Assembly (NCBI RefSeq): GCF_019175385.1
Contig: NC_083348.1
Location: 51,544,950 to 51,608,949 of the forward strand
Direction of reading: 5' to 3'
DNA from: Lycium barbarum
Lineage: Eukaryota; Streptophyta; Magnoliopsida; Solanales; Solanaceae
DNA: 64,000 nt
Shown: one piece after another, positions 1 through 64,000 of the stretch
How the letters are laid out: each line of letters starts with the position of its first letter
Numbering within the stretch: position 1 is the first letter of the stretch
Program-made: the position numbers and the translations under genes
The notes under the pieces: generated by a model
Seen by the model: the letters and a program-made list of their open reading frames with translations, nothing else
Database searches by the model: none
What the model was told of the DNA's origin: nothing

Positions 1-1193
1 TCGGGCAGCATCTCCCCTATTTATATGCCTAGCCAAAAATCACAATCCAGCAAACAACAACAATAACAACAACAATACCAACATCAACAACAATATTATC
101 AATACTAATATATTCCATAAAACATCCCACACGATGTTTTTCAACATACAACAACCATATACACTTTCTTTCTTCCCAATCAAGGAGCGTAATCTCATCA
201 ACACACCAACAACATTAGATACCGTCTTTATACATGTAAATCAGCCCAGCCACATGGCCACAACAAGCTCAAAAAAGTCCATAAACACAACAACTACAAC
301 ACGACACTTTATAACCTTTCCTCCATAACTATTTTCACTTTTAAGACTTGTTAAACCTTCAAATCAACTCAACATAAGAAATAGGATGAATAACATACCT
401 TATACTTCACGAAATTCAGCTGCACCAACTTTCTTCAAGACCAAACTTATCACAACATCAAGTAGAAGCAAGAACAATCACCTTTCAGGGTCTAGTTTGG
501 TGTAATATTGTTAAATTCTTGATTTAATGGGCTATAAATGTTTCGGGGATGTGTTGGGAAGTGTCTAGGACTTATGAGAATTTAATATGCTGAAAAAATG
601 GAGTTGTTGGGTGTTTTTATACCCCTCATAAGTCGGTTCCACCGACTTTCCCAAATGGGACCCACGGAAGCCATTTGGCAGCTTGAAGTTTTTATCTTAA
701 AATGGTCATAATTCATGATCCGGATATCGTATGAGGGCCCCAGGACCTGTGGTTGGAAATATCTTTCAATTGTCTACAACTTTCATTTTTAGTGTGTTTC
801 CAAATTCCAAACATCTAGCTTTTTGGCCCCTTCAAGTCAGATCATCCGAAAATGTATCCTTAAATCATCCTTTTGGAGGGCTTATCCCCATATTTGGCTT
901 AAGGGTCTTTCTTAAGATTTGCTCAACTTCCCATATACTACTCATATCAATTTTCATATATCCTTTATAAAACCCCGACATGTGGGCCCCACCTTAACTT
1001 ACGGTTACGAGGGCTACTCATACAAGTAACGTGTTAACTGATTTACTCCATACGCTCTCCAAATGTCATATATATATTCTTATACTCAGATCATATAATC
1101 TTCATCCCTGATCCTAGTATAACGTTTCTCTCCCTTGAGATCATACTAAGCCGTCTACAGTCTTGGTAACACGAAATTTTTCGGGGTGTAATA
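1..1193 (-). mobile_element. Ty3/gypsy LTR fragment (element H), cut by the window edge
   Basis: Minus-strand LTR piece. Its outer end is at 1193 (plus strand reads ...GGGTGTAATA, a mutated TGTTACA-type terminus). There is no polypurine tract to its right, so this should be the 5' LTR of a minus element lying mostly left of the window. It is homologous in inverted orientation to 5690-6410 and in the same orientation to 14470-15585 plus 34325-34532: the shared blocks around 840-980 and 980-1193 line up with A's LTR. The window opens inside the conserved GGGAGATGCTGCCCGA motif. Short ORFs here are LTR shadows. The boundary at 1193 is inferred from element A. Confidence 0.75.
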
Positions 1194-1592
1194 GTTAGAC
1201 TACCTCTGAATTGTTGGAAATAGGAATGGTGAATTTTGAAATGATTATGAGGATAGAATGGCTTTCCAAGTGTCATACAATTCTAGGAGACCAATTAAAA
1301 TTAGTTAGGCTTGTATTTCTAGATGAACCCTTTATGAATAGAAGAGTAATATCGTTAAATCTCGAGGTAGACTACATGTGTAAATCCCTTATTCCATGCT
1401 TAGGCATGTCTGGTGTAGTTAAGGGAGGTTCGGTGAGGGATATATGGTTATTGTTATAGTATTATATGAGTTTTGTTTGAGATAGCTTACAATACAAAGG
1501 AACACTAGCGAGAATATTGAAGACTTGAGGTTTAGTGAAAATCTTAGGCCATGACTTTCATTCGGGGATGAATGATCCTAAGGAAGGGATAA
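1194..1592 (+). mobile_element. 3' end of the internal region of gypsy element G, with PPT
   Basis: Non-coding tail of a truncated plus-strand gypsy element. It ends in a short hairpin (TCATTC 1558-1563 pairs with GAATGA 1570-1575) and a purine-rich primer site for plus-strand DNA (AAGGAAGGGATAA, 1580-1592) directly before an LTR starting TGTAACACC. This is the same order as in elements B, C, D, E and I. No gag or pol is left; the 5' part is lost at the junction with H near 1193. Confidence 0.65.
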
Positions 1593-4149
1593 TGTAACAC
1601 CCCATAACTTTGGGTTAGGTGTGAAAGTGTAAAACTAGTAATAAGATGACATTTTAGCTATATTAATCCATTTGGGATGAATTTGGGTGATAAGTAGTCA
1701 TTTTGGAGTCAACCCAAAAAGTGAAGTTCGTTAGAGTTCTCAAACTCATCCAACTTTCAGTAGGTCTGACTTCTAAGACAGGTTCGTGAAAATAAGTTGT
1801 GAATTTGGGAAAACTTCCTTAATTAAAGTTGTAGGGATTCGAAATACCTTTCAAAATATAGGTCTCTTAGCTCCAACAGAGCTCTGTGCTAGGAGATATA
1901 CCCTTTTTACTGAACATTGTCTGTGCAGAGTAAAAATTAGGCGTGTGCGGCGCCCCGGGCAGTGCCCCAGGCCAAATTTTCATGAAATTCAAAATTTTAA
2001 CACCGTTAAAATAGATACACTGTGTGTGCCACCCGGGGAAATGCTCAAGCGACGCACCAGACCATTTTATGCCTGAAGTAATTTTTTTCGAATTTTATAA
2101 AAGCCTAACTTTGTTATATTCATTCCAACTTCGTTTTGGCTGACTTTTGGAGAGGAAACAACCCTAGGGTTTTCCCAAAACATATAAGGTAAGTTCTTGA
2201 TCAATTCCCATCATTACTTCATCAATGTAGCATCAAATTAACACTAGTTCATTTTCCAAAAACCCTAGATTCTTGAAACCCAAGAAAGGGAAGAAGAAAG
2301 GGACGTTTGGAGACATTGAGCTTCCTTCAATAAGGTATGATACTTGCATTTTATGATATTATTGAAAGGGTTTAGACTAGTGTAGGTTATCCTATGGGAT
2401 TGGAATCCATGATTGATTCATGAAGTGTTCAACAACACGTTCTAGACATGAAAACCCTAGTTTTTATTTTTATTTTTATAAAAGGGGTATATGGGTAGAA
2501 TTAGATTAAAGCTCTAATATTTCTCAACTAAAACCATTGTAGTGTGATTGTAGAACCTTGGGAATTACGTTTGAGGGGGATTTCAGGTATGTCTATATTT
2601 CGAAAATCTTCTTTTCAAGTATGCATACTTTTGAAGTACGTTTATATTGTAAAGGCATGATTTGTATTTGAGAATCCTTCCTTGATTGTTTGTATAAGTT
2701 ATAACTCTTTTTTGGTGGAATTTCTTTTGGAATTAACGATGATTTCTTTTAGACAAGGTCATGCATGTGTAGGGTCAAGCCCGCATCGAACCTTATACGA
2801 TCTATACTACTTTGTGAAACTCGCTTTTCCTATTATTAGATGATTGATCTTATTTTTATAAAGGTTGGACCTCAAACTTGTTTTGTTGTTGAATGGGTTT
2901 CTTGAACTTGAAATTGAATAAGAGATTTGAATAAGATTCTAAATCGGTTATGACTTGAAATGCCTCTATTTTGAGATGATGACTTGAGAAGTGAGATTCG
3001 GCTCTAAGCCATGATTGTTGATTCGGTAATATGCCCTGATTTGTATTTTGTTTGTGTTTGGGCCTGTATGGGCAAGTGTGCTAGTCCAGAGGATGATTAG
3101 CCGTTATGGATCTTAACATATCGATACAAGTATTGCTGTGTCAGCCCAGATGATGATTGACCTCCATTGCTTTCTAGCCTGGAGTATCTATTGCTATGTC
3201 GGTCCAGAGGACGATTGACCTCCGAGGTATGTCTCCCGGTGCATTTGTTGATGTGCTAATCCAGAGGATGATTAGCCTCCGTTGGAGTATCTATTGCTCT
3301 GCTAGTCCAGAGGACAATTAGCTTACGTGATTTCCTAACCTGGAGTATCGATTGATTGATTTGCCCGTGAATGGCTTGTTTCGTGCTTTAATTAGCCTGT
3401 GAGTGGCTTGTTTCGTATCTTGTTGCCTGTGAGTGGCTTGCGGTGATAGTGAATTCGTAAGTGAAATACTTGGCCTGGTAAATGGTAAGGAGTTAAGTTA
3501 ATGTGTCCTTAATTGTTTGATTCTGTGATGATTCTTCAATGTTGTTGACTTACTTTATTCCTAGGTTTGGAACTACTATTTTCATTCATATCATTTTATT
3601 GATTTTATTCATCATATCTCGTTTTGTTAACTATTGCCCCTTAGACACTCATTGAGTACCAAGTACTCAGGCATACCATTGTTGTTTTTTATGCTATGTT
3701 AGGTATCATTGAGGAGCAGGTTCGTGATACGCCTACGACTTAACAGAACTTGCTGCTTTCGAGACTATTTGGTGAGCCCACATGATTGTTCGTGGGGCAC
3801 CATTCTATCTTTACTTTTTTTTCGTATTTTAGTTTTGGGTTGCGTCCCGATGTTTTTAGACACTCTTTATTATCTGAGAAGCTCCATAGATAGTATACAT
3901 TTTTGTGGGTAGTTGTCGAGTTTTTTAACTCTTGGGCACGACATACGTTTGATTTAGTTTTATAATATTAAAGACTTCCGCTAATTTAATTCATATCTAA
4001 AGATTCGTTTGAATTTATTTTATAAAATGTTTGAGGTGATTATTGAACCTGTTGGGTTCAAGTGTTATTATTGCGTCTTTTAGGTTCTTCCGATGTTGTT
4101 CATGGTGTCAGATGCCGGTCACGTCTAGGGTGGGTTTTGGGGTGTGACA
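1593..4149 (+). mobile_element. 3' LTR of gypsy element G
   Basis: LTR of 2557 bp starting TGTAACACCCC and ending GGTGTGACA, consistent with TG...CA ends. It is preceded by a polypurine tract and so is read as a 3' LTR. The flanks GATAA (1588-1592) and GATGA (4150-4154) are one base from a five-base target duplication, so a solo LTR inserted in other DNA is a weaker alternative. Inside are a tandem array (about 3060-3330) and a GTAC hairpin (TGAGTAC 3653-3659 with GTACTCA 3663-3669) at the place where the other LTR families carry their hairpin run. The family differs from the LTRs of A-E. Confidence 0.75.
3060..3335 (+). repeat. Minisatellite inside LTR of element G
   Basis: About five imperfect copies of a unit built around 'AGTCCAGAGGATGATTAGCC' alternate with 'CTGGAGTATCTATTGCT', with spacing of roughly 60-75 bp. 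Other LTR families in the window have tandem arrays of unrelated sequence at the corresponding place, upstream of the GTAC hairpin. Confidence 0.7.
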
Positions 4150-5363
4150 GATGATTAGTAGTTCAAATGATTAGAATGAGTTACATTCTATGTTTTATAG
4201 GAACAAGGTTTATTGGGGGATTCGGGGGAAGTTAACGAATGAGTTCTATTGTGGCTTATATAAAGAGAAGGTTATTACGACTAACTCAAAGAAATGATTT
4301 ATATCCAGTCTACCAATACATGAGGAAGAGGAAAGGTAATAAGAATTAGAGTCTCTAAGGAAGGGAGCACGACAAGAAGCAACTAAGGAGTCAAAGAAGA
4401 ACATAGGCTAATTTAAGTCTCAAATGATCACCGGTACAAGAGAATCAATGACTTAAGAAGAAAGCACACTCATATTGAAAGGAAGTTATGATTAAGTAAG
4501 ATTTTATCTTACTACCATGTCTATGAGTTTCTATTGTAATTATGTAAAGATTTGAGGAGAGAAAATTGGAGGAAATTTTCAAATATGAATTTGATGATAT
4601 TTTGAGTTGTAAATTAGCTTGAGCTGTGATTATTAGTATGTTATGAGTATAATTTTGCTACGAGGGATAATAATGATGATGAGGAAGTATTATATACACG
4701 TATATGAGGGATTGTGTTGAGGTTGTTGTTGTGGATTGATTATGAAAGGATGTCCAGATGGACAATCTAAAGTAAAATAATCACTGAGAATAATAAGTCA
4801 TCAACTAGGAAATGCTATTGCAAATCATCTGGGCGCTACCATAGATGGAACTATGATGATATTGTAAGGAATTAAAGAGTCTAACCAAGGAATTAAAAGG
4901 AGATGATATGGTATGTATATAAGGTCGACTAGTACTAAAAGGGATGATCTAAAATAGTACCAGAGAAGCAAGCAAGGAAATGTGCTATATCTAAACAAGA
5001 GAATTTGTCTACTAGTAGGGAAATAAGGAACAAGGAAAAAGGGAACAATAATTAAGAGTGCTCATAGATTGGCTGGGAGCCGTATCAATCATGAGTTAGG
5101 ACCATCTTAATGGCAACAGGTCCCAGGAAGGTAACGAGATATCAGTTGACCACTAGGTACATACATAAAAACATGAGGATATGGAACTAATGCGTGAGTT
5201 CAAAAAAGAATTGGGAGAATATGAAAGAAGACTAATGAACCCCTAGTATAAGAGCATCGAGATCAAGAAACAAAGGAGGAAAACTATTTCAGCAAATTAA
5301 TGATAGCATCGTAAGCTCGCAAGCTACAACATTCTAGGACAAATGTTTCTAAGGGGGGAAGAA
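4150..5363 (+). mobile_element. 3' end of the internal region of gypsy element I, non-coding, with PPT
   Basis: Purine-rich, AT-rich sequence with no recognisable coding domain in any frame. It ends with a hairpin (AACATT 5328-5333 with AATGTT 5342-5347) and the tract AAGGGGGGAAGAA (5351-5363) right before an LTR. It resembles the non-coding internal tails of B and D in composition, so I read it as the 3' end of a non-autonomous or decayed gypsy element. Its 5' end is missing. Confidence 0.6.
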
Positions 5364-7826
5364 TGTTACAGCTCGAAAAGTTTTAGCATCGTTTGCGTTG
5401 TAAGTAAACTAACGTAAGCTCGGAGAGGTCATGAAACCCTTAAAAGTTTAAGGAATACTCTTAACAACTATTAAGTAAGTGTCTAAAGGTTCTGGGATCA
5501 AGCAAATTAAAGAAAACAAGTTTGTCGAAAATTTGGAAAAAGTTGGCAGAATTTTGGGCAGAAATTTCGGTCAACTTTAGAAGGGTATATCTCCTAGTAT
5601 ATCAGGATTTTTGAAGTGAAACAAAATCCTAAATTGAATTTTAGGAAGTCTAGTTTCCAATGCAATAAACCATTTGTCAAAATGATATCGGAGAAGGGAG
5701 TTATAGGCATTTCAAGACAAGCCTCATAGCTGCCAAATGGCTCCCCGCGGGCCCCACTTGGAAAGTCGGTGGAACCGACTCTCAAGGGGTATAAGTACCC
5801 TGTTATTACACCTTTTTCATCATTTAAACTTTTGGGAGTTCTAGACACATCCATACACTTCTCTTAAACACTTATAACCCCTTAAATCAAGAATTCAACA
5901 AGATTACAACAAACTAGTTCATGAAAAGTGATTGTTCTTGTTTCTACTTGATATTGTGGTGAGTTTGGTCTTGAAGCAAGTTGGTGTGGATAAATTTCTT
6001 CAATTATAAGGTATGTTATTCATCCTATCTCTTATGTTGAGTTGATTTGAAGGTGTATCAAGTCTTAAAAGTAAAAATAGTTATGGAGGAAAGGTCATAA
6101 AGTGTTGTGTGGTAGTTGTTGAGTTTATGGATTGTTTTAAGCATGTTGTAGCCATGTTGTTGGGATAATTTCCATGTATATGGATGGTATCTAATGTTTT
6201 GGTGTGTGATGAGATTATGCTCCTTGATTGAGAAAAAAAGAAGTGTATATTGTTATTGTTTACTGATAAACATCGTGTGGGGTGTTTTATGGAATATTTG
6301 GTTATTGATGATGAGGCTGTTGGTGTTAGTGTTGTTGTTGTTGTGTTGGTTGTTGGTATTGTGATTTCGGGATAGGGATATAAGCAGGGGAGATGCTGCC
6401 CGAATTTCGGTAGATTTTAAGGGAATTTAATTTGAAGGATTAAGACAACCATATGACGATAAGCCTAACAATAGTATGACTAGTTTTATATGTAGATTAT
6501 GAGACCACGAATGATCTTATGTGGATTTCAAGACGGAAAGTAAGTTGGAAAGTTGAGAAATAAGCTTCTAGGTATGTTAAGGTTATCCTTTCTTTCATTT
6601 TGGCATGATCTATGATAAGTACGAACGTGACGATACTCATAATGAATCCACTCCTAGATGTAGGAGCTCATGTCCCTATGTTTATATTGGTGTTGTTCAT
6701 ATCCCGAGTTCCTTGACTTCTTAAGTCCCGAAGGGGTATCCATAAGTTGTACATTTTCATAATGATGTCTAAATCCCGAAGAGGGCATTCATAAGGCTTC
6801 TTTATTCATATGCATTTCATATTTAATTTTTAAGTCTCGAAGGAGACAAATGAAAAGGGGAAGAATTTCCCATTTTGAACTAAAAATTGCTCCGAAGGGA
6901 GTCCTTTGATGTTTTACAAAGATTATCATGCACTTGCACACTTATATGTATGTACGACATGATTTTATGGGAACGGGGATGGGCTATGGCATTATATACG
7001 CAACCCATCTGATCAGCTGGTATACGATGATTATGATGCCCGAAGGGGCTACCGGATGGGGCCATTATGCTATTATGCCCGAAGGGGCTGTGAGCAGGGC
7101 GAAGGTATTCATTATATATATATATATACTCATGATGTATTAAAAGTTCATATGCACATACATGATTCGCCGGGTTGGTTACAGGTACAGATTGAGTCTA
7201 TTACTCTTATTGTTTCAGTCGAGATATATATTGTTTCAGTTCAGACATACATACTCGGAACATCATTCGTACCGACGTCTATTTGCCTGGGGGCACTGCG
7301 TTTCATGCCATATAGGGTACACAGATGGATAGAGGACCCTTGCTGTAGGATGTTCCCGGGCTATCAGCTGGACTGGTGAACTCCATTTATATTCGAAGGG
7401 TTGCCGAGTCAGAGTACTTGTGTATGTCCTTGAGTCGGATGCATTACGGGTATGTTGGGGCCCTGTCCCAACTTATGTTATGGTAACTTTGTTCTTGGTA
7501 GAGACTTTTGCAGACAGTGTCCTGTGGATAGTGCATCGAGATGTCCACAGTTGTGTGAGGCGGCCAGATAGGTCGATGTGTTCATACATATTGATTTAAA
7601 GATTTTATTGTGACTAACGGTTTTCTTTGACTTAACGATAAGGGAGAAGTCCCTGACATGATGAATGAGTTCTATTAAGATTTTTTCATGTTTTACTTGA
7701 CGGAAGCGTCATTTCATAATTTAAAGGTTCACGAAAAGGTGTGACTTATGAATAGAATGGTAGTATTGCACTCAGCCGAGTAGGGTCTTGGGTGTCAGTT
7801 GTGGCCCTCCGATTCGGGTCGTGATA
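5364..7826 (+). mobile_element. 3' LTR of gypsy element I
   Basis: LTR of about 2463 bp starting TGTTACAGC and ending GGGTCGTGATA (a mutated GTGACA). It carries the shared GGGGAGATGCTGCC-CGAATTTCGG motif near 6387-6410, a splice-donor-like AAG|GTATGT at 6011, an acceptor-like TGTAG at 6491-6495, a second AGGTATGTTAAGG near 6571 and a decayed hairpin run near 7225-7310. Family-wise it matches fragment H in opposite orientation. The right edge abuts coding-like sequence of a Transposase_32-type gene. Confidence 0.75.
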
Positions 7827-8693
7827 GTTTGGAGGTCGAAGAATGTTCGGGACGTGACCTTTCCTCGTGCCTTTGTTGTTGCTTGTGTCCTGGCGGACAT
7901 TTCGGTTAATGTAGGTGCTCAGGTTGTTGCTGATTGGAAGTACTTTCTAAAGGACGGGGGTGAAATTTTGATGTTTCCGTCCTTGATCACCTCACTTTGC
8001 AAGAGGTTTAAGGTGCCAAGAGAAAATGTGACGGATGACTAGGTGCCCAGTGATAATTTATTTCACCCACTTCTGGTGAAGGGTTGGGGTACTGCCGTTG
8101 TTAGTAGGGAGGGTAGGAAAAAGGGGAAGGTTAGTGATGCCCGAGAGGGAAGCAGTGGGACTGGGGCTAATGATGAGGCCGGTGATGAGGGCGCTCAGGA
8201 GACCGAGGCTGGGGCCTCTCGCCTTCAGGGGCCATTTTAGTGCATGGAATCGCACTTTGACGAGATGGTGGGTATGTTCCAGAAATTTCCTATGTTCTCC
8301 GGGGGTTCTAGCTCATCCGGGGATGCTGCCGCCTTTATCCCTAGGGATGAGATGAAGGGTTATTTCAACACCCAGAAGACCATGGGAGAGTTGCTTGCCT
8401 CCATGCAGACAGTCTATTCTACCTTGGCCACAGACCACAGGAATCTTCGGGAGGAGTTCGATGTTGAGGTTGCTCGGAACAGATCCCGGGATAAGGTGTT
8501 CGTCAAGAACTGGAGAGGGACTAAGGCCATATGGGACACAATGCGCCCCGGCATGCCGATTCCCATGGGAGATGAGGACGACTCTAACAGGTATTCCTTC
8601 CTGGAGATGCCCCGATAGGTTGGTGGTACAGCTGGTCAAGTGGAGGTAGTTGGCAGCTCTGACGATGATCATGCGATGAGCAAGATGGACGAT
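7827..8693 (+). pseudogene. Transposase_32-like (putative plant transposon protein) fragment
   Basis: One reading frame (frame of 7788) runs through 7827-8618 with stops at 8040-8042 and 8238-8240 and a natural-looking stop near 8616. The first block, containing ADWKYFLKDGGEILMFPSLI, matches my memory of the Solanaceae 'putative plant transposon protein' family (PF20167, Transposase_32), whose function is unknown. The second block is a low-complexity, acidic, Gly/Glu-rich linker. The third (8244-8618) looks helical and charged (region with STLATDHRNLREEFDVEVAR), possibly coiled coil. The 5' part is missing where LTR I abuts. The gene was the insertion target of element A: its last bases TAGAG (8694-8698) recur at 34533-34537, so its 3' continuation is at 34538 onward. 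Not expected to make a protein. The family call was not searched. Confidence 0.6.
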
Positions 8694-8698
8694 TAGAG

Positions 8699-9391
8699 TT
8701 TCACGACCCGACTAGGGGCCATGACGGGTACCCGAGGCTAACCTCCGAGCACCACTCGTTCTACTACTTATCATGCTCATTAAACGTTCTGTTATCAAAT
8801 CTATACTCAATTTATAAGAAAATCATCTTTCATTTGAAAACATAAATACCTTTATATACATAAGCCTTCTGGCAATCAAAATAATATATATCTATAGATA
8901 GTAGCAAACTCGTGAGACCATGTAACCCACACTGCGTATCTACGAGCCTCTACTAGAATACTAAACATATGGATGGGACAAGACCCTGTCGTGCCCAAAA
9001 TATACATGTACACAAAAGAATAATCATAAGCACCTCCGGAACAATGGAGTGCTCTCAAATCAGCTACTAGCCCCTACGAGTCTGGATCAAGTTCGCCTCC
9101 CTGTCTACCTGTGGGCATGAACACAGCGTCCAAAGAAAACGGACGTCAGTACGAACATTGTACTGAGTATGAGAGGCATAAGCAATGAAAAATATGTCAA
9201 TGAGATAAAGGAAGCATCAATAAGGAGCAACTGTATATAACTATCACTTATAAAAGAATCACATATGCTGGCTTACACATAATCATCATCATGCCATAGA
9301 TGCATCATAAGCATAAGCATATAAGCATAAGCTGCCCGTCCTTGTAGGTACGGTGTGATAATAATTAACCTGCGTCCAGGCCTCCCGCGTC
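8699..9391 (-). mobile_element. Truncated 3' LTR of element A
   Basis: It matches 13215-13911 of the 5' LTR, beginning TTTCACGACCC where the 5' copy has TGTCACGACCC. It holds only the terminal ~690 bp (in sense, the last part) of a ~2.58 kb LTR and breaks off at CCTCCCGCGTC (9381-9391), where pol sequence begins. This copy retains the three perfectly paired hairpins at 9109-9165 that are partly mutated in the 5' copy. Confidence 0.88.
9109..9165 (-). other. Triple hairpin of LTR A (3' copy)
   Basis: Three perfect stems abut one another: CTGTG 9109-9113 with CACAG 9122-9126, CGTCC 9127-9131 with GGACG 9141-9145, and CAGTAC 9147-9152 with GTACTG 9160-9165. The 57-nt length equals that of the homologous run in element B, while two of the three stems have different bases that still pair. 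The 5' copy at 13625-13681 has lost some pairs. Confidence 0.7.
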
Positions 9392-9937
9392 CAAAATATA
9401 CTGTGCCAAAAATTCTGCTATGCCTCTCTTCATGCCATCCCACCAATATATGAACTTAAGATCATGATACATCTTTGTCGCACCTGGGTGAATAGAATAC
9501 CGAGAATAATGGGCTTCTTCTATAATTCGTTGGCGCAACTCTGCAACATTCGGCACACATAGCCTTCCTCGGTATCTAAGAATTCCATCCGTGGAAACAT
9601 CAAATGGGAACTTCTCTTTTTCATAAGATGTGTCTCTGTAATGGCACAATTTAGGATCTTCATACTGACGCTCTTTCACTTCTATGTTCAAAGATGAAAC
9701 TGTGGGATCATAAATGTCAATCCCTGCACTACCCGAATCAATTACACGTACTCCAAGATTAGCTAGTTGGTGGAGCTCATGAACTATCCCTTTCTTTTCC
9801 GGAGGAATTCCACATAGGCTGCCCATTGATCGGCGGCTAAGCGCATCAGCTACTACATTTGCTTTTCCGGGGTGGTATAAAATATTCACATCGTAATCTT
9901 TTAACAATTCTAACCACCGCCTCTGCCGCAGGTTCAA
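9391..9937 (-). pseudogene. RNase H end and integrase N-terminal (H2C2) fragment of element A
   Basis: Translation opens with the RNase H/integrase linker (KDYDVNILYHPGKANVVADA, a connection-domain hallmark of Ty3 elements). It runs through a spacer to the integrase zinc-binding region, where HYSRYSIHPGATKMYHDL and YWWDGMKRGI are visible. The expected paired cysteines after FLAQ are absent because the sequence passes into LTR DNA at about 9391, reading out as junction-encoded residues to a stop at 9365-9367. No DDE catalytic core or chromodomain remains. Same frame as the upstream gag-pol. Non-functional. Confidence 0.85.
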
Positions 9938-9943
9938 CTCCTT

Positions 9944-10420
9944 CTACTTGAAAATGTATTGAAAACTTTTATGATCTGTATAGATATCGACATACACGCC
10001 ATACAAATAATGTCTCCACATTTTTAATGCATGAATAACCACAGCCAATTCGAGATCATGAGTTGGATAGTTCTTTTCATGTTTCCGTAGCTGTCTCGAA
10101 GCATAAGCAATAAATCTACCATGCTGCATCAATACACGACATAACCACGAAGCATCACAATACACGACATAACCATCTGACCCTTCTGGGAGTGTCAAGA
10201 CTGGAGCCGAGGTTAATCTATCTTTCAACTCTTGGAAGCTGCGTTCACAAGCATCATTCCATTGAAATTTAGTTGACTTCTGGGTAAATTTCGTCAATAG
10301 GGATAAAATAGAGGAAAATCCCTCTACGAATCTTCTATAATAACCTACCAATCCCAGAAAACTACGAACTTATGTAGGCGTCGTAGGCCTTGGCCAAGTC
10401 TTCACAGCTTCAATTTTTTA
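9944..10420 (-). pseudogene. RT thumb / RNase H region of element A
   Basis: The polyprotein frame continues from reverse transcriptase: [12 protein letters not shown] (RT C-terminal/tether region) is followed by an RNase H-like stretch with [28 protein letters not shown] and the [10 protein letters not shown] block, all standard for Ty3/gypsy RNase H (degrades RNA of the RNA:DNA hybrid). In-frame stops at 10418-10420, 10370-10372 and 9944-9946 break it, with no frameshift. A short local duplication is visible near 10130-10165, where the words for catching 'tacacgacataaccacgaagcatc' recur, so the block around the catalytic Asp is disturbed. Confidence 0.85.
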
Positions 10421-10522
10421 AGTGTCAACTCGAATGCCATCGTCTGAAATAACATGGCCCAGAAATGACACAAAATTTAGCCAAAACTCGCACTTTGAAA
10501 ATTTTGCATACAATTCTCGGGC

Positions 10523-11098
10523 TCAAAGAATGCCAAGAATAATTCGCAAATGATCTGCATGTTCTGATTCTGTGCGAGAATGCACCAGAATATCATCAAT
10601 AAATACTATCACAAATAAATCCAAAAGAGGCCTGAATACATTGTTCATCAGATTCATAAACACGGTCGGAGCATTAGTCAACCCGAACGACATCACCCGG
10701 AATTCATAGTGGCCATATCTCGTTCTGAAGGCCGTTTTAGGAATATCCGCTTCTCTAACTCTCACTTGATGATAACCCGACCTCAAATCTATTTTTGAAA
10801 ACCACTTGGCACCCTGTAGTTGATCAAACAAATTGTCAATCCTTGGGAGAGGATATTTATTCTTTATTGTCACCTTGTTCAACTGCCTATAATCGATGCA
10901 CATTCCTAGGGAACCATCCTTCTTTCTCACGAACAAGACTGGTGCACCCCACGGTGAAGAACTAGGTCTATTAAACCCTTTTTCAAGAAGATCTTTCAAC
11001 TGTGCCTTTAGCTCTTTCAATTCTGCCGGAGCCATTCGATAAGGAGGAATAGAAATAGGCTTAGTGTCCGGCAACACATCAATGGCGAAGTCAATTTA
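10523..11098 (-). pseudogene. Reverse transcriptase core of element A
   Basis: This 184-residue stop-free segment holds the palm and fingers of a Ty3/gypsy reverse transcriptase. Visible are the [17 protein letters not shown] entry, [68 protein letters not shown] and the catalytic FIDDILVHS box (two aspartates kept). It copies element RNA to DNA in the virus-like particle. Flanking stops at 11096-11098 (TAA) and 10523-10525 (TGA) lie in the same frame as gag and the rest of pol. Best preserved domain of the element. Confidence 0.92.
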
Positions 11099-11399
11099 TC
11101 TTTCTGGAGGAAGACCTGGAAGTTCGTCTGGAAACACATCTGGGAATTCATTCACTACCGAAACTGATTGGAAAGTTGGCGGCTTTGCCTCGGTGTTATG
11201 TACTCAGACTAGATGATAAATATAGCATTTATCTATCATCTTTCTAGCCTTAAGGTAGGAAATAAACCTACCTTTCGGCGATGCTGCCTTACCTTTCCAC
11301 TCAAGCACGGGCTCTCCCGGAAATTAGAATCGAACCACTTTCAATCGGCAATCGACATTAGCATAACATGATGCCAACCAATCTATACCCATAATTACA

Positions 11400-11655
11400 T
11401 CGAAATCTAACATTTCCAGCTCAATCAAATCAGCTTTTGTCTAGCGATCTCATATCACAACTACACAATTTTTATACACTTGTCTTGCTATCACGGGATC
11501 ACCAACCGGAGTAGACACCTCAAAAGGTTTGATTGGCTCAGGTTTCACCCCAATACAACCTGCAACATATGGAGTAATATAAGAAAGAGCAGAACCCGGA
11601 TCTATCCGTGCATATACATCACGGGAGAATATAGACAATGTACTTGTAACCACAT
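11400..11655 (-). pseudogene. Aspartic protease of element A
   Basis: Retropepsin-like segment. LSIFSRDVYARIDPGSALSY contains the D-x-G active-site triplet in the DPGS form common in this plant lineage, followed by the flap-side stretch ending near VIARQVYKNCVVVI. It would cut the gag-pol polyprotein. Stops at 11450-11452 (TGA) and 11441-11443 (TAG) interrupt it shortly before the LIELEMLDFDVIMGIDWLA block that links to RT. The gag frame runs straight in, so the polyprotein was fused gag-pro-pol. Confidence 0.85.
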
Positions 11656-11659
11656 CCGG

Positions 11660-13009
11660 GGAGGACTCAAAATCCTGCCGTCCGGCTAAAGCATATACAC
11701 GGGGCTGAGTGGCACCTTAAGTAGATGCTGCCCCTCTACCTCTACCTTGGTCTGCTGACATCTGGCGAATCTGCCCTGCCGGGTGCACTGAGGAAGAACC
11801 AGCTGCTGAACCTGTAGGTTGAACTCTAACTCTACCACTCATCGACGGGCAATCTCTCATCATGTGCCCAACCTGGCCACAAGCATAGCAAGCATCAGAT
11901 CCCTGGCGACACCATCCGGAATGTAGGCTACCACACTGCGGTACTGGGGGTCTCCTCTGGCTATGATCTCCCCCAAACTATGAACCTGAGGCCCTCGAAC
12001 TCTGACCCTGTCCTGAACAAAAGGAGCGATCAAATCTCCTACCCGTAAATCATGGAGGTGCATTAGTCACCAACTGGCCTGAGTGTCTAGAATAAGTCTG
12101 CCTTGATCCCCCTCTATAATCATTGTCTGCCCCCACAGATCTGGCCCTCTTACTTTGCTTCCTATCAATATCACGATCACCCATTTGTGATTGTTGTCGT
12201 CCCTTTAAGTTCTAGGCATGGGCTTGTATTCGGGAAATATCCATCCTATCTTGTAAGGAGGCCGTCAAACAATCTTTGAACAAATGTGGCCCTAAGCCAC
12301 TCATAAATCTATGTACCCGATCTCCCATGTCGGCCACCATAGTCAGGGCATATCTAGCCAATGAATTAAATTGCATGTTATACTCTTGGGCACTCATATT
12401 TGCTTGCTTCATATTTAAAAATCTATTAGCTCTAGCCCGGCGGACCTCGGGTGGCAAATAATGGCGGATAAAAGCATCTACAAATTCTGGCCAAACCAGA
12501 GGAGGCACATTCTCTCCTCTTGCCAATACCCAGTTATTATACCATAAGACTGCCACATCCCGGAGTCTATAAGATGCCAACTCCACGGATTCAGTTTCGG
12601 AGGCATGGACAATCCTCAACGTCCTCAACATTTCATCAATGAAACCCTGCGGGTCTTCATCCGGCTTCGAACCGAAAAACTCCGGAGGATTTAGACTCAT
12701 AAACTCACGGGCTTCGGTACTTGCTGCCCGATCACTTGAAGTCACATTTTGTCGTTGTGCCTGTGCGGCGACCAATTGTGTCAATAAATGGATGGCCTCA
12801 GTCATTTGTTGACCCGAAGCACCCGGTGGAGGAATTGGAGCTGGAGCTCCTCCTTGTTCTTCCACATTAGGCGGGGTAGAAGAAGTATTAGACAAGGCCT
12901 CATTATGTGATTCGCCTTCTTCTACATTCATCGGAGGCTCTCTTTCTACCCGCCTCTTTGCCGTAGTCTTGCCCTTCTGGGCGGCTGTAGCTTTTCCCTT
13001 AGGCGGCAT
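11660..13009 (-). pseudogene. Gag of element A (capsid plus zinc knuckle)
   Basis: The start is placed at the ATG at 13009-13007 (MPPKGKATAAQ) rather than the ORF's upstream ATG, because element C begins its gag with the same MPPKKATVAQ words about the same distance (~190 bp) from its PBS. Basic and proline-rich N-terminus, then a Retrotrans_gag-type capsid domain (SLNPPEFFGSKPDEDPQGFI, ELASYRLRDVAVLWYNNW, FNSLARYAL), then a Gly/Arg/Ser-rich tail and one CCHC knuckle (C-X2-C-X4-H-X4-C, codons spanning 11890-11849) that would bind element RNA. In-frame stops at 12212-12214 and 11717-11719; no frameshift was found on tracing the frame codon by codon through key points. Confidence 0.88.
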
Positions 13010-13115
13010 TATGAAATCATAACACACTATTAGGGAGGATAAAATCTTATACACGGATCTATCGCACGATTTCATAAGAAGAATGATGGTCAATTTTCCT
13101 AAAGGCCCTGTAGCC

Positions 13116-13156
13116 TCTTGTTTATTGATGTGGCGCGCAACACACCATAAACAAGA
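13116..13156 (-). other. Leader hairpin of element A with GCGCGC loop
   Basis: Outer stem TCTTGTTTAT 13116-13125 pairs perfectly with ATAAACAAGA 13147-13156. Inner stem TGTG 13129-13132 pairs with CACA 13141-13144. The eight-base loop includes the palindrome GCGCGC (13133-13138). It lies about 40 bases past the PBS. See the finding on dimerisation-site-like hairpins. Confidence 0.7.
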
Positions 13157-13198
13157 CTCTACTACACACAGCTCGTAGACACTTCCTAGGACTGAACC

Positions 13199-13210
13199 GC
13201 TCTGATACCA
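13199..13210 (-). other. Primer binding site of element A (initiator tRNA-Met)
   Basis: The minus strand reads TGGTATCAGAGC, the complement of the 3' end of plant initiator tRNA-Met, four bases inside the LTR end at 13215. Minus-strand DNA synthesis would start here. It fixes the element's orientation. Confidence 0.92.
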
Positions 13211-13214
13211 CTTT

Positions 13215-15585
13215 TGTCACGACCCGACTAGGGGCCGTGACGGGTACCCGAGGCTAACCACCGAGCACCACTCGTTCTACTACTTATCATGCTCATTAAA
13301 TGTTCTGTTATCAAATCCAAACTCAATTTATAAGAAAATCATCTTTCATTTGAAAACATAAATACCTTTATATACATAAGCCTTCTGGCCATCAAAATAA
13401 TATATATCTATAGATAGTAGAAACCTCGTGAGACCATGTAACCCACACTGCGTATCTACGAGCCTCTACTAGAATACTAAACATATGGACGGGACAAGAC
13501 CCCATCGTGCCCAAAATATACATGTACACAAAAGAATAATCAGAAGCACCTCCAGAACAATGGAGTGCTCTCAAATCAGCTACTAGCCCCTACGAGTCTG
13601 GATCAAGTTCACCTCCCTGTCTACCTGTGGGAATGAACACAACGTCCAAAGAAAACGGATGTCAGTACGAACATTGTACTGAGTATGAGAGGCATAAGCA
13701 ATGAAAAATATGTCAATGAGATAAAGGAAGCATCAATAAGGAGCAACTGTATATAACTGTCACTTATAAAAGAATCACATATGTTGGGTTACTCATAATC
13801 ATCATCATGTCATATATGCATCATAAGCATAAACGTATAAGCATAAGCTGCCTGTCCTTGTAGGTACGGTGTGATAATAATTAACCTGCGTCCAGGCCTC
13901 CCGCGTCTGGGGTATAAGCTGCCCACTATAGTGGCGTGTGTCTGCCCGTCCATATAGGCACGGTGTAATGTCATGAACATATACTCATCATAATGACTCA
14001 AGGATAGCTATACTTTATCGGGGTGACATAAGGTCACGAACCCCCGATTCTATTATGGAACATTTTTAAGTATTCTGCCTAACCTTGAAGGAAATAGTAT
14101 ATAAGGTGAGTGGTTACAATAAATGACACCATTAACGTCATAGGAACATCATATCATAAACTCTAGAATCGTTATACTAAACCCTTCATCATTACTATTG
14201 AACTTATAATGTATCTCTTGTCTCATGTGGTTATTCGTGAACATGGCTATTAGTTTTCCGAAATGTAGGAAATTCATGAAGAGGAAGGAAAATTCGTGCT
14301 ATAGGATTCATGCCATAGAAAGAAAGGGCTAGCCTCACATACCTTTTTCATTTAACTATTCTATCGCTTGCTTGTTCTCCTTCAATATCCACGTTCCTAC
14401 CTTCAAGAGAATTCACATTAACATTAGTTAATTGCCTATAAGAACGTGTTACTATTTCTAGGGAAAATTGGGCAGCATTTCCTTTGTTTATACAACTTTT
14501 CCCATATTCTATATCAACTCCCAAACACTCACAACAACATTCACAATATTGCAATCAACAATCATCATTTATATACATTGACCACAATCCACCATTTCTC
14601 TTCAATTTCTCCACAATTATGATTATAGCTCACTATCGCGTTTTCTCATATATAATACCTATCCCATGTTCTAAATGTTATTTATAATGTTTCTACAATC
14701 AAAATTCATCAATGATCATGACTCAATCCAAACCTTTACTGAACAATGTTACTATTCACACTTTCATGACTCATTTCCTATATCTTTCTACACTCCAAGT
14801 TTTTCAACTTTTCCATACCTCAAATAACATGTAAATACCATAAAACTTACCTTAGATGGTGTAGGGATAATCCTTGTGTGGTATTACTCTTTTTGCACCA
14901 AAACCCTAGTTCACTTCTCTTGAAATTTCTTGGCTTGGATGAACTTTGATGAATTTCATACACTTGATTCACTTGAATTCTTGATATTGATCTTTGATTT
15001 CCTTTGTTTTCTTGTGAATGAAGAGTGGAGAATACTCTAGAGGTTTCTAGAGAGAAGTGGTGTGGAAATGAAATGAATTAATGAACTTGGGTCCCCTTTT
15101 TAATGACTTAAAATCTAATCTGTCGGGCAATTCTACGCCAATTTTGACGGGCCGTCAAAATGGCCCGTAGAACTGCCCAGTCAAATATGAGTCACTGTGA
15201 CCATTTGACGCTGGGCTGTGTCAATTTGACGGAGTGTCCAAATTCCTACGGGTCGTCAAATGGTCCGTAGAAATTTTCTGCTCAGACAGTCTGTCGTAGA
15301 ATGGCCATAACTTTTGATCCCGATATCTTGTGAGGGCCCACGACCTATGGTTGGAAAGCTCTTTCAATTATCTACAACTTTCATTCTTAACGTGTTTCCA
15401 AATTCCAAACGTATAATGGTGTTTTGGCCCCTCCAAGTCAGATCATCCGAAAATGTTTCCTAACCGCCCTTTTGGATGTCTTATGCCCATATTTGGCTTA
15501 TGGGTCCTTCTTAGGACTTGATCAATGTTCCACGTACTACTCATATATCTCTTCATATGTCCCTTATAAAACTCCAGTGTGTGGG
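13215..15585 (-). mobile_element. 5' LTR of element A, first part
   Basis: In sense direction this is the distal 2371 bp of a 2579-bp LTR; the first 208 bp are at 34325-34532 because element B inserted at 15585/15586, with GTGGG (15581-15585) duplicated at 34320-34324. It contains the hairpin run (13625-13681), a conserved TTTGGCATG-like/AGGTATGTGAGGC splice-donor-like block (about 14305-14345) and a decayed GCTGCCCAATTTT version of the shared palindrome motif (about 14466-14478). ORFs inside are not genes. Confidence 0.9.
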
Positions 15586-18374
15586 TGTTATATCCCGTGT
15601 TTGCGCATTCGGAAAAATTTGAAATAATCTTGCTTTGTAGGAAATGAGGGCTATATTTGATTTTATTTCATATATGTGTGTTATTCATGAAAAATATTGA
15701 TGCGGAGATAAGGAAGAAGGACAAGGGCGAAATTGGAATTTCGGGAATTAGTTTCGGGAATTATAAAATATGATCCTTAATTAGTTGGGCTCAAAAAAAA
15801 AAAGAGAAAGTGAAGCCCAATTTAATAGGGGTGACCGGCCATGAAGCCTTGGCCCAAGCCCAAGTTATTAAATTTATCATGTGATCAATAATTATAAGAA
15901 GGATAAACCTTCAAGAAGACTCTTGAAACAAAGCAAAAGAAATTGAAGAGCAAGAGAGGGGTTTCGGCCCCCTTCAAGAAAAAAAAAAAATTCCCAAGTC
16001 CATGAATCTTGTTCCAAATTTTTTTTCTTGTTGTATTCCCACTAAGTCAAGGATGCTCTTCAACATGGTATAATTTTTAAGGCAAGGAAGTGCTTGTGTT
16101 GGCAAGTGGAAGTTTGAAGAAGAAGGTAAGAAATCTATCCTTTTGTGTTATGAAATAAATATATATATTGTAAGGATTGGAACTAGATGAGAATCATGAA
16201 ATTGGTGTGAGTGTGTGCAAGGCCGTGTATGTGTATGAAGTAGTGTGTGTGGCCGTGAGCCATGGTGGCATGGGAGTGGTGAGTTAAATTTTATTTAGCT
16301 TGTTAGTTGTGTCGTTGTGGCATTTATGACGTACATAAAGGTTTAATGAAGTGAGTTGGCATTGAAGTTGGTTGTATGTTGACATGGGAAATTATGTGAC
16401 TTCTTATATGATTTTTATATAATGGTGAAAGTAAGATTCTAGAATGAGAATTTATGTTGTTGTTAATGAATTTGGAAGGAAACAATCCGAGTTAGTATGT
16501 TCGTCGTAGTTGTTGACGTTTCGGATGGAATGTGGAAAGTGATGGATCATTTGAACTTATGTATATTGCTTGGAACATTATTGGAATGTGTTTGAATAAC
16601 CTTGAATGCGACAATGATGATGTCTTTGGTATTGTGGGTTGTTGTTGTTGATGTATTGAGCCGAGCTAAGCCTCGGGGATGTTATATGTATAGGGGAAGT
16701 GCTGCCGAAATTTCGGTAGACAAATACATAGTTAAATGAATTCTTGAAGTCTTGAAAATTCCTAATTGGTAACTTTGACCATTTGTAGATTCTGAGCGAA
16801 ACGGGAATCGAGTTTGAACGAGCGTAAGAAATGAGAAAGGTATGTAAGGCTACCCCATTCCTTCTTTTGGCATGTCCTAGGTATACTAGGTCGGCATCGG
16901 AGCCTTGGAGGCCATTCTGTTCTTGGAAATCCGAACTAGAAATTGGGTACTATTCATTCAATTCAATTGAAGCATAAAACTCTCATTTGTGTTAAAAAGT
17001 GATCTAATGTCCGAAACTTTTGTAAATGTATTCGAATCGCTTCGAAACTTTCACGTATGATTTCATAGACCCCAAGTGTTCGTAATTCATGTTCTCCACC
17101 TCGACTTGACTCGAGGTGGGCCCGCTAACTCCGAGACTCTTTCGGTTGCCCTATAAGGCTCATTTTTGTACAACCTCGGCAAAAGACTTTTGTTTATGAA
17201 CTTGGCAATTGTAAATTAATGTTTTGATTGCCACGATATCCTAAATTATATTTTGAACCATAATTATCGTTTTGGAAATACTTTTGTGAAATGAACCCCG
17301 TTTTGATTAATTGTTCGAATTATTTTGACTAATAAGTCAACATATGATTTTGTCAAGTTTGCAAAAGTATTTTGATATGTGAATTGCATTGTTTTCTCAC
17401 GACTCCGCTCGTGCCCTTATTATGATTTCGTTCACCGGTTCCCGGGCCGGTTATGATTCGTGCGCCCTATGATTAATTCGGCCGTATGCTGTGTTACGGT
17501 TGCCGAGACCTCGCCATAGGGCCGGGTTCCGTTTGGAGTTATGCTGTGATATGGCTGGTGATATGTTATGATGATATGTGTGTTCGGGGATGTACGGAGA
17601 TTTGAACCTTCTGGTGTTATGTTGTGTGTGGCACCTGCGTTGGAGGGGTGACCACGTTCCTGAGCTTTGCATGATTTTATCTGCATTATGTATATATATG
17701 TTTTGGTACAGATTTTGATATACTGGTCAGTATTCCCCTTTTGTATCCGGTTTGTTTTTTTTTCAGTTGTGATTTACATTTCTGTATTCTATGCTTTACA
17801 TACTCAGTACATCTTTCGTACTGACCCCCTTTCTTCGGGGGGCTGCGTTTCATGCCCGCAGGTACAGAGATCAGCGATCTGGCAGTGTAGGCCACACGTT
17901 CTGCTATTACAGAGTCCTCCTTTGATCCGGAGCCCATATGTCGGTACATATCCCTTGTGATGTATATGCATATGTATATTTGACTATTTTGGGGTACGGC
18001 GGGGCCCTGTCCCGTCATATGTTTTCGTTCTGCATTTGTAGAGGCCTGTAGTCATATATGTGGGTCGAGGGTCCTATGTGTGTCTGCTTTAGTCACGATT
18101 TGTGTCTTAATGCGGTCCGTCTGTTTTGGTGGCCACACTGGCCCATATGTTTGCATCAGTATATATGATAGGTGATGTGTATTCCGCCGCTCCTTTTGGC
18201 TTTGGATATGATATCTTTGCAAGCGGGACCGCTTAAGACAATATTTGATTTTAAATCTGTTTTAATGACTAATATGAGATCTGAGATAATCTATAATATG
18301 ACGATCTGGTATGTTTGTTTGTCCGGGTGCCCAAGTAGGGCGCCAGTCGCGGCCCACGGGGCTGGGTCGTGACA
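15586..18374 (+). mobile_element. 5' LTR of element B
   Basis: Starts TGTTATATCCCG and ends GGGTCGTGACA. Notable parts in order: donor-like AAG|GTAAGA with GT at 16126, stem CCGAG/CTCGG near 16661-16677, the palindrome CCGAAATTTCGG at 16705-16716, acceptor-like ATTTGTAG ending at 16788, a 51-nt putative exon, a second donor AAAG|GTATGT with GT at 16840, and the hairpin run at 17805-17861. A branch-point-like CTAAT sits before the acceptor. Reading frames within it, such as that at 17667-17960, are incidental. Confidence 0.93.
17805..17861 (+). other. Triple hairpin of LTR B (5' copy)
   Basis: CAGTAC 17805-17810 with GTACTG 17818-17823; CCCCC 17825-17829 with GGGGG 17837-17841; CTGCG 17843-17847 with CGCAG 17857-17861. 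The 3' LTR copy at 25263-25319 keeps all three stems. It lies about 0.5 kb before the LTR end. Confidence 0.72.
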
Positions 18375-18378
18375 AAAG

Positions 18379-18390
18379 TGGTATCAGAGC
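18379..18390 (+). other. Primer binding site of element B (initiator tRNA-Met)
   Basis: TGGTATCAGAGC, four bases after the LTR end at 18374. It defines the 5' LTR boundary and the plus orientation. Confidence 0.93.
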
Positions 18391-18431
18391 GGTTTGTCCT
18401 CGGAATGTCTACAGGCCGTGTCTCGTAGAGT

Positions 18432-18471
18432 CTTGTTTATCGGTGTGTTGTGCACCACATCTATAAACAGG
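18432..18471 (+). other. Leader hairpin of element B with GTGCAC loop
   Basis: Outer stem CTTGTTTAT 18432-18440 pairs with ATAAACAGG 18463-18471 (one G-T pair). Inner stem TGTG 18444-18447 pairs with CACA 18456-18459. The loop TTGTGCAC holds the palindrome GTGCAC (18450-18455). Same position relative to the PBS as in A, C, D and E. Confidence 0.7.
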
Positions 18472-18474
18472 AGA

Positions 18475-20740
18475 CTACAGGACATTTAGGGTGTTACCTT
18501 TGTTTGATTCTTAGATCGTGTGATGGAGCCAGCTGTAGGAAATGAATTCCTTTCTTTCTAACCCTTAATTGCAGCTGGATAGCGGTATCGACGTAAGACA
18601 ACGACTGCTGATATTGGAAGCTACACAGTACTCAGGTAAGCAATGATATGAAAGACGTATGCTGGGTAAGGTATTTGAAGTACGATTAAAACATAAAGTC
18701 GGACATTGAAAAGAGAAATAAACGGGAAAGTGTAGCAGGTGCAGTTTGAATTGGGCATGTGAGGTAAGCCTCGACATCTGTATACTTCTATCTGTAATTG
18801 TTAGCCCCGTGTGGCTATGATGTGATATGATATGATATGTATATGTGTTGGCCCTGTGAGGCATGGTTGGTATTTCCTGTGTACAGGTTTTGGGATAGTA
18901 AGAAATACAGAGGAACCTCTGCCCAAATTTTTATAGAAATACGAAAAGGGAAATGAGATATAAATTCTTAACCTGTCTTGAAGGTCGATACCGAAATGAT
19001 AAATCTATTATGGTGGATTAAAAGTTTAAGAGGTACCCTCCATGTTATTTGTAAGAAGTAGTACCCTTATCGGGAAAAAATTCTATCTCGAGGAAGCATA
19101 TACGAGTAGCAAATTCGTAACTTATTTGGAGGGACCAGAAATAGGTTCCAACCCATTTTGTTTTAGCACAGCCCATGTGAAGGGCAAAAATGTCCGACGA
19201 CCAAGTTTCCTCTAATTGAAAGAATACAAAGCGTATGACAAGCAGTCGGGAACTGAGCGGTTCGCTCTCGACTCCAATATATGGATATATATATATATAA
19301 ACGTGGAGGTAATTATGTGAATTAAGTACTAAAAGATTCCGCGAGGTTCGTCGGACTCTAGCTTTCTTTTGCTGGTGGTCGGAAGATATCCTACAGTAAT
19401 ATTTTATTAACTTTTTCTCGACTAATTGGAGATGGAATTTGTGGAATATGAATTTAAACTCGTGGGCTGTCTGAAATTATATATATACGTATGAAGGTAA
19501 ATATTGAGGATTTACAAGGGGCGACACGGTAATCATAAAGTCAGAAAAGTAATAGAATTCTCGTTAGGCCGGGGTGGGACCCGCTACGAGGACGTTTTGA
19601 AAAGTTGTTAGGGCCCCGATTTGTCTTAAATTACGTGACAAAGGCTGTGTGGGGCAATCGGTGCAATTATACCGGCCTTAACGTGCCTAAATTCATTAAA
19701 GTTGTAAGGTTAAGCGTGCCAGGGCCAGAGCAATTCTGGGATGGGTGACCCCCTGGGAAATGTACAAAAATTTTCGCAAACTTAGATATGAGAGACGAAT
19801 AGGAAATTCTGGGTAACCAAAAGGGAATTAGGATGTGTGATATGGCTAGAAACTTTATAGGGGCCACACGAGCTGAGACGGGTTAGATTGCTAAAAAGGG
19901 AAGGAAAAGCAGCGCAACTCCGCAACTAGGGTAAGAATGAATAAGTGATTGAAGATGTATTGTAAAAGCAATGGTAGTGATATATATATGTATGTGTAGG
20001 GCCCCCATTTATGACCGTGTCGATTGAGTGGCGAACCCTGATAGCCATTGTTGTAATATATGGAAAACATTAACCGAACAGAATTTATGAGACAAAGCGA
20101 AAAGTATGGTACAGATGTTGCGAAATAGATTGATACTCATTTTGCTACCGGTTGAGGTTGGAAGATCCTAATACCACGATGTTTGGAAGGAAAAGAGAAT
20201 AATTGAATAGAAGGTAAGGAGATTAAAATGTCAAAAAAAAGGGGGGTGAACCGTAAGACACGTAATTAAGCAGAACCTCTAAACGAGTCAACGGGTAAAG
20301 CACGAGAATTATTTGCGAAAACGAACTAAAATGTAGTAGTGCAGGACAAAGGAAACCTATGGTATGGAATGATGAATCATGTGCATATCGAGTAATTTGA
20401 ATATTGAGAAAAACAGAACGACGGATAAGGATCGGGTATGAAAGAAGGAATAACTTGGCCAAATCATCCAATGAGGAGGAATATAATTATTAAGAGATAA
20501 ATTGCTATACTAATTACGTTACTTGAGTGTCAGCTATTGGATAAGATTATGTACTATGTAATTATGATTCTATTAAGGTTTCGTACGAAAATAATCAAGT
20601 TGTAGATTAGAAAGAAAAGACACGGATATGGTATAAGTATAACCCCAAAGGGGGGAAAGCGGATGAAAGTGAAGTAAAGTAAGTACAAATGGAAATAATT
20701 TACACACACAAGATCAAAGCGATAAAGAATTAGCCTAGGT
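18475..20740 (+). mobile_element. Non-coding module of element B replacing gag-pro-RT
   Basis: About 2.3 kb without coding potential. It aligns by eye, block by block, with the internal regions of E (about 28930-30420) and D (about 49440-51100), and from about 19490 with the post-gag region of C. Shared blocks are the 'GGCCCTGTGAGGCATGGTTG' leader stretch near 18850, a 'GTAAATATTGAGGATT' block near 19498, 'GGGTGGGACCCGCTAC' near 19572, a 5S-like segment at 19660-19770 and a 'GAGACGGGTTAGA' block near 19870. B lacks the gag start that A and C have here. Confidence 0.65.
19660..19770 (+). repeat. 5S rRNA-derived segment in element B
   Basis: Aligns with plant 5S rRNA from its 5' end (GGTGCAATTATACC, compare the canonical GGATGCGATCATACC) to near its 3' end. 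The regions matching the internal pol III promoter are best kept: GGTTAAGCGTGCC (A box) and GGGATGGGTGACC (C box). Most diverged toward the ends. No run of T terminates it, so an independent gene is unlikely. Confidence 0.75.
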
Positions 20741-20756
20741 CTTCGACATCAACTGA

Positions 20757-21424
20757 GGTACATAATTTTTGGGATTGGCCGGATATCACAGAAGGTCTGT
20801 GGAGAACTTTGTGTCTGCTACGACACTATTATCGAAGCTAACTCAGAAGGCAGTGGAATTTCAGTGAACCGGTACTTTTGAATGCAGTTTCCTGTTGCTG
20901 AAGGAAAAATTAATTACAGCTCCAGTCCTAGTTCTTCCTAAAAGGGGGCAGACGGGCAAGTTATTTATTACGATGCTTCCGATATCGGGACAGGTTTTGC
21001 ATTAGTACAGCATGGTCGGATTATAGTCCATGTTCCCCGACAGCTCAGACCGCACGAGAGAAATTATTTCGCTTATGACCTATAATTAGCTGCGGTGATT
21101 CATGTTTTAGAGATGTGGCGGCATCACTTATATGGAGTCCGCGTTGACAGTTATACGGGCCCTAAGAGCCTCCGGTATATTCTAAGCCAAAAGGAGCCGA
21201 ATTTGCGGCGGAAAAGGTGGTTCGAATCATTGAAAGATTATGATGTTAATATTTTGTGCCACCCTAGAAGGGCTAACGTTGTGACAAACGCACTTAGTCG
21301 TGAACCTATGGACGGCTTTGACCGGCGTACATTCAGAGACAAAGAATTGGTTTGTAAAACGTATCAGTCGGCTAGCCTTGGAGTCCGTTTGGTCGGTTCT
21401 GAAGATATCGAAATTTTTGTCTGA
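20757..21424 (+). pseudogene. RT end and RNase H remnant of element B
   Basis: Degenerate Ty3/gypsy coding sequence. Around 20775-20865 the words LAGYHRRSVENFVSA and LLSKLTQKAVEFQ mark the RT C-terminus. Then comes an RNase H-like stretch ending in the stop-free piece 21095-21424 with IHVLEMWRHHLYGVRVDSY, an altered TGPKSLRYI (the usual TDHK block has lost its Asp and His) and the RNase H/integrase linker KDYDVNILCHPRRANVVT. Several stops and apparent frame changes separate the pieces. It joins directly to non-coding module sequence upstream, so RT palm and fingers were never present in this copy or were replaced. Confidence 0.8.
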
Positions 21425-21579
21425 GAAGCTGCTGAATCATCGATTATGGAAAAGGTAGAACAGCGTCAGTTTGAGGAGTCTATTCTGGTATGGTAGAGAG
21501 ACGACCTTTGACAATGAAAAAGCCCCAGCTCGAGGTTTTACCGGATGAGTATTGTTATACCGAGGCAGATTATGTGTGC

Positions 21580-22250
21580 CCGACGTCGTAGGGCTACAAC
21601 GGTCAATTCTGAGCGGAGCGCATAATATTCGGTATTCTGTTTGTCCCAAATCCGCTAAAAGGTACCATGACCTCGGATGTCTATACTGATGGAATGGCTT
21701 GAAACAGGACATCGCAAGGCTCGTTGCCCAGTGCCCGAATTGTCAGCAAGTCAAAATTGAGCATCAGAAACCGGGCGGACTATTTTAGGGAATGGAAATT
21801 CTGATTTGGAAGTGGGAGATAATTAATATGAATCTCATTATGGGTTTGCCTCGCACTCCGCGGAAGTATGATTTCCATATGGGGTATGGTTAATAGGCTG
21901 ACAAAAATCAGTCCATTTTCTCCACGCCAGAACCACTTATTCGGTTGAGAATTATGCCAGACGATATATTAAAGAGATGATAAGACTTCATGGAGTCCCT
22001 GTACCTATTATAACCGACAGAGGTGCTCAGTTTACGGCTAATTTCTGGAAGTCGTTCCAGGAAGGATTGGGGACTCAGGTGAGTCTTAGCACAACACTTT
22101 ATCCTCAGTCCGACGGACAGGCCGTGCGTACTAGTCAGACACTGGAAAATATGTTGCGGGCCTGTGTTATTGATTTTAGAGGTAGCTGGGATGATCAGTT
22201 GTCGCTTATTGAATTTGTTCGAAATAATAGTTATCGTTCATAGCACCATA
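21580..22250 (+). pseudogene. Integrase zinc-binding and catalytic core remnant of element B
   Basis: The zinc-binding end is recognisable (AQCPNCQQVKIEHQKPGG near 21726-21780), though the usual upstream histidine block reads SVCPKS. The stop-free piece at 21977-22243 covers the second half of the DDE core: GVPVPIITDRGAQFT carries the second Asp, and YPQSDGQAVRTSQTLE is where the third catalytic residue, Glu, normally sits in GQAERT; here it is Val. The first-Asp region near 21800-21960 is broken by stops and shifts. Joining cDNA to host DNA would be impossible with this protein. Confidence 0.82.
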
Positions 22251-22289
22251 CGAATACGAAGCCCTATATAGTACCCAGATGGCACTGTA

Positions 22290-22923
22290 GGAAACCTTAT
22301 ACGGTAGAGAGTGCAGATTCTTTGACTGGTTGTTTTGATGTGGGCCAAGCAAAGTCGATCGGACCAGGTATGGTCCAGCAAGCAGTTGATAAGGTAAAAC
22401 TCACTCAAGAATGGTTATTGTTTGCCTAGAGTTGACAGAAATCACATACAGATAGGCAGCACCGACCGTTAGAGTTCCAGATTGATGACTGGCTATCCCT
22501 AAAGGTGTCACCTATGAAGGGGGTGATGAGATTCGGTAAGAAGGGTAAGTTTAGTCCGCGGTATATCGGGCTGTATCAGATTATCCGGAAGATAAGCGAG
22601 GTCGCCGATGAGTTAGACTTGCCATTTGATCTGGAGGTTCTACATCTGGTATTCCCTGTATCCATGCTTCGTAATGTGTTGGTGATCCTCCCAGGATATT
22701 CCCAGCAGGTAATATTCAGGTGACGGAAGACTTGTCTTATGAAGAGCAACCTGTGACTACTCTGGATCGTCAGGTGAGGAGGCTACGTACCAAAAATATG
22801 CCCTCTGTTAAGGTCTTTTGGCGAAACAATGATACAGAAGAAATGACATGGGGAGCAAAGGACGAAATGAAGAAAAAGTATCCCCACTTGTTTCCTACGC
22901 CCACAGGTAATCTAAGCTCTTAA
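22290..22923 (+). pseudogene. Integrase C-terminal and chromodomain-like tail of element B
   Basis: Two stop-free pieces in adjoining frames. 22505-22723 has SPMKGVMRFGKKGKFSPRYI, the GPY/F-type module of gypsy integrases. 22720-22923 has LSYEEQPVTTLDRQVRRLRT and VKVFWRNNDTEEMTWGAKDE, which aligns with the chromodomain-like end of plant chromovirus integrases, thought to guide insertion to heterochromatin. Upstream, 22290-22500 keeps fragments such as DRQHRPLEFQIDDW. The frame shift near 22720 separates the two. Ends about 125 bp before the 3' LTR. Confidence 0.8.
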
Positions 22924-23037
22924 GTTTATTATATTGATTGACAAATGACTTATGTGTGCTATTCCTAAAGAGAGACTCCCCACCATGTTTATAAAACCCT
23001 ATAAGGCTAATTTAACTTTCGAGGACGAATGTTCTAT

Positions 23038-23049
23038 AGGAGAGGAGAA
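23038..23049 (+). other. Polypurine tract of element B
   Basis: AGGAGAGGAGAA ends one base before the 3' LTR start at 23050. It is preceded by a weakened hairpin (AACTTTCG ... CGAATGTT, about 23013-23034), one mismatch from the perfect form in E. Confidence 0.85.
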
Positions 23050-25713
23050 TGTTATATCCCGTGTTTGCGCATTCGGAAAAATTTGAAATAATCTTGCTTT
23101 GTAGGAAATGAGGGCTATATTTGATTTTATTTCATATATGTGTGTTATTCATGAAAAATATTGATGCGGAGATAAGGAAGAAGGCCAAGGGCGAAATTGG
23201 AATTTCGGGAATTAGTTTCGGGAATTATAAAATATGATCCTTAATTAGTTGGGCTCAAAAAAAAAAGAGAAAGTGAAGCCCAATTTAATAGGGGTGACCG
23301 GCCATGAAGCCTTGGCCCAAGCCCAAGTTATTAAATTTATCATGTGATCAATAATTATAAGAAGGATAAACCTTCAAGAAGACTCTTGAAACAAAGCAAA
23401 AGAAATTGAAGAGCAAGAGAGGGGTTTCGGCCCCCTTCAAGAAAAAAAAAATCCCAAGTCCATGAATCTTGTTCCAAATTTTTTTTCTTGTTGTATTCCC
23501 ACTAAGTCAAGGATGCTCTTCACCATGGTATAATTTTTAAGGCAAGAAAGTGCTTGTGTTGGCAAGTGGAAGTTTGAAGAAGAAGGTAAGAAATCTATCC
23601 TTTTGTGTTATGAAATAAATATATATATATTGTAAGGATTGGAACTAGATGAGAATCATGAAATTGGTGTGAGTGTGTGCAAGGCCGTGTATGTGTATGA
23701 AGTAGTGTGTGTGGCCGTGAGCCATGGTGGCATGGGAGTGGTGAGTTAAATTTTATTTAGCTTGTTAGTTGTGTCGTTGTGACATTTATGACGTAAATAA
23801 AGGTTTAATGAAGTGAGTTGGCATTGAAGTTGGTTGTATGTTGACATGGGAAATTATGTGATTTCTTATATGATTTTTATATAATTGTGAAAGTAAGATT
23901 CTAGAATGAGAATTTATGTTGTTGTTAATGAATTTGGAAGGAAACAATGCGAGTTAGTATGTTCGTCGTAGTTGTTGACGTTTCGGATGGAATGTGGAAA
24001 GTGATGGATCATTTGAACTTATGTATATTGCTTGGAACATTATTGGAATGTGTTTGAATAACCTTGAATGCGATAATGATGATGTCTTTGGTATTGTGGG
24101 TTGTTGTTGTTGATGTATTGAGCCGAGCTAAGCCTTGGGGATGTTATATGTATAGGGGAAGTGCTGCCGAAATTTCGATTGACAAATACATAGTTAAATG
24201 AATTCTTGAAGTCTTGAAAATTCCTAATTGGTAACTTTGTCCATTTGTAGATTCTGAGCGAAACGGGAATCGAGTTTAAACAAGCTTAAGAAGTGAGAAA
24301 GGTATGTAAGGCTACCCCATTCCTTCTTTTGGCATGTCCTAGGTATACTAGGTCGGCATCGGAGCCTTGGAGGCCATTATGTTCTTGGAAATCCGAACTA
24401 GAAATTGGGTACTATTCATTCAATTCAATTGAAGCATAAAACTCTCATTTGTGTTAAAAAGTGATCTAATGTCCGAAACTTTTGTAAATGTATTCGAATC
24501 GCTTCAAAACTTTCACGTATGATTTCATAGACCCCAAGTGTTCGTAATTCATGTTCGCCACCTCGACTTGACCCGAGGAGGGCCCGCTAACTCCGAGACT
24601 CTTTCGGTTGCCCTATAAGGCTCATTTTTGTACAACCTCGGCAAAAGACTTTTGTTTATGAACTTGGCTATTGTAAATTAATGTTTTGATTGCCACGATA
24701 TCCTAAATTATATTTTGAACCATAATTATCGTTTTGGAAATACTTTTGTGAAATGAACCCCGTTTTGATTAATTGTTCGAATTATTTTGACTAATAAGTC
24801 AACATATGATTTTGTCAAGTTTGCAAAAGTATTTTGATATGTGAATTGCATTGTTTGCTCACGACTCCGCTCGTGCCCTTATTATGATTTCGTTCACCGG
24901 TTCCCGGGCCGGTTATGATTCGTGCGCCCTATGATTAATTCGGCCGTATGCTGTGTTACGGTTGCCGAGACCTCGCCATAGGGTCGGGTTCCGTTTGGAG
25001 TTATGTTGTGATATGGCTGGTGATATGTTATGATGATATGTGTGTTCGGGGATGTACGGAGATTTGAACCTTCTGGTGTTATGCTGTGTGTGGCACCTGC
25101 GTTGGAGGGGTGACCACGTTCCTGAGCTTTGCATGATTTTATCTGCATTATGTATATATATGTTTTGGTACAGATTTTGATATACTAGTCAATATTCCCC
25201 TTTTGTATCCGGTTTGTTTTTCAGTTGTGATTTACATTTCTGTACTCTATGCTTTACATACTCAGTACATCTTTCGTACTGACCCCCTTTCTTCGGGGGG
25301 CTGCGTTTCATGCCCGCAGGTACAGAGATCAGCGATCTGGCAGTGTAGGCCACACGTTCTGCTATTACAGAGTGCTCCTTTGATCCGGAGCCCATATGTC
25401 GGTACATATCCCTTGTGATGTATATGCATATGTATATTTGACTATTTTGGGGTACGGCGGGGCCCTGTCCCGTCATATGTTTTCGTTCTGCATTTGTAGA
25501 GGCCTGTAGTCATATATGTGGGTCGAGGGTCCTATGTGTGTCTGCTTTAGTCACGATTTGTGTCTTAATGCGGTCCGTCTGTTTTGGTGGCCAAACTGGC
25601 CCATATGTTTGCATCAGTATATATGATAGGCGATGTGTATTCCGCCGCTCCTTTTGGCTTTGGATATGATATCTTTGCAAGCGGGACCGCTTAAGACAAT
25701 ATTTGATTTTAAA
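23050..25713 (+). mobile_element. 3' LTR of element B, first part
   Basis: Homologous to 15586-18250 of the 5' LTR; the last 119 bp continue at 34201-34319 beyond element E. The palindrome CCGAAATTTCGG of the 5' copy reads CCGAAATTTCGA here (about 24167-24178). Triple hairpin at 25263-25319. TTAAA (25709-25713) is the target copied on insertion of E. Confidence 0.93.
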
Positions 25714-26130
25714 TGTTATATCCTGCATTTTCGAACGTCGAATTATTTGTAAGCTGTGGTGGGGCCCACACATCAATATTTTTTTTTGGGACATGTGAAA
25801 AGTTATATGAATCGTATATGTAAAGTTAAACACAACCCGTGAAGGGCCCTGGGGCCAAATCAAAGTGGAAGCCCTCCAAACGAATATTTTTAAGAAAACG
25901 TTTTCGGATGACCTGACTTGGAGGGGCAAAAACGGCATTATAAGTTCAGAATTTGGGAAAATGCCCAGAGATAAAAGTTGTATATAATTGAAATAGCTTT
26001 CCAACGGTAGGTCGTGGACTCCCAGGCGACGTCGGTACAAGGAGATATGGACATTTTAAGGCGGAAATGTCAAGCTGGGCAGTGAAATGGGCCCAACCCG
26101 ATTCCAATCCGGGTCAAGCCCATTTCTTAT

Positions 26131-26138
26131 TATTTAAG
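26131..26138 (+). promoter_or_regulatory. TATA-like box in LTR of element E
   Basis: TATTTAAG within a T-rich run followed about 30 bases later by a C/T-rich stretch (CTCCTCCTCCAC). It is the best U3 promoter candidate in this LTR; the 3' LTR repeats it at 31508-31515. No transcript data. Confidence 0.4.
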
Positions 26139-28109
26139 GGAGTTTTCAGCCTCCTCCTCCACATTTCAGATCAGAAAAGATCCAGAAAATTCCATTAGAG
26201 AGAGAGAGAGAGAAAACTTCAAGGCTAAGAAGGTCATTTTGATCAAAATCCGAGCTCCGAATCCCGAAGCTCGTGAAGAGAAAAACGTTGTACGTTGCGT
26301 TGCCTTCAATTTGAGATAAATATTGGTCTTGGGGGATGAAATTTTCGTGGTGGATCTTCTGATAAGGTATTTATAAAATTCCTTTTATGTTATTAAAGTG
26401 TTTATTTAGAGTTTTAACGAATTAGAACGGAGAAAACAGCATTATAAACTCATTTGTTGTTTTGTTGAAATTTATGGGTGAGGGGCTGTTCTAATTGAAA
26501 TTGATGGACTGATTTGAATTAATATTTTGGTTGTTTTAATCATGGATTATGTGAGGAGAGTGAAGGAACTTAATGGTTATTAAGTTGTTGTAGGAAAACA
26601 TACAACTTTGTTATGGTTTATGTAAAAATGGAAATGAAAGTATCAAGAGGAAAATTATGATTATTGTGGATGAATTTGGAAGATGGAAATGTATAATGAA
26701 CTTGTATGTTGAAGGTTAGGAAAAATTGGAAAAGTAGTGGCTTAATGGAAAGTTTGAATGTTTGCATACCTTATGAATATTGTGTGAAAATGGTATGGAT
26801 GCTTCCGACGTATGTTGTAATGATTTTGATGGATGATGAATATGAGAATAATAAGTTTGGGTTGGAAATGTAAGGTTGAAACGCAAAATGTTTCGTTATG
26901 TCGAAAGGATGGCTAGTAATGCCATATCGTATGTTTAATGCATATTGTTGTTATTGATGCTATTTCTGGGTTGTTGTGATGATGAATTGAGCCGAGCTAA
27001 GTCTCGGGGATGTCTTATATACAGAGGAAATGCTGCCGAAATTTCGGTAGGCAAGTCAGTGTTAAGTTGGATTATTGAAAAGTTTGAAACTAACAAATGG
27101 TAAACTTGACCATTTCTAGATTTTGGACGAAATTGAAGTCGATGCCAAGCGAGCGTAAGGCGCTAGCGAGGTATGTGAAGCATTTCCCTTTGTTCCTAGG
27201 CATGTTCTGGATGTGATAGGCTCGGCCGCGAGCCTTAAGTACGACTCCGTTCCCCGGAATTCGAGACGGAAAACCGCTCCAATTCCTTCAATTCAATTGA
27301 AGCTATTTTCTTACAAATTGCCTTTAAAGTGAGTGTTTGTACAAAATTTCCCTAAACGGAGTCGGAACACTTCCAAACGATTATGGATGACCTCATAAGG
27401 TCTATTAGCGATAATTTACATATGTTTCCTCGAGTTGGTCCGAGGCGGGCCCGCAAGGCCCGATATCTTCTGTAATACTTTAAATACTTCCGTTTTATCC
27501 GATTTTCTCAGAAACCATCTGAACTATTATTTTGATTATGATACAACTATTTTTATGAAATTCTTATAAAATAACTTCTGAACATCTGAGAATCCGATTC
27601 TGATAATAATCTGTCGTGCCTTCCCAAGTAGGATATAGGCGTGTACTATGCATACTATCCGTATACTCTGATTTTGGCTCGCCGTTTGGCACCCTTTAGT
27701 CTGATTGAGTTTGTATGTATGTGGTTTCCCATGGATCTGTTCGTGGCTGTCTCAATGCATTCCTTCACTGCGTCCCGGGCCAGGTTCTGTTATCGTGCAT
27801 ATTTCTCTGCATTGTTCACCGCGTCCCTCGGCGTACGGGCCGGGATCTGTATGTCTGTATGATACTATGATCTGTGTATGGGGATGGCGGCCAGGATGGC
27901 ATATGATCTGATCTGATTCTGTCTGTCCACCGCGTCCCGTACTAAGAGGGCCGGGTTCTGTTTACCGCGCCCCCAGACAGGGCCGGGATCTGTATGTCTG
28001 TACGCATGTGCCATTAGTATGTATATAAGCACATGCCTCTGTATGATTCTGTATGATTCTGCACTACTCTGCATGCATAATTCTGTCAGGTATACTTCTG
28101 TCTGTCCGT

Positions 28110-28210
28110 CTGAACTACGACTATGTCTGTATGTCCGTATGGATTCTGATTCTGTATGTCCGTATGGATTCCGATTCTGTATGTCCGTATGGATTCTGAT
28201 TCTGTCTGTC
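28110..28210 (+). repeat. Short TCTG-rich tandem array in LTR of element E
   Basis: About three copies of a 27-bp unit made of TGTATGTCCGTATGGATT and CTGATTCTG. The 3' LTR has the same array near 33485-33585. A related TCTG-rich array of longer period occurs in the element's internal region (30425-30905). Confidence 0.75.
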
Positions 28211-28337
28211 TGGACCATGATTATGTCCGTCTGTCGGGACTTGACTCTGTCTGTCCGGCTTATGACCCAGTCTAGTATATTTATGCGCTTCCAGTCCAGA
28301 TCATGATTATGTTTGATATATTTCTGCTTTACATACT

Positions 28338-28393
28338 CGGTACATTTTTGTACTGACCCCCGGTTCTTCGGGGGCTGCGTTACGTGCCCGCAG
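28338..28393 (+). other. Triple hairpin of LTR E (5' copy)
   Basis: CGGTAC 28338-28343 with GTACTG 28350-28355 (one G-T pair), CCCCC 28357-28361 with GGGGG 28370-28374, CTGCG 28375-28379 with CGCAG 28389-28393. Repeated at 33713-33768. Confidence 0.7.
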
Positions 28394-28824
28394 GTACAGG
28401 CGCACTCGGTGACACGCCGCCAGTCTAGGGCACAGGTTCTGCTATCTTGAAGAGCTCCTTTTGATTCGGAGCATGTACTTTGGTATATATATCTTTTGTT
28501 TTCCGTATGTTCTGTATGTATGGAAGTTCTGGGTACGGCGGGGCCCTGTCCCGTCATATGATTCTGTATGTCTGTAGAGGCCTGTAGATAGATGTGTGGG
28601 TTACGGGTTTCGTCTGTATGTTAGCCTTATCGGCTTATCTGTAAATGTCTGCATGTTCAGGTATATATATATGTTTGCGCGCGTGTCGTATCTGTATCGG
28701 CCTACTTCTGTAATATCCGTTTGAAAAAAAAAATCTGTACGATACGAAATTCGGTCAGGTAGGTATGTACGGGTACCCAGCTAGGGTGCCAGTCGCGGCC
28801 CACGGGGTTGGGTCGTGACAGAAG

Positions 28825-28836
28825 TGGTATCAGAGC
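28825..28836 (+). other. Primer binding site of element E (initiator tRNA-Met)
   Basis: TGGTATCAGAGC, four bases after the LTR end at 28820. Confidence 0.94.
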
Positions 28837-28877
28837 GGTTAGTCCTCGGAATGTCTACAGGCCGTGTCTAGTAGAGT

Positions 28878-28917
28878 CTTGTTTATCGATGTGTTGTGCA
28901 CCACATCTATAAACAGG
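28878..28917 (+). other. Leader hairpin of element E with GTGCAC loop
   Basis: CTTGTTTAT 28878-28886 with ATAAACAGG 28909-28917; loop palindrome GTGCAC 28896-28901. Same layout as in B. Confidence 0.7.
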
Positions 28918-29736
28918 AAGCTACAGGGCATCTAGGATGTTACCCTTCTTTGAATCTTAGATCATGCGATAGAGCCAGCTGTAGGATATGAATTCCTTTC
29001 GGCTAACTTTTAATTTCAGCCAAAGGACGACATCGACAGAAGGCAATGGTTGATGATATTGGAGGCCGCACAGTACTCAGGTAAGCAATAATATGAAAGC
29101 TGTGTGTCGGAGAAGTTGTTTGATGTGTGGTAGAAATATAAAGTTGAAGATTGAACAGAAAAGTGAACAGGAAGGAGCCTCCGATGTTGTTCGAGTTGGG
29201 CATGTGAGGTAAGCCTCGACATCTGTATAATTTTATCTGTAATTGTTTGCCCCGTGTGGCTACGAGACGACATGATATGATGTATATATATATGCGTATA
29301 TGTGTTGGCCCTGTGAGGCATGGTTGGTATTTCTTGTGTACAGGTTTCGGATAGTAAGAAATACAGAGGAACCTCTGCCCAAATTTTTTTCCAGAGATAT
29401 GGAAGTAAATATATATAAAGTAAGTACAAACAGGTACCGCGATACTTGTCGGAATTTAGTTTTCTTCGGTCGGTGGTTGGAGAGCACCTTATGGTGATAT
29501 TTTATCAGATTTCACCGACTATTTGGAGACGGAATTCGTGGGACGAAAACTTAAATCTGTGGCCTGTCTGTAATTGTATGTATATGTGTATGAAAGTGAA
29601 TATCAGAGATTCAGAAAGGCAATATGGTAATTGTGCAACTTAGCCGGGGGTGGGACCCGCTACAAAAATTTTCCGAAAATTTGCTAAGACCCCGATTTGC
29701 CCTAAAATTATGTGACAAAGGTCCTGCAGGGCAATT

Positions 29737-29848
29737 GACGAAATTATATCAGCCCTAACGCGTCAAAATGCATGAAAGTTTCGGGGTTAAGCGTGCTCAA
29801 GCCAGAGCAATTCTGGGATGGGTGACCCCCCTGGGAAGTAATGCAAAA
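29737..29848 (+). repeat. 5S rRNA-derived segment in element E
   Basis: 5S-like segment with GGGTTAAGCGTGCTC and GGGATGGGTGACC intact and diverged ends (GACGAAATTATATCAGCC at the 5' side). It is flanked by the same module blocks as in B and D, including GGGGGTGGGACCCGCTAC upstream at about 29644. Confidence 0.75.
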
Positions 29849-30424
29849 TTTTGCACAAGTGTAAGTATGATAGATATAAATGAAAATTTGGGGTAATCTA
29901 AAGGAAAAGAGAATGTGTGGAGTAATTAGTGCCCTTACAGGAGTCGCGCAGAACGAGGCGGACTAAATGGGCAAAAAGAAAAGGTGCAACACCGCTCGGG
30001 AAATTGAGCGGATTTGAATAACAGTCAGAGACGTTCGCTAGTAAGATACTAGTAAATATATCTGTATGTGTGTGTGTATAATTTTTGTTTGGTGCCCATA
30101 TGGATCAAGAGCCGAGTCCCGGCAACTAATGTTGTGATAGACGAAAGGTTTTACTAAACCGAATACATGAAACGACGCGGAGACGGGGATTCGAATGTCA
30201 TCAAAGGATAGAAAAACCCCTATTCCATTATAACTCGGTCTGGTATGACGATGTCTGAAAAAGAAAATGAGTATGGATAGTAGGAAAGATGAAAGATAAG
30301 AAGTGTGAATAAGCGGAATCTTTGAAAAGGTCGATAAGCGACACGTAAGACGATTTGTATGATAACTTGGCGAACAAGTTTACAAATAAGGGAAATTTTC
30401 ATAAAACACTGGAGCCTTAATAGG

Positions 30425-30905
30425 AGTGATCTGATTCTAATTCAGATCCTATCTGTTATACTTCTGCACCCCCGATTCTGATAAGGCTCTGCCTATTACG
30501 CCTCTGTACTTCTGAACTCGATTATGTTGCCGTCTGATAAATCTTTGTACATCTAATTCTGAATACGTTTCTGTTTGACACACCCCTATACGATTGACTC
30601 TGATTACGAATCTGTCTGACACGCCTCTGTGTGTCTGATTCTGGATATGAATCTGTCTGATACATCTCTGTACGTCTGATTTTGATCACGCGTCTGTCTG
30701 ATACATCTCCGTATGTCTGATTCTGATTACGACTCTGTCTGATACATTTTTGTACGTCTGATTCTGATTTCGAATCTGGCTGATACCTCTTTGTACGTCT
30801 GACTCCGATCTCATGTTTGTCCGACATACTTCCGTACATCTGGCTTCGACTATGAATCTGTCTGATATGCTTTTGTGCGTCTGGCTCTAGTTATGAACCT
30901 GTTGG
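30425..30905 (+). repeat. TCTG-rich tandem array in element E internal region
   Basis: About eight imperfect units of roughly 58-60 bp, each with the words 'CTGTCTGATACATCT', 'GTACGTCTGATTCTGAT' and variants. It creates an open minus-strand frame (30522-30839) with periodic Arg/Tyr/Gln-rich repeats that I do not regard as a gene. Confidence 0.75.
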
Positions 30906-31053
30906 ATGTAACGTGAAATTATGATAACGTTGTAAGGAACCGAGAAGTGTGACAAGAGGTGAAAGATGTTGATAGCAATCGTAACGTTGAAAGGAATTTT
31001 GAAAGAAAGGAAGGAACCTCCCCAAAGTGTCACGAGGCCCCCTAAGGTCAATC

Positions 31054-31090
31054 GAACATTCGAGGACGAATGTTCTAAAGGGGGGGAGAA
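31054..31090 (+). other. Pre-PPT hairpin and polypurine tract of element E
   Basis: GAACATTCG 31054-31062 pairs perfectly with CGAATGTTC 31067-31075 around the loop AGGA, followed at once by AAAGGGGGGGAGAA (31077-31090) and the 3' LTR start at 31091. Confidence 0.85.
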
Positions 31091-34000
31091 TGTTATATCC
31101 TGCATTTTCGAACGTCGAATTATTTGTAAGCTGAGGTGGGGCCCACACATCAATATTTTTTTTTGGGACATGTGAAAAGTTATATGAATCGTATATGTAA
31201 AGTTAAACACAACCCGTGAAGGGCCCTGGGGCCAAATCAAAGTGGAAGCCCTCCAAACGAATATTTTTAAGAAAACGTTTTCGGATGACCTGACTTGGAG
31301 GGGCAAAAACGGCATTATAAGTTTAGAATTTGGGAAAATGCCCAGAGATAAAAGTTGTATATAATTGAAATAGCTTTCCAACGGTAGGTCGTGGGCTCCC
31401 AGGCGACGTCGGTACAAGGAGATATGGACATTTTAAGGCGGAAATGTCAAGCTGGGCAGTGAAATGGGCCCAACCCGATTCCAATCCGGGTCAAGCCCAT
31501 TTCTTATTATTTAAGGGAGTTTTCAGCCTCCTCCTCCACATTTCAGATCAGAAAAGATCCAGAAAATTCCATTAGAGAGAGAGAGAGAAAACTTCAAGGC
31601 TAAGAAGGTCATTTTGATCAAAATCCGAGCTCCGAATCCCGAAGCTCATGAAGAGAAAAACGTTGTACGTTGCGTTGCCTTCAATTTGAGATAAATATTG
31701 GTCTTGGGGGATGAAATTTTCGTGGTGGATCTTCTGATAAGGTATTTATAAAATTCCTTTTATGTTATTAAAGTGTTTATTTAGAGTTTTAACGAATTAG
31801 AACGGAGAAAACAGCATTATAAACTCGTTTGTTGTTTTGTTGAAATTTATGGGTGAGGGGCTGTTCTAATTGAAATTGATGGACTGATTTGAATTAATAT
31901 TTTGGTTGTTTTAATCATGGATTATGTGAGGAGAGTGAAGGAACTTAATGGTTATTAAGTTGTTGTAGGAAAACATACAACTTTGTTATGGTTTATGTAA
32001 AAATGGAAATGAAAGTATCAAGAGGAAAATTATGATTATTGTGGATGAATTTGGAAGATGGAAATGTATAATGAACTTGTATGTTGAAGGTTAGGAAAAA
32101 TTGGAAAAGTAGTGGCTTAATGGAAAGTTTGAATGTTTGCATACCTTATGAATATTGTGTGAAAATTGTATGGATGCTTCCGACGTATGTTGTAATGATT
32201 TTGATGGATGATGAATATGAGAATAATAAGTTTGGGTTGGAAATGTAAGGTTGAAACGCAAAATGTTTCGTTATGTCGAAAGGATGGCTAGTAATGCCAT
32301 ATCGTATGTTTAATGCATATTGTTGTTATTGATGCTATTTCTGGGTTGTTGTGATGATGAATTGAGCCGAGCTAAGTCTCGGGGATGTCTTATATACAGA
32401 GGAAATGCTGCCGAAATTTCGGTAGGCAAGTCAGTGTTAAGTTGGATTATTGAAAAATTTGAAACTAACAAATGGTAAACTTGACCATTTCTAGATTTTG
32501 GACGAAATTGAAGTCGATGCCAAGCGAGCGTAAGGCGCTAGCGAGGTATGTGAAGCATTTCCCTTTGTTCCTAGGCATGTTCTGGATGTGATAGGCTCGG
32601 CCGCGAGCCTTAAGTACGACTCCGTTCCCCGGAATTCGAGACGGAAAACCGCTCCAATTCCTTCAATTCAATTGAAGCTATTTTCTTACAAATTGCCTTT
32701 AAAGTGAGTTTTTGTACAAAATTTCCCTAAACGGAGTCGGAACACTTCCAAACGATTATGGATGACCTCATAAGGTCTATTAGCGATAATTTACATATGT
32801 TTCCTCGAGTTGGTCCGAGGCGGGCCCGCAAGGCCCGATATCTTCTGTAATACTTTAAATACTTCCGTTTTATCCGATTTTCTCAGAAACCATCTGAACT
32901 ATTATTTTGATTATGATACAACTATTTTTATGAAATTCTTATAAAATAACTTCTGAACATCTGAGAATCCGATTCTGATAATAATCTGTCGTGCCTTCCC
33001 AAGTAGGATATAGGCGTGTACTATGCATACTATCCGTATACTCTGATTTTGGATCGCCGTTTGGCACCCTTTAGTCTGATTGAGTTTGTATGTATGTGGT
33101 TTCCCATGGATCTGTTCGTGGTTGTCTCAATGCATTCCTTCACTGCGTCCCGGGCCAGGTTCTGTTATCGTGCATATTTCTCTGCATTGTTCACCGCGTC
33201 CCTCGGCGTACGGGCCGGGATCTGTATGTCTGTATGATACTATGATCTGTGTATGGGGATGGCGGCCAGGATGGCATATGATCTGATCTGATTCTGTCTG
33301 TCCACCGCGTCCCGTACTAAGAGGGCCGGGTTCTGTTTACCGCGCCCCCAGACAGGGCCGGGATCTGTATGTCTGTATGCATGTGCCATTAGTATGTATA
33401 TAAGCACATGCCTCTGTATGATTCTGTATGATTCTGCACTACTCTGCATGCATAATTCTGTCAGGTATACTTCTGTCTGTCCGTCTGAACTACGACTATG
33501 TCTGTATGTCCGTATGGATTCTGATTCTGTATGTCCGTATGGATTCCGATTCTGTATGTCCGTATGGATTCTGATTCTGTCTGTCTGGACCATGATTATG
33601 TCCGTCTGTCGGGACTTGACTCTGTCTGTCCGGCTTATGACCCAGTCTAGTATATTTATGCGCTTCCAGTCCAGATCATGATTATGTTTGATATATTTCT
33701 GCTTTACATACTCGGTACATTTTTGTACTGACCCCCGGTTCTTCGGGGGCTGCGTTACGTGCCCGCAGGTACAGGCGCACTCGGTGACACGCCGCCAGTC
33801 TAGGGCACAGGTTCTGCTATCTTGAAGAGCTCCTTTTGATTCGGAGCATGTACTTTGGTATATATATCTTTTGTTTTCCGTATGTTCTGTATGTATGGAA
33901 GTTCTGGGTACGGCGGGGCCCTGTCCCGTCATATGATTCTGTATGTCTGTAGAGGCCTGTAGATAGATGTGTGGGTTACGGGTTTCGTCTGTATGTTAGC

Positions 34001-34195
34001 CTTATCGGCTTATCTGTAAATGTCTGCATGTTCAGGTATATATATATGTTTGCGCGCGTGCCGTATCTGTATCGGCCTACTTCTGTAATATCCGTTTGAA
34101 AAAAAAAATCTGTACGATACGAAATTCGGTCAGGTAGGTATGTACGGGTACCCAGCTAGGGTGCCAGTCGCGGCCCACGGGGTTGGGTCGTGACA
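31091..34195 (+). mobile_element. 3' LTR of element E
   Basis: Near-identical to 25714-28820. Differences I noted include T/A near position 47, a four-base GA-repeat change, and single substitutions scattered through the copy. Palindrome CCGAAATTTCGG at 32411-32422 and hairpins at 33713-33768. It ends at TGACA before TTAAA. Confidence 0.95.
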
Positions 34196-34200
34196 TTAAA

Positions 34201-34319
34201 TCTGTTTTAATGACTAATATGAGATCTGAGATAATCTATAATATGACGATCTGGTATGTTTGTCTGTCCGGGTGCCCAAGTAGGGCGCCAGTCGCGGCCC
34301 ACGGGGCTGGGTCGTGACA
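34201..34319 (+). mobile_element. End of the 3' LTR of element B
   Basis: Continues 25713 after removing E and one TTAAA copy. It matches 18256-18374 of B's 5' LTR and ends in GGGTCGTGACA, followed by the GTGGG duplication of A's LTR. Confidence 0.93.
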
Positions 34320-34324
34320 GTGGG

Positions 34325-34532
34325 CCCCACTTAGCTTACAACAACGAGGGCTTTTCAGTAAGTGACATATGAACCAATTCAACCCATATGGTCCCCAAAT
34401 GTCATATGCATACCATTATTACACCCTTATAATATAATATTTCTCCTCAATCCTTAAATAGTTTTGCTCTTCCTCCGGCCCATACTAAGCTGGCTACGAC
34501 CTTGGTAGCGCAAAATTTTCCAAGGTGTAACA
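34325..34532 (-). mobile_element. 5' end of the 5' LTR of element A
   Basis: Continues 15585 after removing B. In sense, the LTR begins TGTTACACC (plus strand ends ...GGTGTAACA at 34532), then TAGAG. Homologous to 980-1193 of fragment H. Confidence 0.9.
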
Positions 34533-34537
34533 TAGAG

Positions 34538-35074
34538 ATCCCTGTCCCCCTTTTTCCCCTTGATGATGATATATTTGCCCCTGTTGGGCGTTGCCGTTTA
34601 GACAATTTCTTTTGTTTTGTTTGGGTTGTGTTGTCTCCTTTTCTTGGATGATGTTTCTCATTTTTGGTCCTTGGTTAGCCTTATTTGGGCTTAATATTCA
34701 GATAGCTTGTTTGAATATGGGACTATTTAAATTTCTTGTTTTGGTAATGGTAATGGTGTTTGTGTAATGATTTGAGTTATGCTTGACCTTGTCGGGCTTG
34801 TCCTGTACTACTGAGGGTTTGGTTTGCTGTTGTTTATATGTAATCTGTCAAATGGCCAAAACAGGGGAAGTAGGCTGAAAACAGGGGAAGGGTTCAGGTC
34901 TCTAAATCCTGCATTACCGCTTCAGCGGTCTCTAAGACCGCTACATCGGTCCCTCTTCGGCGGTAGAAGGGCCGCAGAAGCGGTCAAAAATGAATAGCAG
35001 GGACCGTTTCAACGGTGGCCTTACCGCTGCAGTGATAACTCAACAACGGTTGGTTGACCGCTGGAGCGCAATAC
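34538..35074 (+). other. Continuation of the target of element A, then a CGGT-rich stretch
   Basis: The first ~320 bp is T/G-rich, untranslated-looking sequence that continues the Transposase_32-like gene from 8698 after the TAGAG duplication; no frame is open for long. From about 34905 to 35065 it carries many ACCGCT, AGCGGT and related words in both orientations, similar to a stretch near 38225-38345 inside LTR F. I cannot assign the boundary between the two. Confidence 0.45.
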
Positions 35075-35391
35075 CTGGGAGTAATATTATACCAACTTGG
35101 ATCGTTTCGCAACTAAAACCTTAACTCGATCATACTCAACACATATTAGACCTGATTCCAATTACGACTTACCTTTCGCACATAGATACCAACTGGAATC
35201 GTCTAGATACCAATTGGGCCCATCGAGATACCAATTTGATCGAAGTGGCACGATTTGAAAGAAAGAAGGGAAATTTTCCTAGATGCCCTATAGCCTCCCA
35301 TGGATGGGTACGGACGTCTACCATTCCACAGACTCTACTAGACATTGCTCTTGTACTTGTGACACTGGTAACCTAGGCTCTGATACCAACT
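35075..35391 (-). mobile_element. Leader fragment of gypsy element F with PBS
   Basis: Only the first ~0.3 kb of the internal region survives. The PBS (minus strand TGGTATCAGAGCC, 35388-35376) is three bases inside the LTR end at 35392. The leader contains a hairpin-capable block (TGGATGG 35301-35307 with CCATTCCA 35321-35328, one bulged base) around a loop containing the palindrome GACGTC (35313-35318). No gag follows. Confidence 0.7.
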
Positions 35392-35755
35392 TGTCACAAC
35401 CCAATTGGGGACCGTGCGGGTACCTACCTTTCTCGCCTCGGTTGGCAAACCCTCTCATTTAATAACACATCAATCAAGAAACAAATCATTTTATGAGCAT
35501 TTAGATAATTAGAAATACAGAGGTACTCCATAATATATTCAATAAACTCAAATGTTTATATGTTTACAACAATACAAAATTACAGACTCGATCCACTTCC
35601 CATGACCTGGTCTAGACTAATACAAAAGCAACTAATGACTTAGATTACCGCTACTTTCTAAGACTCAACCTCTATCCCGGAATGAAGTGGGAGGAGGCCT
35701 TCCAAATAGGCACCGCGCATTTTCGCTGGGCATCAAATCAAATACCTGAAACAAT

Positions 35756-35809
35756 CTACACCCAAAAAGGGTGTAGCAAGTATAATATCAGTACAATCCA
35801 CGCGTACTG
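35756..35809 (-). other. Hairpin pair of LTR F
   Basis: An eight-base stem CTACACCC/GGGTGTAG with an AAAAA loop lies next to a CAGTAC/GTACTG stem. Position (about 0.4 kb before the LTR end) and the GTAC stem match the hairpin run of the other families; the second stem is unrelated in sequence. Confidence 0.55.
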
Positions 35810-36557
35810 AGTAAGTATCATAGGCCGACAATGGTTAGTAACACATATTGGTAAAAGAATTCACAAACAACCATGAAAATCATTAAATCAAGTCTTATTT
35901 TTACCTATCGCACATCATAACCTTACTTACCCTTAAGCCACAACTTCTCTCTGATAACTACAAGTCAATAGTATCAGTGCAATTTCCCAGTATATGAATC
36001 ATTGGATCTATCTTTAGTCTAGGGTCAACTCCTAGTTATAACAACTTTTATCTTACATCACTTAGAACTCAATCAAACAACTGGATTTACAGAGAGTTCT
36101 CTGAATAAGTCAACAAATACAATCAACAAGTATAAACCAAATACAATCGGATATAGATACATGTCATTGTGTAAATAAAGCGCCTAGTCCCCAAACATGC
36201 CAAGTCTGAATACATCGAGTCCAAATCTAACAACACAGGTACAACACCAAGAATCTCAATCAATCATCATCCAATGCAATATAATAATGTATGGATGCAA
36301 TGCAATGCCATGCAAATGGGGTGTACACATGTACTCCAGACGGAAATATAGACATCTCGGTAGCAACACCTAATGTGACTCGTGATGTCTAAGTGCCACC
36401 CATCCTGGATCTTTGCCCAACAGACAAACGGGACCCCGGATCTTTTCCCACGGGGGGTTCTCACCGGCACAACCCTGGGGGACCTGCGTAGTCCATTCAC
36501 TAACAACGATTTTGGAAATATCATTGGAATCGGCCATGCAACAACGATATTTGAATA

Positions 36558-36835
36558 AATCATCGAACATCGGCCATCTCACAATCACTCAAGTAAAAGA
36601 GTTTTATCAAATATTAGTTTCACACAATCAAAAATTCCGGGATTGATCATCGGACATCGGCCTTCTCACAATCACTCACGTAAAAGAGTTTATCAAATAT
36701 TAGTTTCGCACAATCAACGATTCCGGGATTGATCATCGGATATCGACCTTCTCACAATCACTCACGTAAAAAAGTTTATCAAATATCAGTTTCACTCAAT
36801 CAACGATACCGGATCATCACCGGGTATCGTCCATG
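36558..36835 (-). repeat. Tandem array of ~86-87 bp units in LTR F
   Basis: About three units starting at CATCG/CATCGG near 36561, 36648 and 36734. Each contains 'TCTCACAATCACTCA', 'GTTTATCAAATATTAGTTTC' and 'TTCCGGGATTGATCATCGG'-like words. The copies differ by a few bases. Confidence 0.8.
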
Positions 36836-38567
36836 CATCATGCATAAATGAGAATGCATGCAATGCGTGTGTCAACATCAACCATCAAGCTCAATATCAC
36901 TAGTACCAACAATGGGGTACACCAAAAATATATCGTAATCACAATACCAACAGTGGGTATGCCAACAGTATAACCGAGTCACAAGTACCACAATGGGTAG
37001 TCCAATAATTGTCCAATCAAGGCAAATAACGGGATCTAATCTCTAGCAACAACTCATGGCATCAAGCCAACACAATAGAGCGGTCAACACAACACAACGG
37101 GGTGGTTAGTCCCTACACAAAACAGATTAATCAGTTGATATACATTATTACCACTTCCTTAAATCATCCTATTAGCTTAGGACAAGAATCTCACCCTACA
37201 CTCGAAGTCATTCGTCACAACTTAATTAGAACTCAATCACAACCGTGGGTACATTTCATTCTCTCGTTTAGCAGCTAGATTCACTATTAATAACAAAACA
37301 CAAGTAATCACGTATTACGGGAAGTTTACATCGTTAGACACAAAATAGGTTTCGTCTGCTACTCCCAAGTCACATAAATCCACCGATATTCAAGAAAACC
37401 ACATCAACAACCTAAGGAGGCAACAGGCCACAAGCCCAAACAAACAAGTCACACAACAATACCATCCTAGGATTCCATCCCAAATCTCCAACTCCTACAC
37501 ATGCATTCTCCGTTCCTTCTAATACACGAATATATGAAACTAACCGGAGTCTACCAAAAAGGGAAGCCATAACCTACCTCATGGCCGAGCGGGTGCCACG
37601 AACATCCGTTGGTCCTTCAATTTGCTCAACATCTCGTAATCCCACGAAAAGTTTGGAGACACCCATGAGACCCAAGAGTAGAAATTACCCTTAGGGTTCT
37701 TATCAAGGACTTCAAATTTGATAAGGTGTACATGGAGATTTACTCTACCTTTAGATTCACTTTCACAATGCTAGATGGTCAATCAACCTTCATTTATGAC
37801 ATCATGACACTATTCTAAGTCACTAGTTAGGTCAAGTTGCCATTTTACACTTGTCTTTGAGAAACCCATTTTCAATCTCCATAGGCCTATTTGTGCTTTA
37901 ATGGGGAAAATGAAGGATTAGGTTAGGAACCTAGCTGGGATAATGAACAAGGGAAAATAACCCAAGGATTTTATATCAAGAAGAACAAAGAATTCATCTC
38001 TTTGGAACTTAAGAGATTGTGATACCCATTCTTGTAATTTCTGGATGAGGGGTTCTTGATAGGAATCTCTAATGGGAAGGAAGAATGGGGAAGCTTAGAA
38101 GCATTACTTCTTCCAAGACAACATCAAGTTTTGCTCCAAAAATACTCCATGGACGGCTGGACTCTTTAGGGTTTGAAAAAATGAGGTTAATTCCCAAAAT
38201 GCCACTTAAATAGGTGAAATGACTGCTCGTAACCGCTGGGCCGATCGCGTCACCTCTCCAGCGGTACTGCTTCTGCGTCCAAGGTGCCGCTGGGGCGGTC
38301 CATTGGAAATCCTTGTTATACCGCTTTTGTGGTTGCCCCGCCGCTGTTGCGCCACTGCTGGGGCAGCCTGGAAGGCGCTGTAGCAGCACAACTTGGCCCA
38401 GGGGGCCCTGATCCAATTCTTTACACGCAACTCATATGATTTCCTGATCAAGTTAACGGTTCCCAAATTTCAAGGGTAGTTCAAGCATGTCTCCAGGAGG
38501 CAGAGTCACGAATATTTCGGAATTCACAATAACGACGGAACGGGTTGTTACATATAGTGGTCCAAGT

Positions 38568-38740
38568 AAAAACTTCTTACCGTATTAGGTAATTTTGCTC
38601 AGGTAGTAAGCACCGTCCACCTCCAAAGCTAAAGTTGTGAGTTCGAGTCCCAAAGGGAGCAAAAAGGTGGGAGCTGCTAGGGAGGGGTAAAACTACCACC
38701 ACACACACATTGAATTATAAGTTTTATACATTGATGGCAC
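38568..38740 (+). mobile_element. tRNA-derived SINE-like element
   Basis: An A-box-like GCTCAGGTAGTAAGC (about 38597) and a B-box AGTTCGAGTCC (38640-38650) about 40 bp apart are the internal pol III promoter layout of a tRNA-derived head. A 'GGTGGGAGCTGCTAGGGAGG' body follows, which I associate from memory with Solanaceae SINEs. Ends and target duplication are not defined. A tRNA gene is excluded because the cloverleaf does not close. Confidence 0.5.
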
Positions 38741-39463
38741 ACATAGACCACACCTCATAATCTATATATAATATAAAGCTAGGCATAGACAAGGTATGTG
38801 ACACCTCTCTATGGCCACCATTCTTATTTATCTTTTTTATCCTGTTTTTTTATATATGTTTTCCTTCATTTGGCTACATAATTTATTAACTAATTAGATT
38901 AGCAAAAGCCTCATAAATTAAAATATCCCTTTACAATAGTTTAACCCACGTAGCAATAAAGCACAGATAGTCTTCTGCTTCAGCCCACGTTATAGTAATA
39001 TTAATTGACACATTAAATTTGTTTGCACTTGTCACGACCCAACTCCGTAGGCCGTGACTAGTGCCCGAGGTGGACACTCGTACATACTTATTAGCCAAAA
39101 TCTACTTGCGTTTAGCATATTAGGGACTTTCATTCATACAGGACAATATATCATTTAAATCGTCACTTATAATATCACTCATAAGCGGTCAGGCTATCGT
39201 AGTGTAGGGGAATGTCAAACACAAACCACATAAACATCACTGAACAAATACGACCCACGACCCACATACATGTCTACAGGCCTCTAAGAATAACAACATC
39301 ATATGGCGAGACAAGGCCCCGCCGTACCCCGAAATAGTCATATGTATATATATGTACAACAAAAGGATCTGTACCAAAAGTGTAAGCTCCGAAACAAAGG
39401 AGCACTTCAAGACAGCAGAGTGGATGTCCTATGCTGACGGGTCACCGCAACGAGCGTCTGTAC

Positions 39464-39519
39464 CTGCGGGCATGAAACGCAGCCCCCGAAGAAAGGGGGT
39501 CAGTACGGAATATGTACTG
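39464..39519 (-). other. Triple hairpin of LTR C (3' copy)
   Basis: CTGCG 39464-39468 with CGCAG 39478-39482, CCCCC 39483-39487 with GGGGG 39495-39499, CAGTAC 39501-39506 with GTACTG 39514-39519; all perfect. Repeated in the 5' LTR at 55444-55499. Confidence 0.72.
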
Positions 39520-39644
39520 AGCATGTAAGGCATGAAATGCAATTGAAAAGATCATAACTGAAATAGAGATTCCAGGAGACAAGTATGATAATAAAGAAAC
39601 CGATGTACCTGTGCAGTACGAAACAGAATCAAGCATACCAATAC

Positions 39645-39995
39645 CACATACCGTACCCGGCCCATTATGGGACTCGGTGAATAAAATCATGTCATCACGT
39701 CATCATGAATATATGTATACGTATACCGTACCCGGCCCTCTAGTGAGGGACTCGGTGAATAAAGTCATGTCAGCATGCTATCATATCATGATGCATATAC
39801 ATATATACATACCGTACCTGGCCCTCTAGTGAGGGACTCGGTGAATAAAATCATCATATGCCCTCCTGGCCACCATAACACATCGTCATCTCATCATGTC
39901 ATCATATACATATACCGTACTCGGCCCTCTAATGAGAGACTCGACGAACAATGCAGTGGGGTGCGCACGATAACATACCCGGCCCGGGACTCGGT
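39645..39995 (-). repeat. Array of hairpin-bearing repeats in LTR C
   Basis: Five units of about 75-100 bp share 'ACCGTACCCGGCCCTCTAGT' and 'GAGGGACTCGGTGAA'. The core CCCTC-TAGT-GAGGG is a perfect short hairpin. The 5' LTR copy is at about 55625-55990. Element D carries a homologous array in its own LTRs. Confidence 0.8.
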
Positions 39996-41944
39996 GAAAG
40001 ATGTATTGAGGCATGCACGAGCAAAGTAGTGAGAAGCCATATGCATATAAATAAATTTTCTTTCAAGACTCGAAAGATAAGTACACAAACTGACACTTGA
40101 GGATCGTAAACACGTTTCAAGTCAATCCGGTTTAGTATGAGAAAGTTATGGACACTTTTACCACAGAACCTCTACGAACGTTTCCAAAGCAATCCAAGAC
40201 TGTATACAAAAGTTAGAGACATTAATACTTACAGAACCCTTTTAGGGACATGAACTCTTTATACTTTACTCGTTATTCAACCATACAATAAGCTCAACTA
40301 TATCGAGCGTACTCATGTCAAGAAGTGAATAAGAATCATAGACAAACTCGGAAACATATCAAATAGAGCTTCGGAAATCATAGATACGTAACAAAACCAT
40401 ATGAAGTAGCTTATGGAAATCAAGAATATTAGCCATCCTAGTGGCTCTAAGAATTGGAGTTTCTTTGAAATCATACATATACTTGGTCTGTTCGTTTCAC
40501 AAGGATCATGCCAAAAGAAAGAAAGGGTAAGCCTTACATACCTTGCCCGCTTCCTATGCAAATCCAACTTAAGTCTCGGCTTTCGCAAGATCTACAACAA
40601 TATTAGTAGATACCAAACATTAGCTACAGATACTTAAGAGTTCAATTCTAAACTAACACCTCATCTACAGAAATTTCGGCAGCATTTCCCCTGTAATTAC
40701 AACCAACCCCGAGAATTCAACTCGGCCAAATCATCAACAACAATCCCAACAATCATGCTAACAACATCAATAATCAATTCAAAACGCATTCTAACATTAG
40801 TAACTCTTTTCTACATAATTCGACAACATCCCATTTATATTCAAATCGACCATGTATAGTCAAGCTAACAGCAATGATCTCCAATTCAAGTGTTAATCCG
40901 AAATCATTCTAACATGATTCAAGAACACTTCAAACAATTCACACAATATTCAAAATAATCTAACCAATATTCCACTCCACCCGAAACCTCCAAAATGCAA
41001 CAATAACAATAACCACACATTTCCTTCTTTCAAATTCATGAACTACACCCATAATTCACACACTAACAACATTATTTTCCATAAATACAAGAGACTACAT
41101 TCAATCCACATTGGCTTCTAAAACAGCCCACAACAATTTCGACCTCAACTTGAATCATTAAACTCTCATTTTCATCATAGAATCCATTACAACAACGACC
41201 AAAGTACTAAGTAAAAATTGGTTCATCACTCCTACAAAACACAACACATACACGGCCAACACCAACACATAGGGTTTCATGGTTTTCATCCATTTCCACA
41301 CACTACAACATGTCCAAAACATTCATAACATATGAAAAAGAGGATTAAACCTTACTTTTCTTCACTACACTCCTCAACTTGGCTAGGGTGGTAATAGTGC
41401 ACAAATAACTGTTTTGCTTACTCCAACAACTACTCCACGTTAAAGAGGGCCTTCCAATTGGTTGAATTTCTAGAAGAAAATTTTTTTTTGACCAAGATTT
41501 TAGGGCTTCAATTTTTGCTTGCTATGGCCGAATGGCCTTCTCTTTATTTCTTCAAGTTTCTTGAATTTTCTCAAGTGTGGAAGATGATAAATGTGCTCTA
41601 TTAGTCATCTTTTATCTATTTATATTAAGCTCCCATGTGGGCCTTGGCCCACATCTCTTGGACGGCCACATGGCCTTTTATTTTCAAGACCATTCTTTTT
41701 TTTTGTATTTTGTAATTCATGAAAACTTATTTTCCTAATTCCAAATTTGCCCTTAGCCTTCCTCAATATTACCATGAACCACCTTGTGAATTTCCCTTTT
41801 TTACCCCTAGCCTTTCTTAATATTTGCACATCAATAATTTTCACAAACAACTTGTGTGTTAAACAAGATAAAAAATATAGCCTTGCCCTTAACTTCTCGC
41901 AATTATCTTGAAATATCCGAATGTACAAAATACGGGATATAACA

Positions 41945-41980
41945 TCCTCCCCCCCTTTAGAATATTCGTCCTCGAATGTT
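41945..41980 (-). other. Polypurine tract and pre-PPT hairpin of element C
   Basis: In minus sense AACATTCG - AGGA - CGAATATT (41980-41961, one mismatch), then AAAGGGGGGGAGGA (down to 41945), then the 3' LTR. Confidence 0.85.
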
Positions 41981-42079
41981 GAATTAGTCTCATAGAGTCT
42001 TGCAAGCATTTCGGGGGAGTTCTTTTTTATAGTTGTCATATACAGTTCATTCATCAATCAACATAACCACTTTAGAAAT

Positions 42080-42720
42080 TCAAATGACCTGTAAGTATAG
42101 GAAACAAGTGAGGATACTTTCTCTTCATCTCTTCTTCAGCTTTCCAGGTTATCTCCTTCCTGCTATTGTTTCACCACAACACCTTAGCGAAAGCTACATC
42201 TTTAGTACGCAGTCTTCTCACTTGACGATCCAGTACGGCTATCGGCTGCTCTTCGTAGGATAGCTCCTCTGTCTCTTGGATATCATCTATGGAAACCACT
42301 CTAGAAGGGTCATCAATGCATTTGCGAAACATAGACACGTGGAAGACTGGATGCACTGCTTCTAAATCGGATGGTAGGTCTAATTCATAGTCAACCTTGC
42401 CTACCTTGCGGACAATCTGATAAGATCCAATATACCTTGGACTGAACTTTCCCTTCTTGCCGAATCTCACTACACCCTTCATGGGTGACTCGTTCAGAAA
42501 TACCCAATCGCCAACCTGGAACTCCAAGTGCCGACGTCGATTATCGGCGTATGATTTCCGTCGACTTTGGGCTGCCCGTAACCGTTTCTGAATGGGTCCT
42601 TCTTTATCAACTGCCTGCTGAATTATATCTGGGCCGATTAACTTAGTTCCATCAACATCGAACTAACCGATCGGTGATTTGCACTTCCTGCCATACCGAG
42701 CCTCATATGGTGCCGTTTCG
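42080..42720 (-). pseudogene. Integrase C-terminus and chromodomain-like tail of element C
   Basis: Minus-strand coding remnant. APYEARYGRKCKSPIG near 42716 is the end of the DDE core region. Then a helical linker leads to the stop-free stretch 42171-42527: EFQVGDWVFL, SPMKGVVRFGKKGKFSPRY (GPY/F module), LSYEEQPIAVLDRQVRRLRT and a chromodomain-like end. A TGA at 42171-42173 precedes more tail sequence with similarity to WKAEEEMKRKYPHLFP to about 42080. A stop in the GPY/F linker (around 42662) also breaks it. The catalytic core upstream is missing: sequence right of 42720 is non-coding module. Confidence 0.85.
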
Positions 42721-42930
42721 GGCTGTCCTTTTTATATTTGTTGACCTCTCCAGGTGTCTTCCATATTTTCTCCTTATATCTATCTCATGGTACACTTATT
42801 GTCAATTCATTTCTACGTCTTTTCGTAACCTTCACGATATACCAACAGACCCCGAACTCTGGCCCCGAGCTAATAAGTCTCCTTTTCTGGAGGTTGAATC
42901 GTCATAGTTCATTTTAAGTCTGGTATGTTC

Positions 42931-42948
42931 TCCCCCCCCCCCCCCCTT
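42931..42948. repeat. Poly-C/G run in element C
   Basis: An uninterrupted run of about 17 C (plus strand), i.e. G in element sense, followed in sense by GAGAACATA. Element D has the matching run at 51640-51653. Length in the assembly is uncertain. Confidence 0.8.
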
Positions 42949-42949
42949 T

Positions 42950-44345
42950 ATTAAGAGGGTCTATATACGCCTATGCCTTTTAAGTAACCATCGCTTTCCG
43001 CGATCTTCTTACAATTGAAGTTCCTTCATCGCGGAGTCTGTCCTGTCTATCTCCTTGCTAAGTGCGTTCTCGTATTTAGTTGGAATACTTATAAGGGCAT
43101 CCATTTCCGACGCTTACTTTTTCCATTTTGACATACCCCTGTCTTTTATGTGTAACGGTGTCATTAACCTTTTGGTGCGTAACCGTTTCCAGTTACTTTC
43201 TTCCTAAATACTCTCCTTTTCCTTCGATCAAGCCGTCAGTATCCTTAATCTTTCTTAGGGAGTAGCTTTCTTCTCTTGTTGTTTATAGCATCGGCTCTGA
43301 AGTTAGTAAGATATTCTTTTATATGCGCAAATCGGTTCCATTCTTAAGTCACCCTCTAGGAAGGTGTCTCTATGTTCGAAGCAACCATACCAATATGGCA
43401 ACGCATTTATCCTTTTGTAATTATATCCTTCCACAATAGAGGATTCGGCCAAGCTGTCCTTTCCTTCATGCCCGTTCCTTATCTTTCATCCTGTTTTCTT
43501 TATAATCGAACCTCTCGATCTTCATATGAATCCTCATTCCATATCATGGGTGTTCTGGTCAACTACTAGTTATCCTGGTCCTTCTTTTGACATTTCTGAT
43601 ACTTCGAAGCTCCTTACCCTCTACGTATTCACTTTCTTTCTGTTCCCGAATATCGTTGTATTAGGACTTTCCAGCCTTAACTAGTGGTAGATCCAGTATC
43701 AGTTTACCTTGTAACATCTGTACTATATCTTTCGCTTTGTCTCTTGAATTCCGTTCAGTTAGTGTCTTCTATACATCGCAACACTGGTTGATGGGATTCA
43801 CCTATCGATCGATACAGTCACAAATGAGATGTCATATGCATATATATTTACTACCATTTCGCTCACAAATATTTCCACCGCTATTCAAATTCACCCTAAT
43901 TCTAGAGTTGTGATGCGCTTTCTTTCTCTTCACCGGTCTAGTCCGCCTCAGCCTATGCGACCTCTTTAAGGTTTCTATCCACTCCGCATACTCTAATTTC
44001 CCTTAGGCTACCCTAATTTCCCATTTGTCTCTTATATCTACATTTATGGGACCTTTAGCGCACTTCCCAGTGGGTCACCCATCCTAAAATTTCTCTCACC
44101 TTAGCACGCTTAACCTCGAAACTTTAATGCATTTCGGTGCGTTAATGCTGGTATAATTGCATCCACTACCCCGCACGACCTTGATCACGTAATCTAGGGC
44201 ACGTCGGTGTCTTAACAACTTCCAAAATTTTCTTGTAACGTGTCTTTCTCCGATCTAGAGAGGGTCGTTTACTTTCCTGACTATACAATTACCGTGTTAG
44301 CCTTTTAAATCCTGAATATTCACTTTTCATCTGTATTTATGCCTA
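42950..44345 (-). mobile_element. Non-coding module of element C
   Basis: It aligns with D 50110-51650 in sense direction and, more weakly, B 19490-20700 and E 29560-30400. Block order: 'GTGAATATTCAGGATT' near 44320, the 5S-like segment 44164-44049, 'GAGACAAATGGGAAATTAG' near 44020, 'GAGGCGGACTAGACCGGTGAAGAG' words near 43940, then AT-rich purine sequence. No coding potential. It starts within what should be the protease gene. Confidence 0.7.
44049..44164 (-). repeat. 5S rRNA-derived segment in element C
   Basis: 116 bp in minus sense, GGATGCAATTATACCAGC at the start, with GGTTAAGCGTGCT and TAGGATGGGTGACC kept, ending GGGAAGTGCGC. This is the most 5S-like 5' end of the four copies. Same length as the copy in D. 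Confidence 0.8.
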
Positions 44346-44459
44346 CCTCAAATGGTTCTGTCAATTCGGGCCACTTCTACTAGCAACCAGGAGGGGGAAA
44401 ATAGATGATAAAGTAGAGCCTAGACTTATCAATGCATATACATTTCGGGAAAAGACCAA
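44346..44459 (-). pseudogene. Protease remnant of element C
   Basis: Just after the gag stop (44460-44462) the same frame reads VFSRNVYALISLGSTLSS. This is the retropepsin active-site block, but the catalytic D-P-G position reads S-L-G, so the essential Asp is gone. Similarity fades after a few dozen codons near 44345, where the non-coding module begins. No flap or RT linker remains. Confidence 0.7.
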
Positions 44460-45907
44460 TTATATACCTGTGTCCACATTTGGTGACACCTCTGGGTCCT
44501 GTCGGCTGGCCAAAGCATATATGCGGTTCGAAGGACCGCTAGAATTGGGAGCTTCACCACGACCTCTACCGCGGCCTACTGGTGTCGGCATGCCCTGATC
44601 CGTAGGGCGCATGACTACAGAAGAGGAAGATGAGCCAGCAACTGACCCAGTGGGCTGGGCTGAACCACCTGGACCACCCCTAAACGGGCACTCCCTCATA
44701 ACATGGCCTGGACGGCCGCAAGTAAAGCAAGCACCTATAGCAAAATGACATTCCCTGAAATGGGGCCTACCACAATGAGAACACCGATGCAAAGGTGGCT
44801 TGGTCTGGCTGATCCCTCTACTCGACTGCGAACCCGAAGCCCTGGAGCTTTTACCAGCCTCTGAATATACTGTGCTATCAAGTCTCTTACCAGTAGACTG
44901 TGGGGGTACACTCCGTGCTGGCTGAGAAGGATGTCTAGTATGCTGTTGAGGCTACCCGCCTCGAAACTCCCCGGAATAACCAGCTGATCTAGCCCTCTTG
45001 GGCTGGCCCCTATCACGATCTCTATCGGGCTGGCGCCCTCTGTGTCGATCCTCCATTCCTTGTGCGTATGCCTACACCCGAGCAATATCCATCCTAGGCT
45101 GAGATGATACCGCCATACAGCTATCCACCAGATAATGATCCAGCCCCATCACATATCGGTGCATCCTGTCAGTCATATCGGCTACAATAGTGGGTGCATA
45201 TCTAGCCAAAGAGTCGAACTCTAAACTGTACTCCCGAACGCTTCTGCCCCTTTTTCTCAACTGTAGGAATCTGTCCACCCTCGCTCGCCGCATCTCTGGA
45301 GGCAGAAAATTCCCGAGAAAGGCTGTTGTAAACTCATCCCACACTGCTGGAGGAGCACCCTCGCCTCTAGACAACTCCCAAGACTCATACCAGTTGATAG
45401 CTACATCACACAACCGATATGAAGCCAGCTCGACAGACTCGGTCTCAGAAGCTCTAACTGCATCTGTCGAATAAAATCCTGGGGATCCTCCTCGGGCTTT
45501 GACCCGTAGAACTCTGGGGGATTACAAGTCAAAAAGTCACGAACCCTCAAGCTGTCATGTCTATCTGCATAATCACCTCCCAGCCTGTGTCTGCGAGCCT
45601 GCCCCGCTACTAATCTAGTCAACAACTCTACTGCATCTCTCATCGCCCTATCCTATGCTCCTGGCTGAGGAGCTGGAGGCTCGGGCGCTGGAGCCTCCAG
45701 AGCTAATGATGGAGCCGCCTCTTGATCCACAGCGGCAGCGGCTGCTGCTCTAGGCTCCTCTGATGACCGCAGAGTAGCAGAGCCCGCTGACTGGGGCATA
45801 ATATCGGGCATAGTCTGGGCACGGGCCCGAGTAACTCTCCGAGTCTGACTGGTCTCTCCTGCTACTGCTTTGCCCTTCTGGGCAACGGTCGCTTTCTTCG
45901 GAGGCAT
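44460..45907 (-). pseudogene. Gag of element C (capsid and two zinc knuckles)
   Basis: Start at ATG 45907 (MPPKKATVAQKGKAV), about 190 bp from the PBS as in A. N-terminal Ala/Pro-rich region, stop at 45653-45655, then DAVELLTRLVAGQ and LTCNPPEFYGSKPEEDPQDF. Near 45465 one base is lost and the frame shifts; the Retrotrans_gag-type capsid continues in the new frame (DVAINWYESWELSRGEG, FTTAFLGNFLPPEMRRARV, FDSLARYAP) to a stop at 45072-45074. The tail in the same frame holds CSHCGRPHFREC and a CCHC knuckle CFTCGRPGHVMREC (about 44700-44770), then a Gly/Arg-rich stretch. It differs from A's gag by having a second Cys-rich block. Non-functional as it stands. Confidence 0.88.
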
Positions 45908-46025
45908 CACTGTAAGCATAGCAATCTGTTAGAAAAGGGACCATCCTAATAATACAGCTCTATCGCACGATCTAAGATCGAAGGAAGGGTGCATCCTAAA
46001 TGTCCTGTAGCTTCCTATTTATAGA

Positions 46026-46041
46026 TGTGGTGGACAACACA
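46026..46041 (-). other. Leader hairpin loop of element C, palindrome broken
   Basis: Same leader hairpin as A, B, D and E (outer stem words ATAAACAAGA near 46053-46062). The loop in minus sense reads TTGTCCAC, one substitution from the self-complementary GTGCAC of B and E. Confidence 0.6.
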
Positions 46042-46094
46042 CCGATAAACAAGACTCTACTAGACACGGCCTGTAGACATTCCGAGGACGAACC

Positions 46095-46106
46095 GCTCTG
46101 ATACCA
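46095..46106 (-). other. Primer binding site of element C (initiator tRNA-Met)
   Basis: Minus strand TGGTATCAGAGC, four bases inside the LTR end at 46111. Confidence 0.93.
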
Positions 46107-46110
46107 CTTT

Positions 46111-46499
46111 TGTCACGACCCAACCCCGTAGGCCGTGACTAGTGCCCGAGGTGGACACTCGTACATACTTATTAGCCAAAATCTACTTGCGTTTATCATA
46201 TTAGGGACTTTCATTCATACAAGACAATATATCATTTAAATCGTCACTTATAATATCACACATAAGCCGGTCAGGCTATCGTAGTGTAGGGGAATGTCAA
46301 ACACAAACCACATAAACATCACTGAACAAATCCGACCCACGACCCACACACATGTCTACAGGCCTCTAAGAATAACAACAACATCATATGGCGAGACAAG
46401 GCCCCGCCGTACCCCGAAATAGTCATATGTATATATATGTACAAAGGATCTGTACCAAAAGTGTAAGCTCCGAAACAAGGGAGCACTTCAAGACAGCAG
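46111..46499 (-). mobile_element. 5' LTR of element C, distal part
   Basis: Matches 39030-39418 of the 3' LTR. Broken at AGCAG (46495-46499) by element D; it resumes at 55399. Confidence 0.92.
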
Positions 46500-48394
46500 T
46501 GTTATAGCCCGTATTTTGTTCATTTGGATATTCCAAGATAATCATGGTAAGTTAAGGGCAAGATCATTTTCCAAAGTTATTTTAATGTACAAGTTGTTTA
46601 TTAGTATGGAAATATTGAGAAAGGATAAGGGTAAAAAGGGAAATTCACAAAGTGGTTCTTGGTAATATTGTGAAAGGCTAGGGGCAAAATGGGAATTTCA
46701 CAAAAACTCAAGAATGTTCTTGAAGGACCATGTGGCCATCCAAGTGGGGTGGGCTTTGGCCCACATGGATGAATTATGTATGTATATACATATGACTTAT
46801 TAGTCATATTCATCACCACCCTTACACTTAGAAAAATTCAAGAAGCTTGGAGAAGAAAAAAGAAAGAAAAAGAAGAAGGGGCCATTCGGCCATGGTTCAA
46901 AAATTTGGTCCATGGAAATTGATCAAGAAAAATTATTTTCTTCTAGTATTCCAACTAATTTGAAGGCCCTAATTAACGTGGGGTGGTTGTTGAAGCAAGC
47001 AAACCATTCATTTGTGCAAATTCCAACCCTAGCCGAGCAAGAGGATGGATGGAAGAAGGTAAGGTTTAATCTTCTTTTCATATGTTATGGATGATTTGTA
47101 TATGTTGTCGAGTGAAGAAATGAATGAAATTCATGAAAGTATGTGTGTGTAAGTTGTGGCCGAATATAGAGGGGGTATTGTGTAGATGTGATGAATTGAT
47201 TTTATTTAGTAATTTGATTGTTGTAGTTGTAGATTCCATGATGAAAATGAAGGTTTGATGAATTTAAATGAAGTTGGAATCATTGTGGGATTGTTGAAGA
47301 AGTTAATGTGACATTAGTATGGTTTCTTATATTTGTATGAATGATATTGCTAATGTGTAGGTTGTAAATATAATTCAAGAATTTGGAAGTGACACATGTG
47401 TTTGGAAGATGGTAAGTTGGGTTGTTGTGATTGAATTTGAAAGAAGGAAATGTGTTGTTATTGTTCTTGTTGAATTTGGAAGGTTTCGGGTGAAGTGGTA
47501 TGTTGGTTGGGTTGTTTGAACATTATGTGAATTGTTTGAAAGTTCTTGAACCATGTTAGAATGATTTCGGATTAACACTTGAATGTGAGATCATTGGTGT
47601 TAGCTTGACTATATTTGATCAAATTGAATATAAATGAAATGTCGTCGAATTGTGTAAAAAGGATTGCTAGTGTTAGAATGCACTTTGAATTGATTGTTGG
47701 AGTTGGAAATATGATTGTTGGTATTGTTGTTGATAATTTGGCCGAGTTGAATTCTCGGATTGTTGTTGATAAATTGGCCGAGTTAGATTCTCGAGGATGG
47801 TTGTATTTACAGGGGAGATGCTGCCGAAATTTCGGTAGATTATAAATGAATTTGTTTGAAAGACTAAGATAAGTATGTGATGATGAGTTTAATGATTGTG
47901 AAAATCTTCTTGAATGTAGATAGCGAGCTTGGAAAATTAGGCGTAGCTAATAAGACGTGAGACAGGTATGTGAGACTTACCCTTTCTTTCTTTTGGCATG
48001 ATCTTTGTGAAACAAACAGACAAAGCATATGTATGATTTCAAAGACACTCCTATTCTTAGAGCCACTAGGATGGCTAATGTTCTTGACTTCCTAAAACTG
48101 CTTTGCTATGTCTTGATATGTGTGTATGGTTCCGAAAGTTCTATTTTGATTTGATCCATAACGATATTCGAGAGGCATTTGATATGACTATTGTTTTGAT
48201 TTTCCAAAAAACAGCTTCTGAAATGTTCAAAGAGGTTTCTGTAGAAAAATGTTCCTAACTTTCGTATACTAACTCGGATTGACATGAAACGTGTTTTTGA
48301 ACCTCAAGTGTCGATCTATGTATTTATCCATCGAGTCTTCAAATTTGTTTTATATGCATATAGTTTCTCACGACTCTGCTCGTGCATGCCTTAA

Positions 48395-48745
48395 TATATC
48401 CTCCACTGTGTCCCGGGCCAGGGTATGTTCTCGTGCGTACTGCACTGCATTGTTCACCGCGTCCCTCTCACTTGCGGGCCGGGGCACGTTATGTATGATA
48501 TGATGACATGATGATATGATGACGGGGTGGTGGCCAGGATGGCATATGATGACTCTATTCACCGCGTCCCGCAATAGAGGGTCGGGGCACGTTACATGCA
48601 TACATGATACATGACATTGACATATATGATTTTATTCACCGCGTTCCTCAATAGAGGGTCGGGGCACGTTATATGCATACATGATATATGGTGATGACCT
48701 GCATGAATTTACTCACCGTATCCCTCACTAGAGGGCCGGGGCACG
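48395..48745 (+). repeat. Array of hairpin-bearing repeats in LTR D
   Basis: Five units share 'TTCACCGCGTCCCTCA' and 'GAGGGCCGGGGCACGTTA'. The core CCCTC-ACTA-GAGGG forms a perfect hairpin in the best unit (near 48722) and decayed versions elsewhere. The 3' LTR has the same array at about 54455-54805. Confidence 0.8.
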
Positions 48746-48893
48746 TTATATGATATATGGTTTATGATGATGACATACACAATTTTCATTTCAAAAGGCA
48801 AGTGCTTTGATGTTTTTAAAAAGTCATACTTGATTCTGGTAAATCTCTGTTTCTGTTATGATCCTGTTTTCTGTATTCCATGCCTTACATGCT

Positions 48894-48950
48894 CAGTATA
48901 TATTACGTACTGACCCCCTTTCTTCGGGGGCTGCGTTTCGTGTCGCGCAG
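48894..48950 (+). other. Triple hairpin of LTR D (5' copy)
   Basis: CAGTAT 48894-48899 with GTACTG 48907-48912 (one G-T pair; the 3' copy at 54951 has CAGTAC and pairs perfectly), CCCCC 48914-48918 with GGGGG 48926-48930, CTGCG 48931-48935 with CGCAG 48946-48950. The 3' copy is 54951-55007. Confidence 0.7.
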
Positions 48951-49339
48951 GTACACCCAGATGAATAGAAGCCATTATAGAGGATGTTCCAGCGGAGTTG
49001 GCAAGCTCCATTTGCCCCTGGAGTGTTGCCGGGTCAGAGTATTATGCTATGATGTCTTGTTCGGAGTTAGAGACTTTGCAGACAGAGTCGTGGGTATAGG
49101 ATGTCAGCTTTGTAAGTGGCTCCATCAGCCGATGTGTCATTATGTGCTATGATTACAGATCCTACTTGATTTGAGCACGATGAAAAGAAAGTTTCGGAAA
49201 GCTTTACTATGTATTTCATTCTTATTTGATTTAAGAGTCCAAAGAGATTATTTATGTAATAAGAGTCAGCGGGTTCGCTCGGCTCCGAATATGGGGTCGG
49301 GTGCCCATCACACCCCAGTAAGATTAGGGTGTGACAAAG

Positions 49340-49351
49340 TGGTATCAGAGC
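49340..49351 (+). other. Primer binding site of element D (initiator tRNA-Met)
   Basis: TGGTATCAGAGC, three bases after the LTR end at 49336. Confidence 0.94.
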
Positions 49352-49394
49352 AGGTTGTCCTAGGGGTTGTCTGCAAAGCCGTGTCCAGTAGAGT

Positions 49395-49434
49395 CCTGTT
49401 AATGGGTGTGAAGCCGGCCACATTTATAAACAGG
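49395..49434 (+). other. Leader hairpin of element D with GCCGGC loop
   Basis: Outer arms CCTGTTAAT and ATAAACAGG (49426-49434) pair with one mismatch. TGTG 49407-49410 pairs with CACA 49419-49422. The loop AAGCCGGC holds the palindrome GCCGGC (49413-49418). Confidence 0.7.
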
Positions 49435-50238
49435 AGGCTGCAGGGCATCTAGGGATTGTTGACCTTCTTTCTGTCATAGATCGTGCGATAGAGCCAAGTC
49501 ATAGGAAATGAGATTCCTTATATAAGCCTTACATACGACGGAAGAAGGTGAGTGGCGATGTGGAAAGTCACAGGGGTAAGTATTGATATTTTGTTCTTTT
49601 ACCTGAAATTGGAAGCTCTGGATGGCTGGAATGTGATATATAGCTGTATGCTCTGTGAGGCATTGTTGATATTTGCTGCGTACAGATTTTGAATAGTAAG
49701 AATTGTAAAGGAGACCCGGTCAGAATTTTTCAAAATCTGGTCATTTAACCAGGTATACCTAACAGGAAGAAGTGTGGAAAGGAAATATCGTAAACAGACA
49801 ATAAGTGCGATGCGTTGTCTTAGAGGATTTACGGACTTGGCATGACAGGAAGAATGATAGCAAGAAAGGCGATTAGCAGTCCAGAGGATTAAAATGGATA
49901 ACATCCGAGGTTTAGTAAGAGCAAGGTCTGTTGAAGGATTCAGAGAAAGTCGACAATCAGTTTTGCTATAGATTATTATACAAGAATGGTAAGTGGGAAT
50001 CCGAACAGACTGATACCCGAGTACTTACAAGTAATGGCGACGAAGGTATATTTGTTACCATCGGGAATCTGGGAATCTAGGATGAAAGGTAGTTATACAC
50101 GAAAGTGAAAGGTGAATATTGAGGATTAAAAAGGGTAAAATAGTAATTATAAAGGGAAAGACGTGTTACGAGAATGTCTCGGAATCTGTAAGACTTCGAC
50201 TTGCTCCAGATCATGTGATAAAGGTCATGCGAGGGAGT

Positions 50239-50354
50239 GGACGCGATTATATCATCATTAAGGCACCGGATTCCATCGAAGTTTCGAGGTTAAGCGTGCT
50301 AAGGTGGGAGAAATCTCAGGATGGGTGACCCCTTGGGAAGTGCGCAAGGAATCC
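50239..50354 (+). repeat. 5S rRNA-derived segment in element D
   Basis: 116 bp aligning nearly without gaps to plant 5S rRNA (about three quarters identical against the sequence I remember). GGACGCGATTATATCATC at the 5' side, GGCACCGGATTCCATCG near position 26, then GGTTAAGCGTGCT and AGGATGGGTGACC, which match the canonical A-box and C-box regions exactly, and TTGGGAAGTGCG near the 3' side. Confidence 0.82.
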
Positions 50355-51639
50355 TATAGATTTAGACATAAGAGACAAATGAGAAGCTAGACTAGCCTAG
50401 GGGAAACTAGGTTATATGGGATGGTTGGAGACCATAAGAGATCGCGTAGGACGAGGCAGACTAGACTGGTGAAGAGATAGAAAGTGCGTCCCAGCTCTGG
50501 AATTAGGATAGGCTTGAATAACATTTGGAAGTATTTTATGGGCAAGTTGGTAGTAAATATATATATATATATGAATGCGTATGATATCCCATATGTGATT
50601 GTATCGGCGGGCATGTGATGTGTACCCCAGCAACTGGCGCTACGGTATAGAAGGCATTACTCAAGTAAGGGTACCGAAGTTCAAGTGACAACAAGAACAA
50701 ACAGCACAAATGTTATAAGGTAAGCTGATGTGATTGTCTCTATTGGTTAAAATTGGAAAGTTCTAATAAATTGACACTTGGAAAAGAAAGAGAGTGAGTT
50801 AATGGAAGGCAAGGAGATCAAAAGGTCGGGAAAAGTGAAAAGTAAGAAAACTCAGTGAGGGAAGCCCCCGAGAGAAACTACCGACAAAGCACGAGACTAC
50901 TTGGGCAAAAATTCAAAGGTAGGTACGTGAAAAGGATAAAGTGTGGTAACATGGAACAAAAGAGGAGTGTGTGAGGTTCAAGAACTAATTTCAATAAGTG
51001 GGGCTAAAGGAATAGTGACTATGACAAGGGAAGTGAGGTAAGAGAAAGAATGTTTAGGGTTTGCGACGATGTTAAGAGGTTCCTAGCCTGTGAGAGGTAT
51101 ATAAAGAGATAAGCGTAGGATAAGATTAACACGGATGCCTCGGACATGGAAGAGCTTTCCAAAAGGATGACTCAAGAATAGAACGAATTTGCGCGTTTAA
51201 AGTAAAAATGCCACGAACTTCAGAGCCGATGCCACAAATAACAAGAGAAGAAAACTGCTCGAGGAGGATGAAAACCCAAGAAGGGTTAGGATGAGAGTAG
51301 GAAGGGTATATTAACGGGTTGGTCGAAGGAAGAGAAGAATATTTGGGAGTAAAACAATTGTAAATCTTTAACCATAAGAGTAAGAAGAATACTTTAACGA
51401 GGTAGCGGTAGGAACCCAATTACGCGTCAAGGAAAGAACAAGGATGATGAGTCGGCACTTCTGATTGGGAAGATATGGGAATATTGACAAGAATGATGAT
51501 ATAGGCGCAAAAAGGAAAGAAAAACTTATGGTAAGAAGTTTCGATACGTTATGCACAAAGTTGGAAAGAAAGATGAGGAGTAAGGTATAAACGAAGACTT
51601 CACAAAAGGACTGTTGGCATATAAGAAGCCCCTTAAAAA

Positions 51640-51653
51640 GGGGGGGGGGGGGA
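51640..51653 (+). repeat. Poly-G run in element D resembling an internal PPT
   Basis: TTAAAAAG followed by about 14 G and GAGAACATATT. This mimics the real PPT/LTR junction (AAAGGGGGGGAGAATGTTATA in E) but lies about 0.9 kb upstream of the 3' LTR. The matching run in C is at 42931-42948. Confidence 0.65.
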
Positions 51654-52471
51654 GAACATATTATATTAGGCTTCAAGTCCAAAGGAGGAAATTTATTAGC
51701 TCGGGGCCAGAGTTCAAAACATATCAGCATATCAGGAGAATACATGAAAGAAGTAGAAACGAATTGACAATGAGGGTACCATGGGGCCGACATGAAGGGA
51801 AAGGATGGAAGACACCTTAAGAGAATGCTTCATGCTAACATGAATTATGATATGTTTAGGACATGATTTGAGTCCCTCATATCAGGCAAATTTGCACCGT
51901 ATCTAAGCACGCAACGACATGTTGTAAAGAGTAATAAAAAGAGCAAGAAAGAGGCTACAAGCTAAGTGCACAAAGGATAAGGGAGAAAATGATAAGATCC
52001 AAAGGATATTTCGGACAACAACGGCTATTATAATAAAAGTATCAACAATTGGTAGTTTGGAAATTTTTGAATGAAAGAAAGAACGCAGCGCCTGTGAATG
52101 AAATAAAAGAGGTCACCGGATGCTAGAAAATAGTTCATGGACCATTAATTGTACGGAATATGAGAATATACGCTATGAAATTATATGAATCATCGACGTG
52201 AAGCGATGCTCGATCATATTTGTAAAGAATCCACACCGGAGAGTCAACAAAGAATAACGATGGACGAAACGAGCGCCAATACAAAGAAATCGAAGACAAG
52301 TATACTTGTGTCAAGAAATGACCTGGGAAGGACAAGGATAATAGGTTGCCGCAATGGATTAGAAAAACCCATGACACAGAATGAGGACTCATGTAAAGAT
52401 CGAGGAGTTCGATTATAAAGGAAATAGGGTAAAAGATATGGAATGGGCATGAAGAAAAGGACAACTATAAG

Positions 52472-52490
52472 AGCCCCCCCCCCCCCCCCC
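52472..52490 (+). repeat. Poly-C run in element D
   Basis: About 18 consecutive C in the place where E has CCTCCCCAAAGTGT and B has CTCCCCACCATGT, so it looks like an expanded CCCC. It may be an assembly or polymerase artefact in length. Confidence 0.75.
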
Positions 52491-52521
52491 CGAAGTGTTA
52501 TAAGACCCCATAAGATCAGTT

Positions 52522-52557
52522 GAACATTCGAGGAAGAATGTTCTAAAGGGGGGATGA
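52522..52557 (+). other. Pre-PPT hairpin and polypurine tract of element D
   Basis: GAACATTC 52522-52529 with GAATGTTC 52536-52543, then AAAGGGGGGATGA (52545-52557), then the 3' LTR at 52558. Confidence 0.83.
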
Positions 52558-55393
52558 TGTTATAGCCCGTATTTTGTACATTCGGATATTCCAAGATAAT
52601 CGTGGTAAGTTGAGGGCAAGACTATTTTCCAAAGTTATTTTAATGTACAAGTTGTTTATTAGTATGGAAATATTGAGAAAGGCTAAGGGTAAAAAAGGAA
52701 ATTCACAAAGTGGTTCATGGTAATATTGTGAAAGGCTAGGGGCAAAATGGAAATTTCACAAAAACTCAAGAAAGTTCTTGAAGGACCATGTGGCCGTCCA
52801 AGTGGGGTGGGCTTTGGCCCACATGGATGAATTATGTATGTATATACATATGACTTATTAGTCATATTCATCACCACCCTTACACTTAGAAAAATTCAAG
52901 AAGCTTGGAGAAGAAAAAAGAAAGAAAAAGAAGAAGGGGCCGTTCGGCCATGGTTCAAAAATTTGGTCCATGGAAATTGATCAAGAAAAATTATTTTCTT
53001 CTAGTATTCCAACTAATTTTAAGGCCCTAATTAACGTGGGGTGGTTATTGAAGCAAGCAAACCATTCATTTGTGCAAATTCCAACCCTAGCCGAGCAAGA
53101 GGATGGATGGAAGAAGGTAAGGTTTAATCTTCTTTTCATATGTTATGGATGATTTGTATATGTTGTAGAGTGAAGAAATGAATGAAATTCATGAAAGTAT
53201 GTGTGTGTAAGTTGTGGCCGAATATAGAGGGGGTATTGTGTTGATGTGATGAATTGATTTTATTTAGTAATTTGATTGTTGTAGTTGTAGATTCCATGAT
53301 GAAAATGAAGGTTTGATGAATTGAAATGAAGTTGGAATCATTGTGGGATTGTTGAAGAAGTTAATGTGACATTAGTATGGTTTCTTATATTTGTATGAAT
53401 GATATTGCTAATGTGTAGGTTGTAAATATAATTCATGAATTTGGAAGTGACACATGTGTTTGGAAGATGGTAAGTTGGGTTGTTGTGATTGAATTTGAAA
53501 GAAGGAAATGTGTTGTTATTGTTCTTGTTGAATTTGGAAGGTTTCAGGTGAAGTGGTATGTTGGTTGGGTTGTTTGAACATTATGTGAATTGTCTGAAAG
53601 TTCTTGAACCATGTTAGAATGATTTCAGATTAACACTTGAATGTGAGATCATTGGTGTTAGCTTGACTATATGTGATCAAATTGAATATAAATGAAATGC
53701 CGTCGAATTGTGTAGAAAGGATTGCTAGTGTTAGAATGCACTTTGAATTGATTGTTGGAGTTCGAAATATGATTGTTGGTATTGTTGTTGATAATTTGGC
53801 CGAGTTGAATTCTTGGATTGTTGTTGATAAATTGGCCGAGTTAGATTCTCGGGGATGGTTGTATTTACAGGGGAGATGCTGCCGAAATTTCGGCAGATTA
53901 TAAATGAATTTGTTTGAAAGACTAAGATAAGTATGTGATGATGAGTTTAATGATTGTGAAAATCTTCTTGAATGTAGATAGCGAGCTTGGACAATTAAGT
54001 GTAGCTAATAAGACGTGAGACAGGTATGTGAGGCTTACCCTTTCTTTCTTTTGGCATGATCTTTGTGAAACAAACAGACAAAACATATGTATGATTTCAA
54101 AGACACTCCTATTCTTAGAGCCACTAGGATGGCTAATGTTCTTGATTTCCGAAAACTGCTTTGCTATGTCTTGATATGTGTGTATGGTTCCGAAAGTTCT
54201 ATTTTGATTTGATCCATAACGATATTCGAGAGGCATTTGATATGACTATTGTTTTGATTTTCCAAAAACAGCTTCTGAAATGTTCAAAGACGTTTCTGTA
54301 GTAAAATATTCCTAACTTTCGTATACTAACTCGGATTGACATGAAACATGTTTATGAACCTCAAGTGTCGATCTATGTACTTATCCATCGAGTCTTGAAA
54401 TTTGTTTTATATGTATATAGTTTCTCACGACTCTGCTCGTGCATGCCTTAATATATCCTCCACTGCGTCCCGGGCCAGGGTATGTTCTCGTGCGTACTCC
54501 ACTGCATTGTTCATCGCGTCCCTCTCACTTGCGGGCCGGGGCACGTTATGTATGATATGATGACATGATGATATGATGACGGGGTGGTGGCCAGGATGGC
54601 ATATGATGACTCTATTCACCGCGTCCCGCAATAGAGGGCCGGGGCACGTTACATGCATACATGATACATGACATTGACATAGATGATTTTATTCACCGCG
54701 TCCCTCAATAGAGGGTCGGGGCACGTTATATGCATACATGATATATGGTGATGACGTGCATGAATTTACTCACCGCGTCCCTCACTAGAGGGTCGGGGCA
54801 CGTTATATGATATATGGTTTATGATGATGACATACATGATTTTCATTTCAAAAGGCAAGTGCTTTGATGTTTTTAAAAAGTCATACTTGATTCTGGTAAA
54901 TCTCTGTTTCTGTTATGATCCTCTTTTCTGTATTCCATGCCTTACATGCTCAGTACATATTACGTACTGACCCCCTTTCTTCGGGGGCTGCGTTTCATGC
55001 CGCGCAGGTACACCCAGATGAATAGAAGCCATTATAGAGGATGTTCCAGCGGAGTTGGCAAGCTCCATTTGCCCCTGGAGTGTTGCCGAGTCAGAGTATT
55101 ATGCTATGATGTCTTGTTCGGAGTTAGAGACTTTGCAGACAGAGTCGTGGGTATAGGATGTCAGCTTTGTAAGTGGCTCCATCAGCCGATGTGTCATTAT
55201 GTGCTATGATTACAGATCCTACTTGATTTGAGCACGATGAAAAGAAAGTTTCTGAAAGCTTTACTATGTATTTCATTCTTATTTGATTTAAGAGTCCAAA
55301 GAGATTATGTATGTAATAAGAGTCAGCGGGTTCGCTCGGCTCCGAATATGGGGTCGGGTGCCCATCACACCCTAGTAATATTAGGGTGTGACA
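52558..55393 (+). mobile_element. 3' LTR of element D
   Basis: Homologous to 46500-49336. Palindrome CCGAAATTTCGG at 53882-53893, doubled 36-bp unit near 53783-53854, hairpin array 54455-54805 and hairpin run 54951-55007. Ends TTAGGGTGTGACA before TGCAG. Confidence 0.94.
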
Positions 55394-55398
55394 TGCAG

Positions 55399-57933
55399 AG
55401 TGGATGTCCTATGCTGACGGGTCACCGCAACGAGCGTCTGTACCTGCGGGTATGAAACGCAGCCCCCGAAGAAAGGGGGTCAGTACGGAATATGTACTGA
55501 GCTTGTAAGGCAGTAAATGCAATTGAAAAGATCATAACTGAAATAGAGATTCCAGGAGACAAGTATGATAATAAAGAAACCACTTTACCTGTGCAGTACG
55601 AAACAGAATCAAGCATACCAATACCACATACCGTACCTGGCCCATTATGGGACTCGGTGAATAAAATCATGTCATCACGTCATCATGAATATATGTATAC
55701 GTATACCGTATTCGGCCCTCTAGTGAGGGACTCGGTGAATAAAGTCATGTCATCATGTCAGCATGCTATCATATCATCATGCACATACATATATACATAC
55801 CGTACCCGGCCCTCTAGTGAGGGACTCGGTGAATAAAATCATCATATGCCCTCCTGGCCGCCATAACACATCGTCATCTCATCATGTCATCATATACATA
55901 TACCGTACCCGGCCTTCTAATGAGGGACTCGGGGAACAATGCAGTGGGGTGCGCACGATAACATACCCGGCCCGGGACTCAGTGAAAGATGTATTGAGGC
56001 ATGCACGAGCAAAGTAGTGAGAAACCATATGCATATAAATAAATTTTCTTTCAAGACTCAAAAGATAAGTACACAAACCGACACTTGAGGATCGTAAACA
56101 CGTTTCAAGTCAATCCGGTTTAGTATGAGAAAGTTATGGACACTTTTACCACAGAACCTCTACGAACGTTTCCAAAGCAATCCAAGACTGTATACAAAAG
56201 TTAGAGACATTAATACTTACAGAACCCTTTTAGGGACATGAACTCTTTATACTTTACTCGTTATTCAACCATACAATAAGCTCAACTATATCGAGCGTAC
56301 TCATGTCAAGAAGTGAATAAGAATCATAGACAAACTCGGAAACATATCAAATAGAGCTTCAGAAATCATAGATACGTATCAAAACCATATGAAGTAGCTT
56401 ATGGAAATCAAGAATATTAGTCATCCTAGTGGCTCTAAGAATAGGAGTTTCTTTGAAATCATACATATACTTGGTCTGTTCGTTTCACAAGGATCATGCC
56501 AAAAGAAAGAAAGGGTAAGCCTTACATACCTTGCCCGCTTCCTACGCTAATCCAACTTAAGTCTCGACTTTCGCAAGATCTACAACAATATTAGTAGATA
56601 CCAAACATTAGCTACGGATACTTAAGAGTTCAATTCTAAACTAACACCTCATCTACAGAAATTTCGGCAGCATTTCCCCTATAATTACAACCAACCCCGA
56701 GAATTCAACTCGGCCAAATCATCAATAACAATCCCAACAATCATGCCAACAACATCAATAATCAATTCAAAACGCATTCTAACGTTAGTAACTCTTTTCT
56801 ACATAATTCGACAACATCCCATTTATATTCAAATCGACCATATATAGTCAAGCTAACACCAATGATCTCGCATTCAAGTGTTAATCCGAAATCATTCTAA
56901 CATGATTCAGGAACACTTCAAACAATTCACACAATATTCAAAACAATCTAACCAATATGCCACTCCACCCGAAACCTCCAAAATGCAACAATAAAAATAA
57001 CCACACATTTCCTTCTTTCAAATTCATGAACTACACCCATAATTCACACACTAACAACATTATTTTCCATAAATACAAGAGACTACATTCAATCCACATT
57101 GGCTTCTAAAACAGCCCACAACAATTTCGACCTCAACTTGAATCATTAAACTCTCATTTTCATCATAGAATCCATTACAACAACAACCAAAGTACTAAGT
57201 AAAAATTGGTTCATCACTCCTACACAACACAACACATACACGGCCAACACCAACACATAGGGTTTCATGGTTTACATCCATTTCCACACACTACAACATG
57301 TACAAAACATTCATAACATATGAAAAAGAGGATTAAACCTTACCTTTCTTCACTACACTCGTCAACTTGGCTAGGGTGGTAATAGTGCACAAATAAGTGT
57401 TTTGCTTGCTCCAACAACTACTCCACGTTAAAGAGGGTCTTCCAATTGGTTGAATTGCTAGAAGAAAATATTTTTTTGACCAAGATTTGAGGGCTTCAAT
57501 TTTTGCTTGCTATGGCCGAATGGCCTTCTCTTTATTTCTTCAAGTTTCTTGAATTTTCTCAAGTGTGGAAGATGATAAATGTGCTCTATTAGTCATCTTT
57601 TATCTATTTATATTAAGCTCCCATGTGGGCCTTGGCCCACATCACTTGGACGGCCACATGGCCTTTTATTTTCAAGACCATTTTTTTTTTTTTTGTATTT
57701 TGTAATTCATGAAAAATTATTTTCCTAATTTCAAATTTGCCCTTAGCCTTCCTCAATATTACCATGAACCACCTTGTGAATTTCCCTTTTTACCCCTATC
57801 CTTTCTTAATATTTCCACATCAATAATTTTCACAAACAACTTGTGTGTTAAACTAGATCAAAAATATAGCCTTGCCCTTAACTTCTTACAATTATCTTGA
57901 AATATCTGAATGTACAAAATACGGGATATAACA
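55399..57933 (-). mobile_element. 5' LTR of element C, proximal part
   Basis: Continues 46499 after removing D; it matches 39419-41944. Plus strand closes ...GGGATATAACA, then the GCACT duplication of the Helitron. Contains hairpin run 55444-55499 and array about 55625-55990. Confidence 0.92.
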
Positions 57934-57938
57934 GCACT

Positions 57939-59665
57939 GAAGTTCCAAAGCCTTTTTGCATCACAATCCATGTTTTATTACTTAACTTTTCCGCTCCTCC
58001 ATAATTACTTATTTATGTAAAGTTTAGAATAGGATAATTTTGGAAACGGTAAAATATGGAAGGTCCACATTTATAATACCTTTAATTCTCATTTAAAAAA
58101 TTTAATCCACATTCTCTTTAGATTTACACACACAACCAAATTCTTTAAGCTTGCCTATTGTTTCTTATCTTTTTTCATTTTCGATTTTCTAAAGTTGCTA
58201 CCAGAGTGGAAAGCATTGTGCCCTCTCTGAAGATATAATTACTAAGGTTTAATTTTCGGTCTTTTCCTTCAATATATCGATAGATTTATCAGTTCGATTA
58301 CTCATTATGTAGTTATTTTATAGAACTGCTCTACTTTATATTTGCAATTGGATTTTCTATGAAGTTTCTTATTGAGATTCTTTAGTCATTTAAGATTGTA
58401 GATTTTGTCCATCATGATAGAATACGTCTGTTCCTCACATATTCTGTGAACATTTTCTGAAAGGGTTTTATAATATAGCATGTCCATTCCATTTATGCTT
58501 TAATGTTTTAGATTGAATAGTCAATTGAACTTCAAGGAGAGTGTCAATTTTTAAATTTACATACACACACACAACCAGATTCTTTCAGCTATAGTATTGA
58601 TCGCTTCGTCTTTTTTTCATTTTCGATTTTCTTTTGCACATTTTAGTAATTTTGTTTGGAACCTTCATATATCATTTTATACATATTGTTTTGCTTTTTT
58701 TTATTTATTTTTTATTTTTATAAGATTCCAACATCTACTCAAATTCTTCCTCCACTTTTCTTGATTTTAATATTCATATTATTATTGATAAAAGCAGAAG
58801 ACTGCATTGAAAGTTTGATTCGACTTGATTTTGGCTATTTGGATGAGGAGAGAAAAAAGCATGATTGTAGATTGACATTTTGGTATTTTGGCTTGGCTTG
58901 ATTTTGGTTATTTGAATGAGGAGAAAGTTGATTGCTTAACTCATGAATTAAGTTAATAATTTGAGCACAAATTCTAATGAGCTTTTTTCTCATTAATTGG
59001 GTGCTGAATTTTTGTATTTTACATAGAGATTGAATTTAATTAAGCAAGATTTTCTCTATTTAAAGATTTTCTAAGACCACGTGTCAACTACCAAGTGACA
59101 AAGTAAATAATAATTGCTTCAATGTTCAAAGTATATATAAAATATTTTAGAGCATTGTATTATAATTTTAAAAAGAAAAAAAATTGTCTCCCGTAATTGT
59201 TCCATGTGATATCAGGTAATTCCCTTCATTTCATGTATGTTTGAAGCTTGTATATCTTAGTTCAAAATACAACCTTATTTGAACTTTTTTTTCTCCTGAT
59301 AGCGTTGACCTGTTTTCTTAGACAAAATACAGTTGTTAGTGCATATGTAAGAGGCTCGAAATTTAGATATTTAGATGCACTTACAAGTTAAAATTTCACC
59401 AAATTGTATAAATTTATCTAATTGCAAGTAATATGTTGATTTAATTCAATGTTTAAAAATTAAGATTCACAAAATACCGGGGAAGTTAAAATTTTAAAAT
59501 TTTTACGTTTGAATTATTATCTGTTGCAAGAAAAATAAAATATAGCTTTTAGTGTTTGCAGAACACACTTTTTGTTATTTTTTATATTTGAGTACCATCA
59601 AGAGATTGAATCATAAAATCAATCAGGTTTTTATAACGACATGAAGCGCGGAAAAATTCACTAGT
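57939..59665 (+). mobile_element. Right part of the Helitron
   Basis: AT-rich, no coding domain. It contains two related stretches (58081-58200 and 58540-58640, both with ACACACACAACC-AATTCTTT and TTTTTTCATTTTCGATTTTCT words). Ends in CTAGT at 59661-59665. An 81-codon frame at 58656 is AT-rich chance. Confidence 0.55.
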
Positions 59666-61030
59666 TAATTATAATTGGAAAACATTAGTTGCATTGCCGA
59701 CATTCTGAATAATAAATCTTCTCACAGTATACCTATAACATTTTCGTTTATAAATTCTTGAAGTTAAGTTTATCGCAACTGAATAAGTGGATTGTAGTGG
59801 AACTTCAAGTTTCTACACGAGCCTTTGTTGTCTATTTAGTACCACATTTTCTGGAACTATATATCGTTGCCTATCATGTTAATTATTGCGTAATTACTAG
59901 TTTTTTTTGTTAACCTAATGAGGCTTTTAATGATGTTACCCATTCATTATTTTTTTCCAAAAATTGGTCAAAAAAAGTATAGTTCATTGGATTTACATCA
60001 AAAGAAATATTTAATTTGACTAGGTTTGACACGAGCTTGTAACACGTGTTTAAGATAAAAGTACCTCATGCATTACATACACAAACATGCAACATAGTAT
60101 GTTTGAAATAATAATGGAAAAGCTTATGTATACATTGACTGATATTGGTACTTACCACAAAATATAATTTTTATCATGAGTTTAATTCTTATGCATTGCA
60201 ATAGTGCATAGTTTTTTGTTACTCCATCATACTGAATCGATATACAATAAGGAGTAATTGTTTAAAGTAAGTTTAATTTGATCCCATAACTTTAAAAATA
60301 GATTTATATCGATACCGCAATTCTTTTTTTTTTTACACTATCAGTAAATATGCATTATTTTTGGTCTAATCGTCAAGTTTAGATACCCATACCAACCCAA
60401 TTGCCATTGTACTTTCTCCATACGTTTGAAACCACTTTGGCATTTTAAAATTATACTAATTTTTGATAAATTATATGTACTACTATTTGGTAGTTTTGGC
60501 AATTTTTAAATCTGTAATTCTCCATGTCCAAAATAGTAGTAAATTGAAAGAACTTTTAACATCGAGTAATCTATTTTAACATATATTTTTTGATTAGCAG
60601 ATGCTAGGATTCTTTAACCTTTTATTATATGTTGCTAAAATCAGATGCGAATGCAAGAAATTAGAATGTGGGTGCACCACCAAAAAAAAAAAAAGGAAAA
60701 AATATATTAACTGAGAATTGATCCCTATCCTCTAAGTCAACCAAGTGCCCCATTTAACCTTCTTGTAGAATGGATTCCATCAGTTAATAGTACACCAATT
60801 TTAGAAAACATATACATGAAATGAAATACCTAGTTTTATGAAGAGATCATGGGTTCACGTGCTCCAAATTTTTTACAGAAATTCCCCCTAGCTAAAATGT
60901 AGCATGAGTGAGATATAAAAGCATAGGGTAAAGACTTAATTATAATCTAGCTAAGGCCCTCTCGGGTGTATCATATGAGATTTAAGTTCAGAAATATATA
61001 TAATTTTTATTTCAGAATTCTTGAGATATA
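59666..61030. other. AT-rich intergenic DNA, nothing recognised
   Basis: No open frame of note, no RNA gene, no LTR similarity. A poly-A run (near 60682-60695) after 'GGGTGCACCACC' could be the scar of an old retroposon, but no flanking duplication is evident. Confidence 0.5.
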
Positions 61031-61246
61031 CTCCCTCTATTTCAATTTATGTGAACCTATTTCATTTTTAGTCTGTGCTAAATGAATGACCTCTTTCCTA
61101 ATTTGGAAACAAATTCACTTTATGAAGTGATTTACAGCCACATAAATATTCAAGACTTATTTTGAACCATAAGTTTCAAAAGTCTTCACTCTTTCTTAAA
61201 TGTTGTGCCCAGTCAAATGGATTCACATAAATTGAAACGGAGGAAG
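61031..61246. mobile_element. Stowaway-like MITE
   Basis: About 216 bp with terminal inverted repeats CTCCCTCTATTTCAATTTAT (left) and its complement AATTGAAACGGAGGAAG (right). TA precedes the left end; CA follows the right end, a decayed TA duplication. The interior words 'ATGACCTCTTTCCTAATTTG' and 'TGTGCCCAGTCAAATGG' match the common Solanaceae Stowaway family from memory. It moves with a Tc1/mariner transposase supplied in trans; none is encoded. Confidence 0.88.
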
Positions 61247-61249
61247 CAT

Positions 61250-62200
61250 TAGTTTAAGATCACATAGAGAATTGAAATACATAAATAATCATTGTTTTAT
61301 TATCCTATCCGCATAACTATTGTGGAAATTAACCTTGGCATTAAAATAAAAAAGTTTTTACCTCCTATAATTAGATTCAGATTTACAACAAAAAACAATG
61401 TTTAAGAAGTGGTATTCAAATGTCTCCTATTAGTTATTTATTGGAAATTGTGGAAGGCAAGATGCACATCAAATTTATGTAAATAGGGTAACTGAACAAA
61501 TTATTTTTATCACGATGAAACCCATCCTTCTAACAATATATCCTTCCTTAATTAACATTCAATAGAGGAAGATCAAACTGGAAAAGTAAATCACAAATTC
61601 CTTATTACAAAGATCAAAGTGGAAAAACTCAGTCGTTTGAGCTTAAATGTAACTGAAGCTGGATGGGTGCAGTGAAGGCACTCCAAAAAGTTCCGGGAAG
61701 GAGAACAAAGGGACTGTAGAGACAGTGAAGTTTCATGTTAATAAAAAATTTACTTGGCCAGACAAACATATCAATCTCTATAATTACATCCAATTACTCA
61801 CATCCATTTACATGAGCTTTCAAGCAAGTTCTTTCTATTGCTAATGTAAAAATTGTCCATGAGATTAACATAACTTCATGATAATTAAAACAAATAAATA
61901 TTGCCTTCGGTGTTCATATCAATTTCCTTTTAGAGAATCTTATTTGGGATAAAATTTATTAGAGAACCTTATTAGGATTCATTCTGCTGATAAATTCAAT
62001 GAAAACTCAAGTTCGCATATAATTTTTTCTAGTCAAACATTCGCATTTACGCTCCCTTCTTCCATTGTAATATTCAAGAAGCACTTAGAAAGTCACAATT
62101 TTAGTTAATTCATCAAGCTACTATATAATCACATTGAAGAAAAGCTTAATTCATTGGAATAAAAAATTAGGAGTCCAACTCTTCCTTCTCTAATTTATTA
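61250..62200. other. AT-rich intergenic DNA, nothing recognised
   Basis: No gene or repeat recognised. A less AT-rich island at about 61630-61735 (CTGGATGGGTGCAGTGAAGG) has no open frame. Confidence 0.5.
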
Positions 62201-62221
62201 ATGTGAAAAATATATTGGAGA

Positions 62222-62431
62222 TTAACATAATTTTATGCTAATAAAATAAAGATTGACTTCTTGGTCCATATCCCTGTCTTGGTTTCCATTGAGAATACCA
62301 AATGTAATTGTATCGCTTTCTGAAGATGGTGCTTCCGAAAATAAAGGAAGAGGCACTAGAACCAGACTCACATCCTTAGAAATGACTGGAACCTCTAGCT
62401 TATCACCATCCACAACATTTAATCGGTTCAT
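62222..62431 (-). other. Possible exon remnant, unrecognised
   Basis: A 69-codon minus frame with balanced composition (GDKLEVPVISKDVSLVLVPL, then SEAPSSESDTITFGILNGNQ) looks more protein-like than its AT-rich surroundings. About half of it lies in a 132-bp unit that is tandemly duplicated. I do not recognise the protein, no splice sites are convincing and chance is quite possible. Confidence 0.25.
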
Positions 62432-62589
62432 TAGTTAAGTATATAAATTCATCCAATATGGTGCTTCCGAAAATAAAGGAAGAGGCACTAGAACCAGACT
62501 CACATCCTTAGAAATGACTGGAACCTCTAGCTTATCACCATCCACAACATTTAATCGGTTCATTAGTTAAGTATATAAATTCATCCAAT
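62326..62589. repeat. Perfect 132-bp tandem duplication
   Basis: 62326-62457 and 62458-62589 read identically (from ATGGTGCTTCCGAAAATAAA to TTCATCCAAT). With no visible differences it is recent, or an assembly duplication. Confidence 0.92.
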
Positions 62590-63960
62590 ATGTTAGTGTC
62601 GTCTCTAAAATAATATTATTCTTCAATGAATTGATTATCACAACAATTCATATCTTCATTAGTAAGAGAAATTCATATTAGCGATAGTTTCTTTGATACC
62701 AGAAGAATGGTGCACAAAACTAGAATCAGACTAATAGCGAGTAACTCCATATTCTCTCGTCACTTTATCATATAATGAAGTTAGTAATCCTTGAATCTAA
62801 TTATGAGGAATTTTATTATGCTACTCCTTAATAAGAATATCATTTTTTTATTTGTAATCTCAACTTTTGAGCAACATTCAAGAAACCTTGTATTAGGACA
62901 TAGGGCAAATCAAGCTTAAATATAGAAAAAATTTGAAATTTACTTCTTTCTTCTAGAGATGATTTTGAAAAAATTATTGATGACTTAGCATTTGACTTTG
63001 TGAATTTGAGTGGATTTTTTTTTGATAAATTCTTTAACAAAATGACAAAAATTTTATTTTCTATGTTATCTACAGTTATGATCCAACTATGTCATTTTGA
63101 AAGTATCATATTGAGATCCAAGTTTAGAAGAGTGTGTCCATGCGTGCGTGTGTGTATTTATATAAATAGTCTCTGAGCACGCGCGTTGCACATTTATGTC
63201 AAGTCTTGTAGTACATAATCTATAAAATACTATTAAAATTATTAAAATCATATTTTGAGTAATTATTTACATATGAAAATTGAAATACAAGTTTTGTAAA
63301 TAATCAGAAAATCTCAAAACATAATGATTCCAGAGAGCAAATATTTCATTTCAATGTTTTTATCTCATTTCATTAGTTAAGTATCAATTCATCCAATATG
63401 TTAGTGTCTTTGCTAAATAATACTATTCTACAATGAATTGATTACACAACAATTTACACATTCATTAGTAAGATAAATTCATATTATCAATAATTTCTTT
63501 GATATCAGAAGAATGGTCCACCCGGTTAGAATCAGAATATTAGCGAGCAACTCCATATTCTCTTGTCACTTTATCATATGATCAAATTTAATCCTTGCAT
63601 CTTATTTATGATGATTTTTTTTATCCTACTCCCTAATAAGAATATCATTTTTGGTTGTGATCTCAATTTTCAAAGTATATATAACGTTCAAGAAACCTTG
63701 TGTAAGGACATATGTTAAAACAAGCTTAAATATAGAGAAAATATGTAATTTACTTCTATTTCTCAGAGATGATTTTGGGGGAAAAAAATATTGATGACTT
63801 ATCATCTGATTTTATGAATTTGAGTGGGATTTTCTTGATAAATTCTTTAACAAAATGACAAAAGTTTTTAATTTCTATGTTATCTACAGTTATGATCAAG
63901 CCAAGACATTGTGGAAATACGAATGATCTTCAGATCAAAGTTTAGAAGTCTCTCTCTCTC
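62560..63960. repeat. Diverged ~0.8 kb direct tandem duplication
   Basis: The block from about 62560 (GGTTCATTAGTTAAGTAT) to about 63135 recurs from about 63369 to the window end region. Matching stretches include AATGAATTGATTA, TTTCTTTGATA-CAGAAGAATGG, CTCCATATTCTCT, CTTAAATATAGA and TTCTTTAACAAAATGACAAA. Period is about 0.81 kb, with many substitutions and small indels. Neither copy codes for a recognised protein. Confidence 0.8.
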
Positions 63961-63976
63961 TCTCTCACACACACAA
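63949..63976. repeat. CT/CA microsatellite
   Basis: About nine CT units followed by ACACACACA at the right end of the second duplication copy, where the first copy has GTGTGTCC/GTGCGTGTGTGT. Confidence 0.85.
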
Positions 63977-64000
63977 ACACATATCGGCATGCGCTTTTGC

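Follow-up and report, generated by a model that had tools for sequence, protein, structure and literature searches.

Leader hairpins with family-specific palindromic loops suggest a kissing-loop dimerisation site in Ty3/gypsy-type retrotransposons of Lycium barbarum

To our knowledge, the choice and pairing of genomic RNA in plant LTR elements have been little studied. Palindromic loop sites are known elsewhere as the places where genomic RNA dimerisation and packaging start. In HIV-1, the SL1/DIS hairpin presents a palindromic hexamer in a nine-nucleotide loop of 2+6+1 layout, which reads GCGCGC or GUGCAC according to subtype, palindromy being kept. For Ty3, a short hairpin carries the palindrome PAL6 (CUGCAG) in its apical portion; a kissing-loop dimer was proposed for it, and its deletion abolished dimerisation in vitro (PMC11381356). 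For Ty1, 5' hairpin loops (SL1a-SL3a) have been proposed to join two RNAs, these being two different complementary loops rather than one palindrome (PMC5454406). Among plant elements, the dimerisation and packaging signals of the Copia elements BARE1/BARE2 are said to be conserved in a non-autonomous partner (PMC3735527), so that the remark in a preliminary description of the present DNA, that no such signal had been described in plant elements, fails for Copia. A search of titles and abstracts, covering mostly journals other than subscription ones, found no description of a dimer site in plant Ty3/gypsy elements, and the main text of a review of host factors of plant LTR elements has no word starting with "dimer" (PMC12786077).

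We describe here a candidate site of this kind in the leaders of Lycium barbarum LTR elements. As in HIV-1 SL1/DIS, its palindrome changes while palindromy is kept, and one family (G, below) has the same 2+6+1 layout; most of the Lycium loops, however, are 2+6 or 1+6, with no free 3' loop nucleotide. With Ty3 it shares the Ty3/gypsy-type element and a six-nucleotide palindrome near the 5' end of the RNA, apical in a hairpin; PAL6, however, is located at nt 391-396 within the GAG ORF, for which three palindromes are listed (PMC11381356), whereas the Lycium site is carried by a long jointed stem some 60 nt 3' of the PBS and varies by family within one genome. The BARE elements are likewise plant LTR elements, but of the Copia type, and the loop sequence is not given in the part of the source cited (PMC3735527). 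The principle is already known; what appears to be new is one scaffold with many palindromes and paired turnover in one genome.

The starting material was a stretch of 64,000 nt (the window) of the 1.67 Gb L. barbarum genome. Leaders were then sampled across that genome, and all sequences are from it alone. Six leaders (A to F) were identified in the window, each starting at a perfect PBS, TGGTATCAGAGC, which we take to be the complement of the initiator-Met tRNA. All six contain a stable hairpin in the 5' leader close to the PBS, about 27-95 nt 3' of it, with the loop palindrome about 60 nt after the PBS (Table 1). In the hairpin of leader B, read from the base upwards, a GTGTC/GACAT stem and then a GTAG/CTAC stem are followed by a two-by-two internal loop and a middle stem of ten pairs (TCTTGTTTAT/ATAAACAGGA); above a mismatch come the six pairs of the apical stem, closed by the 8-nt loop.

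Folding recovered a common upper hairpin in A-E (8-nt loop, six-pair apical stem, internal loop or bulge, long middle stem), as the preliminary description had claimed. The positions it gave for the hexamers of A, B, D, E and F are exact, and it had correctly placed the loop of C one substitution off a palindrome. The hairpin that it located at 18432-18471 is real but represents only the upper part of the whole: in B-E the structure is extended below by the four-pair GTAG stem and by the GTGTC/GACAT base stem of about six pairs, a lower part that folds less well in A. The palindrome does vary by family, as was stated; B, C and E, however, form one related group, which leaves four loop types rather than five independent ones.

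Table 1. Primer-binding sites and leader hairpins of the six elements (coordinates are those of the window)
Leader	Feature	Position	Strand	Details
A	PBS start	13199	-	TGGTATCAGAGC
A	Hairpin	13103..13169	-	Lower part weak; palindrome GCGCGC 13133-13138
B	PBS	18379..18390	+	TGGTATCAGAGC
B	Whole hairpin	18418..18485 (about)	+	Base, GTAG, middle and apical stems with 8-nt loop; from sequence and folds
B	Apical loop	18448..18455	+	TT+GTGCAC; palindrome 18450-18455
C	PBS start	46095	-	TGGTATCAGAGC
C	Hairpin	46000..46067	-	B/E group; loop hexamer GTCCAC 46030-46035, one substitution off palindrome
D	PBS start	49340	+	TGGTATCAGAGC
D	Hairpin	49381..49448	+	Palindrome GCCGGC 49413-49418
E	PBS start	28825	+	TGGTATCAGAGC
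E	Hairpin	28864..28931	+	Palindrome GTGCAC 28896-28901
F	PBS start	35377	-	TGGTATCAGAGC
F	Hairpin	35283..35345	-	Copy with short deletion at apical stem/loop; GACGTC 35313-35318

The constancy of the loop within families was assessed by genome-wide searches, which scored the best 40 of hundreds to thousands of candidates and thus represent the near kin of each query rather than whole families. GTGCAC was present in all 27 scored copies of the B family (one of them the window's own, and L137, which does not match the B regular expression, being left out), and GCCGGC in 12/12 fetched copies of the D family. In the A family, 17 of the 20 fetched copies carry GCGCGC, and the remaining three differ from it by CpG transitions. 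The G family, absent from the window and first met in a random stretch, has TGATCA in 20/20 copies, with the 2+6+1 layout in most of them.

For the F family the loop was predicted before the copies were fetched: the only relative available at that stage had an apical stem longer than that of the window copy, and we therefore expected an eight-base loop whose 3' side is formed by GACGTC. Twenty relatives were fetched, and the prediction held in 13 of the 19 scored, with GACGTC at the exact B/D offset; five of the other six are one step from GACGTC, as is L213, which reads GACATC and was left out of the count on account of a changed anchor. The preliminary description had placed the F palindrome in the loop of a different stem. 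That arrangement is ruled out: the relatives share the usual apical stem, GACGTC fills positions 3-8 of their 8-nt loop, and the existence of such intact copies indicates that the window copy carries a short deletion.

When the B, D, F and G families were compared, the loop was the sole place with a palindromic majority hexamer in all four. Its offset from a shared anchor is the same in B, D and F, and in G it is three bases less from that family's own anchor. A separate hexamer, CCTAGG, is the majority one in D, F and G near the PBS, upstream of the hairpin, with identical letters in each.

To sample leaders without choosing their loops, we used a stem scan blind to the loop letters, with a loop size of 7-9, a position 45-80 nt after the PBS and no bulges allowed; a score of at least 10 defined a strong hairpin. 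The loop sizes and position range were fixed after the first 60 sites had been inspected, and only the last 20 sites were untouched. The sequence TTGGTATCAGAGC occurs at 5319 + 5672 places in the genome (9 + 2 for the reversed control), and the first sample comprised 80 (60+20) of the first 83 such places listed on contig C1, three clustered places at 5.93 Mb being skipped. The second consisted of 13 leaders drawn from twenty 10-kb stretches placed at round coordinates; it was based on 13 sites whose PBS had no more than one mismatch, from which L164 (+ strand) and L166 (at 1294) were removed as not LTR-like and to which L159 and L169, with two PBS mismatches each, were added.

Pooled without the window, these 93 leaders gave 41 strong hairpins, and the loop contained a palindromic hexamer in 34 of the 41. 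The hexamer flush with the 3' arm was palindromic in 29/41, compared with 53/4013 at offsets more than three bases away; 19 of these 53 distant palindromes fall at three recurring offsets (+11, 9/41; +25, 6/41; -53, 4/41), and these recurring palindromes, like CCTAGG, lie in stems or upstream. Among the first 60 C1 sites, 23 of the 27 strong stems carried palindromic loops, as opposed to 3/33 sites with weak stems, and shuffling the loop letters of these sites gave a mean of 3.0/27 and a maximum of 8 in 2000 draws. Shuffling the whole leaders 30 times, with single-base composition only being kept, produced 25 strong stems in 1800, one of them with a palindromic loop. In the last 20 sites, the unchanged scan found palindromes in 5/6 at a score of at least 8 (shuffle mean 0.4, maximum 3) and in 3/4 at a score of at least 10, where shuffles can reach 4, so that this batch is weak taken alone. 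The random stretches yielded 8/10 for strong and 1/3 for weak hairpins, and the window leaders 3/4 and 2/2, respectively, the bulge in A lowering its score. The first of the two refuting conditions named in the preliminary description was thereby examined within this genome, where palindromic hexamers occupy the apical loop far more often than expected by chance.

The 34 palindromic loops comprise GGGCCC (10), GTGCAC (6), GCGCGC, GACGTC and GAGCTC (5 each), GGCGCC (2) and TGCGCA (1), the last (L168) being probably a decayed GCGCGC that is palindromic by accident. The sampled sites added GGCGCC, GGGCCC and GAGCTC to the list, and GCCGGC and TGATCA derive from the D and G families, for a total of eight palindromes (GTGCAC, GCGCGC, GCCGGC, GGCGCC, GGGCCC, GACGTC, GAGCTC and TGATCA). 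Seven strong hairpins lack a palindromic hexamer. In six of these, one or two changes would restore palindromy; the last, L307, has a poly-A loop and probably does not belong to a leader. Most of the exceptions look like decay of old copies. In 33 of the 60 TTGGTATCAGAGC sites the score was below 10. Some low scorers (L253, L255 and L282) are hairpin leaders by eye, missed because the scan allows no bulges, but many others show no hairpin, and the structure is consequently no rule for all elements with this PBS. Outside this genome, a scan of IMG/VR with AGTGGTATCAGAGC gave at least 120 stretches, and scans of viral_contigs and genome_contigs (PBS + TAGAGTC) gave 2 and 6 matches; by eye, those listed resembled chance matches.

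The stem also changes with its pairing retained. Across 17 hand-picked representatives, 101 of 102 apical-stem pairs are kept while the letters change: pair 2 is T-A in 11, C-G in 4 and A-T in 2, and pair 3 is G-C in 9, A-T in 6 and C-G in 2, with pair 1 nearly constant (G-C 16, G-T 1). As RNA duplexes the eight palindromes are strong, a mean energy as low being reached by 6 of 20000 random sets of eight drawn from the 64; TGATCA of the G family, at rank 37 of 64, forms a weak duplex.

The loop sequence changes with self-complementarity kept not only among the eight palindromes but also within a single family, J, in which three palindromes occur on almost identical flanks. The 14 sampled J copies (holdL316, which does not match the J regular expression, being left out) read GGGCCC in 10, GCGCGC in one, GGCGCC in one and an off-palindrome hexamer in two. 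With gap columns left out, as in all identities given here, L278 and L289 are equal at 120/122 bases outside the loop and differ at 3/7 inside it (A-GGGCCC versus T-GGCGCC), and L268, with the loop T-GCGCGC, equals L278 at 118/122. L285, on the other hand, has the same loop as L278 and yet matches it at only 113/122, which indicates that loop and flanks change out of step. The J loops are subfamily states and not single mutations. Among 40 scored matches of L289, 36 others have 99% identity over 160-161 bases, and of seven other loci that were cut out, five read GGCGCC, one was a letter off and one was unreadable. GCGCGC on a perfect J stem occurs at 103 + 109 places in the genome (0 for the reversed pattern), and all seven 98% matches of L268 on C1-C5 overlap such places.

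With the loop masked, a tree built from 45 leaders required at least 11 changes among palindromes, a rough figure in that support is weak for 23 of 42 inner branches, the state of L168 is probably decay, leaders without a palindrome were not counted and nine hits were removed by hand as non-leaders. This tree and the J-family switches, taken together, bear on the second point raised in the preliminary description, and indicate that the palindrome changed repeatedly and does not merely descend from a few old founders. A vote by single-linkage clusters (palindromic in 22/27 at 90% identity, 9/14 at 85%, 1/3 at 80%, and one cluster at 75%) was dropped as support, its outcome being dependent on the identity cut-off.

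The coding content of the window elements was examined with Pfam. Element A encodes gag, a zinc knuckle, RVP_2, RVT_1, RNaseH and H2C2, that is, the gag, protease, RT-RNaseH and integrase of the Ty3 type, which together with a PBS after the LTR identify it as a Ty3/gypsy element. Element C matched gag, a zinc knuckle and SH3_Tf2-1 only, and B retains only coding remnants, with RNaseH scoring above its cut-off and rve below its own. No Pfam match was found in the two internal frames tested in each of D and E, nor in three nearby frames of F. The internal regions of D (about 3 kb; window 49340-52300) and E (at most about 2.3 kb; 28825-31100) are short, as judged from repeats, and both elements look non-autonomous from their sequence; they nevertheless retain the PBS and the hairpin, and the D leader has at least 40 scored matches in the genome at 98% or more. 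D itself is apparently inserted in the 5' LTR of C, where repeats at 39029/46110 and 39415/55395 flank it (window 46110-55700). In the GGCGCC subfamily of J, the longest stop-free stretches of copies L329, L330 and L333 measure 72-105 residues over the 1.66 kb that follow the PBS, and this subfamily is possibly non-autonomous or has a long leader.

We consider the hairpin to be, with a probability of roughly 0.8, a cis-acting kissing-loop dimer-initiation site of the RNA of Ty3/gypsy-type LTR retrotransposons. In the proposed mechanism, the long jointed stem would present a loop of 7-9 nt with its six palindromic letters available for pairing, the hexamer would pair with the same hexamer of a second RNA copy, and the contact would join two genomic RNAs for packaging and reverse transcription. 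Self-complementarity is kept while the letters and the apical pairs change, and a second copy of the loop hexamer was found in 0/34 leaders within the 130-nt leader; together these observations argue for a contact between the identical loops of two RNA molecules. The pairing of two RNAs at the hairpin, and its tie to packaging, are what we infer from this pattern.

Other explanations for the pattern were weighed against this reading. The loops might be a few old founders spread by recombination or template switching within conserved stems, their palindromy being ancestral rather than selected. The recurrence of the same palindromes in separate branches of a tree with 23/42 weakly supported inner branches, the merging of single-linkage clusters at 80% identity and the divergence of some same-loop J copies (L285/L278) beyond that of different-loop copies are all in keeping with such a history. 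Eight founders, however, would all have to be palindromic by chance, and unconstrained copies decay (6/19 in F), yet high-copy subfamilies keep the palindrome. Spread of founders is a possible contributor that leaves the palindromy of the high-copy loops read unexplained, and as the whole account we regard it as unlikely. Slightly less credible is a packaging or translation element bound by Gag or another protein, with the palindrome as a side effect of loop recognition: the jointed stem is conserved, and the hairpin persists in elements whose tested frames look non-coding, but protein recognition does not predict self-complementarity that is kept through eight sequences.

Mutation bias could imitate some of the changes, given that GCGCGC contains two CpGs and that loss of methyl-cytosine on opposite strands would turn it into GTGCAC. 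Such decay is visible in the three off-palindrome A copies, all of them CpG transitions, and in the GACATC of four of the 20 fetched F copies. It is largely refuted as an explanation by the paired transversions (GCGCGC/GCCGGC, GACGTC/GAGCTC and GGGCCC/GGCGCC/GCGCGC), inasmuch as CpG decay cannot turn GCGCGC into GCCGGC, GGCGCC or GGGCCC; moreover, it yields non-palindromes as readily as palindromes, and GTGCAC is uniform among the scored B copies. We judge it very improbable. The lowest likelihood is assigned to a palindrome that acts as DNA, for example in chromatin or as the binding site of a dimeric protein. Hexamer palindromes are typical of DNA-protein sites, and the dyad-symmetry repeats of Sireviruses have been likened to transcriptional activators (PMC2829016). 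A protein site, however, tends to keep its letters, whereas here the letters change and the symmetry stays, and the hexamer sits in a hairpin loop, above an apical stem in which whole base pairs are exchanged.

Under the kissing-loop reading, a single genome in which one scaffold carries eight natural palindromes would offer a natural experiment on homotypic versus heterotypic pairing, and the loop sequence may indicate which autonomous elements a given non-autonomous element could pair with. A further and rather doubtful proposal is that the loop is a self-recognition code, in which families and even near-identical subfamilies diversify their palindrome so that an RNA pairs with its own kind. 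If this were true, the paired changes would outrun those of the flanks, and the RNAs would escape co-packaging with rivals or non-autonomous passengers. More generally, the comparative evidence would extend the principle of the retroviral dimer site to the Ty3/gypsy elements of plants.
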